NCBI RefSeq assembly: GCF_947258925.1
Contig: NZ_CAMYKG010000027.1
Coordinates: 1-58,032 of the forward strand
Length of the DNA: 58,032 nucleotides
Direction: 5' to 3'
Source: an uncultured Eudoraea sp.
Lineage (GTDB): Bacteria; Bacteroidota; Bacteroidia; Flavobacteriales; Flavobacteriaceae
This document shows positions 1-58,032 of the stretch, one piece after another. Both the position numbers and the translations under genes were made by a program. Under the pieces are notes generated by a model. It worked only from the letters and a program-made list of their open reading frames with translations, was not told the DNA's origin and did not search any database. Positions within the stretch are counted from its first letter, which is position 1; the number at the start of each line of letters is the position of its first letter.

Positions 1-145
1 TACCAAAGTAGAAACAATAGAAATGGGTATAGTTACTTCAACTACTAAAGAAAATACTGTTGCTCGTTTGTACAAAAACAAGAATAGCCGAATTAAGAAA
101 GCTTTATCTTTTACAACAAAAAGAAACAAAGCTAAATTGGCTTAA
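1..145 (+). CDS. C-terminal fragment of small secreted basic-tail protein
   Basis: The window opens inside a gene; reading from base 2 gives 47 codons and then TAA. The visible tail contains VARLYKNKNSRIKKALSF and ends in KRNKAKLA. It matches the C-terminus of the 85-residue secreted protein at 5500-5757, which has RLYKFKNSRVKKALAF and ends KQNRPKLV, so the two are paralogues. The tail is lysine- and arginine-rich with a conserved RLYK-x-KNSR-x-KKAL-x-F core. The function is unknown. The start and any signal peptide lie outside the window. Confidence 0.7.
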   Translation, partial: TKVETIEMGIVTSTTKENTVARLYKNKNSRIKKALSFTTKRNKAKLA

Positions 146-159
146 TTCCCGGTTCACTT

Positions 160-534
160 CTAGGCCATCTGATATTTCTCGACAAGCATGCAACCCACAT
201 AGAATGTGGCGATAATAATCCAGACGATTTGCGGGATCATCCATTTGTATTCCTTTATCGGCAGCTTCTTTAATTTTTGCATATAAGATATCGTTGCCCA
301 AAGTGTAAGCAGGTTACCGGCAAAGGCAACTTCCAGCTGGTTGAAGATAAAAGTATATAAAGGGTATAACCATACTAAAACCAAGAGAAAAACCCCAAAT
401 CTAAATACAGGATGTTTCCTTCCCTCAATATCGTAAACCTTATAGAGCATCCAGAACATAATGACCGTAAGCAAAATCCATACAGTGGCAGCTGCAGAGT
501 CTATCCAGGATAGCGAATTGATAAGATCTTCCAT
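160..534 (-). CDS. Four-helix inner-membrane protein, possibly TspO/MBR-like
   Basis: 124 residues with an ATG start. Hydrophobic segments lie near residues 14-33, 45-66, 70-88 and 97-117, and the protein is rich in Trp and Tyr. The last two segments, with an FNQLEVAF stretch and a PQIVWIIIATF stretch, loosely resemble helices 4-5 of TspO/MBR tryptophan-rich sensory proteins. It is shorter than the usual 150-160 residues and would lack the first helix. That assignment is weak; conserved membrane protein of unknown function is the safe reading. It converges on the small secreted gene ending at 145 and lies downstream of the esterase gene on the same strand, 37 bases away. Confidence 0.6.
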   Translation of the reverse strand: MEDLINSLSWIDSAAATVWILLTVIMFWMLYKVYDIEGRKHPVFRFGVFLLVLVWLYPLYTFIFNQLEVAFAGNLLTLWATISYMQKLKKLPIKEYKWMIPQIVWIIIATFYVGCMLVEKYQMA

Positions 535-571
535 AGTACTTATTTTATTTTGGTGTTAAGGTTCTGTTTAT

Positions 572-1264
572 TTATTTGTCCAGAACCGGCTCAAGGACTT
601 TCCAAACATTGTCAGCTACTATTTTTTGGCCTTCCACAGTAGGGTGGATGCCATCTTCTTGATTTAATTCAGGAATACCTGCTACATTATCAAGTAAAAA
701 AGGAATAAGGCCCGCTTTGTTCATCTCGGCAAGCTCCGGAAATATCTTTCTGAATTCTGAAGTATACTCCTGACCCATATTGGGAGGTATTTGCATCCCC
801 GCAATTACAATTGTCGTTTCTGGATTTTTAGCTTTAACAGCATCGATTATTTCCTGCAGGTTTTGCCTTGTTTCCTTTAATGGAATGCCGCGCAATCCAT
901 CATTTGCGCCCAATTCCAGTACAAAAACGTCTGCACTCTGATTTAAGACCCAGTTCAGCCTGTTTTTTCCGCTCGCAGTGGTTTCCCCGCTTAATCCCGC
1001 ATTAATTACGGTATATTCTAAATTTAAAGAATCAATAATTTGTTGAATAACCGCAGGATAGGCTTGCTCTGTTTCGAGGCCGTAGCCCGCAGTAAGACTA
1101 TCGCCAAAGAATACAATTAGTTTACCACTGTCTGAAGTAGTACTGCCATTATCGGTTTGTTCTGTATCAACTGATGAATTTCGGTCTGATTTGTCGGCCT
1201 TTTCTCCACAAGCCAGCAATAGTACGAAAACAAAAAAATAACGAAATTTTAAGAAGGTCTGCAT
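572..1264 (-). CDS. tesA: SGNH-family arylesterase/lysophospholipase, lipoprotein (TesA-like)
   Basis: 230 residues. A lipoprotein signal with lipobox LLAC (Cys19) is followed by a Ser/Thr/Asp-rich linker. The GDSL block with the nucleophile is at residues 54-57 (FFGDSLTAGYG), the GAND block follows (ELGANDGLRG), and the catalytic Asp-His pair lies near the end in DGIHPT. This is the fold of TesA/ArhA arylesterases, which hydrolyse acyl or aryl esters in the envelope. The gene is divergent from the ABC pair at 1341-4585, the same arrangement as tesA and ybbA-ybbP in Enterobacteria. Substrate is not readable from the sequence. Confidence 0.88.
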   Translation of the reverse strand: MQTFLKFRYFFVFVLLLACGEKADKSDRNSSVDTEQTDNGSTTSDSGKLIVFFGDSLTAGYGLETEQAYPAVIQQIIDSLNLEYTVINAGLSGETTASGKNRLNWVLNQSADVFVLELGANDGLRGIPLKETRQNLQEIIDAVKAKNPETTIVIAGMQIPPNMGQEYTSEFRKIFPELAEMNKAGLIPFLLDNVAGIPELNQEDGIHPTVEGQKIVADNVWKVLEPVLDK

Positions 1265-1340
1265 GATTTAAGGGTCTAAAAGTCGAAATCATTTCCTTAT
1301 TTTGCTGCGTTGTTGCAAACAAAATTCTAATAAACTAATA

Positions 1341-2033
1341 ATGTCAAAGATATTAAACGTTCACCAACTGGGGAAGACCTATTCCAGTGGTTCTAAAAAA
1401 CTAACTGTCCTGGATGCTATTTCCTTTGAAATAGAGAAGGGCGATACCTTTGCCATTGTGGGGCCTTCGGGTAGTGGTAAGACTACTTTACTGGGGCTTT
1501 GTGCAGGTTTAGACGAAGCTGATTCAGGCTCCATAGAACTTTGTGGGACCTCAATAAATGAATTAAGTGAAGATGAGCGTGCTTTACTGCGAAATAAGGA
1601 AGTAGGTTTTATATTTCAGGACTTTCAATTGTTACCAACGCTTACTGCCCTTGAGAATGTTAGTGTTCCTCTTGAGTTACAAGGTATAAAAAATGCCAAA
1701 ACCCAGGCCATGGAGCTTTTACATAAGGTTGGGCTGGGGGATAGGTCGGACCATTACCCTTCACAGTTATCAGGTGGTGAGCAACAGCGTGTAGCATTGG
1801 CAAGAGCTTTTATAAATAATCCTTCCATTCTTTTTGCAGATGAACCAACGGGTAATCTTGATGAAGAAACGGGTGAAAAAGTAATACAACTCCTTTTTGA
1901 ACTCAATAAAGAAGCGGGTACAACTTTGGTTATTGTCACACACGACTTGGATCTTGCAAAGCGTACGCAACATATACTAAGGCTTAAAAGGGGCAAAATA
2001 GCTTCAAATCAAAGTACTGTATTATCAACATGA
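1341..2033 (+). CDS. ybbA: ABC transporter ATP-binding protein, LolD/YbbA type
   Basis: About 230 residues from the ATG at 1341. A 13-codon upstream extension to 1302 reads cysteine-rich junk and is not believed. The Walker A motif GPSGSGKTT, a Q-loop (IFQDFQLLP), signature LSGGEQQR, Walker B ILFADEPTGNLD and the switch His (VIVTHD) are all present. These mark the LolD/MacB/YbbA subfamily, which powers mechanotransmission rather than transport through a membrane channel. The stop overlaps the start of the permease gene by four bases (ATGA), so the two are translationally coupled. It should act with the downstream permease at the inner membrane. Confidence 0.93.
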   Translation: MSKILNVHQLGKTYSSGSKKLTVLDAISFEIEKGDTFAIVGPSGSGKTTLLGLCAGLDEADSGSIELCGTSINELSEDERALLRNKEVGFIFQDFQLLPTLTALENVSVPLELQGIKNAKTQAMELLHKVGLGDRSDHYPSQLSGGEQQRVALARAFINNPSILFADEPTGNLDEETGEKVIQLLFELNKEAGTTLVIVTHDLDLAKRTQHILRLKRGKIASNQSTVLST

Positions 2034-4585
2034 AAATGCAAAAGGAAAAGATGTCTAATGCAACCACAGGCTGGCTATTTAAAATGGCCTGGCGGGATGG
2101 CAGGGCCAGTGGGGGAAGATTGATTTTGTTCATGGCTTCAATTATTCTCGGTATTACGGCACTGGTTTCAATTCAATCCTTTAGTGATAATCTGCAGGAA
2201 AATATTCGTCTGCAGTCCAAATTCCTGATGGGCGCAGATTTTATTATAGATTCAAGACAATTACCTAATGAAAGGGTTCAGGGAATTATGGATTCATTGG
2301 GCGGCGCCGAAGGAATGGAAGTCAATTTCGTATCCATGGCGTCATTCCCAGAAAGCAATGACAGTAAATTTGTACGCGTAAGGGGTGTTGAGGGTAGCTT
2401 TCCACTCTACGGGGAGTTGGAAACGGAACCTCAAAAAGCCGCAACAACCTATATCACCAAAAATGGGGCTTTGGTTGATGCTACCGTTATGTTGCAGTTC
2501 GATTTAGAAGTGGGCGATGTCATTAAAATTGGTGATACTACTTTACCTATTACCGGTATTCTTAAATCTGCACCTGGAAACAGTGGGTTGGCAAGTTCTG
2601 TAGCGCCGGCAGTTATTGTTCCTTATCAGATAATTGATCAGACAGGTCTTATTCAGGTTGGGAGCAGACTGGATTATAACTACTATTTTCGGGCACCAGA
2701 AGGGATGGATCTGGATATTCTCGATAAAGAACTCGACCCCATCCTGGATGCTGAAGGTGCTGATCTGGATACACATACATCAGGAAGCCGGCAATTGGGT
2801 AATTCATATGGTAATGTGGGCAAATTTCTTAATCTGGTGGCATTTATAGCTCTTTTATTAGGTTGTGTGGGTATAGCCAGTTCAGTCCAGATCTATATAA
2901 AAGAAAAATTAAGATCGGTGGCAGTACTCAAGTGTTTGGGAGCCAGCAGAAAGCAAACCTTCCTTATCTACTTGATCCAAATAGCCGGAATGGGATTGCT
3001 AGGAGGCCTCATAGGTACTTTGGCCGGTGTATTGCTGCAACTTACATTTCCTAGTCTGTTACAGGAATTTCTGCCTTTTGAGATACAATTGTCACTGGCT
3101 CCCCAACCCATTGTCATGGGTCTTTTACTGGGTGTCTTAATGTCTGTGCTCTTCGCGTTATTACCACTTATGAATACATGGTATGTTTCACCTTTACAAG
3201 TACTTCGCATTCAGGAAGCACCCGAGAAACGCCCGAAAAAGGCCAGGGCGCTTGTTCTTCTAGGAATATTGGTTTTTGTTTTCCTATTTTCACTTTGGCT
3301 ATTACAAGACTGGCGCTACGCCCTTGGTTTTGTAATCTGTATTGCAGTGACATTCTCCATATTGGCCGGGGTAGCTACATTGTTTATGAAAGGCATTAAA
3401 AGATTTTTTCCGTCCAATTGGGGATTTACCTCGAGGCAGAGTTTATTAAACCTTTTCCGTCCAAATAACCAGACCATGGTGTTATTGGTGGCCATAGGAG
3501 TTGGTGCTTTTTTAATCAGTACCCTTTATTTTACAAAAGACATGTTGGTAGCCATGGCGCAGCTTGAAAACGATGGGAACAGCCCAAATATAATTTTGTT
3601 GGATGTGCAAAGTGAACAAAAAGAAGCAGTTGCACAAAGCATAACCCCTAAAGGCTTACCTATCTTAGATAATATTCCGATAGTGACAATGCGTGTGCAT
3701 TCGATAAAAGGACGTGCCGCTAATGACCTAAGGCAAGATACCACGCTAACGATGAATAAATGGGTATTGAATCATGAATTCCGGGTTACATATAGGGATT
3801 CCATGATCTCTTCAGAGTCCCTTACTGAAGGTGAGTGGGTGTCTGAAACTCCAAAAGATGGCCTTATCCCGGTTTCCATTGCCGATAATATTGCCAGGGA
3901 TGCTGAAGTAGTAGTTGGAGATACGATTGTTTTTAATGTCCAGGGTGTGTTGATGGAGACGGTAGTGGGAAATACCCGCGCGGTAGACTGGGCACGAATG
4001 CAGCCTAACTTTAATATAGTCTTTCCCAAGGGCGTCCTGGAAAATGCTCCTCAGTTTAATGTAATTACAACGAATGCCCCCAATGCTAAAGCTTCTGCCG
4101 GACTTCAACGGGAATTGGTCCAAAAATTTCCTAACATTTCGGTCCTGGATTTGCGTCAAATAGTAACCCTTATTGAGAATATCCTTGATAAGATCGCCTG
4201 GGTGATCAACTTTATGGCCTTTTTTAGTATCCTAACCGGAATTATTGTGTTAATAGGGGCAGTACGTACCAGTAAATATCAGCGAATTAAAGAGAGTGTT
4301 CTTCTAAGGACTTTAGGGGCGAAAAGCAAGCAAATTATGCAAATTACGGCGCTGGAGTACTTTTATCTGGGCGTACTTGGAAGTGGTATTGGGATATTAC
4401 TTTCACTCATAAGCAGTCAGTTACTCGCCACTTTTGTATTTAAAACACCGTTTGTGCCCTCACCAGTGCCCTTTTTGGTCTTATTACCGGGAATAACATT
4501 ACTCGTTTTGCTAATTGGGCTTAGTAATAGCAGGAGTGTGCTAAACAGCCCCCCATTGGTAGTGCTTCGGAAGGAAGGAAGTTGA
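2030..4585 (+). CDS. ybbP: FtsX-like ABC permease (YbbP-like)
   Basis: 851 residues. One N-terminal membrane helix precedes a large periplasmic domain. Two FtsX-like blocks of three to four helices follow (near residues 265-420 and 715-850), with further helices between, around residues 405-500. This double-FtsX layout of about 800-850 residues is typical of YbbP rather than of single-block MacB or LolC/E. It is coupled to the ATPase gene by an ATGA overlap; ATG codons at 2036 and 2051 are alternative starts. The family is thought to extract or move lipophilic substrates with a partner esterase, which fits the divergent SGNH gene. The actual substrate is unknown. Confidence 0.9.
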   Translation: MKMQKEKMSNATTGWLFKMAWRDGRASGGRLILFMASIILGITALVSIQSFSDNLQENIRLQSKFLMGADFIIDSRQLPNERVQGIMDSLGGAEGMEVNFVSMASFPESNDSKFVRVRGVEGSFPLYGELETEPQKAATTYITKNGALVDATVMLQFDLEVGDVIKIGDTTLPITGILKSAPGNSGLASSVAPAVIVPYQIIDQTGLIQVGSRLDYNYYFRAPEGMDLDILDKELDPILDAEGADLDTHTSGSRQLGNSYGNVGKFLNLVAFIALLLGCVGIASSVQIYIKEKLRSVAVLKCLGASRKQTFLIYLIQIAGMGLLGGLIGTLAGVLLQLTFPSLLQEFLPFEIQLSLAPQPIVMGLLLGVLMSVLFALLPLMNTWYVSPLQVLRIQEAPEKRPKKARALVLLGILVFVFLFSLWLLQDWRYALGFVICIAVTFSILAGVATLFMKGIKRFFPSNWGFTSRQSLLNLFRPNNQTMVLLVAIGVGAFLISTLYFTKDMLVAMAQLENDGNSPNIILLDVQSEQKEAVAQSITPKGLPILDNIPIVTMRVHSIKGRAANDLRQDTTLTMNKWVLNHEFRVTYRDSMISSESLTEGEWVSETPKDGLIPVSIADNIARDAEVVVGDTIVFNVQGVLMETVVGNTRAVDWARMQPNFNIVFPKGVLENAPQFNVITTNAPNAKASAGLQRELVQKFPNISVLDLRQIVTLIENILDKIAWVINFMAFFSILTGIIVLIGAVRTSKYQRIKESVLLRTLGAKSKQIMQITALEYFYLGVLGSGIGILLSLISSQLLATFVFKTPFVPSPVPFLVLLPGITLLVLLIGLSNSRSVLNSPPLVVLRKEGS

Positions 4586-4612
4586 AGTAATGGCATTTCA
4601 AATTTTATGCTG

Positions 4613-4726
4613 GATTTCTCAATCGCTGCTTCGCAGTTCATGTCGAAATGACTTGGGTGGTTTTTAATAGTCCAGTTTAAGCTACAACAGTCATTTCGAA
4701 CCGAACGGAGTGAGTGTGAGAAATCT
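4613..4726. repeat. Palindromic repeat unit 1 (left arm, 37-nt spacer, right arm)
   Basis: The left arm (4613-4652, 40 nt) begins GATTTCTCA, holds the inner hairpin GCTGC-TTC-GCAGT and ends TCGAAATGAC. The right arm (4690-4726, 37 nt) begins GTCATTTCGA and ends TGAGAAATC(T), so the two arms are inverted copies at their outer and inner ends with different middles. The spacer is 37 nt and is diverged from the spacers of units 2 and 3. The unit lies directly downstream of the nuclease gene, whose stop codon begins two bases after the right arm. Confidence 0.9.
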
Positions 4727-4728
4727 CG

Positions 4729-5028
4729 TCAAATAACCTCTTGATTTATGAATTCCCATTTCGGATTAAAAGCATTTATTAGGTTTTCTTTCTTTTTTCT
4801 ACGCCACTTCTTAATTTCTTTTTCTCTAAGTATAGCGCTCTTCGGATCTTGGAAACCTTCATAGTATATTAGATAATAACAATTATATTTTCCGGCAAAA
4901 GACTTTTTTGAGTTTTGACTGTCAAAATAATGTTGTGATAGTCTTCTTTGGATATTATTGGTTATTCCGATGTAAATTGTGGTCCGGTTTGCATTAGTGG
5001 TTATATATACAAAGTAACGGTATAACAT
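4729..5028 (-). CDS. Small GIY-YIG nuclease (UPF0213/YhbQ-like) inside repeat cluster
   Basis: 99 residues from the ATG at 5028. The longer frame back to 5067 only translates the flanking repeat (MSCEAAIEKS) and is rejected. The paired strands FVYI and YIGIT form the GIY-YIG core near residues 6-21, an Arg follows in RRLSQH, and the metal-binding Glu candidate is in ILREKEIKKW. The basic C-terminal part is rich in Lys and Trp, as in stand-alone single-domain GIY-YIG proteins. The gene fills nearly the whole interval between repeat units 1 and 2, with its stop two bases from one arm and its start ten bases from the other. No separate promoter is visible, so transcription may start inside repeat unit 2 or 3. 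It is a candidate repeat-associated nuclease. Confidence 0.85.
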   Translation of the reverse strand: MLYRYFVYITTNANRTTIYIGITNNIQRRLSQHYFDSQNSKKSFAGKYNCYYLIYYEGFQDPKSAILREKEIKKWRRKKKENLINAFNPKWEFINQEVI

Positions 5029-5038
5029 TTCTTTATTA

Positions 5039-5152
5039 GATTTCTCAATCGCTGCTTCGCAGCTCATGTCGAAATGACTGGTGGGTTTTTAAATTGCCTA
5101 ACACTACCTATAACTGTCATTTCGAACCGAACGAAGTGAGTGTGAGAAATCT
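5039..5152. repeat. Palindromic repeat unit 2
   Basis: Left arm 5039-5078, 37-nt spacer 5079-5115, right arm 5116-5152, in the same orientation as unit 1. The left arm differs from that of unit 1 at one base (inner stem GCTGC-TTC-GCAGC is perfect here). The right arm reads AACGAAGTG where unit 1 reads AACGGAGTG. The spacer is nearly identical to that of unit 3. The unit lies ten bases upstream of the nuclease start codon. Confidence 0.9.
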
Positions 5153-5190
5153 CAATTTAGGTGTTTTCAATGACACTTACATGCAGTCTG

Positions 5191-5304
5191 GATTTCTCAA
5201 TCGCTGCTTCGCAGCTCATGTCGAAATGACTGGTGGGTTTCTAAATAGCCTAACACTACCTATAACTGTCATTTCGAACCGAACAGAGTGAGTGTGAGAA
5301 ATCT
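5191..5304. repeat. Palindromic repeat unit 3
   Basis: Left arm 5191-5230, spacer 5231-5267 (37 nt), right arm 5268-5304. The left arm is identical to that of unit 2, the spacer differs at only two of 37 positions, and the right arm reads AACAGAGTG. Unit 3 follows unit 2 after 38 nt, so arms and gaps alternate with a near-constant period of about 75 nt. The rest of the interval to 5499 shows no gene, repeat or clear hairpin. Confidence 0.9.
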
Positions 5305-5499
5305 TGTATTATCAATTTGGAATGCCCGCTAAAAAGCCCAAAATCCCGATTAAGGGTTTTATACCCCAAACCTATTCATCTGAGAATTTTATCACTTCAT
5401 CGTAAATTCTCCCACCTACCGAAAATAAGGGACTTTCGGCGATTATAACCCTAAATATTTCACTTTCTGTAGTTATTTTATTGTACCCAATCTTATAAC

Positions 5500-5757
5500 A
5501 TGAAAGCTTATTTTACCTTTTTACTCATACTTTTTTTCGGAGCAGTTGCTCTAGCCCAAAATACAGCAGACCATGGTAAAGTTGAAACATTACAAATGGA
5601 TATTTTTCTGGCTGATAGCCTTCCTGTTCCTAACAATAGTGGGCAAATTAAGACAGCAAAAGAAGACGCTATTACGCGCTTATACAAATTCAAGAATTCA
5701 AGAGTAAAGAAAGCTTTGGCTTTCCGTACAAAACAAAACAGACCCAAACTTGTTTAA
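5500..5757 (+). CDS. Small secreted protein with basic C-terminal tail, paralogue of 1-145
   Basis: 85 residues. A clear signal peptide (MKAYFTFLLILFFGAVALAQ) precedes a short variable middle and a basic tail with RLYKFKNSRVKKALAF and a final KLV. The tail is homologous to the gene fragment at 1-145, showing a paralogous pair on the same strand about 5.3 kb apart. No known domain is recognised. The mature protein would be about 65 residues, positively charged and probably periplasmic or secreted. It is followed after 11 bases by a 41-codon frame with a membrane segment. Confidence 0.75.
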   Translation: MKAYFTFLLILFFGAVALAQNTADHGKVETLQMDIFLADSLPVPNNSGQIKTAKEDAITRLYKFKNSRVKKALAFRTKQNRPKLV

Positions 5758-5768
5758 TCCCCAAACCT

Positions 5769-5894
5769 ATGATACTATTTATTCTTTTATTACCCGTAGC
5801 CCTTTTGATAAGTTATGCCCTTGTTTTTCCAAAAACCAAAGGTGTTTTAAGACCTATTAAAGTTCCTTCAAAGCAAAGACAAGCTTTTAGATAA
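5769..5894 (+). CDS. Possible 41-residue single-span membrane peptide
   Basis: An ATG-TAA frame of 41 codons starts 11 bases after the secreted protein gene. It encodes a hydrophobic N-terminus (MILFILLLPVALLISYALVF) followed by a basic tail (PKTKGVLRPIKV and so on to QAFR). The signal-anchor-plus-basic-tail pattern and the tight spacing favour a real gene, but length and lack of a recognised family keep it uncertain. Confidence 0.35.
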   Translation: MILFILLLPVALLISYALVFPKTKGVLRPIKVPSKQRQAFR

Positions 5895-5944
5895 TCATAG
5901 CTTTATTTTCTCACACCTGGGATGATAATCTATAGCAGGAAAGG

Positions 5945-7513
5945 CTATTCCTGAATACCGGGTTGTTTAATCTGATAATTCAGGCGATCTTTCTCTGCGT
6001 CTACCATCTGTTTAACTTCTTTAAGCAGTGCTTTGGCATCATAAATTATACCATCCTTTATGGTGTATTTTACCCCGCCAACCCGCACAACTTCGTTATC
6101 TTCGGTAAGTTTTATGGCGCCAGTGCCATATAGGACTTTCAGGTTTTCCAATGGATTTTCTGAAACAATAACAAAATCTGCTAGTTTTCCGACGGTAACG
6201 GTACCAATTTGATCATCGATCCCCAGGGCCTCTGCTCCGTTCAGGGTTGCAGAACGAATAATTTCTAAAGGATGAAACCCGGCTTCCCGCAGCAACTCCA
6301 TTTCCCGGATATATGCAAAGCCATAGAGTTGAAAGATAAAGCCCGAATCTGAACCCGTAGTAACTCTGCCACCTCGATTTTTATATTCGTTTACGAAGGT
6401 CATCCAGAGTTTATAGTTCTTTTTCCAGGCAACCTCTTGTTCCGTTCCCCAATAATGCCAGTAAGAGCCATGGCTTATTTTACTTGGTTGGTAGAAATCC
6501 CATAAAGACGGAAGGGTATAATCTTCATGCCATTCTACCCGTCTCGCTCTTTGCAAGTCCCTGCTGGCTTCATAAATATTAAAGGTCGGATCCAGTGTAA
6601 AATCCAGGGCAATAAGTTCATCCATTACCTTATTCCAATGCTCTGAATAAGGTTTGGCAGCCTGCTGCCATAGTTTACCCGCTTCTTCAAAACGATGTTG
6701 CTCATTGTTGTAATTGTAGTCAAGAGGATAATCCTGTACGGTTCTATCTTCAAACAAAGCCTCAGGTAACCCATACCAGTGCTCCATACTGGTTAAGCCT
6801 GCCCGTGCTGAATGCAGCACATTCCATCTGGCCACATTAAGCTGAGCGTGATGACAAGCAGATCGCAAGCCTAATTTTTTGTTTTCATCTAAAGCTGCTG
6901 TCATAATTTCGGGAGGTGCCCCAAATAACTTAATGCCATCAGCTCCTTTTTTTGCATTGTTCCGTACCCATTCACGCGCCATTTCGGGAGTACTGATTAC
7001 GGCATCACTACCCTGGCCAAAACCTGTATACGCCATAATTCGGGGTGCTACAATTTCATTGTTTGCGCTTTTTCTTTTCAGGTCCAGAGTAAAGTCCACA
7101 CCCCGTCCGCTCGGTTCCCTTACGGTGGTAATTCCATGAGCCATCCAGAGCTTAAAAACATAATCTGGTTCTGCGCCTTGCGCTTTTCCCCCTATATGGC
7201 CGTGCATATCCACAAAGCCCGGAAGCAAATACATGCCCGTACAATTCAATTCTTTGCCACCCGGTTTTAGTTTCGGACGGTCTGAATCTTTTATAGCTAC
7301 CCCGGGATAACCAACTACTTTAACGTTTTTGATTCGATTATTTACAACTTCAATATCCACAGGACCCATGGGTGGTGCGCCATTTCCGTTGATTAAAGTA
7401 ACACCCCTTATAATAAGTTGAGAAAATGGTCCATCGCCCACGCTACTTTGTGCAATTATTGAAAGATTGCAACAAATGGTGAGTATTAACAAGATTTTTA
7501 TTCTCTTTTGCAT
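5945..7513 (-). CDS. Secreted amidohydrolase (imidazolonepropionase/prolidase-like)
   Basis: 522 residues from the ATG at 7513. The frame runs on to 7645 but that part overlaps the upstream peptidase gene, and the signal peptide (KILLILTICCNLSIIAQ) begins just after 7513. The metal-binding HxH is at residues 104-106 (DMHGHIGG), a possible bridging Lys lies in KLFGAPPE, His ligands in CHHAQLN and MEHWYG, and the final Asp in TGSDSGF. This is the metal-dependent amidohydrolase superfamily, probably acting on dipeptides or cyclic amides in the periplasm. One base separates its start from the stop of the M14 peptidase, so both are on one transcript and may act in sequence on peptides. Confidence 0.9.
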   Translation of the reverse strand: MQKRIKILLILTICCNLSIIAQSSVGDGPFSQLIIRGVTLINGNGAPPMGPVDIEVVNNRIKNVKVVGYPGVAIKDSDRPKLKPGGKELNCTGMYLLPGFVDMHGHIGGKAQGAEPDYVFKLWMAHGITTVREPSGRGVDFTLDLKRKSANNEIVAPRIMAYTGFGQGSDAVISTPEMAREWVRNNAKKGADGIKLFGAPPEIMTAALDENKKLGLRSACHHAQLNVARWNVLHSARAGLTSMEHWYGLPEALFEDRTVQDYPLDYNYNNEQHRFEEAGKLWQQAAKPYSEHWNKVMDELIALDFTLDPTFNIYEASRDLQRARRVEWHEDYTLPSLWDFYQPSKISHGSYWHYWGTEQEVAWKKNYKLWMTFVNEYKNRGGRVTTGSDSGFIFQLYGFAYIREMELLREAGFHPLEIIRSATLNGAEALGIDDQIGTVTVGKLADFVIVSENPLENLKVLYGTGAIKLTEDNEVVRVGGVKYTIKDGIIYDAKALLKEVKQMVDAEKDRLNYQIKQPGIQE

Positions 7514-7514
7514 A

Positions 7515-10040
7515 TTAGTCTTTTTGTTTCGGAACTTCAATCTTATCTCCCAGAAATAAGGCATTAAGGAATAATCTGTTAGTGCCGTACCATGATCCAC
7601 GGAAATTTGGATTATCTGCGAACAATACCACTCTTCCACTACCAAGGGGACTTACAATAAGCGAAGCGGAAGATTTTAAGAATTCCTGGCTATTCTTTCT
7701 GCTTATGTAACCGTCTATTAAGGCATTTCTGGAATACCTGGCCACGGTAGAATATTCATTTTTGCTTGGGGAAAGCCAAACATTATTGTTTTTATAAACA
7801 GGGATATCCGAATCTCTGTAGCCAAAAGCCAATGGATGGGTAACATCCAGATCTACCTTTAATATAACCCCTCCAAGGCTTTCACGGCCAAGATTTTCAT
7901 CGGCATCTACATAAGGTCTTCGCGGTACAGCTTTGGTAGAATCTATTTCCGATTTGGTAAGTTTTTCTTTAACAATTTTTTTATCAATTACCCATTTGGA
8001 AGCTGTTCCAACAGTGATCAGGGTATTCCCTTTTTTAACCCAGTCGGATAGTTTGGTTCGTTGTTTTTCGGTAAGGCTATACTTGCCTGAAATCATTACA
8101 AGGGTAGTGTATTGGTCTAATTTTACCTTGTCAAAATTTCTAACAGGGATTTTAGTAATTGGCATATGTACTCTGGTATCTAACAAATGCCAAACTTCAC
8201 CGGCTTCGTAGGAGCGTGTACCATCACCAATAAGCATTGCTAATTTAGGGGTTTTTAATGGGCGAATATTTCTACTGCCTAAATCAATTCCCTGACTGCT
8301 GTAGCCGGTTGTTATCCCATAGATTGGAACCTGAAATTTTTCCTGGGCTTCAAGCACCCATTTATATACTTCATCTGCATCTTTCTTTTGAAGGCTTACC
8401 GGGAGAACCAAGGCGCCATAATTAAAGGATTTGTTGATATTATCGACCTTTGTAGTAAAAGGTTTAAAAGCAGAAGACAGGACCAACTTTTTAGATTGAA
8501 GAAAATTTAAAGCTGCCGGGGCATTGTAATCATCCCAGTCAATAATATAGGCATATGAGGATTTTTGTACAGTTTGGACTTTTACAAGACTATCTGTGGA
8601 TGTAATTTTTTCGCCAGGGTTAACCCGTTTCAACGCCCGGTAATTGATATTATAGAAATTAGCCACAGACCAGGCAGACGCATCATAAAAAACGCTATCC
8701 CTATATTTTTTATAAGTTTCAAACATGGTTTGTACCATCCTGTATTGCGGCTGCGATGTGGGTACCACATAGGAATCGTTTCCGGATTTATACACGTCTA
8801 TTTTGTGTATCAGGAGTTTATCAATAAATGCCTTAACCCTGTTTTTATCATAGCGATCTCCAAAACTGTAACCTTTTATTCCCCTAATAGCCGAGTTCAT
8901 CATAGCGGATTTAAAGAACTCTTTTTGATAGGCTCGCAAGAAATCTTTGTTTTCAACTGCGGCTTTGACTGTGGTTATACTGGAAACATATTGATTTCGA
9001 ATGGTAAACGGAAAGGTAATTTCACCAAAGGCGGTTTTCTGTTTATGGCCCCTGGAACTTGCCTGTTCAAATAAAAGTCCCAGTCCACCCTGTATATCGG
9101 GATATGAAGAACCGTAGCCGGGATAGGTACCGTCAAAAGCTTCTTTGGTAAAATAGAAGGAACCAATACTATCCAAAGCCTTGGCAAAGTAGTTCCCGAA
9201 TAAATTATTCAGGTCTTCATAATTCTGTTTAGGCATTATTGGATTTAGTGATCCATTTGCTTTCATAGGTTCGAAGAAATAGGTGCTTTGTGTACCCATT
9301 TCATGAAAATCCGTCACCACATTGGGATACCATTCGTGATACCATTTTAGTTTACCCCTGCTTTCAGGATTAATAGCCAGTAGCCAATCTCGGTTAAGGT
9401 CGAACCAATAATGATTTGTGCGCCCTCCGGGCCAGTACTCGTTGTGTTCTGCATCTTGTGGGTCCGCTACAAGTGGCTTGCCCTGATAGGTGTTTGCCCA
9501 TTGCGTATGTCTATCCCGGCCATCAGGATTAATGGTTGGATCAATAAAAATTACCGCATTGTTCAGGTAATTTTGTATCTCGGGATTGTCCGAAGCTACA
9601 AATGTATAAGCACTTAAAAGAGCTGCCTCAGAGCTTGAAGGTTCGTTACCATGTACGTTGTAGCCCAAATTTATAAAAATGGGTAGGGATGCGTCTGTAG
9701 AAGGCGATTTATTGGGATCAGTGAAAGCGAGGTGTCTTTCCTTGAGCGCTTCTAAATTATCCAGATTTTCGGGAGTGGTAATGGTAAGGATCACGAGTTT
9801 TCGTCCCTCATGTGTTCTCCCGTATTCATGAATAGAAGCCCGGTCCGAGAGTTCTGCGAGTTTTTCTAGATAAGCGACAATAAGATCATGTCTGGTATGA
9901 TGTTCTCCAATGCCATAACCCAAAAACTCTTCAGGGGAAGGGATATTGCTGTTAAAGGGATGGTATTTTTTTAGAAAGTAATCCTGGCTAAATAGGAGGG
10001 AAGTGCTTAGCAATAGGCCAACAAATAAAATATTCTTCAT
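7515..10040 (-). CDS. Secreted M14-family zinc carboxypeptidase
   Basis: 841 residues with signal peptide (MKNILFVGLLLSTSLLFSQ). The zinc ligands His130 and Glu133 are in NVHGNEPSS, His246 is in DFHEMGTQ, and the catalytic Glu is near residue 325 in GLLFEQASSRG. NPDGRDRH and WFDLNRDW are further M14 landmarks. The region after about residue 400 is an accessory part, containing GATase-like or ThuA-like strands (KLAMLIGDGTRSYEAGEV), seen in large Bacteroidota M14 proteins. It precedes the amidohydrolase gene by one base. The role is probably trimming of peptides outside the inner membrane. Confidence 0.92.
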   Translation of the reverse strand: MKNILFVGLLLSTSLLFSQDYFLKKYHPFNSNIPSPEEFLGYGIGEHHTRHDLIVAYLEKLAELSDRASIHEYGRTHEGRKLVILTITTPENLDNLEALKERHLAFTDPNKSPSTDASLPIFINLGYNVHGNEPSSSEAALLSAYTFVASDNPEIQNYLNNAVIFIDPTINPDGRDRHTQWANTYQGKPLVADPQDAEHNEYWPGGRTNHYWFDLNRDWLLAINPESRGKLKWYHEWYPNVVTDFHEMGTQSTYFFEPMKANGSLNPIMPKQNYEDLNNLFGNYFAKALDSIGSFYFTKEAFDGTYPGYGSSYPDIQGGLGLLFEQASSRGHKQKTAFGEITFPFTIRNQYVSSITTVKAAVENKDFLRAYQKEFFKSAMMNSAIRGIKGYSFGDRYDKNRVKAFIDKLLIHKIDVYKSGNDSYVVPTSQPQYRMVQTMFETYKKYRDSVFYDASAWSVANFYNINYRALKRVNPGEKITSTDSLVKVQTVQKSSYAYIIDWDDYNAPAALNFLQSKKLVLSSAFKPFTTKVDNINKSFNYGALVLPVSLQKKDADEVYKWVLEAQEKFQVPIYGITTGYSSQGIDLGSRNIRPLKTPKLAMLIGDGTRSYEAGEVWHLLDTRVHMPITKIPVRNFDKVKLDQYTTLVMISGKYSLTEKQRTKLSDWVKKGNTLITVGTASKWVIDKKIVKEKLTKSEIDSTKAVPRRPYVDADENLGRESLGGVILKVDLDVTHPLAFGYRDSDIPVYKNNNVWLSPSKNEYSTVARYSRNALIDGYISRKNSQEFLKSSASLIVSPLGSGRVVLFADNPNFRGSWYGTNRLFLNALFLGDKIEVPKQKD

Positions 10041-10157
10041 GAAAGTAAAGTTGAATTAGTCGGCTAAATATAGGGATAATTGACTTAAGAAGAAGTGTTG
10101 CCAGGAGAAGAAGTTAATCATCATTAGTTACCTTGCTATCTCCAGTTAGGACAAGGT

Positions 10158-11378
10158 TTATGCAATAGATTGATGAAATTCATTTTCACCAACTTCTTTG
10201 AAATTAACGATGTAGTTAGTGCCTTTTTTAGAAAAGTCCCTGATAATAGTTCCTTTTAACTGACGCGTAAGATTATGAATTAATTTCAGGCCCAGAGAAC
10301 GGGTGTTTTTAAAATTCACTTCTTCTGAAAAACCAACGCCATTGTCTCCTATGTTCAGCACATAGTCCTTATCTCCGGTTTTCTCCAAATCAATATGTAT
10401 TTCACCCTGATCGTCCCCTTTAATTCCATATTTAAGAGCATTAGTTAAGGCTTCGTTTATAAGGAGTCCCAGTGGAATAGCTGTATCTATACCCAACTCA
10501 ATCTGAGGAATATTAATATTCACCTTAACATTACTGTCCGCTCCCTTGACAGATTTAACCAGGTATTCGCTTAATTCTTCAACATAGGCCCTATAATTTA
10601 TTTTAGACAGATCTTCCCTCATGTAAAGCATTTCATGAACCATTGCCATTGAGATGACTCTGTTTTGACTGCTTTTTATAAGATTTTTTACCTTATCATC
10701 CTTTATTCCCCTGGATTGAAGACTTAATAAACTGGAAACTGTTTGCAGGTTGTTTTTGACCCGGTGATGTACTTCTTTGAGCAGGGTGTCCTTCTCATGG
10801 ATCCTTTCTTCAATTTCCATCTTGGTTTTATATAAATTATGATGTGCTTTTAATAGGTTTTTACCAAGAACGCCACCCAGGAGGTATACAGAGAACACAA
10901 TACTTAAAAAGCTAAAGAGGTTTTGGCTTTCAGGAGGAACCACATTCCGGGTTATTGAAAAATCCGAAATCCCCTGAACAAAAATTAAGGTAATAATCAG
11001 CACAGTGATATACATATAGATCATGCCATAACGCCGTGTGGAAGCATATCCTGCAAACACAACGATTGCCAGAACAAAAATAAACGGACTGTTAATGCCG
11101 CCTGTCAACATGGTGATGGCAGTAGCTGCAGCCAGGCCAAGAATAGAAAGGATATTGTATGTAAGGGACAGATTTTTATGAGAAGCATAGGCCAGGTTAT
11201 TGATTATACTCAATGCACCAAAAGCAATAAATATATGGGGAACCAATTCATAGATGTCAAGAAAAAAGAGGCAAACGAAACCAAAGATTAAGCCGAAAAT
11301 AGAAGCAAAATAGCTAACCCTAAGGGTAAGGCGTATTTTATCCTTTATTCTTTGCTGATGTTTGATAGCTTTTTCCAT
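10158..11378 (-). CDS. Orphan membrane sensor histidine kinase (HisKA_2 type)
   Basis: 406 residues. Six hydrophobic segments occupy about residues 22-175, with almost no extracellular loop, so the sensor is the membrane domain itself. A helix then leads to the HisKA_2 box (KEVHHRVKNNLQ, residues 201-212), with the phospho-acceptor at His204 or His205. The ATPase domain follows, with N-box INEALTNALKYG and G1 box GDNGVGF. No PAS, HAMP or receiver domain is present and no response regulator is encoded nearby. HisKA_2 kinases usually pair with LytTR or PhyR-like regulators. The 5' flank (11379-11560) shows nothing clear. Confidence 0.88.
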   Translation of the reverse strand: MEKAIKHQQRIKDKIRLTLRVSYFASIFGLIFGFVCLFFLDIYELVPHIFIAFGALSIINNLAYASHKNLSLTYNILSILGLAAATAITMLTGGINSPFIFVLAIVVFAGYASTRRYGMIYMYITVLIITLIFVQGISDFSITRNVVPPESQNLFSFLSIVFSVYLLGGVLGKNLLKAHHNLYKTKMEIEERIHEKDTLLKEVHHRVKNNLQTVSSLLSLQSRGIKDDKVKNLIKSSQNRVISMAMVHEMLYMREDLSKINYRAYVEELSEYLVKSVKGADSNVKVNINIPQIELGIDTAIPLGLLINEALTNALKYGIKGDDQGEIHIDLEKTGDKDYVLNIGDNGVGFSEEVNFKNTRSLGLKLIHNLTRQLKGTIIRDFSKKGTNYIVNFKEVGENEFHQSIA

Positions 11379-11560
11379 TGTCTTACCTTAAAATCATTAT
11401 TGTAGCTATACTACATTTAGAAAATAGCAACAAGATTAAGAAAGCGAAATCCCTTAATAGTGTAAAGCTATATATGTTTTGGCATATATTCAACAGCTAA
11501 GCAGACAAAAAATAATTTTATTATTGACAATTCTCATGATCTCTATCTTACCTAATAGTG

Positions 11561-12955
11561 CTAACCTCTAATTTTTTTTGGTCGTAAATTGGTCAGATCT
11601 TTTATCTTAACAGCTGTGCCTGTTTCAATACTTTTTCTTGCAGCAATACCTATAAGTATTGACATTGCACCATCTCTACTTCCAGCGGTCCTGTCAAATG
11701 GGTCTGCTGAATCCGGGGTTCTAAACATTTTATCCTGCAGGCGTTTATCGCCACCTCCATGGCCGCCTTTTTCCATTTCCACTTTAACCTTTTCAAAATC
11801 GTTCCATAATTTATGAACTATTATAGGTTCCTGATGCACGCCTTCTTCGTTTTCCTGATCCATTTCGCGTTCGTGCATTTCAGCCTGATCTATATTCATC
11901 TTTTTGTAATAAGGGATATCCATCCATGCTTCTATTCTTCCCTCGGTACCATTGAATGCCACCCGCCAACCTTCCAGGGGAGAATATGTAGTGAGTGAAT
12001 AATTTAACTGCACATTATTTTGATATTTAACCTGTGCAGACATCTTATCATAAATATTTATTTCATTTCTAAAGAGGCAGTTATCCCGGATATAACCGTC
12101 ATATTTCTCATTGTCCGCATAAAGATCTGTTAAAAATATATTCTTGGTAATATCCCAATAGAAGTCACATTCAGATTGATGGGTACATGTTCTGCAGTTA
12201 TCACCGCGGATTGTTCCATTTTTACCGTAGAACTCCAGATCACCAAATGCAAATACTTCCGCCGGTTCAGAATTAATCCACCAGTTAAGCAAATCAAAAT
12301 GATGAGTAGCCTTGTGTACCCATAAAGATCCGCTACTTTCCATTTGCCCATGCCATCTCCTAAAATAACTGGCACCGTGATAGGTGTTCAGATACCAATG
12401 AAAGTCTACTGAAGTTAATTTTCCAATTGAGTTTTTTGCCAGAAGTTCTTTAATCTTTGTATTGTAAGGACTCCAGCGGTAATTAAAACCTACAATAAGG
12501 TTTTTTCCGGATTTTATTTCGGCGTCAAGTATAGCCTGACATTTATTCTCATCGGTTGTTAGCGGTTTTTCTGTAAGCACATCACAACCCATTTCCATCG
12601 CTTTAATAATAAACTCATGGTGATTGGCATCTTTGGTCGTAACAATGACAAGATCTGGCCTGGAAACCTGAATCATTTCCTCAAAATTTAGAAAAGCAGG
12701 ACAATTGGCCCCGGTGTACTCCTTTGCAAATGACAGGCGCCCCGGGTTTATATCGCACATGCCTACAAACTCCAGAATATCTGAATATTGATCTACCAGG
12801 CGTTTACCCCAAAATGTGATTCCCCTGATACCTGTTCCTACAAGTGCAATTTTTAGTTTTTCATTATGTCCAAAATGAAACTGTGAAATGGGCATGGCAT
12901 AAGAGGCTGCCAACATGCTAACTGACGTTAGAAATTTTCGTCGGGAAGTTTTCAT
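11561..12955 (-). CDS. Tat-exported Gfo/Idh/MocA family oxidoreductase
   Basis: 464 residues. It begins with a twin-arginine signal (TSRRKFLTSVSMLAASYA). The Rossmann motif VGTGIRG, the lysine in TEKPLTT and the middle-domain H-x-x-D/H pattern (KATHHFDLLNWW) are typical of the family. A CRTC-x-H-x-x-x-C cluster (GDNCRTCTHQSECDFYW) occurs near residue 258 and could bind metal. These enzymes oxidise sugars or cyclitols with tightly held NAD(P); periplasmic members of Bacteroidota often act on glycans. A second relative, broken, is at the right edge of the window. Confidence 0.88.
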   Translation of the reverse strand: MKTSRRKFLTSVSMLAASYAMPISQFHFGHNEKLKIALVGTGIRGITFWGKRLVDQYSDILEFVGMCDINPGRLSFAKEYTGANCPAFLNFEEMIQVSRPDLVIVTTKDANHHEFIIKAMEMGCDVLTEKPLTTDENKCQAILDAEIKSGKNLIVGFNYRWSPYNTKIKELLAKNSIGKLTSVDFHWYLNTYHGASYFRRWHGQMESSGSLWVHKATHHFDLLNWWINSEPAEVFAFGDLEFYGKNGTIRGDNCRTCTHQSECDFYWDITKNIFLTDLYADNEKYDGYIRDNCLFRNEINIYDKMSAQVKYQNNVQLNYSLTTYSPLEGWRVAFNGTEGRIEAWMDIPYYKKMNIDQAEMHEREMDQENEEGVHQEPIIVHKLWNDFEKVKVEMEKGGHGGGDKRLQDKMFRTPDSADPFDRTAGSRDGAMSILIGIAARKSIETGTAVKIKDLTNLRPKKIRG

Positions 12956-13004
12956 ATCAAAAGGATAATTAAGTGCTGTTACCTAAAGATAGCTCAATTT
13001 AAAC

Positions 13005-13031
13005 AAAAAAGGCGCCCTTAGTCGGACGCCT
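13005..13031 (-). terminator. Rho-independent terminator of secA
   Basis: Read on the minus strand: stem AGGCGTCC, loop GACTAA, stem GGGCGCCT (eight pairs, one G-T), then a run of six T. It lies 25 bases after the secA stop. Confidence 0.85.
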
Positions 13032-13055
13032 GTAGCATTATTAGTTGATAAATTG

Positions 13056-16000
13056 TTAATCTTCTATCAAAACCCATTCACCTTTGTCTATTAAAGGTTC
13101 TGCCTGTTTAAATTTTAGCGTTTTGCTTTCGCCGGACATTACATTTTTTATAGTGACTCTTACGTTTCTGCCAATTTTGGGTTTTTCCCTTACAATGGTT
13201 TCTGTTATAGGAGCTCTGCCCTGATTTTGCCCAGCCGCTCTGTTCTGTGCAGCCAATTCATCACTATTAGGGATTTCCTCCTTGGTGGTCTTTAGTTTTT
13301 CCTTAGGCCTTCTCACATTTCGGGCTTCCTGGATATCACTGGTATCAGACGAGGGTAATTCCCCTTTAAAGAGGAAGGAAACAACTTCCTTATTCACCTT
13401 GTCGATCATGCTTTTAAAAAGTTCAAAAGCTTCAAATTTATAAATCAACAGGGGATCTTTCTGCTCGTGAACTGCTAATTGAACAGACTGCTTCAACTCG
13501 TCCATTTTCCTTAGGTGAGTTTTCCATGCATCATCAATTATTGCAAGTGTTATATTCTTTTCAAAATCCGTAACCAATTCTTTACCATTGGTTTCGTAGG
13601 CATTTTTAAGATTAGTAACCACATTTAGCGACTTAATACCATCGGTGAAAGGAACAACAATTCGTTCAAATTTATTGCTGCTGTCTTCGTAAACCTTTTT
13701 AATTACAGGAAAGGCGGTGGCAGCACTTCGTTCCATTTTGTTTTGGTAATACTCATAGGCCGCGGCATAGGTCGTATTTGCTATTTCCTGAAAACTTTGT
13801 TTGGTGAATTCTTCCTCTGTAACCGGTGAAGTAATGGAAAAATACTTTATCAGTTCAAATTCAAAATTTTTGTAATCACTCGCGGCCTTATTTGTATCAG
13901 CAATAACTTCACAGGTATCATACACCATGTTCGCAATATCAACTTTAAGTCGCTCTCCCTGAAGCGCATGGCGTCTTCTTTTATAGACAACTTCACGTTG
14001 GGCATTCATAACATCGTCATATTCCAAAAGTCGTTTACGGATACCGAAATTATTTTCTTCAACTTTCTTCTGAGCTCGTTCAATAGATTTGGTCATCATG
14101 GAGTGCTGGATTACTTCGCCTTCTTCAAGCCCCATCCTATCCATCATTTTGGCAACCCTGTCCGATCCAAAGAGACGCATTAAATTATCCTCTAAAGAGA
14201 CATAAAATTGTGAGCTACCGGGATCCCCCTGGCGTCCCGAACGTCCTCGTAACTGTCGGTCTACACGTCTTGAATCATGTCTTTCTGTACCAACAATGGC
14301 TAATCCACCAGCTTTTTTGACCTCATCCGATAATTTAATATCCGTACCTCTACCGGCCATATTTGTTGCAATAGTCACTATCCCTGCATTCCCCGCTTCT
14401 GCTACAATATCTGCCTCTTTCTTATGGAGTTTCGCATTCAAAACGTTATGAGGAATTTTTCTGATCCCCAACATGCGGGACAATAATTCTGAGATTTCCA
14501 CAGAAGTTGTACCAATTAGTACGGGTCTCTTCTGTTCAGAAAGCTTTGTAACTTCTTCAATGATTGCGTTGTATTTTTCCCTTTTGGTCTTGTAGATCAG
14601 ATCGTTTCTGTCATCCCTGGCAATAGGCCTGTTGGTAGGGATCTCCATTACATCTAATTTATAAATCTCCCAAAATTCACCTGCTTCGGTTACCGCTGTA
14701 CCGGTCATACCGGAAAGCTTTTTGTACATCCTGAAATAGTTCTGCAAAGTAACCGTAGCAAAAGTCTGAGTCATTGCTTCGATTTTTACATTCTCTTTCG
14801 CTTCAATAGCCTGATGCAACCCGTCTGAATACCTTCGCCCATCCATGATCCGGCCAGTTTGTTCATCCACAATCATGACCTTATTTTCTATGACCACATA
14901 TTCCACATCTTTTTCGAAAAGGGTGTATGCTTTGAGCAGCTGACTCAAGGTATGGATGCGTTCACTTTTTACGGCAAAATCTTTGAACAACTCCTCTTTC
15001 TGCGCTGCTTCCTGTTCAATTTCCAGGTTTTGATTTTCAATTTTTGCAATTTCACTTCCAATATCGGGCATGACAAAGAAATCTTTTTGCTGATCCCCTG
15101 AAATATATTCTATTCCCTTATCGGTAAGTTCAATCTGGTTGTTCTTTTCATCTATGACGAACAACAATTCAGCGTCTACCTGGGGCATCTCCCGATTGTT
15201 ATCCTGCATATAGAAATTCTCAGTTTTTTGCAGTAATTGTTTAATACCTTCCTCACTGAGAAATTTTATAAGCGCTTTGTTTTTGGGCAAGCCTCTGTGA
15301 ACCCTTAGCAATAAAAAGCCACCTTCCTTGGTATTACCTGCTGCAATTTCTTTTTTAGCTTCAGCCAGCACTCCGGTGAGGTACTGACGTTGTCTTTGAA
15401 CGATGTCCGAAACTTTGGGCTTTAATTCATTGAATTCATGTCGGTCTCCTTCCGGTACGGGTCCGGATATTATTAAGGGAGTACGGGCATCATCAACAAG
15501 TACAGAATCTACCTCATCTACAATAGCATAATGATGTGGCCTTTGTACCAGGTCTCCTGGTGTATGGGCCATATTATCCCTCAAATAATCGAATCCGAAC
15601 TCGTTATTGGTTCCATAGGTAATATCAGCATTATAAGCCGCTCTTCGGCCTTCAGAATTGGGTTGATGCCTGTCTATGCAATCGACAGAAAGTCCATGGA
15701 ATTCGAAAATAGGAGCCATCCAGGTACTATCCCTCTTAGCCAGGTAATCATTTACCGTTACCAAATGGGCCCCTTTACCGGCCAAAGCATTTAGGTACAT
15801 TGGTAATGTAGCAACAAGGGTTTTACCTTCACCGGTCTGCATCTCTGCAATCTTTCCCTGGTGCAAAGCAATACCTCCAATTAACTGTACATCATAGTGC
15901 ACCATATCCCAGGTTACTTCTTTACCTGCAGCATCCCATGAATTTAACCAAATGGCATTATCGCCATCGAGACTTACATAGTCTTTTGAACCTGATAAAA

Positions 16001-16415
16001 GCCTGTCAAATTCTGTAGCTTCAACAGTGATGGTCTCATTATTTACAAATCGCTTGGCAGTTTCCTTCACTACTGCAAAGGCTTCGGGAAGAATATCGTT
16101 TAAAGTACCTTCTGTAATCTTGTATGCCTCCTCTTCAAGCCTGTCAATTTCAGTATAAATTTCTTCATTCCTATCAATATCTGTGGAGGCCTGTACTTCT
16201 TTTAATAAGGTGTCAATCTGCTTCTGCTGTTCTTCAGTAGCCTTTTTTATGGTTTGTTTGAAGTTATTTGTTTTTTGTCTCAGTTCATTATGGTCCAAAC
16301 TTTCAATAGCCGCCTCAAAGGACTTAATCTCTTTTAAGATAGGCTGCAGTTCCTTAACATCTTTCTTCGCCTTGTCACCTACGAATGCCTTGATGACTGA
16401 ATTTAAAATACTCAT
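13056..16415 (-). CDS. secA: Preprotein translocase ATPase SecA
   Basis: 1119 residues, longer than the 840-900 of Proteobacteria because of an insertion between NBD1 and the crosslinking domain, usual in Bacteroidota. Walker A is at about 193-200 (QTGEGKTL), the DEVD box is in VDEVDSVLVDDAR, and later NBD2 motifs include MAGRGTDIKL and LRGRSGRQGDPG. The C-terminus ends GEWVLIED without the Cys-rich SecB/zinc tail. It drives Sec export through SecYEG at the inner membrane. It is monocistronic: a strong terminator follows and 213 bases of noncoding DNA precede it. Confidence 0.98.
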   Translation of the reverse strand: MSILNSVIKAFVGDKAKKDVKELQPILKEIKSFEAAIESLDHNELRQKTNNFKQTIKKATEEQQKQIDTLLKEVQASTDIDRNEEIYTEIDRLEEEAYKITEGTLNDILPEAFAVVKETAKRFVNNETITVEATEFDRLLSGSKDYVSLDGDNAIWLNSWDAAGKEVTWDMVHYDVQLIGGIALHQGKIAEMQTGEGKTLVATLPMYLNALAGKGAHLVTVNDYLAKRDSTWMAPIFEFHGLSVDCIDRHQPNSEGRRAAYNADITYGTNNEFGFDYLRDNMAHTPGDLVQRPHHYAIVDEVDSVLVDDARTPLIISGPVPEGDRHEFNELKPKVSDIVQRQRQYLTGVLAEAKKEIAAGNTKEGGFLLLRVHRGLPKNKALIKFLSEEGIKQLLQKTENFYMQDNNREMPQVDAELLFVIDEKNNQIELTDKGIEYISGDQQKDFFVMPDIGSEIAKIENQNLEIEQEAAQKEELFKDFAVKSERIHTLSQLLKAYTLFEKDVEYVVIENKVMIVDEQTGRIMDGRRYSDGLHQAIEAKENVKIEAMTQTFATVTLQNYFRMYKKLSGMTGTAVTEAGEFWEIYKLDVMEIPTNRPIARDDRNDLIYKTKREKYNAIIEEVTKLSEQKRPVLIGTTSVEISELLSRMLGIRKIPHNVLNAKLHKKEADIVAEAGNAGIVTIATNMAGRGTDIKLSDEVKKAGGLAIVGTERHDSRRVDRQLRGRSGRQGDPGSSQFYVSLEDNLMRLFGSDRVAKMMDRMGLEEGEVIQHSMMTKSIERAQKKVEENNFGIRKRLLEYDDVMNAQREVVYKRRRHALQGERLKVDIANMVYDTCEVIADTNKAASDYKNFEFELIKYFSITSPVTEEEFTKQSFQEIANTTYAAAYEYYQNKMERSAATAFPVIKKVYEDSSNKFERIVVPFTDGIKSLNVVTNLKNAYETNGKELVTDFEKNITLAIIDDAWKTHLRKMDELKQSVQLAVHEQKDPLLIYKFEAFELFKSMIDKVNKEVVSFLFKGELPSSDTSDIQEARNVRRPKEKLKTTKEEIPNSDELAAQNRAAGQNQGRAPITETIVREKPKIGRNVRVTIKNVMSGESKTLKFKQAEPLIDKGEWVLIED

Positions 16416-16432
16416 AAATTATTATTGTTTTG

Positions 16433-16500
16433 ATAGCATGCGCTCCAATTCTTAAAGTGCATTAGAGAAAGTCTTTAAAACGGGTAGTATGCTATAGCAT
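16433..16500. promoter_or_regulatory. Palindrome with separate half-site upstream of secA
   Basis: A perfect 12-bp palindrome ATGCTATAGCAT lies at 16489-16500. A half-site (ATAGCATG) repeats it at 16433-16440, inside the secA 5' flank. It could be an operator or chance in AT-rich DNA. Confidence 0.2.
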
Positions 16501-16580
16501 TGTAATATCCTTTGTTAAGCAAAAGGTATTCCAGATTATAAATTTGTGCTTAAATATTTTTAAGCCTGTCAAAATTACAT

Positions 16581-16606
16581 AAAAAAAAAGCCTCAAATGA
16601 GACTTT
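16581..16606 (-). terminator. Rho-independent terminator of DUF2795 gene
   Basis: Minus-strand stem AGTCTC, loop ATTT, stem GAGGCT (one G-T pair), followed by eight or nine T. It lies 23 bases past the stop at 16629. Confidence 0.75.
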
Positions 16607-16628
16607 TAATAGTATTTAAGAAACTTCT

Positions 16629-16853
16629 TTAATATTCATCCTCATTCCAGAGGTAATCTTCTTCAGTGGGGTAATCCGGCCATATTTCTTCTATTGATTC
16701 ATAAATTTCACCGCCTTCTTCCTCCATAGATTGTAAATTCTCCACTACTTCCAGAGGGGCACCTGTTCTAATGGCGTAATCTATTAACTCGTCTTTGGTA
16801 GCAGGCCAGGGCGCATCACTTAAATAAGATGCTAGTTCTAATGTCCAATACAT
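16629..16853 (-). CDS. DUF2795 domain-containing acidic protein
   Basis: 74 residues. The N-terminal part (ELASYLSDAPWPATKDELI, then a two-helix stretch) matches the small DUF2795 helical fold. The last 30 residues are strongly acidic (EEEGGEIYESIEEIWPDYP, then a DE-rich end). Its position between secA and the cobalamin adenosyltransferase gene seems to be conserved among flavobacteria. The function is unknown; the size and charge suggest a cytosolic binding or accessory protein. It has its own predicted promoter and terminator, so it is likely a single-gene transcript. Confidence 0.88.
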   Translation of the reverse strand: MYWTLELASYLSDAPWPATKDELIDYAIRTGAPLEVVENLQSMEEEGGEIYESIEEIWPDYPTEEDYLWNEDEY

Positions 16854-16880
16854 GGCTTTATTCTAATTTTAAAATTTTTG

Positions 16881-16910
16881 CAAAAATAATTTTAAAACCC
16901 AAATTGCCAA
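16881..16910 (-). promoter_or_regulatory. Bacteroidota-type promoter for DUF2795 gene
   Basis: On the minus strand a -7 box TATTTTTG (16881-16888, consensus TAnnTTTG) is preceded by a -33 TTG (16908-16910) with a 19-bp spacer. The expected start lies about 20 bases upstream of the ATG at 16853. Confidence 0.5.
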
Positions 16911-16987
16911 GAAAAATCCAATAAATTTCACGTATTTTTTTAACAAATTATGGTTTTAGGTAATTTGATAACGGTGAAATTGTGTAT

Positions 16988-17566
16988 TTATTTGTCCTTT
17001 TTCTCAGGAATCCACTTTATTTCATTTGCTTTAAGATCTAATGACAACTTGCGTGCCAAGACAAATAAATAATCAGATAGTCGATTAAGATAGATCAGAA
17101 CTAATTCATCCACAGGCTGATTTTCATGGAGGAAGGACACCATTCGCTCGGCTCTTCGGCAAACTGTACGTGCAATATGACAGTATGACACGGTGGTGTG
17201 CCCTCCTGGTAGGATAAAGTGGGTCATTGGGGGTAAGGATTCATTCATTGTATCGATTTCTTTTTCTAATAGCTCTGCATCCGATAGTAGTATCTTTGGA
17301 ATATTCAACCGTTCTTTTCCGCTTTTTAATTGTGCCTTATCCGGATCTGTGGCCAAAATTGCCCCTACCGTGAATAATTTATCTTGTGTAGCTACAAGGA
17401 TTTCCTGCGAATGAGCGTCCATTTTCTGATCCCTAAGGAGTCCCAGCCATGAATTCAGTTCATCTACTGTACCATAAGCATTAATACGGATGTGATGTTT
17501 ATCAACCCTGGTACCCCCAAAAAGTGAAGTTTTTCCTTTATCCCCGGTTTTGGTATATATTTTCAT
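16988..17566 (-). CDS. pduO: PduO-type cob(I)alamin adenosyltransferase
   Basis: 192 residues from the ATG at 17566; the frame can be extended two codons to a TTG at 17572. The N-terminal ATP-binding signature KIYTKTGDKGKTSLFGG is complete, and the C-terminal helices carry CRRAERMV and LVYLNRLSDYLFVLAR-like residues (LIYLNRLSDYLF). The enzyme transfers adenosyl from ATP to cob(I)alamin to make coenzyme B12. No cobalamin biosynthesis genes are nearby, so it probably serves salvage for B12-dependent mutases or reductases elsewhere in the genome. Confidence 0.93.
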   Translation of the reverse strand: MKIYTKTGDKGKTSLFGGTRVDKHHIRINAYGTVDELNSWLGLLRDQKMDAHSQEILVATQDKLFTVGAILATDPDKAQLKSGKERLNIPKILLSDAELLEKEIDTMNESLPPMTHFILPGGHTTVSYCHIARTVCRRAERMVSFLHENQPVDELVLIYLNRLSDYLFVLARKLSLDLKANEIKWIPEKKDK

Positions 17567-17659
17567 ATGCAATGCTATAACTTTTAAGGTGCAAGTTAGG
17601 AAATTGGTCGTATATAGAATTGCTTAAAGCATACAAAGGAATACAATAAGGATTCCTTG

Positions 17660-17800
17660 TCACTCCTTTTCATCCTTTCGCTCATATCCATCCATAAATT
17701 TCCTCGACTTTCGTCTTTTTGAAACCTTTTTACTAAAAATTGATAAGATTATATAAACCAATGCAACTCCGGCTAATATGTAAAAAATGTAATTATTCAT
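17660..17800 (-). CDS. 46-residue single-span membrane protein
   Basis: ATG at 17800 to TGA at 17660. A hydrophobic helix (NNYIFYILAGVALVYIILSI) is followed by a Lys/Arg-rich tail (SKKVSKRRKSRKFM) and a charged end (DGYERKDEKE). N-out/C-in topology by the positive-inside rule is likely. It lies 93 bases upstream of the adenosyltransferase gene and 33 bases downstream of the methyltransferase-like gene on the same strand. The balanced design and clean spacing make it a credible small gene of unknown function. Confidence 0.65.
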   Translation of the reverse strand: MNNYIFYILAGVALVYIILSIFSKKVSKRRKSRKFMDGYERKDEKE

Positions 17801-17833
17801 GTTTTGTAAATAAACTACCTTAAAATTAATAGA

Positions 17834-18334
17834 TTAAACCCGTATCTTAAAATGTTCTTTAGCCTGGGTGGTATGAAAAAAAAGAAGGCCGCAATAATAC
17901 ATATCTACCGTAACAACATGAAAACTGGTTTGAAGTAGTTTTTGCCACAATTCTTTTGAATTTTTGTTTTTCCTGATTTCATCAATAAATAGTATTCCAC
18001 CAGGTTGTTTTTTTGCGTATTCGGCCATGGAAGAAATTTCCGTTTCGGATAGGAGTTCCCCATAATAGATCATATCAAAGGGCTCATTGAACCCAACCGT
18101 TGGGAATTCTGTTATCACTTTCTTTTTGATCAGTTTATGCCCGTTTTTTAGTTCAATATTTTTTGGTTGGAAGTAGTGAATACATTTCAGGAAAACATCG
18201 AGCGAGGTTGACTGCGAGAATTTCTTCTTAGTATAAAGCCCTTTGGTTACAAAGTCATACATAAATGGAGAATGAATTCCATGCTGATTCTTTGCTGTAA
18301 ACCAAAATTTTAAATAATTCAAAAGCTTATACAC
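17834..18334 (-). CDS. Shortened methyltransferase-like protein lacking motif I
   Basis: 166 residues. The N-terminus (FWFTAKNQHGIHSPFMYDF) and the end (VDMYYCGLLFFHTTQAKEHF) match a Bacteroidota family of SAM-dependent methyltransferase-like proteins, usually about 220-250 residues. The glycine-rich motif I (E-x-G-x-G/S) that should follow HYFQPKNI is missing; the text continues directly with a Lys-rich stretch. It is therefore a family member with a deleted cofactor site, perhaps inactive or repurposed. It lies 63 bases downstream of the ABC-F gene. Confidence 0.6.
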   Translation of the reverse strand: MYKLLNYLKFWFTAKNQHGIHSPFMYDFVTKGLYTKKKFSQSTSLDVFLKCIHYFQPKNIELKNGHKLIKKKVITEFPTVGFNEPFDMIYYGELLSETEISSMAEYAKKQPGGILFIDEIRKNKNSKELWQKLLQTSFHVVTVDMYYCGLLFFHTTQAKEHFKIRV

Positions 18335-18397
18335 AACTAAAGGGGCTAAAAATAGGTAAACATGAATAGAATAATTATTGTTTGAACAATTGGTAAA

Positions 18398-20278
18398 TCA
18401 ATCTTCCAGGAGGACAGAAAGTTCAAACCACCGTTCTGTTTTCGTCTCAAGATCGGACTGAATATTTTTTAATTTAATTGCTAAAAGATCTATTTCTTCC
18501 CCTGATAGTTCTGGATCAGAGAATTGATTTTCTATGTCGTTCTTTTGTTTTTCCAGATCCTGAATAGATTTTTCCAACCGGCTAAATTCCTTTTGTTCTG
18601 CATAAGACAGTTTTTTGTTAGTACTATCCGATCGCCATGAATTTTTGTTGGTTTTATTTTGTGTTTTGCCACTCTTTTCGGCCCTTTTATCAAGAACAAC
18701 ACTATCTTCATAGGCCCTGTGATCCGAATAATTCCCGGGAAAATCTTCTATAATTCCATTCCCTTTAAAAACAAATAAATGGTCGACAATTTTATCCATG
18801 AAATAGCGATCGTGTGATACTACCAGCAGACATCCGGGAAAATCGAGTAAAAAGTTCTCCAGAATATTTAGGGTAATAATATCCAAATCATTGGTTGGTT
18901 CATCGAGGATAAGGAAATTTGGATTTTGGATAAGGATCGTACATAAATACAATCTCTTTCGCTCACCACCACTTAGTTTTTCTACAAAATCGTACTGTTT
19001 TTTCCTGTCGAATAAAAATCGTTCCAATAGCTGCTGAGCGGAGAGTTGTCTTCCTTTTTTTAATGGTATATAATCCCCAAACTCGCGAATGACATCAATA
19101 ACTTTTTGTCCTTCTTTGATAACGATACCTTTTTGGGTATAATACCCAAATTTAATGGTTTCCCCTATAACGATTTTGCCGCTATCAGGTTGTTCAAGTC
19201 CGGTTACTATATTCAGGAATGTAGATTTCCCAGTGCCATTTCTACCAATTATTCCAATTCGCTCACCCCTTAAAAAGGTATAATCAAATTTATCTAAGAG
19301 CGTGAGATCGGGATAAGCTTTACAAACTTTGTGAAGTTCCAAAATTTTACTACCCATCCTCTCCATATTGATTTCCAATTGAATTTTGTGGCTCATCCTC
19401 CTCTGGTGAGCTTTTTCCTTGATGGTATGGAAATCATCAATACGCGATTTAGATTTTGTGGTTCTTGCTTTAGGTTGCCTTCGCATCCAATCCAGTTCTT
19501 TTTTATAAAGCAATTTGGATTTATGCTTTTCCACAGCTTCACGTTCTTCCCTGGCTTCTTTTTTCTCGAGATAATATGCGTAATTTCCTTTGTAAGAATA
19601 AAGCTCCCCATCATCCAATTCCAGAATCTCATTACAGACCCTTTCCAGAAAATACCTGTCATGAGTTACCATAAAAAGGGTAATTTTTTTACGGCTAAAA
19701 TAATCTTCGAGCCATTCTATCATCTCCAGATCCAAATGGTTTGTAGGCTCATCCAGAATTAACAGATCTGGTTCATTTAATAAGGCGTTTGCCATGGCCA
19801 GCCTTTTTTTCTGTCCACCTGACAAACTTCCTACCTTTGCTTTGATGTTCTCCAGGTTTAACTTAGAAAGTATCTGCCGGTATTGTGTTTCAAAATCCCA
19901 CGCATTATTCCTTTCCATGGCCTCAAACGCTTTTTGGTAGGCTTCTTCGTTTTCTGTATTAGCAAGTGCCTCTTCATAAGTGGCGATAACCTTCAGAATC
20001 TCATTATCAGATTCCAAAATGGTTTGCTCAACAGTAAGTTCTTGATTTAGATCTGGTTCTTGTTCCAAATAAGATATCCTAATTCCTTTTCGGTAGTTTA
20101 CAGCACCGCTATCGGGAACATCTTTCCCGGAAAGCATATTTAAAATTGTAGTTTTTCCTTCTCCATTCCTGGCTATCAAGGCAATCTTTTGGTCTTTGTT
20201 TATGCCAAATGAGAGGTCTTCAAACAAAACTAATTCGCCATAAGATTTGGCTATGTTTTCTACGGAAACCAAATTCAT
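18398..20278 (-). CDS. ABC-F family ATPase (Uup-like)
   Basis: 626 residues with two ABC domains and no membrane segments. Domain 1 has ARNGEGKTT, LSGGQKKRLAMA and LILDEPTNHLD; domain 2 has GRNGTGKST, LSGGERKRLYLC and LILDEPTNDLD. A basic linker lies between, and a C-terminal coiled coil (about residues 550-620, rich in E, K, Q) matches Uup. ABC-F proteins act on ribosomes or, for Uup, on branched DNA. Its start overlaps the stop of the DUF4105 gene by four bases, so the two are coupled. Confidence 0.93.
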   Translation of the reverse strand: MNLVSVENIAKSYGELVLFEDLSFGINKDQKIALIARNGEGKTTILNMLSGKDVPDSGAVNYRKGIRISYLEQEPDLNQELTVEQTILESDNEILKVIATYEEALANTENEEAYQKAFEAMERNNAWDFETQYRQILSKLNLENIKAKVGSLSGGQKKRLAMANALLNEPDLLILDEPTNHLDLEMIEWLEDYFSRKKITLFMVTHDRYFLERVCNEILELDDGELYSYKGNYAYYLEKKEAREEREAVEKHKSKLLYKKELDWMRRQPKARTTKSKSRIDDFHTIKEKAHQRRMSHKIQLEINMERMGSKILELHKVCKAYPDLTLLDKFDYTFLRGERIGIIGRNGTGKSTFLNIVTGLEQPDSGKIVIGETIKFGYYTQKGIVIKEGQKVIDVIREFGDYIPLKKGRQLSAQQLLERFLFDRKKQYDFVEKLSGGERKRLYLCTILIQNPNFLILDEPTNDLDIITLNILENFLLDFPGCLLVVSHDRYFMDKIVDHLFVFKGNGIIEDFPGNYSDHRAYEDSVVLDKRAEKSGKTQNKTNKNSWRSDSTNKKLSYAEQKEFSRLEKSIQDLEKQKNDIENQFSDPELSGEEIDLLAIKLKNIQSDLETKTERWFELSVLLED

Positions 20279-21471
20279 TTCAGGCCGGGATTGGAATTTG
20301 TAAAGTACTTATAAAGTAGGGCGTATCGGAATCCAAGTGTGGCAAAGACTATTGAAATCAAAGGTGAAAACTGTTGAACCTGAAAAATCCAGAGGATTAA
20401 TGTTAGCCCCAGCAAGACCAGGAGAATCAAAATGTATTTGCCCATCCATGTCGGAATACGATCTTTTCTGATTAGGAAATAACAGGCAATAAAATTTAGT
20501 GGGAATGCCCAAAGAATGTTGAAATTATTGGCCGTTGAAGAATGGTCTGTCATAAACCACAGGAAAAAAATGAGCACGCCTGCAAGCCCCGTAACCAAAA
20601 ATAAAAAAAAGTCAAGCCATCTGCTACGGGTGCCATTTCTAAGATCTATATAGGATATGGCAAGGGTAAAAAATAATAAAAAGAGTAACCAAAAAAGAGG
20701 GGAGGTCCCAAAGGTAGAATTAAAGTTCCTGTTTGGATAATCCAGGACCGTACGTTCTCTAATCACCAATGGACTATTGGCTAAATTAGTATGGCTCATT
20801 TGCTGCATTACATAATAGGGAAGAAACATATATTCTTCAGGTTTAGCCTCCACGTCTATTACTGAACCAAGGGCCAGGTCTATACCAAAACTGGACCATG
20901 AATTGTAAAACAGGTTTTGGTGTATCAGATCCCTGAAAGTAGTTTGGGCTTTAATGTGCTGATCATCAAATTTCAGCTTATTGCCTAAAACTTTTTTTAA
21001 TATTTCGGGTAATTTGGTCGCACAATTATCAAATAAGAAATCGTATTTGTAATCTTTATTTTCCGGAAGTCTGTTGTTTTCCAAAAACCGGAATAAGGCA
21101 TCTTTCTCTTCCCGATTTAATGCTAAGATTTGTTCTTTTACCCATCTGTTTTCCAGTTCGTAGGTAAACAGGAAGTCGGAAAATTTGGATACACTTAGGG
21201 AATAAAGCAATTTTCCTCTGGCAAATTTTCCGTAGAAATTAGGGGTATTAAAATTAAAAGTACCGTAATTATATGCCCAATCTATCCCTCTTGCAGGGTC
21301 CTGAACTCTAAAGGCGCTATGTCCAAAACTCGAATACAATTCCTGACCTGAGTCACAGGTAATAATGCTAATCATTGCCCCATCTGATAATTGCGACTGA
21401 CCATAAAAACTGGTGAAGGCAATCCAAAGGACGAAAAGATGTTTTAACCGAATTCTTAATGCTCTGATCAC
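20275..21471 (-). CDS. DUF4105 (Lnb N-terminal domain) membrane protein, candidate lipoprotein N-acyltransferase
   Basis: No ATG fits. A GTG at 21471 gives a good signal (IRALRIRLKHLFVLWIAF); a TTG at 21495 is the longest option. The periplasmic domain (about 25-230) has SSFGHSAFRV and YDFLFDNCATKL, holding the conserved His (about 51) and Cys (about 150). Five hydrophobic segments follow to the end. Pfam DUF4105 was renamed after Lnb, the Bacteroides enzyme that N-acylates lipoproteins in place of Lnt. The many lipoproteins in this window would be substrates. The ATGA overlap with the ABC-F gene shows cotranscription. Role in this organism is inferred from family. Confidence 0.82.
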   Translation of the reverse strand: MIRALRIRLKHLFVLWIAFTSFYGQSQLSDGAMISIITCDSGQELYSSFGHSAFRVQDPARGIDWAYNYGTFNFNTPNFYGKFARGKLLYSLSVSKFSDFLFTYELENRWVKEQILALNREEKDALFRFLENNRLPENKDYKYDFLFDNCATKLPEILKKVLGNKLKFDDQHIKAQTTFRDLIHQNLFYNSWSSFGIDLALGSVIDVEAKPEEYMFLPYYVMQQMSHTNLANSPLVIRERTVLDYPNRNFNSTFGTSPLFWLLFLLFFTLAISYIDLRNGTRSRWLDFFLFLVTGLAGVLIFFLWFMTDHSSTANNFNILWAFPLNFIACYFLIRKDRIPTWMGKYILILLVLLGLTLILWIFQVQQFSPLISIVFATLGFRYALLYKYFTNSNPGLK

Positions 21472-21565
21472 TTGAAGGATAACAATGAACAGCAAATATC
21501 CGAATAAAATATGTTAAGAAAGAGTTAGAATAAAAATTATCTTATTTTTACGAAAACCACCAATC

Positions 21566-22315
21566 ATGAAGAGACATATTCCGCAATTTATCACTATGCT
21601 CAATATTTTATGTGGCTGTATTGCTACTGTATTTGCGGTTATGAATATGTTGGAACTTACCGCTTTATTCGTTTTTCTCGGTATTATCTTTGATTTCTTT
21701 GATGGACTTGCAGCAAGGTTACTGAATTCACAAAGTGAATTAGGAATCCAGCTCGATTCATTGGCTGATATGATAACCAGTGGCCTGGTCCCGGGCATAG
21801 TCATGTTCCAACTTTTGGCCATGTCTCAAACCGGGGGGTGGAATCTAGATTTTTCGGGATCTGGAGAGGCGCTTACATGGGGGGTGTTAAAGACTTCATT
21901 TCTTCCTTTTTTTGGCTTTTTAATAACCCTGGCTTCTGCCTATCGATTGGCCAAATTTAATATTGACGAAAATCAAGTCTCGTCATTTATAGGTCTGCCG
22001 ACCCCGGCGAATGCTTTGGTTATACTCTCACTTCCCTTAATTTTGTTATACCAGGGAAATGACTACTTAAATTCGATAATCTTAAATCCGTGGTTTCTTA
22101 TCATACTCACCCTTCTCTCTTCCTACCTGCTAAATTCTAAGATTGAATTATTTACCTTAAAATTTGATAATTGGAGCTTTAAGGATAACGCCCTGCGTTA
22201 CATTTTCATAATTGTAAGTTTAGTCTTACTTTTAACTATGAAGTTTTTAGCTGTCCCTGCCATCGTGGTGTTTTATATTGTAAGCTCCATCGTTTATAAG
22301 TTTGGAGCAAAATAA
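21566..22315 (+). CDS. pssA: CDP-diacylglycerol-serine O-phosphatidyltransferase
   Basis: 249 residues with about eight membrane helices. The CDP-alcohol phosphotransferase signature is complete: DGLAAR, eight residues, G, three residues, D, three residues, D (FFDGLAARLLNS to LDSLADM, about residues 42-65). PssA makes phosphatidylserine from CDP-diacylglycerol and serine, the route to phosphatidylethanolamine. The surface protein gene begins 26 bases downstream on the same strand. Confidence 0.93.
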   Translation: MKRHIPQFITMLNILCGCIATVFAVMNMLELTALFVFLGIIFDFFDGLAARLLNSQSELGIQLDSLADMITSGLVPGIVMFQLLAMSQTGGWNLDFSGSGEALTWGVLKTSFLPFFGFLITLASAYRLAKFNIDENQVSSFIGLPTPANALVILSLPLILLYQGNDYLNSIILNPWFLIILTLLSSYLLNSKIELFTLKFDNWSFKDNALRYIFIIVSLVLLLTMKFLAVPAIVVFYIVSSIVYKFGAK

Positions 22316-22340
22316 TACATTTGGAAAAAACACTTTTATA

Positions 22341-24767
22341 ATGTCGAAATCTATCACCTACTTGCTATTTTTCTTTATTGCTATTGGGCTAACCGCTCAG
22401 AAAAATGATAAAGGAGGACTTTTGGAAAATAAGATCAAAGAGTTCTTTGAATTACCAAGAGAAACTATCTATTTACATTTGAACAAAAGTGTTTATTCGA
22501 ATCTTGAGACGATATGGTTTAAGGGATATGTTTACGATCGTGCGCAAGAATTGCCTTTTGAAGAAACCTCAAACGTATATGTTGGAATATATGATAGTTT
22601 GGGAAGGCAAATTCAAAAAAGCCTTTATCTCGCCAAAGCAGGATACCTAAAAGGTAGTATAGATCTTGATTCCACCTATCAAACAGGCTCATATTATTTA
22701 AAGGCTTCTACGAATTGGATGAAAAATTTTGCCTACGACAATTCCTATATTGAGAAAATTCAGGTATTTAATAAGGTTGCTCCGAAAAAAGCAGTAAACG
22801 TAGCCGTTTCCTATGATGTACAATTTCTTCCGGAAGGTGGAAATCTTATTGAAGGTATAAGGAATACGGTTGGAGTAAAAATTATTGACCAGGATGGTTA
22901 TGGGGTTCCGGTTAAAAAAGCGGTTGTATATGATAAGAATAACAATCAGGTCTCAGAATTTAAAACTTCTATATACGGATTTGGTAAATTTATCATGGTC
23001 CCCGATTTGCAAAATAATTATAAGTTAAAACTGACATTTGCAAATGACAGTCAGGTAAGCTTTACATTACCACCTGCGAAAAAAGAGGGCATTAATATAA
23101 TGGTTACAAATAATTACAGGCAGGATAAAGTTTTGCTTTCCGTTAATGTAAATGAGGCAACTCAGGCCAAACTAAAAGACAGAACTTTTTATCTTATAAC
23201 ACATCAATCAGGGAAAACCACAAAACTTAAAATAGACTTTGCTGAGAAAAAATCTGTCCTCGTGGCATTGGAGCGAACAGCGCTTTCCAAAGGATTGAAT
23301 ATAATTACCCTATTCGATGAAAATTTTAAACCAGTATTGGAACGGCTTTTTTTTAATGGCCCGGAAGTAGGTGTAAATCAGCTGACACTTTCCGCATCAA
23401 AAACGGATAATGATTCTATAGAAGTTAAATTAAAAGAGACTAAACGTTTTGAATCCCCCCTTAATTTTAGTGTCTCCGTATTACCAGAAAGCACTTTGGC
23501 CTACGGGCATCAAGAAAATATTCTCAGCACGTTTTATCTTAAACCTTACCTAAAGGGGTATATTGAAAATCCCTCTTATTATTTTCAGAATATAACGGCA
23601 AAAAAAGCATATGAATTAGACCTTTTATTACTAACACAAGGATGGAGCAGGTACGATTGGGATATTCTGCTAAATACGCAACCACAACAGCAGCATGAAT
23701 TTGAAAGGGGCCTTACCTTGAAATCCAGAATAAATGATTCTAAATGGACACCTAATGATCAACTTCTGATTCATCCTAGCAAGAATCATCAAACCACAAC
23801 TGCTAGTTTAACTGCTGGAAGCAACGAAATAGTTATATCTAACTATTTTTTAGAACGGGATGAATCCATTTACTTATCTAAGCTTCGCAAAGATGGAAAA
23901 TTAGTGGAACCAAGGCTTTTTTCTTCAATTAGCGACAAAAATATAGTGGACCGGATAAAAATGCTTCCGAAAGATTTGAAAAGGGGTAATTTAAACGAGT
24001 CATCTGAAAGTGGAATCTTTGAGGAGAACTTCATATTGCCAGGAAACACCATTGAATTAAAGGAGGTAACGGTATCCGAGAAGAAAATACAAAACGACCC
24101 TCAAACAAATCCTAATATCGCCAATTATTTAAGAAATAAAGTTACTCCTGTTACTGAAAAGACATTGATCGATTATCCCAATATATTAGACTTGATTAGC
24201 AGCAATGGCTATTTTGTCCGAGAAGAATTACAAGGCTTTGATGGCGGATCTTTTTCCGCTCCTATTTCCAGGGTGAGCATCCGGTCCTTGAGAGGCGGAC
24301 CCTTATTGGTGGTAATTAATGATGTACGGCAACCAAACCTCGATGTGTTATATGACCTGCCAATTGGTCAAATTGAAAGTTATTATTTTGACAAATTAGC
24401 AAGATATGAAGGGGTTATGGCATCAAACAGCGAAGTTCTTTATTTGTACACACGCAGAGGGAAAGAACTTACCTTGGGGAATGGCAGATCTTCCATAGGG
24501 AATAGTGTTGAATTTAAAGCAAACAAAGGGTTTGAACCCGTAAAAGAATTCTATAGCCCTAAATACCAAACGTATTCCAGTAGATCTTTTGAGAATTATG
24601 GGGTTATCCATTGGCAACCAGAGTTACTAATGGACAATCGGGGAGAAAGTTCATTTAGAATTCCAAATACGGGACAAGACGGAATCTACTTATTCATTGA
24701 AGGAATGACAAATGATGGTCATCTCTTTTCTGCCGCAGAAGTCCTGGACCTAAAAGATGCACAATAA
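22341..24767 (+). CDS. Surface protein with macroglobulin-like and TonB-plug-like domains
   Basis: 808 residues from the ATG at 22341; an extension to a TTG at 22302 overlaps pssA and is not used. A signal peptide (YLLFFFIAIGLTAQ) precedes an MG2-like region (TIYLHLNKSVYSNLETIWFK, about residues 35-135) and further beta-rich domains. Residues about 600-710 resemble a TonB plug (RVSIRSLRGGPLLVVIND), yet no beta-barrel follows. Such proteins are frequent in Bacteroidota and are usually annotated as plug-domain proteins. The likely place is the periplasm or outer membrane; function is unknown. Confidence 0.8.
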   Translation: MSKSITYLLFFFIAIGLTAQKNDKGGLLENKIKEFFELPRETIYLHLNKSVYSNLETIWFKGYVYDRAQELPFEETSNVYVGIYDSLGRQIQKSLYLAKAGYLKGSIDLDSTYQTGSYYLKASTNWMKNFAYDNSYIEKIQVFNKVAPKKAVNVAVSYDVQFLPEGGNLIEGIRNTVGVKIIDQDGYGVPVKKAVVYDKNNNQVSEFKTSIYGFGKFIMVPDLQNNYKLKLTFANDSQVSFTLPPAKKEGINIMVTNNYRQDKVLLSVNVNEATQAKLKDRTFYLITHQSGKTTKLKIDFAEKKSVLVALERTALSKGLNIITLFDENFKPVLERLFFNGPEVGVNQLTLSASKTDNDSIEVKLKETKRFESPLNFSVSVLPESTLAYGHQENILSTFYLKPYLKGYIENPSYYFQNITAKKAYELDLLLLTQGWSRYDWDILLNTQPQQQHEFERGLTLKSRINDSKWTPNDQLLIHPSKNHQTTTASLTAGSNEIVISNYFLERDESIYLSKLRKDGKLVEPRLFSSISDKNIVDRIKMLPKDLKRGNLNESSESGIFEENFILPGNTIELKEVTVSEKKIQNDPQTNPNIANYLRNKVTPVTEKTLIDYPNILDLISSNGYFVREELQGFDGGSFSAPISRVSIRSLRGGPLLVVINDVRQPNLDVLYDLPIGQIESYYFDKLARYEGVMASNSEVLYLYTRRGKELTLGNGRSSIGNSVEFKANKGFEPVKEFYSPKYQTYSSRSFENYGVIHWQPELLMDNRGESSFRIPNTGQDGIYLFIEGMTNDGHLFSAAEVLDLKDAQ

Positions 24768-24773
24768 GAAAGT

Positions 24774-24803
24774 ACAGCTTCCGGCTATTAGCTGTTTTAT
24801 TTT
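24774..24803 (+). terminator. Weak hairpin/terminator after surface protein gene
   Basis: Stem ACAGCT, 10-nt loop, stem AGCTGT, then TTTATTTT. It lies a few bases past the stop at 24767. Confidence 0.35.
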
Positions 24804-24902
24804 GGTAATGTGCATCAGCTGTTTTCATATAAGGTCATACTTCATGCTCAGAAAAAGTGCTTTTATTTGGCGTTCTGTTTTCGACTTTTTAAAGATAGAT
24901 TA

Positions 24903-25322
24903 TTAATTTTTCGTCATAGAGAAGGTACCGCTGTTTCCACTGCTTGCAGTCCAGTTTCCTGATATTTTAATTGGGGAAGTACCGGTGGCAAGCAAACTAA
25001 TACCTGTACCATCACATTCATCTTCACCACCTGCTTGAAAACTACCATTGGTAACCCACCAGCTGCCATTAAATGGACAGAGGACCTGGGAATCCGTCTC
25101 AGCTGAAATTGCACCATCATTTTGAAGAGTGAAGACCGCATTTGCAGTTCCTGGCGTTCCACTAACCGTCCCATTCCATGTTCCGACAAGTTCAGGGTCT
25201 ATGGTTTTGTCAGATTCTACCTGTTGCAACTCCGGACCATTGTCATCTGATGAACAACTTACCGAAAGTACCAAAGTCAAAAAAAGAAGGATAAAAAGAA
25301 AATAAGAAGATAGCTTTTTCAT
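24903..25322 (-). CDS. Lipoprotein with lipocalin-like Gly/Ser/Thr-rich beta domain
   Basis: 139 residues from the ATG at 25322; a GTG two codons upstream is the longer option. The lipobox LSVSC (Cys about 24) is followed by an acidic SSDD stretch. The body (LVGTWNGTVSG, FTLQNDGAI, ISGNWTASSGNSGTFSMTK) has repeated strands typical of small lipocalin-like or META-like domains of Bacteroidota lipoproteins. Two Cys (in VLCPF and DECDG) might form a disulfide. No specific function is recognised. It converges on the surface protein gene. Confidence 0.7.
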   Translation of the reverse strand: MKKLSSYFLFILLFLTLVLSVSCSSDDNGPELQQVESDKTIDPELVGTWNGTVSGTPGTANAVFTLQNDGAISAETDSQVLCPFNGSWWVTNGSFQAGGEDECDGTGISLLATGTSPIKISGNWTASSGNSGTFSMTKN

Positions 25323-25489
25323 GATCACAAATTTAATTCAAGTAAATTTTATTATAATTAGTTAGTCCGGAGATCACATGAACGAATATCAATATAAATA
25401 AAAAATACCGATAATCATTTGGTTTAGTGCTTGTTGAATCAAAATGCGTATAAATGGAATTATATGGAATTTGCTTACGAATAGAAAAC

Positions 25490-26230
25490 CTAAAAATCCA
25501 ATTTTTTCTTTCGTAATTCAAAATTCTGCCCCAGGTAGACTTTTCTTACCATTTCATCTTCGGCGAGATCCTCCGGAATTCCGGATTTTAAGATACCTCC
25601 CTCGAACATAAGGTAGGATCGCTCTGTAATGGCCAGTGTTTCCTGCACGTTATGATCTGTAATCAAGATACCGATATTCTTATTTTTTAACTGGGCAACA
25701 ATGCGCTGAATATCTTCAACCGCGACCGGGTCAACCCCTGCAAATGGTTCATCGAGAAGGATAAATTTTGGGTCAGTAGCCAGGGCTCTGGCAATTTCTG
25801 TACGCCTTCGTTCCCCGCCTGATAGTAAATCTCCCCTGTTTTTACGAATATGCCCCAGTCCAAATTCTTCTATGAGCGACTCCATTTTCTGGTGTTGCTC
25901 TTTTTTACTTAGTTGGGTAAGTTGAAGAACACTTAGAATATTGTCTTCAATACTTAATTTCCTAAAAACAGAAGCCTCCTGGGCCAGGTAACCAATACCA
26001 TTTTGAGCCCTTTTATACATAGGAAACTTGGTAATCTCTGTCTCGTCTAAATAGATCTTTCCGCCATTGGGTTTAATCAGACCGACAATCATATAAAAAC
26101 AGGTCGTTTTTCCGGCCCCGTTCGGACCCAATAACCCAACTATCTCCCCCTGGTTGACCTCAAGGGAAATACCCTTAACCACTTTCCGGCCTCTGTAGGC
26201 CTTCATTATGCCGTCTGCTCTAAGTTTCAT
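25490..26230 (-). CDS. lptB: LPS export ABC transporter ATP-binding protein LptB
   Basis: 246 residues. Walker A GPNGAGKTT followed by CFYMI, signature LSGGERRRTEIARAL, Walker B FILLDEPFAGVDP and the switch His (ITDHN) match LptB closely. It energises LptFG and the Lpt bridge that moves LPS to the outer membrane. The C-terminal extension (YLGQNFELRKKK) is the usual tail. It is the last gene of a kdsD-tatC-CMD-lptB run, 63 bases after the CMD gene. Kdo synthesis and LPS export are thus joined in one cluster. Confidence 0.95.
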   Translation of the reverse strand: MKLRADGIMKAYRGRKVVKGISLEVNQGEIVGLLGPNGAGKTTCFYMIVGLIKPNGGKIYLDETEITKFPMYKRAQNGIGYLAQEASVFRKLSIEDNILSVLQLTQLSKKEQHQKMESLIEEFGLGHIRKNRGDLLSGGERRRTEIARALATDPKFILLDEPFAGVDPVAVEDIQRIVAQLKNKNIGILITDHNVQETLAITERSYLMFEGGILKSGIPEDLAEDEMVRKVYLGQNFELRKKKLDF

Positions 26231-26293
26231 TTAGAAGTATTAACATTCAAAGCTAAGTTATTCTATTCGCTATCTTCCGGAATTATAGTTTTT

Positions 26294-26644
26294 TTAACCT
26301 TCCCCATGTTCAAGTTGTTCCCAATACTCATAAGCTTTCCTGAGATGAGGAATTACAATGGTGCCGCCTACCAAAGTTGCAATACTCAGGGTTTCCATAA
26401 TTTCTTCTTTGCTAGCGCCATGTTCATGACAGCTTTGCAAATGATATTTCACGCAATCGTCACACCTTAATACCGCAGAGGAGACAAGGCCCAATAATTC
26501 CTTGGTTTTTACATCTAAAGCACCTTTCGCAAAGGCGTTTGAATCCAAATTAAAGATTCTTTTAATTATTTTGTTATTATCAGCTAACAATTTTTCGTTC
26601 ATTTTAGAACGGTAGGAGTTAAACTCCTCAACTGGATTTGACAT
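26294..26644 (-). CDS. Carboxymuconolactone decarboxylase-family (AhpD-like) protein
   Basis: 116 residues. The AhpD-type motif C-x-x-C-x-x-x-H is present as LRCDDCVKYHLQ (Cys61, Cys64, His68), followed by GASKEEIMETLSIA. The motif supports peroxidase or disulfide-reductase activity rather than decarboxylation. It overlaps the tatC end by 17 bases, so it is translated from the same message. The partner is not evident. Confidence 0.88.
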   Translation of the reverse strand: MSNPVEEFNSYRSKMNEKLLADNNKIIKRIFNLDSNAFAKGALDVKTKELLGLVSSAVLRCDDCVKYHLQSCHEHGASKEEIMETLSIATLVGGTIVIPHLRKAYEYWEQLEHGEG

Positions 26645-27467
26645 TTTTAGTTGCTTTTTTTTCTTCTCTTTTCAAAACGGTTTTTGAAATGTAAATGCTT
26701 ATCTGGTAAAGAATAAGTACAGGCACGGCCACTATTATTTGACTTGCCACATCCGGAGGGGTAATTACTGCTGATATTATAAGTACAATAACCAGAGCAA
26801 TTTTTCGATACTTTTTAAGTATTTCAGGGGTTACCAGGCCTATTTTGGTCAGAAAGAAAATAATAATTGGCAGTTCAAAGATGAGGCCACAGGCAATAAC
26901 TGCAGCCCTTACGGTTGCTATATATGAGCTTAAATCTATCTCACGAACAATCTCATCACTAACGGAATATCCACCTAAAAAATTTATTGAAAGCGGGGCT
27001 ACAACATAATAACCGAAAAGGACACCCAGAAAAAAGAGCGAAGAAGCAATCAATATAAACCCTCGGGAATTGCTGCGTTCTTTATCATAAAGACCGGGGC
27101 TTATGAATTTCCACATTTCGTACAGAATATATGGAAATCCAAGAATAAATCCTGCCCAGATAGATGTCCAGATGTGGGCTGAAAACTGTTCTGCCATTTG
27201 ACGGCTCTGAACGGTAAAAATTGGTTCAGTTACACAAAAGGCCTCACTAAAACCCAGGTATCTCGATAGTTTGCAGAAGACACCATAGGTAGGAAAATCC
27301 GGTTTTTTTGGTCCAAAAATTACAGTGTCGAATATAAAGTCTTTCATTACAAAGGCCACTAATCCTATCAAAACCACGACAAGGGTGGATCTAATAAGGT
27401 GCCAACGCAGTTCTTCGAGGTGGTCGAGGAAAGACATTTCGTTAGGATCGCTAGTTACCTTTGCCAT
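26628..27467 (-). CDS. tatC: Twin-arginine translocase subunit TatC
   Basis: 279 residues, six membrane helices. The N-terminal SFLDHLEELRWHLIRS motif with the conserved Glu residues that bind the twin-arginine signal is intact, and YEMWKFISPGLYDKER follows. TatC is the signal-recognition core of the Tat translocase; the Gfo/Idh/MocA protein at 11561-12955 is a likely client. The start overlaps the kdsD stop by one base (TAATG). TatA/B are not in the window. Confidence 0.95.
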   Translation of the reverse strand: MAKVTSDPNEMSFLDHLEELRWHLIRSTLVVVLIGLVAFVMKDFIFDTVIFGPKKPDFPTYGVFCKLSRYLGFSEAFCVTEPIFTVQSRQMAEQFSAHIWTSIWAGFILGFPYILYEMWKFISPGLYDKERSNSRGFILIASSLFFLGVLFGYYVVAPLSINFLGGYSVSDEIVREIDLSSYIATVRAAVIACGLIFELPIIIFFLTKIGLVTPEILKKYRKIALVIVLIISAVITPPDVASQIIVAVPVLILYQISIYISKTVLKREEKKATKNVKSS

Positions 27468-28432
27468 TAAAGTATTCCTTCGTTAATTAAATTATGTAAA
27501 TGAACAACACCCGAATATTTTTCTCCATCTATAACCAGTAACTGGGAGATGCCATTAGATTGCATCATCTTTAATGCCTTTACTGCTAGCACATCCGGAC
27601 TAATTGTTTTAGGGTTTAGTGTCATTATATCCTTGGCTTTTAAACCATTAATATTGTCGTATTTGTTAAGCATGCGCCTGATATCGCCATCTGTGACGAT
27701 TCCAATAACCTTAGAGTTTTTCATTACAGCCGTTACACCCAACATGCTTTTAGAAATTTCAATAATGACTTGCTTTACATCCGTATCAGCATCAACCTGG
27801 GGTTTGAAATTGTTTCCTGAAATGTCGGAAACTCTCAGATACAATTTTTTACCCAATGTTCCACCGGGATGGTATTTGGCAAAATCCTGACTGCTAAATC
27901 CCCTCAATTCCAGAAGGCATATTGCCAAAGCGTCACCTATTACAAGTTGTGCAGTGGTGCTGGTAGTCGGTGCCAGATTATTTGGACAAGCTTCCTTTTC
28001 GACATATGTATTCAAAATAAAATCTGCTTTTTGAACCAGGAATGACTCTAAATTTCCGCACATTCCTATTAACTTGTTATTGCCCTGTTTGATTAAGGGC
28101 ACCAACATTTTAATCTCCGGAGTATTTCCACTTTTGGAGATACAAATCACCACATCATTTTCCTGTATTGTACCGAGATCACCATGTATTGCATCCGCAG
28201 CATGCATAAAAATAGCAGGAGTTCCTGTAGAGTTTAAGGTAGCTACAATTTTTGAGGCAATGATAGCGCTTTTACCTATTCCGGTAATTACTACCCGCCC
28301 CTCAGATTCATAGATGCAATTTACGGCATTGGCAAATTGGTCATCCAAAAGTGATGATAAGTGTGCAATGGCATTGCTTTCTGTTTCGATGGTTTTTTTG
28401 GCGGCTGCCAAGATGGCTTTATTATTGCTCAA
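27467..28432 (-). CDS. kdsD: D-arabinose 5-phosphate isomerase (KpsF/GutQ family)
   Basis: 321 residues: a SIS domain (about 30-170; TGIGKSAIIASKI, ISKSGNTPE, HAADAIHGDLG) and two CBS domains (about 200-320). It converts ribulose 5-phosphate to arabinose 5-phosphate, the first step to Kdo in LPS. It heads the operon with tatC, the CMD gene and lptB, fitting an LPS role, and is divergent from recQ. Confidence 0.93.
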   Translation of the reverse strand: MSNNKAILAAAKKTIETESNAIAHLSSLLDDQFANAVNCIYESEGRVVITGIGKSAIIASKIVATLNSTGTPAIFMHAADAIHGDLGTIQENDVVICISKSGNTPEIKMLVPLIKQGNNKLIGMCGNLESFLVQKADFILNTYVEKEACPNNLAPTTSTTAQLVIGDALAICLLELRGFSSQDFAKYHPGGTLGKKLYLRVSDISGNNFKPQVDADTDVKQVIIEISKSMLGVTAVMKNSKVIGIVTDGDIRRMLNKYDNINGLKAKDIMTLNPKTISPDVLAVKALKMMQSNGISQLLVIDGEKYSGVVHLHNLINEGIL

Positions 28433-28450
28433 GATGGTCCTGAAATTATA

Positions 28451-28487
28451 TGTTTACATTCTTAGAAATTAACTTAATATGTAAACA
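28451..28487. promoter_or_regulatory. 9-bp inverted repeat between kdsD and recQ
   Basis: TGTTTACAT (28451-28459) and ATGTAAACA (28479-28487) are perfect inverted copies 19 bases apart in the divergent intergenic region, close to the kdsD start. It could be an operator or the 5' leader hairpin of kdsD. Confidence 0.35.
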
Positions 28488-28596
28488 GATTTTAAAAGAA
28501 TGTATTATATTTAAGAAAACAAAATTACATAATCTTATTTTATAGAAGATTCTAAACTACAAACAATATAATTTATCAATTTTACCTGCCTACTAA

Positions 28597-28625
28597 TTGG
28601 AAGTTTATATCTTAATTAATTTTTG
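28597..28625 (+). promoter_or_regulatory. Candidate recQ promoter
   Basis: TTG at 28597-28599, a 17-bp spacer, then TAATTTTTG (28617-28625), one base off the TAnnTTTG consensus. It lies 40 bases upstream of the recQ ATG. Confidence 0.35.
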
Positions 28626-28666
28626 AAAAGATATCATAATGGCAAACTCGACTTATTAAAAATGCA

Positions 28667-30868
28667 ATGATTTTGAATGAAATTGATCTACATGCAGCAC
28701 TTAAAAAATATTTTGGTTTTTCCAATTTTAAAGGGCTACAGGAAGAAGTCATAAAGAACGTAGTTCAAAATAAAAACACCTTCGTTATTATGCCTACGGG
28801 AGGTGGTAAATCACTTTGTTATCAACTCCCTGCACTTATAAAAGAAGGCACCGCTATCGTAGTATCTCCATTAATTGCCCTGATGAAAAATCAGGTAGAT
28901 GCCATTCGCGGGGTTTCATCACATCCGGGGATTGCCCACGTTCTTAACTCTTCATTGACTAAAACTCAGGTTAAAGAAGTAAAACAGGATATTTTGGATG
29001 GGATAACAAAATTGCTCTATGTAGCACCTGAATCCCTTACGAAGGAAGAGTATGTTGACTTTTTACAATCTGTTCCCCTTTCATTTGTTGCCATTGATGA
29101 GGCTCACTGTATTTCAGAGTGGGGTCATGATTTCAGACCGGAATACAGAAATTTAAGGGCTATTATTAATAGATTGGGGGATAATATCCCTATAATAGGT
29201 TTAACGGCCACAGCCACTCCAAAAGTACAGGAGGATATAATAAAGAACCTTGTCATTACAGATGCACGGGTTTTTAAAGCTTCTTTTAACAGGCCTAATT
29301 TATTTTATGAGGTAAGGCCAAAGACCAAAAATGTGGATGCCGATATTATTCGTTTTGTCAAGAAAAATACTGGCAAATCAGGAATAATTTATTGTTTGAG
29401 CAGAAAAAGGGTTGAAGAACTTGCACAGGTTTTACAGGTCAATGGAGTAAGTGCAGTGCCCTATCATGCCGGATTTGATGCAAAAACCCGAACTAAGTAC
29501 CAGGATATGTTCCTAATGGAAGATGTGGATGTGGTAATAGCAACCATTGCATTTGGAATGGGTATAGACAAGCCTGATGTGCGTTTTGTAATTCATCATG
29601 ACATACCTAAAAGCATAGAAAGTTACTACCAGGAAACGGGTCGTGCCGGCCGGGATGGAGGTGAGGGACATTGCCTCGCATTTTATTCCTACAAAGATGT
29701 TGAAAAGTTAGAAAAATTCATGTCTGGTAAACCGGTAGCGGAGCAGGAAATTGGTAATGCCCTGCTTCAGGAAATTGTAGCTTATGCAGAAACTTCTATG
29801 TCCAGGAGGAAATTTATTCTTCATTATTTTGGCGAGGAATTTGACGAAGAGAATGGCGAAGGAGCGGATATGGATGATAATTCAAGAAATCCAAAAGAAA
29901 AGGAAGAAGCCACAGATAATGTAGTCAAGTTAATTCAGGTGATCCAGGGGACCAAAGAAAAATTTAAGTCCAAAGAAATTGTCCTGGCCCTGATAGGTTC
30001 TACCAATGCGCTTATTGCTTCGCACAAAACGGAAGGGAAGTCTTTTTTTGGTATTGGGTCTGATAGGGATAAAGGCTATTGGATGGCTTTAATCAGACAA
30101 GTACTGGTAGCAGGTTTAATAAGAAAGGAAATTGAACAATATGGCATTTTACATGTAACTGAAGCCGGATCTTCATTTGTTCAGAATCCAACTTCATTTA
30201 TGATGACCAAAGACCATGTATATAATGAGGAAAACGATCAGGCCATTATAACTGCGTCTAAAAGTGCCGGTGGGGTTGCTGATGAAAAATTATTACGCTT
30301 ACTAAAAGATCTCAGGAAAAGTGAAGCTAAGAAATTGGATGTTCCGCCTTTTGTTATCTTCCAGGATCCTTCACTAAACGATATGGCACTAAAATATCCC
30401 ATTTCTCTGGAGGAGTTGGTAAATATTCATGGCGTGGGCGAAGGAAAGGCTAAGAAATATGGAAAACCATTTATATCACTAATTACCCGGTACGTTGAGG
30501 ATAATGAGATAATTCGTCCGGATGACCTTGTTGTAAAGAGTACCGGATCTAATTCTGCGCTGAAGTTATATATTATTCAGAATGTGGATAGAAAGTTACC
30601 CCTGGATGATATCGCTTCTGCCAAGGGACTCGAATTGCCCGAATTGGTAAAAGAAATGGAACAAATAGTTTTTAGTGGTACCAGATTAAATATTGGTTAC
30701 TGGATTGATGAAATACTTGATGAGGATCAGCAAGATGAAATTCATGACTATTTTCTGGATGCGGAAACGGATAATATTGACGAGGCACAAAAAGAGTTTG
30801 ATGGCGATTATGAAGATGAAGAATTAAGGCTATACAGACTAAAATTCATGAGTGAGGTGGCAAATTAG
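28667..30868 (+). CDS. recQ: ATP-dependent DNA helicase RecQ
   Basis: 733 residues. Motif I PTGGGKSLCYQ (Lys48), the DEAH box at 144-147 followed by CISEWGHDFRPEY, and motif VI QETGRAGRDG are complete. An RQC region follows. An HRDC domain (about 535-610) and a further C-terminal part with an acidic end are present, so the protein is longer than the 610 residues of E. coli RecQ. The Cys ligands of the RecQ zinc site are not evident (the region reads YAETSMSRRKFILHYFGEEF), a difference seen in Bacteroidota RecQ. It acts in recombinational repair and fork rescue. Confidence 0.95.
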   Translation: MILNEIDLHAALKKYFGFSNFKGLQEEVIKNVVQNKNTFVIMPTGGGKSLCYQLPALIKEGTAIVVSPLIALMKNQVDAIRGVSSHPGIAHVLNSSLTKTQVKEVKQDILDGITKLLYVAPESLTKEEYVDFLQSVPLSFVAIDEAHCISEWGHDFRPEYRNLRAIINRLGDNIPIIGLTATATPKVQEDIIKNLVITDARVFKASFNRPNLFYEVRPKTKNVDADIIRFVKKNTGKSGIIYCLSRKRVEELAQVLQVNGVSAVPYHAGFDAKTRTKYQDMFLMEDVDVVIATIAFGMGIDKPDVRFVIHHDIPKSIESYYQETGRAGRDGGEGHCLAFYSYKDVEKLEKFMSGKPVAEQEIGNALLQEIVAYAETSMSRRKFILHYFGEEFDEENGEGADMDDNSRNPKEKEEATDNVVKLIQVIQGTKEKFKSKEIVLALIGSTNALIASHKTEGKSFFGIGSDRDKGYWMALIRQVLVAGLIRKEIEQYGILHVTEAGSSFVQNPTSFMMTKDHVYNEENDQAIITASKSAGGVADEKLLRLLKDLRKSEAKKLDVPPFVIFQDPSLNDMALKYPISLEELVNIHGVGEGKAKKYGKPFISLITRYVEDNEIIRPDDLVVKSTGSNSALKLYIIQNVDRKLPLDDIASAKGLELPELVKEMEQIVFSGTRLNIGYWIDEILDEDQQDEIHDYFLDAETDNIDEAQKEFDGDYEDEELRLYRLKFMSEVAN

Positions 30869-30900
30869 GCTTAGCGTGCATACTCACTTTTTACAAATGA

Positions 30901-30927
30901 AAAAAACCCTCACGAAGAGGGTTTTTA
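30901..30927. terminator. Bidirectional terminator between recQ and CCC-motif gene
   Basis: A symmetric hairpin: A-run, ACCCTC, loop ACGAA, GAGGGT, T-run. Stem and flanks are symmetric, so it can serve both converging genes. Confidence 0.85.
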
Positions 30928-30949
30928 AAACCATACAATCTTACTTTAA

Positions 30950-31249
30950 TTAAAAGTTTCCACTTGTAATAAAGGCTGCTATTACCCCAAAGTAAAGAAT
31001 CCCGAATACCAGATAAATCACAGCCAGGGCCATGCCAACATACGACAAAATTCTTCCTGTTCTGACACTTTCATAACCTGAATAGTTTTCGGGATGTTCC
31101 TTGTAAAGCAACTCCGCTTTTTTGGCACTATTTAAGCCAATTATACTAAAAATAATAGCAAAGGGGCCGCAACACGTTATGGCGCCTATAATGGAAATTA
31201 TTCCCATGGTCAGGGCGTTGCTCGCCCCCGGTAAGGGTTGTAAATTCAT
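30950..31249 (-). CDS. CCC-motif-type small membrane protein
   Basis: 99 residues with two hydrophobic regions. The first helix contains ITCCGPFAIIFSIIGL, the second ILSYVGMALAVIYLVFGI, and between them is a charged loop (SAKKAELLYKEHPENYSGYE). The layout matches DUF4190-like / CCC-motif membrane proteins of flavobacteria. It lies 21 bases after its relative at 31271-31597 and probably belongs to the same transcript. The function is unknown. Confidence 0.82.
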   Translation of the reverse strand: MNLQPLPGASNALTMGIISIIGAITCCGPFAIIFSIIGLNSAKKAELLYKEHPENYSGYESVRTGRILSYVGMALAVIYLVFGILYFGVIAAFITSGNF

Positions 31250-31270
31250 TTGTTATTTATTTAATAAGGT

Positions 31271-31597
31271 TTATTGCTCCCACTGCTCTCTTATTTCATT
31301 CACCTGTTCCATATAAGCCTCCCAGCCTCCCATCTCAGAAATTGAATATATGGCATAGGCAAAATAAACTATTCCTAATACAAGTCCAATTATGGCCATA
31401 ATTTTGGCTGTTTTAAGCTGATCGTAATTTGAGTATAATTCAGGATTTTCTTTGTACTTATTTTCGTCCTTATACACGAGAAAATAGGCAATGCCGGCAA
31501 GAACAGCCCCCGGAAGGCCTCCAAAACAGCAGCAGAGGTATGAAAGAATTGAAAGTACAATGGCTATGGTAACATTAGGTAGTTTTTGTTGTTCCAT
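31271..31597 (-). CDS. CCC-motif membrane protein
   Basis: 108 residues. The first helix holds the name-giving triple Cys (LSYLCCCFGGLPGAVLAG), then a charged loop (YKDENKYKENPELYSNYD) and a second helix (AKIMAIIGLVLGIVYFAYAI). It shares this pattern with the next gene downstream, so the two are probably duplicates. The consecutive Cys at the membrane suggests palmitoylation-like modification, metal binding or redox sensing, none shown. It follows the DUF2752 gene by 15 bases. Confidence 0.85.
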   Translation of the reverse strand: MEQQKLPNVTIAIVLSILSYLCCCFGGLPGAVLAGIAYFLVYKDENKYKENPELYSNYDQLKTAKIMAIIGLVLGIVYFAYAIYSISEMGGWEAYMEQVNEIREQWEQ

Positions 31598-31612
31598 CTA
31601 GTATAGGTTTAA

Positions 31613-31918
31613 TTAGATAAATTTTAGGATATAGTTGATTAAAATAGTCGATACAGTAGTAATCATTAAAAATATGCTAATTTTATTTTCATGTTTTATG
31701 GTGATAAAACTATTCAATACTAAAAACCCAAATAAAACTATTAGAGGATAAATAGCAGGATACATTTTAAATGCCTCAGTAAACTCTCCATGTAGTAGTA
31801 AAACAGCGGCCCTTTGAATACCGCAACCTGTGCATTCTAAACCTAATAACTGTTTATTCATACACGGAAGCATATAATCTTCATTGGTAAAAAGAATTAT
31901 TGCTGAAGTTGTATTCAT
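31613..31918 (-). CDS. DUF2752 membrane protein
   Basis: 101 residues. The family core is GLECTGCGIQRAAVLLLHGEF with two Cys and an Arg at the membrane face, followed by two more helices. It leads a run with the two CCC-motif genes. All three share Cys motifs at the membrane, which hints at a joint role. The function is not known. Confidence 0.88.
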   Translation of the reverse strand: MNTTSAIILFTNEDYMLPCMNKQLLGLECTGCGIQRAAVLLLHGEFTEAFKMYPAIYPLIVLFGFLVLNSFITIKHENKISIFLMITTVSTILINYILKFI

Positions 31919-31961
31919 TTTAACTATTTAATCAACTGAAAATTACTATTATTTTTGAGGA

Positions 31962-32150
31962 ATGAAAACAAATCGAATCATTTATTTTTTGCTTATTATC
32001 ATTGGGGCAACTATCATGGCAACCGGTGATCAATGGATTCAGAAAGAGTATTCCATGAGCATAGGTATAGTTTTACTGATGTTCGGTATTTATAAATCTT
32101 CGAAAGTATGGTCTAATGCTGAAGAGCATAATACGGAGGATGAACAATGA
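31962..32150 (+). CDS. Small two-helix membrane protein
   Basis: 62 residues: helix 1 IIYFLLIIIGATIMATG, short loop, helix 2 SIGIVLLMFGIYKSS, and an acidic tail (NAEEHNTEDEQ). It overlaps the Smr-domain gene by four bases (ATGA), so they are co-translated. No family is recognised. It is divergent from the DUF2752 gene, with starts 43 bases apart. Confidence 0.75.
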   Translation: MKTNRIIYFLLIIIGATIMATGDQWIQKEYSMSIGIVLLMFGIYKSSKVWSNAEEHNTEDEQ

Positions 32151-32695
32151 GAATTTTTAAAGTAGGTGAAAAGGTTGAGGTCATAGATGATAAGCTCACC
32201 GGAGTTGTAATAGCCATTTCAGATGATTTAATAACTATTAGAACCGATGAGGGGTTCCACATGGATTTTAGTGCCTCAGAATTGATTCACACCGAAGATG
32301 TGAAGGCTATAAAGGTTACCAACTTTGAAGCTGCCCAGGTGAAAGGCATCAAGGAGCAGGTAGTGAAGCCAAAAGCGAAAAAGACTAGTCCGAAAGACCG
32401 TAATAAGCCTACAATGGAAGTTGATCTTCATATTCATCAACTCGTTCCTTCTTCCAAAGGGATGTCTAATTACGACATGTTAAATATTCAGATGGAAACG
32501 GCCAAACGACAACTGGAATTTGCAATACGAAAAAGAATACAAAAAGTGGTTTTTATCCATGGCGTAGGAGAAGGAGTTCTGAAAGAAGAATTGAACTTTC
32601 TGTTTAAGCGCTACGAAAATGTAAAATTTTACGATGCTGATTATCAAAAATATGGCTTAGGGGCTACCGAAGTTTATATCTATCAAAATCCCTGA
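32147..32695 (+). CDS. Smr-domain protein (DUF2027-like)
   Basis: 182 residues. An N-terminal Tudor/KOW-like beta region (VGEKVEVIDDKLTGVVIAIS) precedes a basic linker and a C-terminal Smr domain, whose marks are EVDLHIHQL, KVVFIHGVGEGVL and GATEVYIY. Smr domains of MutS2 nick or bind branched DNA and collided ribosomes; the HGVGEG loop is intact. The nuclease Asp-His (DLHIH) is kept. Confidence 0.88.
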   Translation: MRIFKVGEKVEVIDDKLTGVVIAISDDLITIRTDEGFHMDFSASELIHTEDVKAIKVTNFEAAQVKGIKEQVVKPKAKKTSPKDRNKPTMEVDLHIHQLVPSSKGMSNYDMLNIQMETAKRQLEFAIRKRIQKVVFIHGVGEGVLKEELNFLFKRYENVKFYDADYQKYGLGATEVYIYQNP

Positions 32696-32704
32696 ATAAA
32701 TAGA

Positions 32705-33211
32705 TTACTCTTTGGTGGTTATGGTTCCAAATTCGTTAATCCTAAGGTCAGTTATTCGCAAACCTTCCGAATTTACCAATGAAATTTCACTTAGTTCAAT
32801 TTTGTGCTCAAAAACAGTAGTGTCGCTCTCGCTTTGAACAGTAGTAATAAAGACTTCTCCTCCTTGCCCTTCGTACTCATCTACAACTATTGGTGTAAGC
32901 GGAGGAACAACATCACAAAAATAATCCTTGTCAACATCTTCGGAAAAAGTCCGGTAAATTACTTGAGATTGCCCCGGAACTGCGCTTCTAATTGTGTCAG
33001 TTGAGACTTCATTGGCTAAAAGGCCGCTTTGCAATTGAAGTACAAGGGCATCGGTGGTATTCAGTTTAAAGAATAATGTGCTGCTCGTTGTTGTTGTGGA
33101 CTCACAGAAGTTGATGCTGGTATCATTAAAATCTATCGTTTCAATCAACAAATCACCATCGTCGCAGGAGCAAATAAGGCACAAAATAAATAACAACAAA
33201 GCTTTATTCAT
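32705..33211 (-). CDS. Lipoprotein of unknown function
   Basis: 168 residues. The signal ends in lipobox LICSC (Cys about 16), followed by DDGD, an export signal seen on surface lipoproteins of Bacteroidota. The body is Ser/Thr-rich with beta-strand character and few Cys. No domain is recognised. The gene converges with the Smr gene and is divergent from the cysteine desulfurase gene. Confidence 0.75.
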   Translation of the reverse strand: MNKALLLFILCLICSCDDGDLLIETIDFNDTSINFCESTTTTSSTLFFKLNTTDALVLQLQSGLLANEVSTDTIRSAVPGQSQVIYRTFSEDVDKDYFCDVVPPLTPIVVDEYEGQGGEVFITTVQSESDTTVFEHKIELSEISLVNSEGLRITDLRINEFGTITTKE

Positions 33212-33290
33212 GCTTCAAATTTAAATGAATTTAAAACGATTATCCTAGTGCATTGCATTGATTTTATGAAGAGTTTAAGTTTATTTCAAT

Positions 33291-33298
33291 TATTTTTG
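33291..33298 (+). promoter_or_regulatory. Candidate -7 box for cysteine desulfurase gene
   Basis: TATTTTTG fits TAnnTTTG 30 bases upstream of the ATG at 33328. A good -33 TTTG is not seen. Direct copies of CATTGCATT at 33251 and 33301 flank it. Confidence 0.35.
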
Positions 33299-33327
33299 GT
33301 CATTGCATTAAATTAAAAAGCTTGTTC

Positions 33328-34476
33328 ATGCATAAAATCTATTTTGATAATGCTGCTACTACCCCTGTAAGAGAAGAGGTAATTGTAAAAATGAAGGAAG
33401 CCCTGACCAACTGTTATGGCAATCCGTCATCTACCCATGGATTTGGACGGAGTGCCAAAACCGAAATTGAGCAAGCTCGAAAAACTATCGCTAAATATTT
33501 AAACGCCGAAGCATCTGAAATTATATTCACATCGGGTGGTACTGAAGCTGATAACATGATATTAAGGAGCGCTGTAAGGGACCTTGGAGTGCAGACCATT
33601 ATAACCTCGAAGATTGAGCATCATGCTGTTTTACATACTTCGGAGGCACTGCAAAAGGAGTTTGGTATTCGAGTTGAATTTGTCGATACCGACAGTTTTG
33701 GGGATATAGACCTAAAGCACCTGGAACAGTTACTGGATGCTGATGATTCAAAGAAGATTGTTAGTTTAATGCATGTAAACAATGAGATAGGGAATATTTT
33801 GGATATGCATAAGATCGCATTGCTATGCAAGGCTAAAGGTGCTTACCTCCATTCAGATACGGTACAGTCCATTGGGCATTTTAATTGGGATTTACAATCC
33901 ACACCTATTGATTTTTTAGTGGCATCGGCGCATAAATTTCACGGTCCTAAGGGGGTGGGGTTTGCTTTTATAAGGAAAAATACGGGGATAGAACCTTTGA
34001 TAGTTGGAGGTTCTCAGGAACGTGGCTACCGGGCGGGTACAGAACCATTTCATAACATAGTAGGCCTTAAAGAAGCATTTGTAGCAGCCTATGATAACCT
34101 GGATGAAGAAGAAGAATATATTTCAGGGCTGAAGCGGTACTTCATTGAAAAGCTTAAAGATGCTATCCCGGGGGTAAAATTTAATGGGTATTCCGGGGAT
34201 ATGGAACGGAGTACCTATACTTTGGTAAATGTCTGCCTGCCTTTTAGTGAAGATAAATCACAAATGATCCTTTTTCATATGGATCTAAAAGGAATTGCAT
34301 GTTCGGAGGGCAGTGCCTGTCAGTCCGGGGCCAATGGTGGTTCGCATGTCCTTAACGAAATTTTGTCTGATGAAGAACTAAAAATGCCTTCAATCAGATT
34401 TTCATTTTCAAAATACAATACACAGGAAGAAGTAGACTATGTAATAGAGGCATTAAAGGAGTTTAGTTTGTCCTAA
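33328..34476 (+). CDS. Cysteine desulfurase (NifS/IscS family)
   Basis: 382 residues from the ATG at 33328; a TTG two codons earlier is only a longer frame. The fold-type I PLP motifs are complete: YFDNAATTP, HVNNEIGN, the lysine in ASAHKFHGPKG, and the Cys-bearing loop EGSACQSGANGGS. It supplies sulfur for Fe-S clusters or thiolation. The long catalytic-Cys loop matches group I (IscS/NifS). Its end overlaps the converging gene at 34473 by four bases. No isc or suf scaffold genes are nearby. Confidence 0.93.
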   Translation: MHKIYFDNAATTPVREEVIVKMKEALTNCYGNPSSTHGFGRSAKTEIEQARKTIAKYLNAEASEIIFTSGGTEADNMILRSAVRDLGVQTIITSKIEHHAVLHTSEALQKEFGIRVEFVDTDSFGDIDLKHLEQLLDADDSKKIVSLMHVNNEIGNILDMHKIALLCKAKGAYLHSDTVQSIGHFNWDLQSTPIDFLVASAHKFHGPKGVGFAFIRKNTGIEPLIVGGSQERGYRAGTEPFHNIVGLKEAFVAAYDNLDEEEEYISGLKRYFIEKLKDAIPGVKFNGYSGDMERSTYTLVNVCLPFSEDKSQMILFHMDLKGIACSEGSACQSGANGGSHVLNEILSDEELKMPSIRFSFSKYNTQEEVDYVIEALKEFSLS

Positions 34477-35123
34477 GATTTTTTAATTTTTTGACGCTCT
34501 TTATCATAGGGAAATTTGCGCACTAACTTTTTCATCATTTTATCAATCATATCAGACGTATTTCGACCTGATTTTTTATTGATGCCGTACTCGTATTTCC
34601 ATAACAGCTTCCCTGTTTTTCCATCACTTATTTTAAGTCCAATTCTCCCGTAGTTTGCAACCCCAAGGATATAATCCATAAAGCTAAATTCTGTGGGAAT
34701 TCCTTTAGAAAGCAGGATATTTATATCAAGATTACCGCTAACAATTGCATCCACCTCCAGGATTTCACATAGTTCTTTTATAGTATAGGTGTCTATAGTA
34801 GTGTAGGTAATATCTTTTTTGGCAAGAATGGCATTTGTGTTACTGACATTTTGAAAATCAACGGTGAATTTCTTTTTTTTCTTTCCCCGGCCAAAATAAG
34901 TCTCCAGTGCATCCTGCACGGCATAACCTTCTTTTTCTTCCAGTTTAATTAATTCTTCCTTTGATGTATTTTCCTCAAGTTTAAGATGCGTAAAAAAGGG
35001 TATGATTGCTACGATCTTGTGATCTTTACTTAAGACATCAAACTTGTTACTTTCATATACACTTTTTTGAGCGTTAAGGCACGTACCAAATAAAAGCAGG
35101 GAGATAATAAGAAATTTCTTCAT
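34473..35123 (-). CDS. Secreted protein, CsgG/GNA1162-like alpha/beta domain
   Basis: 216 residues with signal peptide (MKKFLIISLLLFGTCLNAQ). A strand IVAIIPFF, a helix, a NTNAILAKK stretch and the EVDAIVSGNLD strand, then KISDGKTGKLLWKYE, give the order of periplasmic anticodon-binding-like domains of the CsgG/GNA1162 type. The assignment is by pattern only. It lies 10 bases after the TonB-dependent receptor gene and is probably transcribed with it and with the M23 gene. Confidence 0.7.
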   Translation of the reverse strand: MKKFLIISLLLFGTCLNAQKSVYESNKFDVLSKDHKIVAIIPFFTHLKLEENTSKEELIKLEEKEGYAVQDALETYFGRGKKKKKFTVDFQNVSNTNAILAKKDITYTTIDTYTIKELCEILEVDAIVSGNLDINILLSKGIPTEFSFMDYILGVANYGRIGLKISDGKTGKLLWKYEYGINKKSGRNTSDMIDKMMKKLVRKFPYDKERQKIKKS

Positions 35124-35133
35124 TATAGACTAA

Positions 35134-37602
35134 CTAAAAGCGCATACTCAGTTTCAGGTTAAATACACGGGATGTCATAAAATTAGGAACTGCAAACTCC
35201 TGTTTACTGTCCACATCCCTAACCCAGGTATTGGTTATAGAATTTTGATTGTTAAATAGGTTGAAAATCTCAAAACCAAAATTCAATTCTTCAAAACGAT
35301 GTAGCCAATGACCCTTGGGGTATTGTTTATTTAATCCTACAAAAGTATAGGAAATACCTAAATCTGCACGCTTATAATCTCTTAATCTATTCTGAAAATT
35401 ATATGGATCGGCGTAACTCGGCGAGCCACCGGGTACTCCGGTATTGTAAACAAGATTTAAATACATCCTTAAATTGGGTATATTAGGAATATAATCCTGC
35501 CATAGAATACCTAGTTGAAATCTCTGGTCAGTTGGTCTGGAAATATACCCCCTGTCATCAATATTTTCCTCTGTTTTAAGAAAACCCAGGCTAACCCAGG
35601 ATTCAGTTCCCGGTACAAAAGCACCGTTCATTCGCACATCAAATCCATAAGCATAAGCTTTGGCATTATTTGAAGCGGCATACCTTATCCTTACATCATC
35701 CAGCGTGTATGGATTTACATTCGATAAATTTTTGTAATAAGCTTCACTAACCAGTTTAAAAGGTCGGTTCCAAAGTTCAAAACTGTATTCGTTACCAAGC
35801 ACAAAATGAATAGATCTTTGTGCTTTTACCTGAGGTTGTATAGTTCCTGTAGGATCTCTTAATTCTCTGTAAAACGGGGGTTGCTGATATATTCCTGCTG
35901 CAAGCCTGAATAACATATCAACCTTCCATGAAGGCTTAATAGCAAATTGTCCCCTGGGACTGAAAATGATCTGAGAATTACTCGGAAATCCTTCGCCGCT
36001 AACTGTCCAAAACTGAGACCGGATACCTAGATTGTAATAAATATTGTTGGTATTCCATAGGGTTCTTCTGCTGTATTGAAGATATCCCAGAAAGCGATTG
36101 GTTCTTACAAAATTTAAAGCGGAAACAGAGGTATAAGGCACAATTTCCGCATTAAAAGGTTCTTCAGGCTGGTTATTTATGAATTCGTTGGTTGGAGGCC
36201 TGACAGAATACCCCAGGGAGTCCAGAAATTCAGATTCACGGATCTGATCGCGAAAATCTTCATGGGTATATTTAATACCCCACTCCAATGAGCTTTTGTT
36301 TTTGTTCAGGCGCCCTTTGTGCGCAACGTTAACAATAAGGGCGTCAAGATCATTTCGGGCCCGGTTAAACTGTGTGCCTATTCCTCTTGAAGAAGTAACT
36401 TCTCCAAGATTACTACCACCCAGATCTGTATCAATTTCCCCTAATTCATATTGGGCTATTACATCGGAGTACTCTTCTTCAGTAGTATGGTATACAGAAG
36501 TAATAAAACTTAACAGCACATCGTCATTTACCTTATAATCTGCTTTTAGGGCCCCAAGGCTGGTTTGGTAGTTATTATCTTCCTTACCTTGATAAAATAC
36601 TACCAGCGCCTTTGGATCGCTAATTGTTCCAAAGTTGGTCTGTCTTGAGAGAGGCACATTTTGATAGTCGTTTAACGATAGATTTCCTAAAAAGTTAAGA
36701 CTAAATTTACTTGAGAAATGGTAGGTAAGATAAGTCTGTAAATCTGCAAAAACAGGCGTAAAATTCGTGTTGGTTTGTTGGCTGTTCACCAGGAGGCTAT
36801 TATCTCTATAGCGCAAACCTGTTACGCTTGTGAAATTTCTGTTTTTAGATATTGTTTCAAGAGTTATCCCTGCGCCAAGGAAACTAGCTTCCACATTTAA
36901 TCCAAATTCTGATGGATTCTTATAGGTAATATCCAATACTGACGAGAGCCTATCCCCGTAAACCGACTGAAATCCGCCAGAGGAGAATTCGAGGTTTTGT
37001 ACCATATGGCTATTTACAAAACTCAATCCTTCTTGCTGACCGGAACGAATAAGGAAAGGGCGATAAACTTCAATATCATTAATATAAACCAGGTTTTCGT
37101 CATAATTTCCTCCCCTTACAAAATACTGCGTACTGAGTTCGTTATTTGAAGAGACGCCGGGCAGTAATTTTAACACATTTTCTACCCCCGCGTTGGCACC
37201 CGGGATTTTTCGTGCTAGTTTTGTAGAAATAGTGGTAATGCCTTCAGCACTCTTTTCCCCAGTGGCCGTTACTTCTACACCATCTACCTGTATTGCATCT
37301 GTCTTTAATACAGGATTGAATTCGAACGTCTCGTTGGTGGTAAGGATTAGATCTTCAAGGATTACGTTCTTATGACCTATATGAGAAAATATCACAGTTA
37401 TTTTCTTATCGGCTATAACTTCTAATAAATAAAAACCGGATGAATCTGTAGAGGTGCCACTTCCCTCAGCGGTAATATTTACATTAGACAAAGGTTTGTC
37501 ATTTGTTCCTAATACTACGCCCGTAATGGTTGCCTTTTGCCCTCTCAATAAACTGAGAGAACCAAAAAGAGTAAGAAGTAATAAAAGGTTAGAACACTTC
37601 AA
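35134..37602 (-). CDS. TonB-dependent outer-membrane receptor
   Basis: 822 residues. Signal peptide (CSNLLLLLTLFGSLSLLRG), carboxypeptidase-regulatory-like domain (about 25-105), plug (about 120-230; NVLKLLPGVSSNNE), then a beta-barrel ending FNLKLSMRF with the C-terminal Phe of outer-membrane proteins. No SusD partner is adjacent, so it is probably not a glycan PUL. The M23 gene sits four bases upstream and the CsgG-like gene 10 bases downstream. Substrate is unknown. Confidence 0.92.
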   Translation of the reverse strand: MKCSNLLLLLTLFGSLSLLRGQKATITGVVLGTNDKPLSNVNITAEGSGTSTDSSGFYLLEVIADKKITVIFSHIGHKNVILEDLILTTNETFEFNPVLKTDAIQVDGVEVTATGEKSAEGITTISTKLARKIPGANAGVENVLKLLPGVSSNNELSTQYFVRGGNYDENLVYINDIEVYRPFLIRSGQQEGLSFVNSHMVQNLEFSSGGFQSVYGDRLSSVLDITYKNPSEFGLNVEASFLGAGITLETISKNRNFTSVTGLRYRDNSLLVNSQQTNTNFTPVFADLQTYLTYHFSSKFSLNFLGNLSLNDYQNVPLSRQTNFGTISDPKALVVFYQGKEDNNYQTSLGALKADYKVNDDVLLSFITSVYHTTEEEYSDVIAQYELGEIDTDLGGSNLGEVTSSRGIGTQFNRARNDLDALIVNVAHKGRLNKNKSSLEWGIKYTHEDFRDQIRESEFLDSLGYSVRPPTNEFINNQPEEPFNAEIVPYTSVSALNFVRTNRFLGYLQYSRRTLWNTNNIYYNLGIRSQFWTVSGEGFPSNSQIIFSPRGQFAIKPSWKVDMLFRLAAGIYQQPPFYRELRDPTGTIQPQVKAQRSIHFVLGNEYSFELWNRPFKLVSEAYYKNLSNVNPYTLDDVRIRYAASNNAKAYAYGFDVRMNGAFVPGTESWVSLGFLKTEENIDDRGYISRPTDQRFQLGILWQDYIPNIPNLRMYLNLVYNTGVPGGSPSYADPYNFQNRLRDYKRADLGISYTFVGLNKQYPKGHWLHRFEELNFGFEIFNLFNNQNSITNTWVRDVDSKQEFAVPNFMTSRVFNLKLSMRF

Positions 37603-37606
37603 AGTA

Positions 37607-39298
37607 CTATTTTCTGTAAAACGTGCTGGTAAAGGTATTTGTATTGCCCACGTTATCTGTAACGACTACTTTGAGTTCACATTGCGTTTGATTAAGGATT
37701 TTATCGTCAAAATTGTAGGTTAGTGTTTTGGTTTTTGGCTCGTATTCCATTAATATCCACACCCCGTTTAAAGTGGCGGTATAGGTATCAATACCGCTAA
37801 GGTCATCAGATATCAGCAGGCTTAGATAACGATAGTTGGTTAACCATTGTTTTTCCCGAAAATTCTTTGTTCTGATTTTTGGTGGAATGGTATCCCTCGC
37901 CAACGTATAGGTACCGAGGTTACGGGTCCGTGTTGTGAATGTTGAACCTCGTTTAAAAGTATTCATGTAACTCATTTTATTTTTTTTACCCAGTCGTGCT
38001 ATAAATAATTCCTTTCGGTCTTGCGCTGAGTAACGGGATACATCAAATGTTATAGTAAAGTTTTTATGTGCAGGTATCCTATTATTGTGGATTACTACCG
38101 TGTCATTACCTTTTTGAAGGTCCAGATATTGATTTTCATAAAAAGTGTTTGCAGGAAAATAGACTTTTGCGGCACCCAGGTCATAATTATTTGGTTGTTT
38201 GGCTATAATGAAATAATCGGTCTTCTTTTCTTCCTTTAGTATAACTGGTTGCTCCCTTTTTCCCTCAATGGGTATTATTAATTTGACCATATTATTTGCA
38301 AGATCCTTAATATGAATTTCCACGTTATAGGAGAGTCCTTCTTTTATATTGATCTTGCCTTCATTATATATTTGATCATAAATTCCCAACCGATTACCAG
38401 GGACCATAAACAAACGTTGTATTCGCCTGTTATACTTTCCATAATGGTCATAATCTATCAATGTATTGATATATCTTGTCTCTTTAAACGAGAAAGATTC
38501 AAAATTATAATCAGTATAAATCTTTCCATTAACTATTTGCTGTACAGAAAAAACACCGTTTTTATTAGCCGCCAGATCCTGCCTGTCATAGGTGTTAATA
38601 CCAAATCCAATGGTCCCGGAGGCATATACCTTATCTGCCACATAAGATCCATCTCTTTTTCGGTTAAATTTAATTTGAATCTTCTTACTACTTCTATTTA
38701 CCTGCGCATTTGCAGACAAGGGATAGGCAAACAGACTTACGAGTGTCGGGTTCGTGGCATCCCAAACTTCCAATCCATATAGTAGCGGATTAGTAGGTTT
38801 TTCGGATATGCTGTTTCTTATTTCAAAATGGAGGTGTGGCCCGGAGGATCCGCCTGTATTTCCGGTATAAGCAATCACCTGGTCTTTTTGTACTTTAAGG
38901 TCACCATAATCAGGAAAAACCTCAACTTCATAAGACTTTTTCTCGTATTGAAGTTTCTTAATGAAAGCTTCAATTTCCGGTGCAAACTTTTGAAGATGCC
39001 CATAAACAGATGTATATCCATTGGGATGGGCAATATATATCACTTTTCCATATCCCCAAAGTCCTACTTTAATTCTGGTTATGGTGCCATTGCCTATAGC
39101 ATGCACTGGTAAACCCTGGCGTTGTTGAGTTTTGATATCAATGCCCGCATGGAAATGATTTGAGCGTAATTCACCAAATGTTCCGGCAAGGACTAAAGGA
39201 ATATTCAAAGGGGATCTGAAGACATCCTGCGGGTACTTGTCCTGCCCTGTAATAACAAGGACAGAAAAAAGCAGGATGCATAAACTAGGTATTTTCAT
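37607..39298 (-). CDS. M23 family metallopeptidase (envelope LytM domain)
   Basis: 563 residues with signal peptide. The LytM core lies early, about 43-165: zinc ligands His50 and Asp54 in SNHFHAGIDI, the His of VYGHL (101), and HLHFE with His155/157. All are present, so it should be an active peptidoglycan endopeptidase. The remaining 400 residues are beta-rich, with an Ig-like end, as in other flavobacterial M23 proteins. It is the first gene of a three-gene run with the TonB receptor. Confidence 0.92.
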   Translation of the reverse strand: MKIPSLCILLFSVLVITGQDKYPQDVFRSPLNIPLVLAGTFGELRSNHFHAGIDIKTQQRQGLPVHAIGNGTITRIKVGLWGYGKVIYIAHPNGYTSVYGHLQKFAPEIEAFIKKLQYEKKSYEVEVFPDYGDLKVQKDQVIAYTGNTGGSSGPHLHFEIRNSISEKPTNPLLYGLEVWDATNPTLVSLFAYPLSANAQVNRSSKKIQIKFNRKRDGSYVADKVYASGTIGFGINTYDRQDLAANKNGVFSVQQIVNGKIYTDYNFESFSFKETRYINTLIDYDHYGKYNRRIQRLFMVPGNRLGIYDQIYNEGKINIKEGLSYNVEIHIKDLANNMVKLIIPIEGKREQPVILKEEKKTDYFIIAKQPNNYDLGAAKVYFPANTFYENQYLDLQKGNDTVVIHNNRIPAHKNFTITFDVSRYSAQDRKELFIARLGKKNKMSYMNTFKRGSTFTTRTRNLGTYTLARDTIPPKIRTKNFREKQWLTNYRYLSLLISDDLSGIDTYTATLNGVWILMEYEPKTKTLTYNFDDKILNQTQCELKVVVTDNVGNTNTFTSTFYRK

Positions 39299-39452
39299 AA
39301 GCGTTAAGTTGGTACGAATTTAATTAATACGAGATAAACATGGAAAAAAGGTCTGTTAACAACGAAAATTTTATTTAATCTTTTTTTATTTTTTAAGAAT
39401 TGCCATATCCACGGGATTTAAAGTGTTACTTCAAGAATAATTGCAAAAACTA

Positions 39453-39483
39453 TTGCGAAGTCGTCGAAGGTGTGTTAACTTTG
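39453..39483 (+). promoter_or_regulatory. Promoter of zapB-like/zapA operon
   Basis: TTG (39453-39455), 20-bp spacer, TAACTTTG (39476-39483), matching TAnnTTTG. The start of transcription would be near 39490, after the longer frame's start at 39400, which supports translation from 39508. Confidence 0.55.
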
Positions 39484-39507
39484 TGTAAATCGCATTGTAA
39501 TTTGCAT

Positions 39508-39798
39508 ATGAGCGAATTGGTTGAAATTGTTGATTCCCTAGAAAATAAAATTAGCAAGCTTTTGCATAAAATTGAATTGCTAAACAAGGCTAAAGAAAGA
39601 TTGGAACAGGAAGTTACTGATCTTAAAACTGAGGATGAAACAATTAGGAATACCATTTTGGAATGGGAAGAAAGATATAATTCTCTCAAGCTTGCAAATT
39701 CGATGTTGGGCAGTGATACAAATAAAACTGAAGCTAAGCTCAAAATAAATACATTGATAAGAGAGTTGGATTATTGTATAGCACAACTTGCTGAATGA
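39508..39798 (+). CDS. Short coiled-coil protein, ZapB-like division factor
   Basis: 96 residues from the ATG at 39508. The longer frame from 39400 holds a Cys-rich non-coiled stretch and includes the promoter, so it is rejected. Nearly the whole product is a heptad-rich coiled coil (ELVEIVDSLENKISKLLHKI and onward). It precedes zapA by 14 bases. The pair is a constant feature of Bacteroidota, and a ZapB-like role at the Z-ring is inferred from the neighbour. Confidence 0.75.
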   Translation: MSELVEIVDSLENKISKLLHKIELLNKAKERLEQEVTDLKTEDETIRNTILEWEERYNSLKLANSMLGSDTNKTEAKLKINTLIRELDYCIAQLAE

Positions 39799-39812
39799 TG
39801 TAACAAAGATAT

Positions 39813-40109
39813 ATGGGGGAGAAGCTGAAAATAAAGCTTTCTATTGCAGATAGGGTATATCCTTTAACCATTGATCCAAGTCAGGAAGAAGGATTGAGAA
39901 AAGCTGCAAAGAATATTGAACAGCTTGCTAAGAAATTTGAGCAAAATTATGCCGTTAGAGACAAACAGGATGTACTGGCCATGTGTGCCTTGCAGTTTGC
40001 CTCGAAGATTGAACAAAGAGGCATAGATAATTCAGAGAGTACCAAAGAAGTTACTGAACGTCTAAAAGCGTTGGATCAGTTGGTAAACTCTAAACTAAGT
40101 ATAAAATAA
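39813..40109 (+). CDS. zapA: Cell division protein ZapA
   Basis: 98 residues. The N-terminal globular part (KIKLSIADRVYPLTIDPSQEE) and the long C-terminal helix (about 30-95) match ZapA. It stabilises FtsZ polymers at midcell. It follows the coiled-coil partner gene, and a 249-base gap with a candidate 6S RNA separates it from rny. Confidence 0.92.
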   Translation: MGEKLKIKLSIADRVYPLTIDPSQEEGLRKAAKNIEQLAKKFEQNYAVRDKQDVLAMCALQFASKIEQRGIDNSESTKEVTERLKALDQLVNSKLSIK

Positions 40110-40112
40110 GTT

Positions 40113-40302
40113 CTTTAACATAATACAAAGTTACTGCCCACATTGGTATTTAATTTTTGACGAACTCAACACTAATTTGTTTGAAAAGGGTGAGTTGAGT
40201 TTATAAATTGTTTACTGATCCTCAAATAGTTCGGTTTACCCTCGTGTGATAAGAACAAAAGCGAAGTAAAGTCAAAATAGGTATTGGATACAGCGTTAAA
40301 AG
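40113..40302 (+). ncRNA. ssrS: Candidate 6S RNA (6S-Flavo type)
   Basis: The 249-base gap between zapA and rny has no gene. Its ends can pair as an interrupted rod: CTTTAAC with GTTAAAAG, AATAC with GTATT, and AGTTACT with AGTAAAGT (one mismatch). Inside, AACTCAAC and GTTGAGTT pair to form a hairpin (about 40162-40201). A long stem broken by bulges is the shape of 6S RNA, and 6S genes lie next to zapA in Proteobacteria; I also recall this site in flavobacteria. The exact ends are estimates, and no covariance model was run. Confidence 0.5.
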
Positions 40303-40358
40303 CTTGAGTATTCAAATAAAAAAAGAGGACAGTAAGGTATTAATTATTAAGATAAGTT

Positions 40359-41927
40359 ATGGATATTACAACAATTGCCATAGGGGCTATAGCAGGTTTG
40401 TTAATAGGATTCATTGTAGCAAAATTATTGGAGAAAGGTAAGGCTGCCAAAACGGTTACAAATGCAAAAAAAGAAGCCAGTTCTATTTTAAAATCCGCCA
40501 GCATCGAAGGTGAGAATATAAAGAAAGATAAAATATTTCAGGCGAAAGAAAAGTTTCTGGAATTAAAAGCTGAACACGAAAAAGTAATAATAAATAAAGA
40601 AAAGAAAATTGCGGAATCTGAGAAACGAACCCGCGATAAGGAATCACAGGTTAGTGCTGAATTGGCCAAGAACAAGAAGTTAAATGAGCAGCTTATAAGC
40701 AGGCAAAAAGGTTTGGATCACAAATCTGAACTTTATGATAAAAAGCATTCTGAACTCGAAAAACTTCATAAAAGACAGGTACAGCAGTTAGAGGTAATTT
40801 CCGGCTTATCTGCCGAAGAAGCAAAAAGCCAACTCCTGGAATCTTTGAAAGAAACAGCCAAAACGGATGCAATGGCGTACTTGCAAACTACCATGGAAGA
40901 CGCCAAGCTAACTGCGCAACAGGAAGCAAAGAAAATCGTCATAAATACCATTCAGCGTATTGGTACGGAGGAAGCAGTTGAGAACTGTGTTTCGGTATTC
41001 AATCTGGAATCTGATGATGTAAAAGGTCGTATTATTGGCCGAGAGGGCCGCAATATCAGAACTCTTGAATCGGCAACCGGAGTAGAAATTATTGTTGATG
41101 ATACCCCTGAGGCTATTATACTTTCCTGTTTTGATTCAGTCCGAAGGGAGGTAGCCCGCCTTTCCCTTCATAAATTGGTTACAGATGGAAGAATTCATCC
41201 GGCCAGGATTGAAGAGATTGTTCGGAAAACCGAAAAGCAAATAGAACAGGAAATTGTTGAGGTTGGTAAACGCACGGTAATAGATCTCGGTATTCACGGA
41301 TTACATCCTGAATTAATAAGAGCTGTAGGTAGAATGAAATACAGATCTTCCTACGGTCAGAACCTATTGCAGCACTCAAGAGAGGTAGCAAAACTATGCG
41401 GGGTAATGGCTGCGGAATTAGGCTTAAACCCTAAAATAGCTAAACGTGCTGGTCTGTTGCACGATATAGGTAAAGTGCCTAATACAGAAGCAGAAGTAGA
41501 AACACCTCATGCCATTTTGGGAATGCAATGGGCAGAGAAATTCGGGGAAAAACCGGACGTCTGTAACGCCATTGGTGCCCACCATGATGAAATAGAAATG
41601 AAGACCTTAATATCACCCATTGTACAAGTATGTGATGCTATTAGCGGAGCACGTCCCGGAGCAAGGAGACAGGTACTGGATTCCTATATACAACGCCTAA
41701 AAGATCTGGAAGATATCGCCTTTGCTTTTGGAGGTGTTCAAAAAGCGTATGCTATCCAGGCAGGAAGGGAATTGAGGGTAATAGTCGAAAGTGAGAAAGT
41801 GAGCGATGATAAAGCTGCACAGCTTTCTTTTGAAATCTCACAGAAAATACAGACCGACATGACATATCCCGGTCAGGTTAAAGTTACGGTTATACGCGAA
41901 ACACGATCTGTGAATGTAGCCAAATAA
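40359..41927 (+). CDS. rny: Ribonuclease Y
   Basis: 522 residues. One N-terminal membrane helix ([19 protein letters not shown]), a coiled coil (about 30-190), a KH domain ([15 protein letters not shown] near 223-237) and an HD domain ([12 protein letters not shown]). It is the membrane-anchored endonuclease that starts mRNA decay in many bacteria without RNase E. A strong terminator follows the stop. The candidate 6S RNA lies directly upstream. Confidence 0.97.
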
Positions 41928-41948
41928 GGAATTGTCTCAGAAAAATTG

Positions 41949-41976
41949 AAAAACGGGCTTTAAGGCTCGTTTTTGC
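41949..41976 (+). terminator. Rho-independent terminator of rny
   Basis: AAAAACGGGC, loop TTTAA, GGCTCGTTTTT: seven pairs with one G-T, flanked by A- and T-runs. It begins 22 bases after the stop. Confidence 0.85.
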
Positions 41977-42030
41977 TTTTATAACTATCTGGTAGTATTC
42001 AAAGAGGTTATGACCGCTTATTCCACCTGT

Positions 42031-43353
42031 TTAATCAACGACAAATTTAAAACCGGCAGTGATGATACCCGCGCTCAAACCGGTGTTTCTCTTGTAGTAA
42101 TTGTATTTGACATCTATGCTTTTCAAACCAAATTTTAGTTTATGTTGTTTCATAATAATGTTGGTGTAGTTAATTCCAAAACCAAATTGATTTGCATTGT
42201 ACTTAGACAAATCATAATCTGAAGTATAGAATGGGGAGGTAGACAGATGTTGGTTGTAGGGGGCAAAATAATCCGCGGCTTGCTGGTTATAAAAACGGTA
42301 AGATGGATACAAGGTGAATTTCCTGGCGATTTTAACGGGAACTTCAATACTAAGTGTATTCGAATTTATCCCCCAATCATCAAAATAATATCTATAATAC
42401 GATCTCACCACCAGATATTCATTGATGAAAAAATTGAGTCGGCCCCCCAGGGCGACCTTAAACCTGGAATCAGGTAAGCGTTCTATATCATCCGCCAGAT
42501 GAAAGTTATCAATAAAAGAATCAGCCACATCACTAAAGTAAACCCGCTGAAAAGGTGTTGAAAGCAAACCTTGCTGCAATACTAGATCGGTTAGGAAAGT
42601 CCCTTGAATATTTTTAGTAAGGATTTGTGACAAGCCAACCCCAAAGGAATAGGAGTTCCGTTTCTGATCTGTTAAAACGCTAAAGTCAGGACTGTAATTA
42701 GGGTTACCTGTTATAGTATTTTCTATAAATAAAAAATCTTCTAATCCCCTTCCTCCGGGAGCAAAAGGACGAAGTTCATAGGGGTAGATGAGCGTCCATT
42801 TGTCTAGAAATACATTACCCCTAAACCCAAGTTCGGTATTTTTCTCATTGAATAATCGTGTATAGCTACCCCCAAAACCAAGGGAGTTGTAATCGTATTC
42901 AGTGGAATATGAAAGATTTGCGGTCCATATGGAATTCCTATCATCTGAACTATGGCTGTAATTACCGGTAATATTATACCAGGTATCATCCCTGGAAGCA
43001 CCCGAGGCAGCTATAAAAGGATCTGCAAAACCTTTGTCAAACGGGTTAATATTACTCGAAGAGGCAGAAGTATATGCCGAAATACCGGCATCTAATGTTA
43101 ATACATCATCATCACTTAAAGGAATAGATACCACCAATGTTCCAGTAATATCTGTTAATTCTTCAGTACCACGGCCTCCGGTAACAGCAGCATTTTGTCC
43201 ATCCTGACTGTAATAACTGGTCAAAATATCTATTTCAGTTGATTCTAAAACCCTGTTCTTATAAACTTCTTTATTTTGCTCCGAACTTTGGGAACGACCA
43301 ATCGCGAAAACGACCACCAGTGCGATAAAAAGTAAGAGTTTATGTTTTATCAT
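42031..43353 (-). CDS. DUF3570 outer-membrane beta-barrel protein
   Basis: 440 residues. Signal peptide (LLLFIALVVVFAIGRSQS) and alternating amphipathic strands throughout, ending GIITAGFKFVVD with a barrel-like C-terminus. The family is DUF3570. Two serine-rich sites occur early: SAYTSASSSN (about 92-101) and IAASGASRDD (about 114-123), whose SGAS (117-120) resembles the S/T-G-A-S/T flavinylation motif recognised by ApbE. It is last in the thioredoxin-apbE-DUF4266-DUF3570 run. The function is unproven; a redox-linked outer-membrane role is inferred from context. Confidence 0.88.
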   Translation of the reverse strand: MIKHKLLLFIALVVVFAIGRSQSSEQNKEVYKNRVLESTEIDILTSYYSQDGQNAAVTGGRGTEELTDITGTLVVSIPLSDDDVLTLDAGISAYTSASSSNINPFDKGFADPFIAASGASRDDTWYNITGNYSHSSDDRNSIWTANLSYSTEYDYNSLGFGGSYTRLFNEKNTELGFRGNVFLDKWTLIYPYELRPFAPGGRGLEDFLFIENTITGNPNYSPDFSVLTDQKRNSYSFGVGLSQILTKNIQGTFLTDLVLQQGLLSTPFQRVYFSDVADSFIDNFHLADDIERLPDSRFKVALGGRLNFFINEYLVVRSYYRYYFDDWGINSNTLSIEVPVKIARKFTLYPSYRFYNQQAADYFAPYNQHLSTSPFYTSDYDLSKYNANQFGFGINYTNIIMKQHKLKFGLKSIDVKYNYYKRNTGLSAGIITAGFKFVVD

Positions 43354-43397
43354 AGATTTTTTATAAAAAATAGCATAGTGTTCGTGCCAAAAATTAT

Positions 43398-43610
43398 TTA
43401 GTTACATCCGCAGCCACCTCCGGTTTTGCCACCATTGGCTCCCGCAGCTGCTTCGCGGTAGGAATGAAAAACTGTAATATTTCTATCACACAACTTTTCT
43501 GATAACTCCATATCGGGATCATTGAGATTTACTTTTTCATATCCCTTAACGGCCACGCAGCTACTTAAAACTACAAGGAAGCACGTTGCTAAAACTATTT
43601 TCCTGATCAT
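43398..43610 (-). CDS. DUF4266 small lipoprotein with Cys-Gly-Cys tail
   Basis: 70 residues. Lipobox VLSSC (Cys18), then a conserved core (YEKVNLNDPDMELSEK) and a glycine-rich end with GGGCGC before the final Asn. It matches DUF4266, which seems to be always found near DUF3570 and ApbE genes. The CGC tail could bind metal or take part in thiol exchange with the thioredoxin-like protein encoded upstream. Its start overlaps the apbE stop by four bases. Confidence 0.85.
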   Translation of the reverse strand: MIRKIVLATCFLVVLSSCVAVKGYEKVNLNDPDMELSEKLCDRNITVFHSYREAAAGANGGKTGGGCGCN

Positions 43611-44593
43611 AACCTATCTATTTCTATATTATGGCTGGTAAACACCTTCCCATTTTCGTCAATAATTATGCACTCTACCTGAGGTAACTGATTAATTCGG
43701 TTTAATCCTGTTTCTTTTCCCATTACAAAAACAGATGTTGCCAGGGCATCGGCTAATTCCGCCTTGGGAGCGAATACAGTTACACTTAAAATTCCGGTTG
43801 CCGGATAACCTGTACGCGGGTCTATAATATGTGCATATCGAATACCATTAAGACGCACAAATTTTTCATAATTACCGGAAGTAACTACGGCCCCATTAGT
43901 AATTGGCAAAATAGCAGCTGCTTTCGTTTTATTTAAGGGATTGGTAATGGCTACAGTCCATTCATTGCCATTGGGTTGTCTGCCCCATGTATTCATATCT
44001 CCGGAAGCATTTATAATACCGGCCTGCACCCCGTTTTCGAGTAATAGGGATTTAGCCATATCTGCTGCATATCCCTTTCCAATGGCTCCAAAGCCTATTT
44101 TCATACCCTTCTTTTTAAGAAAGACCGATCTGTTCTTTGTATCCAAAATAATATTCCGGAATCCTACCTTTGCTACCGATGATTCTATTTCCTTCGTGTT
44201 AGGCATTGTTTTCATGCTGCCATCGAATTTCCAGATTTTGTCCATAGACGCATAACTAATGTCAAATGCACCATCGGTAATCCCGGACAGTTTTATAGCC
44301 CTATCGATTAATTCGAATAATTCTTCACTAACCCTGACCGATTTTATTCCTGCATTCTGGTTTATTTCAGAGGTTTCTGATTTTGGATCCCAGGAAGAAA
44401 TTAACTTTTCTATCCTTGTAATCTCAGAAATTGCAAGATCTATATAGGTTTTGGCCTCTAGAGAGTCATTGGCCACAACGGTAATCTGAAAACCGCTGCC
44501 CATTCTTTTTACATTGCGCTGAAAAGTTTGCTGTGCCGTTAAGGGTACAATAAAGAACATGAGAATAATAAGGGAGCTATTTAGTTTTACCAT
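43607..44593 (-). CDS. apbE: FAD:protein FMN transferase (ApbE)
   Basis: 328 residues with signal peptide (LIILMFFIVPLTAQ). Motifs: GFGAIGKGYAADMAK, INASGDMNTWG, HIIDPRTGYPATG and ADALATSVFVMG. ApbE moves FMN from FAD onto a Ser/Thr of secreted targets, usually FMN_bind or NqrC/RnfG proteins. None is encoded in the window, so the target may be the neighbouring barrel protein or lie elsewhere. It abuts the thioredoxin gene with no gap and overlaps the DUF4266 gene. Confidence 0.93.
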   Translation of the reverse strand: MVKLNSSLIILMFFIVPLTAQQTFQRNVKRMGSGFQITVVANDSLEAKTYIDLAISEITRIEKLISSWDPKSETSEINQNAGIKSVRVSEELFELIDRAIKLSGITDGAFDISYASMDKIWKFDGSMKTMPNTKEIESSVAKVGFRNIILDTKNRSVFLKKKGMKIGFGAIGKGYAADMAKSLLLENGVQAGIINASGDMNTWGRQPNGNEWTVAITNPLNKTKAAAILPITNGAVVTSGNYEKFVRLNGIRYAHIIDPRTGYPATGILSVTVFAPKAELADALATSVFVMGKETGLNRINQLPQVECIIIDENGKVFTSHNIEIDRL

Positions 44594-45031
44594 TTATTCT
44601 TTAAAAGATTCTAAAAGACCAATATATTCTTTTACTGTTATTTTTTTATAACCCGTTTGCCCTAACACCCTTCCATCTTTGTCCAGGACAACAACCAAAG
44701 GAAAGTATCCATTTTGGTTATAGGTTTCGGCCAAGTCTTTATTCTTTTCCTGCTGCTCAACCGAAAGTTTATTTTGTTTTTTACGCGGGAAATCTGCCAG
44801 CAATAAAACAAAATGGTCCGAAGAATAATTTTTGAATTCTTCAGAGCTCCAAATCTGCTGTTCAAGTTTTATGCAGGGTGCGCACCAATCCGAGCCCTGA
44901 AATACTAGAATAATTGGTTTATCCCCAGATTTGGCCAGTTCTTTGGCATAGTTGAAATCTGTCTGCCATTCCTGAGCCCAAATTGTCGCCGAACCAATGA
45001 ATAGTACCAGAAAGAAGGTTCTTATTTTCAT
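44594..45031 (-). CDS. Secreted thioredoxin-fold protein
   Basis: 145 residues. Signal peptide (FFLVLFIGSATIWAQ), active site SDWCAPC (Cys50, Cys53) and the cis-Pro strand YFPLVVVLDKDG, in a DUF255/thioredoxin_7-like layout. It would work in the periplasm, reducing or isomerising disulfides of partner proteins. It heads the ApbE operon. A clear promoter upstream (45032-45174) is not seen. Confidence 0.9.
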   Translation of the reverse strand: MKIRTFFLVLFIGSATIWAQEWQTDFNYAKELAKSGDKPIILVFQGSDWCAPCIKLEQQIWSSEEFKNYSSDHFVLLLADFPRKKQNKLSVEQQEKNKDLAETYNQNGYFPLVVVLDKDGRVLGQTGYKKITVKEYIGLLESFKE

Positions 45032-45174
45032 ATGATAGATTAACGCTTTTTTTTAAGATTTCGTATCCCGTTTTTGACAGGAGCCACTTACTTTATCAGG
45101 ATCTTGAGATAATTGCGATCTGTGTCGTAAGTTCCATAATCACATGGGGTATAAGGGTATAGATACTGCCAAAT

Positions 45175-45750
45175 CTACAGTATCTCTTTTAAGCTTATCA
45201 AAAGATCATCGCTGGCTATTACAGTAGCGAATTCATTATGTATGCTGGCTAATTCAATTTCGTGAATCATTTCGGCCTTGTATTTAGTTCCATTAGGACC
45301 TACTTTATCAAAGGCAGCCGTTGCATCTCCCACTAAAAATGTATCATAACCCAAATTCCCTGCCATTCTTGCGCTACTAGAAACGCAATGATCCGTAGTT
45401 AAACCAACAATCACTACTTTTTCAATTCCAAGTTTGTCCATTTTTTGCTGCAGATCTGTCCCAATGAAAGCACTGTTCACCTCTTTCTCTATAATGGCTT
45501 CATTTGCCAGTGGTTTAACAATATCCTTGAATTCGTTCCCTATCTTACCCTTAACCAGCGGGGAATTCGGATTGGTTGAGTTGTGCTTAACATGAAAAAT
45601 AGGAAGCTTATTATTTCTCCAAAAGTCAAGCACTTTTCTTGCATTTGATTCAGCTTGAAGATTATTTCTGTGCCCCCCATAATAGTCAATATCATCTAAT
45701 CCTTTCTGAATATCGATAAGGAGCAATGCCGGTTTACTTGCAGAATTCAT
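45175..45750 (-). CDS. Isochorismatase-family cysteine hydrolase
   Basis: 191 residues from the ATG at 45750; the longer frame lies in modC. The triad is visible: Asp in LLIDIQKG, Lys in NSPLVKGKIG, and Cys in TTDHCVSSSARMAG. Members hydrolyse amides or esters such as nicotinamide or ureidoacrylate; the substrate cannot be assigned. It starts one base after the modC stop and so lies at the end of the molybdate operon, though a link to molybdenum is not obvious. Confidence 0.9.
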   Translation of the reverse strand: MNSASKPALLLIDIQKGLDDIDYYGGHRNNLQAESNARKVLDFWRNNKLPIFHVKHNSTNPNSPLVKGKIGNEFKDIVKPLANEAIIEKEVNSAFIGTDLQQKMDKLGIEKVVIVGLTTDHCVSSSARMAGNLGYDTFLVGDATAAFDKVGPNGTKYKAEMIHEIELASIHNEFATVIASDDLLISLKEIL

Positions 45751-45751
45751 A

Positions 45752-46627
45752 TTATTCAATTTTGTAGAGAATTGGATTAAAGGCTTTAGAGGCAACCATT
45801 ACTTTGTCACCAATATTCAATGTTTGTACTTCAGATTTATCCGCAATTACTTTAACCACATTGTTTTGAATCAACACTGAAACAATGTGAATAACATCGT
45901 GAGATTCTATTTTCAATACTTCACCTATAAATTTAAATTTTCCACTGATCTTTTTATTGGTAAAGATTTCATCGGGCATTCCCTGTTTGATAATTTTCCC
46001 CTTTTCCAATACAATAACCCTGTCAGACAGTTTCATAATCTCACCTGGATCATGACTTACCAAGAGGGTGGTAAGACTATATTCCTTATGAATTCTCGAG
46101 ATATAATCCTGGAGTTTCAAACGAATTTTATAATCCAGCGCTGCAAGAGGTTCATCTAACAAGAGAATTTTTGGCTTGTGTACAAGGGCTCGTGCCAGAG
46201 CCACCCGTTGTTGTTGACCACCTGAAAGTGTTTGTGGTTTTCTACTGTTCAGATCCCCAAGTTCCATTAGTTCTATAAGATCAGAAATTACTCTTTTATT
46301 CTGCCCTTTATGTGCTGCAAATTCCAGATTTTGTTTTACAGTCATATTTGGGAACAAGGCATAATCCTGAAATACATAACCAATATTTCTTTTTTGGGGC
46401 GATAAATAATCCCTCTTTTTGGTATCTACCCAACTGGTATTTTCAACCGTAATAACTCCTTTATCCGGGTTTAATAATCCGGCAAGGATTCTTAAGGTTG
46501 AGGTTTTTCCTGAACCGGATTCACCATATAGTGTAACTAATTCACCTTTTCTGATATCACATTTTATGCGAAGGTTCATTTGTCCGTCAGAGTCACTTAA
46601 ACTTTTATGAAAATCTAGCTTTATCAT
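45752..46627 (-). CDS. modC: Molybdate ABC transporter ATP-binding protein ModC
   Basis: 291 residues from the ATG at 46627, which overlaps the modB stop (ATGA); the frame's extension to 46684 lies in modB. Walker A GESGSGKTS, signature LSGGQQQRVALARAL, Walker B ILLLDEPLAALD. The C-terminus (about 225-290) has a TOBE/Mop-type domain that binds oxyanion (EVLKIESHD, DKVMVASKAFNPILY). It powers molybdate import with ModB and ModA. Confidence 0.92.
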   Translation of the reverse strand: MIKLDFHKSLSDSDGQMNLRIKCDIRKGELVTLYGESGSGKTSTLRILAGLLNPDKGVITVENTSWVDTKKRDYLSPQKRNIGYVFQDYALFPNMTVKQNLEFAAHKGQNKRVISDLIELMELGDLNSRKPQTLSGGQQQRVALARALVHKPKILLLDEPLAALDYKIRLKLQDYISRIHKEYSLTTLLVSHDPGEIMKLSDRVIVLEKGKIIKQGMPDEIFTNKKISGKFKFIGEVLKIESHDVIHIVSVLIQNNVVKVIADKSEVQTLNIGDKVMVASKAFNPILYKIE

Positions 46628-47298
46628 TTCCAAAAGCGCTTTAGATACCCCCCATTTATTAAATATACCGTAAGCAGGATACAAAATGTTATAATAAATA
46701 ATACAGAAGCGTAGAAATTGGCCGCGCCGTAATTCATTGCTTCTACCTCATCATAAATTGCAATGGATGCGACCTTGGTTTTACCTGGAATACTTCCGCC
46801 AATCATTAGTACTACGCCAAATTCACCCACGGTATGTGCAAAAGCGAGGACAATTCCGGTTAATATTGAAGTTTTGCAATTGGGCAGAAGAACCTTAAGC
46901 AAGGTTGTCCATTTTGATTTTCCCATCACCTGCGAAGCTTCCGTGAGTGAATGAGGCAGCATACTCAGACCCGATTGAATTGGGTGAACCATAAAGGGCA
47001 GGCTATATATTATGGAAGCAAGGACAAGTCCGCCAAATGAAAATACAAGTTTAAGCCCCAGCCATTCATTTATCCAATTCCCAAAGGCGTTTCCCGGACT
47101 GAAAGCCAACAGGAAATAAAAACCCAAAACCGTTGGAGGTAAAACCAAAGGCATGCTGATAAGAGTTTCCATGAAGGGTTTAGATCTGGATTTGGTGTTT
47201 ACCAGCCAATAGGCTATCGGTATTGAAATAACCAATAGTATTGCCGTAGTAACAACAGCTAGTTTTAAAGTAATAAATAGCGGATCCCAATTCATCAT
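46624..47298 (-). CDS. modB: Molybdate ABC transporter permease ModB
   Basis: 224 residues, five to six helices. The EAA loop is near residue 140 (SLTEASQVMGKSKWTTLLKV), and the N-terminal half has LVLPPTVLGFYFLL, typical of ModB. Start at 47298 (ATG ATG); it overlaps the mop stop by four bases and modC by four. Molybdate supply serves Mo-cofactor enzymes. Confidence 0.93.
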   Translation of the reverse strand: MMNWDPLFITLKLAVVTTAILLVISIPIAYWLVNTKSRSKPFMETLISMPLVLPPTVLGFYFLLAFSPGNAFGNWINEWLGLKLVFSFGGLVLASIIYSLPFMVHPIQSGLSMLPHSLTEASQVMGKSKWTTLLKVLLPNCKTSILTGIVLAFAHTVGEFGVVLMIGGSIPGKTKVASIAIYDEVEAMNYGAANFYASVLFIITFCILLTVYLINGGYLKRFWK

Positions 47299-47696
47299 TC
47301 AGACAGCATAATTTCATTAGTTTTGACCATTGCGCAAACAGATAACGCTTCTTCCAATCCAAGTTGATCCACCGCATTGGTAGTAATAATGGAGCTTATA
47401 TCACCTGCCGGGGTATTTATCAGGATATTGCTTAACAATAGACCGCGTTCAATATGAGTAATTTCTCCCTTAAGGCGGTTTTGAAGGCTTATTTTTTGCT
47501 CGGTGTCCTTGCCGATAATAACTTCCGTTTCCTTAAATAAAACCTTAACTAAATGACCTGCAGTCAGATATGAAACCGTTTCCGGAGTTTCTATGATGAT
47601 GGCTTTAAACAGGCTCTGATCAGAAAGCTCAATTGTTACGAGTGATAAACTACCGTTTACCTGCACATTTTTAATATGACCTTTTAAACTATTCAT
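47295..47696 (-). CDS. Di-Mop (TOBE) molybdate-binding protein
   Basis: 133 residues with two Mop-type beta domains in a row (SLKGHIKNVQVNGSLSLVTI and NRLKGEITHIERGLLLSNIL). Like the C-terminal pair of ModE or the stand-alone molbindins, it should store or sense molybdate in the cytosol. No DNA-binding helix-turn-helix is present, so it is not a full ModE. It lies between modA and modB, with overlaps of eight and four bases. Confidence 0.88.
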   Translation of the reverse strand: MNSLKGHIKNVQVNGSLSLVTIELSDQSLFKAIIIETPETVSYLTAGHLVKVLFKETEVIIGKDTEQKISLQNRLKGEITHIERGLLLSNILINTPAGDISSIITTNAVDQLGLEEALSVCAMVKTNEIMLSE

Positions 47697-48507
47697 CTAC
47701 CGAATATCCGAAATCTTTTAATATAATCTTTGCCTCCCTGGAGAAAAGAAATTTGTAAAATTTTTTGACCCCCGAATTATTTCTTTTAGGTTGGTTTATG
47801 ATCACTGCTCCTTGTGCTATTGGGGTGTAAAGAGAATCGTTGATGATAACAAAATTACCCTTCCCTTTCATTTCCGGTGAAAGAACCACTGATTGGGCTG
47901 TAAATCCGATTTCAGCCGATTTAGAATATATAAATTGATTGGTTTGGGCAATACTCTCACCATATACCAATTTAGTCTCAAGATCAGATAAAAGCCCCTT
48001 TTTTTTAAGTACTTCCAGGGCTGCCAGTCCATAGGGTGCTGTTTTAGGATTTGCGATTGCAATGTGCTTAATTGACGAACTGTCTAAGTTTTCTGTTGTT
48101 GGCGCAAGTCCGTCAACCATTGTCCAGAGTGCTAATTTTCCATATGCGTAGATTTCAGGGGGGGCACTGGCAAAGCCTTTTTTAAATAGATCCGAAGGGT
48201 ATTTCATATCAGCCGAGACAAAAATATCAAAGGGTGCGCCTTCCATAATCTGGGCAGTATGCTTTCCAGAAGAACTTATAATCAAGTCACAGTTAAAGCC
48301 AGTTTCTGCTGTGAATTTTTCAATAATGGACTCTAATGCGTATTGTGTATTGGCCGCAGCGGCAATGGTAATTTTAGATGAATCATTATTTGCGTCTTTA
48401 CAGGCAGAAACAAGAACTAGTAAAACAATTCCTAATACTTTAAAAACCAATTTTTTTTTAAGCGGCAATTTAAGAGATGGTGGGACTTTAAAATTCCAAT
48501 TCGGCAT
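47689..48507 (-). CDS. modA: Molybdate-binding lipoprotein ModA
   Basis: Up to 272 residues. The first ATG at 48507 lies inside the end of the SRAP gene; a TTG at 48468 gives a neater signal (PLKKKLVFKVLGIVLL) without overlap, so the start is uncertain. The lipobox is VLVSAC. The mature part has the ModA marks AAAANTQYALESI, SSSGKHTAQI and AIANPKTAPYG. It captures molybdate or tungstate and passes it to ModBC. Confidence 0.9.
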   Translation of the reverse strand: MPNWNFKVPPSLKLPLKKKLVFKVLGIVLLVLVSACKDANNDSSKITIAAAANTQYALESIIEKFTAETGFNCDLIISSSGKHTAQIMEGAPFDIFVSADMKYPSDLFKKGFASAPPEIYAYGKLALWTMVDGLAPTTENLDSSSIKHIAIANPKTAPYGLAALEVLKKKGLLSDLETKLVYGESIAQTNQFIYSKSAEIGFTAQSVVLSPEMKGKGNFVIINDSLYTPIAQGAVIINQPKRNNSGVKKFYKFLFSREAKIILKDFGYSVDE

Positions 48508-49252
48508 AGGCTACTTCTTTAGTGATGTCCGCTACATTGCCCGGATATTCTTTCCCCCTTAAACGACTTACAGTATGTGCTTTTAGTTCATCTTCCGGAT
48601 ATGATTTTATCAATTCCTGTATCGCTTTTTTGTCCAAATCGTCTTCTATATGCTCCAGCCATTTGTCTACCAGTTCTTCCGGTAAAATTAAAGGCATTCG
48701 TGGTCCCGAAGCCTTTGGGTTATTATGAATTTTGGACATCATGGAATTTCCCTCAGTTGTTACAATTGAGAAGGTGTTAATCAATTCACCGGTTTCTGTA
48801 TCCACCCATTCACTCCAGAGCCCGGCCAAAGGTAAAGGTTCATTGTCTTTTTTATTCACATAAAAAGGGAAGGTTTTACCGGCGTAATGATGATGTTCAT
48901 AAAATCCGTCTACATAAATAATACAGCGCTTATTTTTGGCTGAATTTCGAAAGGAAGGCTTTTCAAAAATTGTTTCCCCTCTTGCGTTAAGCGTTTGGTT
49001 CCAGAGCTTTTTTAGTTGAGTCTTATCTTTTACCCAAAACGGTACAAGTCCCCACGTTGCAAGAATTGGTTTATGTGGCGCACTATCTGTATAAATAAAT
49101 AATTTTGGGTGATTAAATCCTGAAACATGATAAAGTGGCAAGTCTGATAAAGGTGCCATTTTTTCAATAATCTCCTCAATGGCCTGCTCGTTCCCGTAAT
49201 GCCTGGCACGTTTTAACTGAGCTTCAAGACTTGCTTTGATATCGTAACACAT
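48488..49252 (-). CDS. SRAP-domain protein (HMCES/YedK family)
   Basis: 254 residues. The catalytic Cys2 follows the initiator Met (MCYDIKASL), and the family motifs NARGET, DGFYEHHH and HNNPKASGPRMPLIL are complete. SRAP proteins covalently cap abasic sites in single-stranded DNA with Cys2. Its end overlaps the longest modA frame by 20 bases, and it is on the same strand as the molybdate genes, so partial co-transcription is likely. Confidence 0.93.
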   Translation of the reverse strand: MCYDIKASLEAQLKRARHYGNEQAIEEIIEKMAPLSDLPLYHVSGFNHPKLFIYTDSAPHKPILATWGLVPFWVKDKTQLKKLWNQTLNARGETIFEKPSFRNSAKNKRCIIYVDGFYEHHHYAGKTFPFYVNKKDNEPLPLAGLWSEWVDTETGELINTFSIVTTEGNSMMSKIHNNPKASGPRMPLILPEELVDKWLEHIEDDLDKKAIQELIKSYPEDELKAHTVSRLRGKEYPGNVADITKEVAYAELEF

Positions 49253-49385
49253 ATCTCAATATTTATATAATGGGGAAGAATTAAATTTAAGAAATTTTGT
49301 TCAATAATTGATTTGGACTGGATTTAACGTAATTTCTGAATTAAGCAAAATTAAAAAAGATAAGCCAGAGAACTGAGTGTGAACT

Positions 49386-50783
49386 TTATAAGGGCATCCA
49401 AACTAACAATGCCGATTGAATGATAAAAAACAGAATAAAAGGAATTACAAAATATCCCATAACATCTCTCGCCTGTAATTTGGTGCCACTGGCCATTACA
49501 GGAAAAATTATTAATAAATAGAAAGGTTGAAGGGCATTACTCAGACTTTCTCCATAGGCAATAGCCATAGAGGCTCTGGCAATCATAGCGGTAACTTCCG
49601 TTTCACTGAACCCTGCGCCAAGTTCTTTGACTACATTAATAATTCCAGGTCCAATCACGGCAAACTCCCCACCGGCGGAAGGAATGGCAAAATTCACCAA
49701 ACCACCAGAAACATATGCTAAAAAGGGATAGTTTGTTAGGGTGGCAATTGAAACCTGAAGATCAGCAATTTTTGCACCTAAACCGGTTGAAAGCATTATT
49801 CCCATGATACCTGCATAAAACGGATATTGAAAAAGTATTCCTGAGATATTGCTGCTTGATCGTTTCATGGAAATGCTATACCGCAGCGGAGTTTTATGAA
49901 GAAAAAGGCCCAGGATCAGAAATGTAAATATGATAATATTGAAATTCAGTTCGAACCCATTCTGATAAAAATAATGTCCGATAAAAATGAAACCTAAAAT
50001 GGCAACTGAAGTTTGCAAAACCCCGCTATTATTGAGAAGATCTGAGACAGCTCGATAAGGAAGTTTGTAAGATTCCGCCTCTGCTTTAACTGAAGTCTCG
50101 TTTGGAAGATCATCCAGTACCAGGAGATCAGATAATTCTTTATCCTTGTTGTCTTTTGGAACTAATATGAGAAATAATAGAGGTCCTAACACCACAAAAA
50201 GCAGGATCATTATAATGTTCAGAGATGATCCCAACGTATAAGAGGTTGGTATCAAATTGGAAAGAATACCTGCTTCAATTAAAAAATTGTTTTCGGTATT
50301 TAATAATAGGGCGATAGAACTGGAAGCCCCGGCAACCCAACTACCCATGCCAAAATAAACACAGGCGATTAAAAAAGGATAGTTTAACCCTTTTACTCTT
50401 GTGGCCAATTCTCGGGCTAAAATTGCCACAATTACGATCATCCCAAAACTGATCAATGCCATTAGGGCTCCAGAAACAAGTACAAACAAATAAACTTGGC
50501 CCGGAGTCTTTATGTAGCGAGATATCCAATTTATACCTTTTTCAACCGTTTCTGATTGGGCTATACTGGCAGCTGTCACAATGACAAGGATAATCTGCAT
50601 CCCAAAAGCCAGCAAGGACCAAAACCCTCCATACCATCCTTCCAGAACACCTATGAATGAGGTATCTGTCCACAAAAGGGCAGCAAATCCTGTGATGAGG
50701 GTAAGGAGCAATGCAAAAACATACGCACTGGGCATATATTTAACAAAGAGATCTGTGAAAAGTTTGCCAAGTGCTGAAATCAT
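49386..50783 (-). CDS. Short-chain fatty acid transporter (AtoE family)
   Basis: 465 residues with about 12 helices. The family pattern LVVSGALMALISFGMIVIV-like (FVLVSGALMALISFGM) and NFAIPSAGGEFAVIGPG is present. AtoE-type proteins take up short-chain fatty acids such as acetoacetate and butyrate. No fatty acid degradation genes are next to it. The 5' flank (50784-50919) shows no clear promoter. Confidence 0.9.
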   Translation of the reverse strand: MISALGKLFTDLFVKYMPSAYVFALLLTLITGFAALLWTDTSFIGVLEGWYGGFWSLLAFGMQIILVIVTAASIAQSETVEKGINWISRYIKTPGQVYLFVLVSGALMALISFGMIVIVAILARELATRVKGLNYPFLIACVYFGMGSWVAGASSSIALLLNTENNFLIEAGILSNLIPTSYTLGSSLNIIMILLFVVLGPLLFLILVPKDNKDKELSDLLVLDDLPNETSVKAEAESYKLPYRAVSDLLNNSGVLQTSVAILGFIFIGHYFYQNGFELNFNIIIFTFLILGLFLHKTPLRYSISMKRSSSNISGILFQYPFYAGIMGIMLSTGLGAKIADLQVSIATLTNYPFLAYVSGGLVNFAIPSAGGEFAVIGPGIINVVKELGAGFSETEVTAMIARASMAIAYGESLSNALQPFYLLIIFPVMASGTKLQARDVMGYFVIPFILFFIIQSALLVWMPL

Positions 50784-50919
50784 ACTAGAACTTCTCAGTT
50801 GTATTTAGTTATAGTTTAGTTCGTAGGATAAATTAGTAAAATTCCCAATAACGGTTCATTTATTATAGTCCAAAAAATGTGCGATGTTTACTGAAACACA
50901 CCGCACATTAATAGATACA

Positions 50920-53900
50920 TCAGTTTGATTTTCTTACACGAACAGGATACTCTGGTCGCTTAGGGGTTACCGGAGGGGCACTCTTCAGCTGTTCCATTAC
51001 GACTTCAATGGCTTTTTCCAATTGAGGATCACTTCCAGAAATAACCTCTTTGGGCCATTGTTCCACTTCAATATCCGGCGCAACCCCTTCATTCTCAACG
51101 CGGTAACCGTTTTCGTTCCAGAATGCCACATTAGGCGCAGTTACCGATCCGCCATCAATAAATTCAGGATACCCTAAAACACCAACAAGTCCGCCCCAGG
51201 TTGTTTTACCGATGAGGGTACCCAGTTTAAATTTTCTAAACATCCAGGGGAGATAATCCCCGCCTGAGCCGGCAGTTTCATCAATAATCATCACTTTCGG
51301 TCCTTGGATGGAGGCGCTGGGGGATTTGAGATCATTTCCATACCTGAAGGTCCAGGATGCCTGATAGGGTTTCTTCAGCATATCTATATAGTAATCTGCC
51401 AACTGTCCGCCCCCATTGTGTCGTTCATCAACAATTATAGCTTTCTTATTGGCCTGGGGGAAGAAATACCGTTTAAAATATTCGTGTCCGGCGCCTGCTG
51501 TATTGGGTACGTAGACATAGGCCACCTGTCCGTTTGTTGCTTTATCAACTTTTTTAATATTACCTTCAACCCAGTCCCTGTTTCTCAGAGAGCGTTCACT
51601 TTCAATAGGAACCACTTTTACCTTGCGCGAGCCAGAGCCGTCTGCGGAAGCTGACACTGTGAGCTCTACAATCTTGTTTTGAGTGTTTTCAAAATGGCTA
51701 AAGAGATTTTGATCTGCAGTAACCTGCCTGCCATTTACGGCGATTAAATAATCACCTGTAACAACGTTAACACCCGGTTCTGTTAAAGGTGAACGAAGTT
51801 CAGGGGTCCAGTTAAGACCTCCGTATATTTTTGCAAATCGATACCTGTTGTTAGACACGTCATAATCTGCTCCTAAGAGGCCTCCACCAACTTTGTCCGG
51901 GTTATTCATTCGATCGCCCCTGCTACCAAACCTATGATGTCCTACAGCAATTTCACTGCACATCCATTGCATAACTCTGTACAGGTCACTTCTGCAAGTG
52001 ACATCCGGAAGGAAAATTTTATATTTTTCTTTCATCGCATTCCAATCTAATCCATGCATTCCCGGGTCATAGAAATAGTCCCTGTTCACACGCCAGGCTT
52101 CATCAAAAATATTGGACCATTCCTGTCTTGGATCAATTTTTACTTTAATACTACCAATATTTAATGCACCATTTTCAGGTTTCTTCCCAACTTCTGTAAT
52201 ACCCCAGGTTTGTTCCTTACGGTATAACATTTTTTTTCCGTCCGCAGCAATAGTATACCAATTTACCGGCATAACTTCTTCATCTTCCCGCTTATTCAAA
52301 TCATACATTCTAAGTTGCTGTGGATCGCTGAAACTACTATGAGGTTTACGCGATAAATAAAATAATTTTCCTTCTTCAGTAGCGCTTAAGCCGGAATACA
52401 TGCCCGGTGAAATGGGTAAGTCAATAATACGATTCGTAATTTGTTCCCAGTCTATCCGCAATGGTTCTGCTGTTTTGTCTTCTTTCTTACCATCTTTTGA
52501 TTTGTCATCTTTATCGGATTTCTCTTCCTTCCCGTTCTTTTCTTCATCATTCTCTTTAGCTAATGGGGAAATAAGCTCCTTCCTTAAGGTTACCAAATAG
52601 ATAGAATTCGTCATTTCCATATCCTGATTAGACTGATCAAACCAATTCACAACAGGTCCGGCATCTGTGGAGGCAAGCATATAGATGTATTTTCCGCTTG
52701 GATCAAAGATAGGTTCACTAACGTTGGAAAGGCCATCGGAAAGTTCAAAGGATTTATTCTGATCAAGGGAATATACGTAGGCCCTTTCAAAGTTTGTTTC
52801 CGTTATTATTGTGTAGGACACCCATTTCGAATCATGGGACCAGGAACCAAAAAGTTCTCTGAAAACACCTGGAGAATACAGTTTATCTGTTCCAATTTTA
52901 GTGATTTTTGCGGTAGCTGTATCTGCCATCAATAAATTACGCCCATTATCCACGAAGCATAACTTTTTACTATCTGGTGACCAATGTAAAAAGGCGTAGA
53001 ATCCGGAACCGGAGATAGGTATCTTTTTTATTGAGCCATCTTCCAGTGTTTTAAGATGCAGGCTATATTCACCCGAAGCATCCGAAAAATAAGCTATCTT
53101 CTTGCCGTCTGGCGACCATTGTGGATATTTCTCATGAATCCCCGCAGTTTGACTCAAGTTCTCTACATCACCTTTTTCAGCGGGTACAGTTATTACTTCC
53201 CCTCTGAAATCAAAAACAGCCCTGGCACCGGATGGTGAAATACCGGCACTTCTAATGTATCTGTCGCCAGAGACATAACGAGGCCTGAGTTCCAGTAAAT
53301 CTGTAGCGATGGAGATAGTAAGTTTTGTACTGGATAAAGAATTTGTATCAAATAAATGTAAATATCCTGCTTGCTCGTAGATTAAATCATTGTTATTGGT
53401 ATTGAGACTTATCACGGGAAAATCGTCATAATTTGTGAGCTGGGTTACCTGTCTGGAGTCCAAGTCATAAGCAAAAAGATTGAATTCACCATTACGGTCA
53501 CTTCTAAAATAAACTTTGTTTCCTATCCACTGTGGATTGGCATCATTGCCTCCCGAGGCTGGTTTGGGAATTTCCGTAACTTCATAGGTCTCCATATCGT
53601 AAATCCATATACGTGATTGCGTGCCTCCCCTATAATTCTTCCATTGGTTAAACACTTCATATAGAGGTGAATAAGCGATATATTTTCCATCCTCTGAATA
53701 CGATGCACTAAATGCACTGGGAATTGGCAATTCCGTTGGCTGACCTCCTTCGATCGAGACAGTATAAAGCTTTGCATGTCTGTTGGTGTAGGTAGCTCTG
53801 CGGGAGATGAAAAGCACTTCTTTGCCATCCGGAGTAAAATCTCTTACCTGATCCCAGCTTGGATGCCAGGTTAGTCTTTTAGGAACTCCCCCTTGTGCAG

Positions 53901-54195
53901 AAACAATAAATACATCTATATTTCCGTCATATTCCGCACTGAAGGCAATTAAAGAACCATCTGGTGAAAAAACGGGGTTGGATTCCACCCCTTCATCAAT
54001 GGTGAGTCGCCTGGGATTAGTACCATTTTTGTTGGCAATCCACAGATCTTCGGCATAAATAAATGCAATATTATTTTCACTAATTGCAGGACTTTTTAAC
54101 AACCTGGTATCTATTGTATTTTGAGCATTTATTTGGAAAATCCCTATTGCCAGAAATATGGTTAGTAACGGATAACTTTTAAAGTGTATTCTCAT
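50920..54195 (-). CDS. Secreted Tricorn-like S41 peptidase
   Basis: 1091 residues with signal peptide (YPLLTIFLAIGIFQINAQ). TolB/WD-like beta-propeller blades span about 35-540 (NPVFSPDGSLIAFSAEYDG, PQWSPDGKKIAYFSDA and similar). A Lys/Asp/Glu-rich linker lies at about 543-575, then a tricorn C1 domain, a PDZ domain (about 770-860) and the S41 core with DERHNGGG (about 925) and the catalytic Ser near 978 (ETAGSGGDYLPW). These large peptidases cut peptides, possibly oligopeptides from outside. It is a single-gene unit. Confidence 0.92.
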   Translation of the reverse strand: MRIHFKSYPLLTIFLAIGIFQINAQNTIDTRLLKSPAISENNIAFIYAEDLWIANKNGTNPRRLTIDEGVESNPVFSPDGSLIAFSAEYDGNIDVFIVSAQGGVPKRLTWHPSWDQVRDFTPDGKEVLFISRRATYTNRHAKLYTVSIEGGQPTELPIPSAFSASYSEDGKYIAYSPLYEVFNQWKNYRGGTQSRIWIYDMETYEVTEIPKPASGGNDANPQWIGNKVYFRSDRNGEFNLFAYDLDSRQVTQLTNYDDFPVISLNTNNNDLIYEQAGYLHLFDTNSLSSTKLTISIATDLLELRPRYVSGDRYIRSAGISPSGARAVFDFRGEVITVPAEKGDVENLSQTAGIHEKYPQWSPDGKKIAYFSDASGEYSLHLKTLEDGSIKKIPISGSGFYAFLHWSPDSKKLCFVDNGRNLLMADTATAKITKIGTDKLYSPGVFRELFGSWSHDSKWVSYTIITETNFERAYVYSLDQNKSFELSDGLSNVSEPIFDPSGKYIYMLASTDAGPVVNWFDQSNQDMEMTNSIYLVTLRKELISPLAKENDEEKNGKEEKSDKDDKSKDGKKEDKTAEPLRIDWEQITNRIIDLPISPGMYSGLSATEEGKLFYLSRKPHSSFSDPQQLRMYDLNKREDEEVMPVNWYTIAADGKKMLYRKEQTWGITEVGKKPENGALNIGSIKVKIDPRQEWSNIFDEAWRVNRDYFYDPGMHGLDWNAMKEKYKIFLPDVTCRSDLYRVMQWMCSEIAVGHHRFGSRGDRMNNPDKVGGGLLGADYDVSNNRYRFAKIYGGLNWTPELRSPLTEPGVNVVTGDYLIAVNGRQVTADQNLFSHFENTQNKIVELTVSASADGSGSRKVKVVPIESERSLRNRDWVEGNIKKVDKATNGQVAYVYVPNTAGAGHEYFKRYFFPQANKKAIIVDERHNGGGQLADYYIDMLKKPYQASWTFRYGNDLKSPSASIQGPKVMIIDETAGSGGDYLPWMFRKFKLGTLIGKTTWGGLVGVLGYPEFIDGGSVTAPNVAFWNENGYRVENEGVAPDIEVEQWPKEVISGSDPQLEKAIEVVMEQLKSAPPVTPKRPEYPVRVRKSN

Positions 54196-54361
54196 AGGAA
54201 AGATGTTATTGATTATTTAATTATTTGAAGTGCATCTAAGCGCAGCTAATTGTAAATGAATGATCGTTAAATATAAGGTGGATTTTGGTCTTACAAAATA
54301 TGAGATACGACTTTTTTATAATTCGATGAATGTCTAAGAAATAGCTTCCGAGGATTAGGGT

Positions 54362-55651
54362 TTATTGGTTTAGACTTTGGATCCAATTTTCCAGAATACT
54401 TAGGTAATTGCGATGTAGCTTCGACCAATAGGGAAAATCACTCTTTGTAACCTCATACATGGAGTGTGAAGCGCCTTCGAGAACTACTATTTTATGGTTT
54501 TTATTTTGAGCTTTTTCAAGGGCCTCGTTGATGGCTTCATAACTCTTAGGAGGAATAATTTCATCCAAACTCCCCTGAACAACAAGTATTGGTTGTTTAG
54601 TTTTTTCAAAGTAAGGAATTGGCGAGTAATTTAATTTTTGATCTATTTCAATTTCAGCAAGGTCGGGAATCCAAACCTTATTGAACCACTCTTTGGATTT
54701 ATTCTGGTCTATTTCTTTCTGAAGGGTTTCTTTGGAAATAACCCCTGCAATAGTTTCAAAAACCTTTCGCTCAAATTTGGTTGCCTCTTCAAAATGCTCA
54801 CCCAGATTCTCCTGATTCCTGTTCTTCCAGTAATTGAGATCACTTTCCAATAAGGTAGAGCCGGGACAACTTACAGCGATACCATATTTAAGGTCTTTTA
54901 TCTCATTTAAAATAAATGGTATCTTACTAGCTCCCTGGCTGTTGCCTTTAATTCCTATTTGGTCTAAAGGGATATTCGTCTTTTTAGAAAACCACGTAAT
55001 GGCATTAATATCATCCGATGCAAGTTCTTCTATGCTTGCCCGGGACCAGTTGCCTTCTGAACTTCCTGTCCCACGTTTGTCATAAATAAAGGTAGTATAA
55101 CCGCGTTTTGCAAAAAGTTGCGCTTCTGCTCTTGATGCACTTCGGTCCGAATTACCTGAGGAAGTGACAATTACAAGGGCTTCTTTACGGTCATTAGCCG
55201 GATAGTAAATAGTACCATTTAATTTCAGATCGTTAGTTCTGAAATTTATGTCCTCCGACGCCGGAATATTCATTTTACCGGCAACTTTATAGAGGGTATA
55301 AGGTATTTGAAGGGTATCCACGGTTAGGGATCCGCTTAATTTCGAATTAGTTTTCGCCCATAAATTTTTAAATGAATAGGTATAAAAATCGCTCTGTATT
55401 TTAAAGTTTATCGAATCTCCTTTTACTTCAACTTCCCTAAATGGGATTCTGTTGGCATTTTGTTCGAGGCTTGTAAAATAAGCCCTCCACTGCAAGGAAT
55501 CCTGTTCAATCTCAATAATTATAGAGTCCGAAAAATTACCTTTTTCAAAGAGGCCATTATAAACGCCACTTCGGTCAGACGTTTCCTTATTTGTATTTGG
55601 ACTACAGGATATTATAGAAAGGATTAATAGTAAATAGAAAGATTTTCTCAT
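54362..55651 (-). CDS. Lipoprotein alpha/beta hydrolase
   Basis: 429 residues. Lipobox LSIISC (Cys about 16). The N-terminal 120 residues are a small beta domain (VYNGLFEKGNFSDSIII). The hydrolase has the oxyanion region VIVTSSGNSDRS, nucleophile elbow GIKGNSQGAS, acid in QGSLDEIIPP and His in EGASHSMYEV. The family includes acyl-peptidase or ester hydrolases of S9/DUF3887-like type. It is upstream of no partner on its strand. Confidence 0.9.
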   Translation of the reverse strand: MRKSFYLLLILSIISCSPNTNKETSDRSGVYNGLFEKGNFSDSIIIEIEQDSLQWRAYFTSLEQNANRIPFREVEVKGDSINFKIQSDFYTYSFKNLWAKTNSKLSGSLTVDTLQIPYTLYKVAGKMNIPASEDINFRTNDLKLNGTIYYPANDRKEALVIVTSSGNSDRSASRAEAQLFAKRGYTTFIYDKRGTGSSEGNWSRASIEELASDDINAITWFSKKTNIPLDQIGIKGNSQGASKIPFILNEIKDLKYGIAVSCPGSTLLESDLNYWKNRNQENLGEHFEEATKFERKVFETIAGVISKETLQKEIDQNKSKEWFNKVWIPDLAEIEIDQKLNYSPIPYFEKTKQPILVVQGSLDEIIPPKSYEAINEALEKAQNKNHKIVVLEGASHSMYEVTKSDFPYWSKLHRNYLSILENWIQSLNQ

Positions 55652-55664
55652 CGGTTATTATTGT

Positions 55665-56483
55665 TTAACTTTTTGATTCGGGATTCTTTTTTCTCGCTTC
55701 TATACTGTAAACCATTGGTATTTTATTTCCAAGGTGTTTGATTCGATACTTGCCTGGTTCTGGTTCAATCATAGAGTTAAAACAATTATACGGGGAATAA
55801 TCATATTCCTGAAGGGAGGTTATTTCAAGGCCATTAGTCAGGAGACCGGTCATTACTTCAGCTAAACCGTGATTCCAGGTTACATATTCCAGTTTTAGAT
55901 CAGCATCTCTGTTTGCATAGGTTCCTGTTTCAGTTTCTTCAATAGGCCCGGAATTGAAATAGTTGTATTCTACCTTACTAAATTCATTGTCAAACATCCA
56001 GACAACAGGATGAAATTCTACGAAAATAAGTCTGCCTCCGGGTCTTAAAAAATGTGATATAATTTGCCCCCATTTGTCAATATCAGGCAACCAGCCAACC
56101 GTACCATAGGAGGTATAAACAATATCAAATTCCCCACTTAAATGATTTGGCAGATCATAAAGATCGCAGCAAATAAATTTGGCATCGATGTTTGTTTTGG
56201 ATGCCAATTCTTTCGCTCTTTCAATGGCCTTATCCGAAAGATCAACCCCTGTAACCTTTGCGCCAAGCCTTCCCAACGACAGTGTATCCTGACCGAAATG
56301 ACATTGCAAATGCAATATATTCTGACCTTTTATATCCCCCAAAAGTTTTAATTCTATACTCTTCAGTGATGTTTTCCCTTCAAGGAAGCCTTTTATATCA
56401 TAAAAATCAGACTCCATATGTGTATCCGTCTTTCTGTTCCAGGAGGCCCTGTTTATTTTAATATAGTCAGATTTCGAATCCAT
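55665..56483 (-). CDS. Class I SAM-dependent methyltransferase
   Basis: 272 residues. Motif I is relaxed but readable (NILHLQCHFGQDTLSLGRLG), with the acidic loop TGVDLSDKAI and YTSYGTVGWL. The HLQCxFGQDTL form is common in cytosolic methyltransferases of unassigned substrate. It lies six bases after the GNAT gene, so it is in one run with DinB and GNAT. Confidence 0.9.
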   Translation of the reverse strand: MDSKSDYIKINRASWNRKTDTHMESDFYDIKGFLEGKTSLKSIELKLLGDIKGQNILHLQCHFGQDTLSLGRLGAKVTGVDLSDKAIERAKELASKTNIDAKFICCDLYDLPNHLSGEFDIVYTSYGTVGWLPDIDKWGQIISHFLRPGGRLIFVEFHPVVWMFDNEFSKVEYNYFNSGPIEETETGTYANRDADLKLEYVTWNHGLAEVMTGLLTNGLEITSLQEYDYSPYNCFNSMIEPEPGKYRIKHLGNKIPMVYSIEARKKNPESKS

Positions 56484-56489
56484 GTCTTG

Positions 56490-57035
56490 TCAGTTACGTT
56501 TTATTGCCTTTTGAAGGTATTGTTCTTTTGTTAATCTGTAGTACAAGGAGTCTTCAATACCCTTGCAATTGTCTTTTTTCCAGTAATCCATTGAAAGTTT
56601 TTCCAGAACTTTAATGGAGGCTGCATTTTGTCTGGCAACCCGGCCAATAATCTCTGTTAAATTCAACTCTACAAAACCATATTCAAGACAGGCACTAGCG
56701 GCTTCAGTGGCATAGCCTTTATTCCATTCCCTTCTAAAAAAACGAAACCCTATATCCACCAAATTTTGTTCATTGAGTTTTAGGCCGCACCATCCAATAA
56801 ATGAGTGGGAAGCTTTTGTAATGACAGCCCACCTGCCAAAGCCATTATTATCGTAATCCTGGTAATTAAGAAGAAATTCCCTTGCCATTTTTACACTTTC
56901 AAAAGGCGGATCCCCGGTATACTTCATAACTTCCGGATCTGAATTTAATTCCCAAATATTTTCGGCATCATCCGGAATAAACTCGCGGAGCAATAATCTT
57001 GGAGTTTCTGTAATGTATTTTCCTGAACGATTCAT
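56490..57035 (-). CDS. GNAT-family N-acetyltransferase (RimJ/RimL-like)
   Basis: 181 residues. TPRLLLREFIPDDAENIWEL, the acetyl-CoA strand region (DIGFRFFRREWNKGYATEA) and the end of the fold match Acetyltransf_3. The target, a protein N-terminus or small molecule, is not readable. It overlaps the DinB stop by four bases. Confidence 0.9.
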   Translation of the reverse strand: MNRSGKYITETPRLLLREFIPDDAENIWELNSDPEVMKYTGDPPFESVKMAREFLLNYQDYDNNGFGRWAVITKASHSFIGWCGLKLNEQNLVDIGFRFFRREWNKGYATEAASACLEYGFVELNLTEIIGRVARQNAASIKVLEKLSMDYWKKDNCKGIEDSLYYRLTKEQYLQKAIKRN

Positions 57036-57517
57036 TCCTTTAACATTTTTATCACCAGCCCAATTTGCCCTAAATGGTAGATGTCATGGTGTAACATACC
57101 TTCAAGCACAAAAGAATAAGGATAATTACCTCCGAATTCGGGGTCATAATAGTGTTCATCTAAAAAGCTATCATCCTTATCTTGTAAAAGTTCCAATAAT
57201 TCCAGGAGCGTTTTATTATCTTCTTCCCGGATCTTCTCCCAACCAATAGCCTTTAACTCGTCATTTGTTCTCCAATTTATTGGATTGGCATCTGTAAGTT
57301 CACCTCTGCCGGTCCTTAATTTTACGATAGTATCCTTCCGCCAGGAAATAATATGCGCAATAATTTCAGCAATACTGTGTACAGAAGACAACGGACGTAC
57401 AAATATCTGATCTTCTTTTAATTGGGATAATTTTTTGCTATACGAGTTTCCGGCCCAAATTAAACCATTATGGACTTCACTTATTTGCCTTTTTATTGAA
57501 TTAATTTGTTTATCCAT
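57032..57517 (-). CDS. DinB-family protein
   Basis: 161 residues forming a four-helix bundle. The family His pattern is in SIAEIIAHIISWRKD and HHDIYHLGQIGLVIK (HHDIYH), a metal site of thiol-dependent transferases. The start is the ATG at 57517. It leads the run DinB, GNAT, methyltransferase with tight overlaps. Confidence 0.9.
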   Translation of the reverse strand: MDKQINSIKRQISEVHNGLIWAGNSYSKKLSQLKEDQIFVRPLSSVHSIAEIIAHIISWRKDTIVKLRTGRGELTDANPINWRTNDELKAIGWEKIREEDNKTLLELLELLQDKDDSFLDEHYYDPEFGGNYPYSFVLEGMLHHDIYHLGQIGLVIKMLKE

Positions 57518-57586
57518 AGGCAGGAGGTGGATATGGTCCTATTTTTAAGACGAATTGCATGAAAAAGTGTTTCGTGAACCGTAAAA

Positions 57587-58032
57587 TCAGGCTATGATAT
57601 CTAAAGGTTTCGTTTCTTTCCATTTACCTCGTGTAAAATCCGGAAATGACTGTGGTGCACCGTCATTAGCTACAGAACGTTCACTTAAAGGTGAAACTGC
57701 ACTCCGGAAACATCATTCATAAACATTTTGATCAAGCGGTAAGCCATTTCTAAGACATTCTATAATCCGGTAGACCATCATCCCATCCATCCCTCCATGG
57801 CCACTTTCACCGGTAGAAGAGGCCAAGCGCTTGTACAACGGATGATCGTATTTATCATAAAGAGATGACAATTGTTCTCCCTGAACCCATTGATGATGGC
57901 TATCTGTAATGCCGTCAATACCACCTTCCAAAGCGACACGCGTAGGAAAACCGGCCAAAATACCTTTGGTACCCTGTATTAAATTTAGTCGGGAATAAGG
58001 GCGGGGACTTGTTTCATCCCATTGTACCATAA
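57587..58032 (-). pseudogene. C-terminal part of GH109-type Gfo/Idh/MocA protein with in-frame TGA
   Basis: The frame comes in from the right edge and reads [32 protein letters not shown] and LPLDQNVYE, all typical of GH109 (NAD-dependent alpha-N-acetylgalactosaminidase) C-termini. A TGA then stands at 57713-57715. The same frame continues CFRSAVSPLSERSVA, then PDFTRGKWKETKPLDIIA, to a TGA at 57587, the expected family end. In relatives the place of the TGA is Gly and the Arg of CFRS is Trp. A G-to-T change at one base would explain the stop. Either a recent pseudogene or a sequencing error; the truncated product would lose 42 residues. Confidence 0.75.

Follow-up and report, generated by a model that had tools for sequence, protein, structure and literature searches.

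The window analysed here, a 58,032-nucleotide stretch from an uncultured Eudoraea sp., contains a small GIY-YIG nuclease gene set among repetitive extragenic palindromic (REP) units. We consider it likely, with a probability of roughly 0.63, that the nuclease recognises the adjacent REP hairpins by their stem and that cutting would drive the copying or upkeep of these REPIN-like units. The gene and its flanking units likely form a complete module (Table 1). The system works like REPIN/RAYT systems but is not a member of that group, because it has neither a Y1 transposase nor the GTAG head.

Table 1. Features of the repeat and nuclease locus, by position in the window
Feature	Position	Strand	Description
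Unit 1	4613..4726	.	Head-to-head REP dimer; left REP 4613-4652 minus, right REP 4690-4725 plus
GIY-YIG nuclease gene	4729..5028	minus	99 aa; PF01541, E 2.3e-17; fills the gap between units 1 and 2
Unit 2	5039..5152	.	Head-to-head REP dimer; left REP 5039-5078 minus, right REP 5116-5151 plus
Spacer, units 2/3	5153..5190	.	38 bp; by-eye reading
Unit 3	5191..5304	.	Head-to-head REP dimer; left REP 5191-5230 minus, right REP 5268-5303 plus

The three units are direct copies of 114 nt. Identity to the middle copy, which served as reference, is 84% for unit 1, 100% for unit 2 and 96% for unit 3, in agreement with the original prediction of three near-identical inverted-arm units in one orientation. 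Each is laid out as GATTTCTC...TCGAAATGAC, a spacer, and GTCATTTCGA...GAGAAATC, with the GTC heads of both REPs pointing inward. The window holds six copies of GTCATTTCGA, all inside the units, where shuffling expects 0.09 and reaches a maximum of 2. The head reads AGTC in four of the six REPs and TGTC in the other two, the outer stem is ATTTC/GAAAT, and the left REP has an additional inner hairpin. As single-stranded DNA, each unit folds more stably than its dinucleotide shuffles, with z −3.3 (unit 1), −4.1 (unit 2) and −3.5 (unit 3). Among 23 left REPs of the genus, 20 of them distinct, 98.5% of cells are paired compared with 91.2% in shuffles, and four of the five inner-hairpin pairs show changes on both sides compared with 1.8 in shuffles. 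Further pair types was the one of five covariation measures not clearly above shuffles; the outer stem is invariant across these REPs and so is uninformative on covariation. An Rfam search returned only a chance snoRNA match below the gathering score. By eye, a spacer resembling the one between units 2 and 3 also separates units on contig C69 of the same genome and in the sister species G008, and the nuclease gene stands where a spacer separates units elsewhere.

The gene stops 2 bases from unit 1 and starts 10 bases from unit 2, as had been predicted. The frame reported by the ORF finder is 112 aa long and begins within the repeat; we called the shorter gene because most listed relatives are 99 aa and start at the Met of MLYRYF. 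Protein queries ran from 4729 or 4732 to 5034 and therefore included two extra upstream codons. The open frame extends back into the unit 2 REP (window 5029-5067), so that translation from within the repeat would lengthen the protein by residues that the repeat encodes; in most relatives the start lies further downstream. The window protein is a predicted GIY-YIG nuclease with conserved Tyr, Tyr, Arg, Glu and Asn residues (Y10, Y21, R31, E71 and N90, in a numbering that counts the two extra residues), which are invariant across 37 sequences and which we take to be the catalytic residues of the domain. Its AlphaFold2 model has a mean pLDDT of 94.2. Foldseek with this model returned nothing at E <= 0.001; the top match was the UPF0213 protein 1zg2 (E 1.1e-3), followed by Slx1 (E 0.01) and UvrC (E 0.42), and I-TevI was also a weaker match. 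The profile matched no solved sequences other than those of UPF0213 proteins (PDB 1zg2, 1ywl), and 1zg2 is the best fold match. Unlike the window nuclease, same-genome paralogs that are UPF0213-like by sequence have a GTCA[TC] REP nearby in only 1/13 cases. Three of the remaining 12 (L236, L243 and L245) have hairpins of the GTCAGG...CCTCA type nearby, perhaps another REP type. With GIY-YIG homing endonucleases of the I-TevI type the window protein shares the nuclease domain and a mobile-gene logic; unlike them, it is little more than the nuclease domain at 99 aa and is flanked by REPs.

The pairing of gene and repeats recurs in relatives. A scan with a 25-sequence alignment gave 556 loci, of which the best 80, mostly Bacteroidota by record title, are referred to below as named relatives. 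A strict rule placed a REP within 250 bp of the gene in 67/80 named relatives and on both sides in 53/80, at a density of 6.1 per kb within 250 bp versus 0.25 per kb beyond 600 bp; 0.06% of shuffled loci had such a REP. When any A[TC]NNN stem was allowed behind the GTC head, a REP lay within 300 bp in 74/80, so the expected recurrence of GIY-YIG genes beside such repeats in Bacteroidota holds among these best 80 of 556 loci. The same rule found REPs near all 20 window-type genes of family genomes (some identical to named relatives), near 14/20 more distant GIY-YIG genes and near 10/11 plasmid-collection loci. In the controls, REPs lay near 1/13 UPF0213-like paralogs, 0/16 other small GIY-YIG genes from nine exception genomes that bear REPs, 1/30 Y1 transposase loci fetched (of 40 listed) and 92/1099 random spots at least 1 kb away. 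An earlier rule, which called for three pyrimidines after GTCAT, had found REPs at 3/20 of the distant GIY-YIG genes, a count that rose to 14/20 once other stems were allowed. Five distant genes (L177, L183, L188, L189 and L192) adjoin hairpins such as ATTTCCGC...GCGGAAAT that lack the GTC head. In a Candidatus Dadabacteria MAG (L076), window-like REPs adjoin a GIY-YIG gene, through either transfer or contamination.

REP type follows the nuclease, each branch mostly adjoining its own REP version in the relatives examined. Four classes defined by stem end labelled 150 of 202 nuclease genes. On a FastTree tree of these short proteins, whose support values were not used, the labels change 25 times, compared with a mean of 67.2 and a minimum of 61 in 300 shuffles. 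Stems beside distant paralogs include ATTGC/GCAAT, ATGCT/AGCAT, ACCCT/AGGGT and ATTCC/GGAAT. To control for host effects, we took 13 genomes having paralogs at different REP types, with 35 genes between them. The nearest nuclease in another genome shares the REP type for 29/35 genes and disagrees for 6/35; shuffling types within genomes 2000 times gave a mean of 12.7 and a maximum of 25.

Genome-wide counts extend this pairing beyond the immediate neighbourhood of the gene. We sampled 299 evenly drawn family genomes, at least 90% complete, with a window-like REP pattern (GTCATYYCGA...GRRATC) that accepts stems ending in TC as well as in CC. A nuclease match at 1e-10 was present in 174/299 and at least one window-like REP in 194/299, and the dispersed solo units that were to be looked for are indeed found. 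The median was 15 REPs in the 22 genomes with a best E < 1e-40, none of them REP-free, and 9, 2 and 1 in the three weaker match classes. In the 125 genomes without a nuclease match it was 0, and 72 of these were REP-free. A reversed control pattern never reached 5 in any genome. The GC-clade nuclease and its GC-type REP were searched in the same genomes as a second type. Medians of window-like and GC-type REPs were 15 and 0 with the window clade only (17 genomes), 2 and 10 with the GC clade only (21 genomes), 10 and 14 with both (5 genomes), and 1 and 0 with neither (256 genomes). The Mann-Whitney p values for window-only versus GC-only genomes are 4e-6 and 4e-3, but they should not be read literally, given the relatedness of the genomes and the choice of cut-offs (1e-40 and 1e-28) once the E-values were known. 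The counts of the two REP types each track their own nuclease clade.

These counts bear on another explanation, which we consider unlikely: the nuclease gene could be a homing-like passenger that prefers or tolerates REP-rich intergenic sites, with the REPs as its landing pad and spread by other means. GIY-YIG homing enzymes exist, according to the available portion of PMC1564403, and some genomes have REPs but no matching nuclease. However, a passenger alone does not predict that genome-wide REP counts track the cognate clade, nor that paralogs in one genome sit at different REP types.

The two partners are also found apart. Units in relatives lacking the nuclease family were named at the outset as an outcome that would speak against a link, and this came about in part: 17/299 genomes have at least five window-like REPs and no match at E <= 1e-10, but all 17 have some PF01541. 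In eight of them the PF01541 matches are only long-frame (UvrC and others) or weak; in the other nine, 16 small GIY-YIG loci were scored and none was flanked by such REPs. REPs do occur without a detected cognate gene, as follows from these 17 genomes together with three further sets. Among the 53 genomes with at least ten window-like REPs, 15 have a nuclease match < 1e-40, 14 one at 1e-40 to 1e-23, 16 a more distant one and 8 none; a quarter of the 256 neither-clade genomes still have at least five window-like REPs; and three genomes have at least ten GC-type REPs and no match in either nuclease search. At least five GC-type REPs are present in 29% of the 17 window-clade-only genomes. One genome (G089) has 73 REPs and GIY-YIG matches that are only long-frame or weak, and another (G120), with 81 REPs, has an internal stop in its nuclease frame. 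Eleven genomes have a nuclease match < 1e-23 yet at most two window-like REPs. Gene loss, draft gaps or another mover could account for REPs without a detected cognate gene.

In the window's own genome, blastn with the unit gave 11 matches at three places: one is the window, and at the other two, on contigs C68 and C69, the matches run up to a contig end; this genome has one close nuclease gene and one distant match. Among ten genomes of the genus, an ortholog of the window nuclease is present only in G000 and G008. These have 15 strict REPs each, and the other eight, several of them incomplete, have 9, 7, 4, 3, 2, 1, 0 and 0. The window site lies downstream of an FtsX gene and is readable in seven genomes. 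It is without any unit in G002, holds one solo REP in G004, and has two units without the gene in G009. Units run to the contig end in G005 and into a run of N in G001. The gene is flanked by two arrays with a period of 150-151 bp in G008 and stands amid three units in G000. Orthologous sites without the insertion, which the original prediction had called for, thus exist in the genus, as they do in Shinella (see below).

The parallel with REPIN/RAYT systems (REPtrons) is close in anatomy. Both have short palindrome dimers, dispersed solo copies and an enzyme gene flanked by its own REPs, and in both the enzyme clade is matched to the REP type, with exceptions here of 6/80 for the flank and 6/35 for the type. 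The suggestion that a nuclease takes the RAYT's place in a REPIN-like arrangement is borne out, as REPs flank a gene that matches PF01541 and not Y1. Unlike a RAYT, the window enzyme is not a Y1/HUH tyrosine transposase, and all six window REPs have the head GTC rather than GTAG. It is very improbable that a RAYT elsewhere in the genome moves the units and that the GIY-YIG link is incidental. A Y1_Tnp match is present in 11/23 genomes with a window-type nuclease, the own genome having a single weak one (E 2.6e-7). Against this, 12/23 have none at 1e-5, including G008 with its 15 REPs, such a REP lies within 300 bp of just one of the 30 Y1 loci, and the head is again not that of RAYT-associated repeats. 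On the first two of these grounds we rejected a RAYT as the mover in our main reading.

Repeat arrays change by whole units. Those of sister species differ by about 117 bp in L035/L036 and by 354 bp, about three units, in L019/L020, changes that recombination alone could achieve. Neighbouring REP pairs in the named loci are head-to-head in 74 cases, tail-to-tail in 88 and head-to-tail in 51. In L038 the nuclease itself is duplicated together with its REPs. Several neighbouring copies are also found at places in G227, G155 and G196, and nuclease copy number varies within arrays as well. Stepwise arrays, and weak structural neighbours such as the UPF0213 protein, the structure-specific Slx1 and UvrC, would suit a nuclease whose cutting of REPs serves to limit or process these repeats, for instance in cruciform resolution or repair, the pairing then reflecting maintenance and not mobilisation. 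We regard this as rather improbable, since REPs are more numerous where the nuclease is present and solo units are dispersed. Under the reading we prefer, we infer that the nuclease mobilises the units. It would recognise its cognate REP hairpin through the stem sequence and cut REP DNA, the probable substrate being one strand of a hairpin that is extruded or single-stranded. The moving unit would be the head-to-head dimer, and host repair or replication would finish the copy; tandem array growth may be due to ordinary recombination between units.

Outside the Bacteroidota, the same gene family meets a known repeat class. According to the accessible text of a 2013 survey (Di Nocera 2013, PMC3733652), CGTC REPs occur in five phyla and include dRS3 of Neisseria and RPE-4/RPE-6 of Rickettsia. 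They are defined there by a CGTC, TGTC or CCTC head, an AT-starting stem of 8-9 bp, a loop of 4-5 nt and a CCA tail; that text associates no transposase genes with them and leaves their mover, if any, open. A tblastn search with the window protein gave 18 plasmid-collection records, of which 11 loci were read, nine of them proteobacterial. Strict CGTC REPs, with one stem mismatch allowed, lie within 300 bp in 8/9 proteobacterial loci, and in 8/11 overall. A Sphingobium locus (L216) has a variant stem beside the GIY-YIG gene, and the Planktothrix and Spirosoma loci have other GTC-headed REPs. We counted 18 strict REPs in 6.6 kb near the genes, 4 in 17.6 kb far from them and 3 in 150 kb of Sinorhizobium replicons. 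The window REPs differ from CGTC REPs in that their outer stem is shorter, the CCA tail is missing and the left REP contains an extra inner hairpin. Neither window 4501-5400 nor the 300 bp around the gene in any of the 80 named relatives yielded a match to the strict definition. In the Bacteroidota arrays here, tail-to-tail pairs are common, although the accessible survey text describes them as rare. On a Planktothrix plasmid (L219), an MmeI-type restriction gene and DISARM drmA flank the GIY-YIG gene with its REPs.

Shinella offers a comparison of occupied and unoccupied sites. WSC3-e, WSD5-1 and HZN7 carry the gene between amidohydrolase and carbon-nitrogen hydrolase genes, and REP pairs flank it on both sides. 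We fetched 10 of 12 listed relatives without the gene, and none of the ten has a strict REP between those two genes. Five of them share the same long intergenic stretch, and in an alignment with one of these five, 679 bp of WSC3-e are found opposite 114 bp. The whole module is thus missing from the orthologous site in these relatives, which fits gain or loss alike. That the REPs are absent along with the gene also sits poorly with the gene being a passenger among REPs spread by other means. The flanks are too diverged for the insertion ends in WSC3-e, or any target duplication, to be read. A strain-level comparison of S. meliloti/S. medicae megareplicons found 2, 1 and 0 strict REPs in three 50-kb stretches, too sparse for an insertion test; the single REP at a site common to the three stretches showed no polymorphism there. 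The analysis as a whole showed no movement, cut site, target duplication or new insertion, and the Sinorhizobium stretches gave no information on this point.

On a broader scale, the balance tips slightly towards small GIY-YIG nucleases being the missing enzymes of the CGTC REP superfamily. They would form a second REPIN system that works without a transposase, each clade reading and spreading its own REP stem, in Bacteroidota, Proteobacteria and cyanobacteria. A literature search, with bioRxiv preprints outside its scope, found no paper containing both 'GIY-YIG' and 'repetitive extragenic palindromic', and no title among the matches listed makes a GIY-YIG-REP link. By text search, the terms nuclease and RAYT are absent from the RepRanger paper, and the term palindrom is absent from the searchable portion of the GIY-YIG superfamily paper. 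For a large REP class that lacked a dedicated transposase in the accessible text of the 2013 survey (PMC3733652), the enzyme is a likely means of spread or maintenance, and a clade-matched enzyme candidate makes the question of the CGTC REP mover raised there directly testable in vitro. If our reading is true, this would be a REP system needing neither an HUH nor a DDE transposase.
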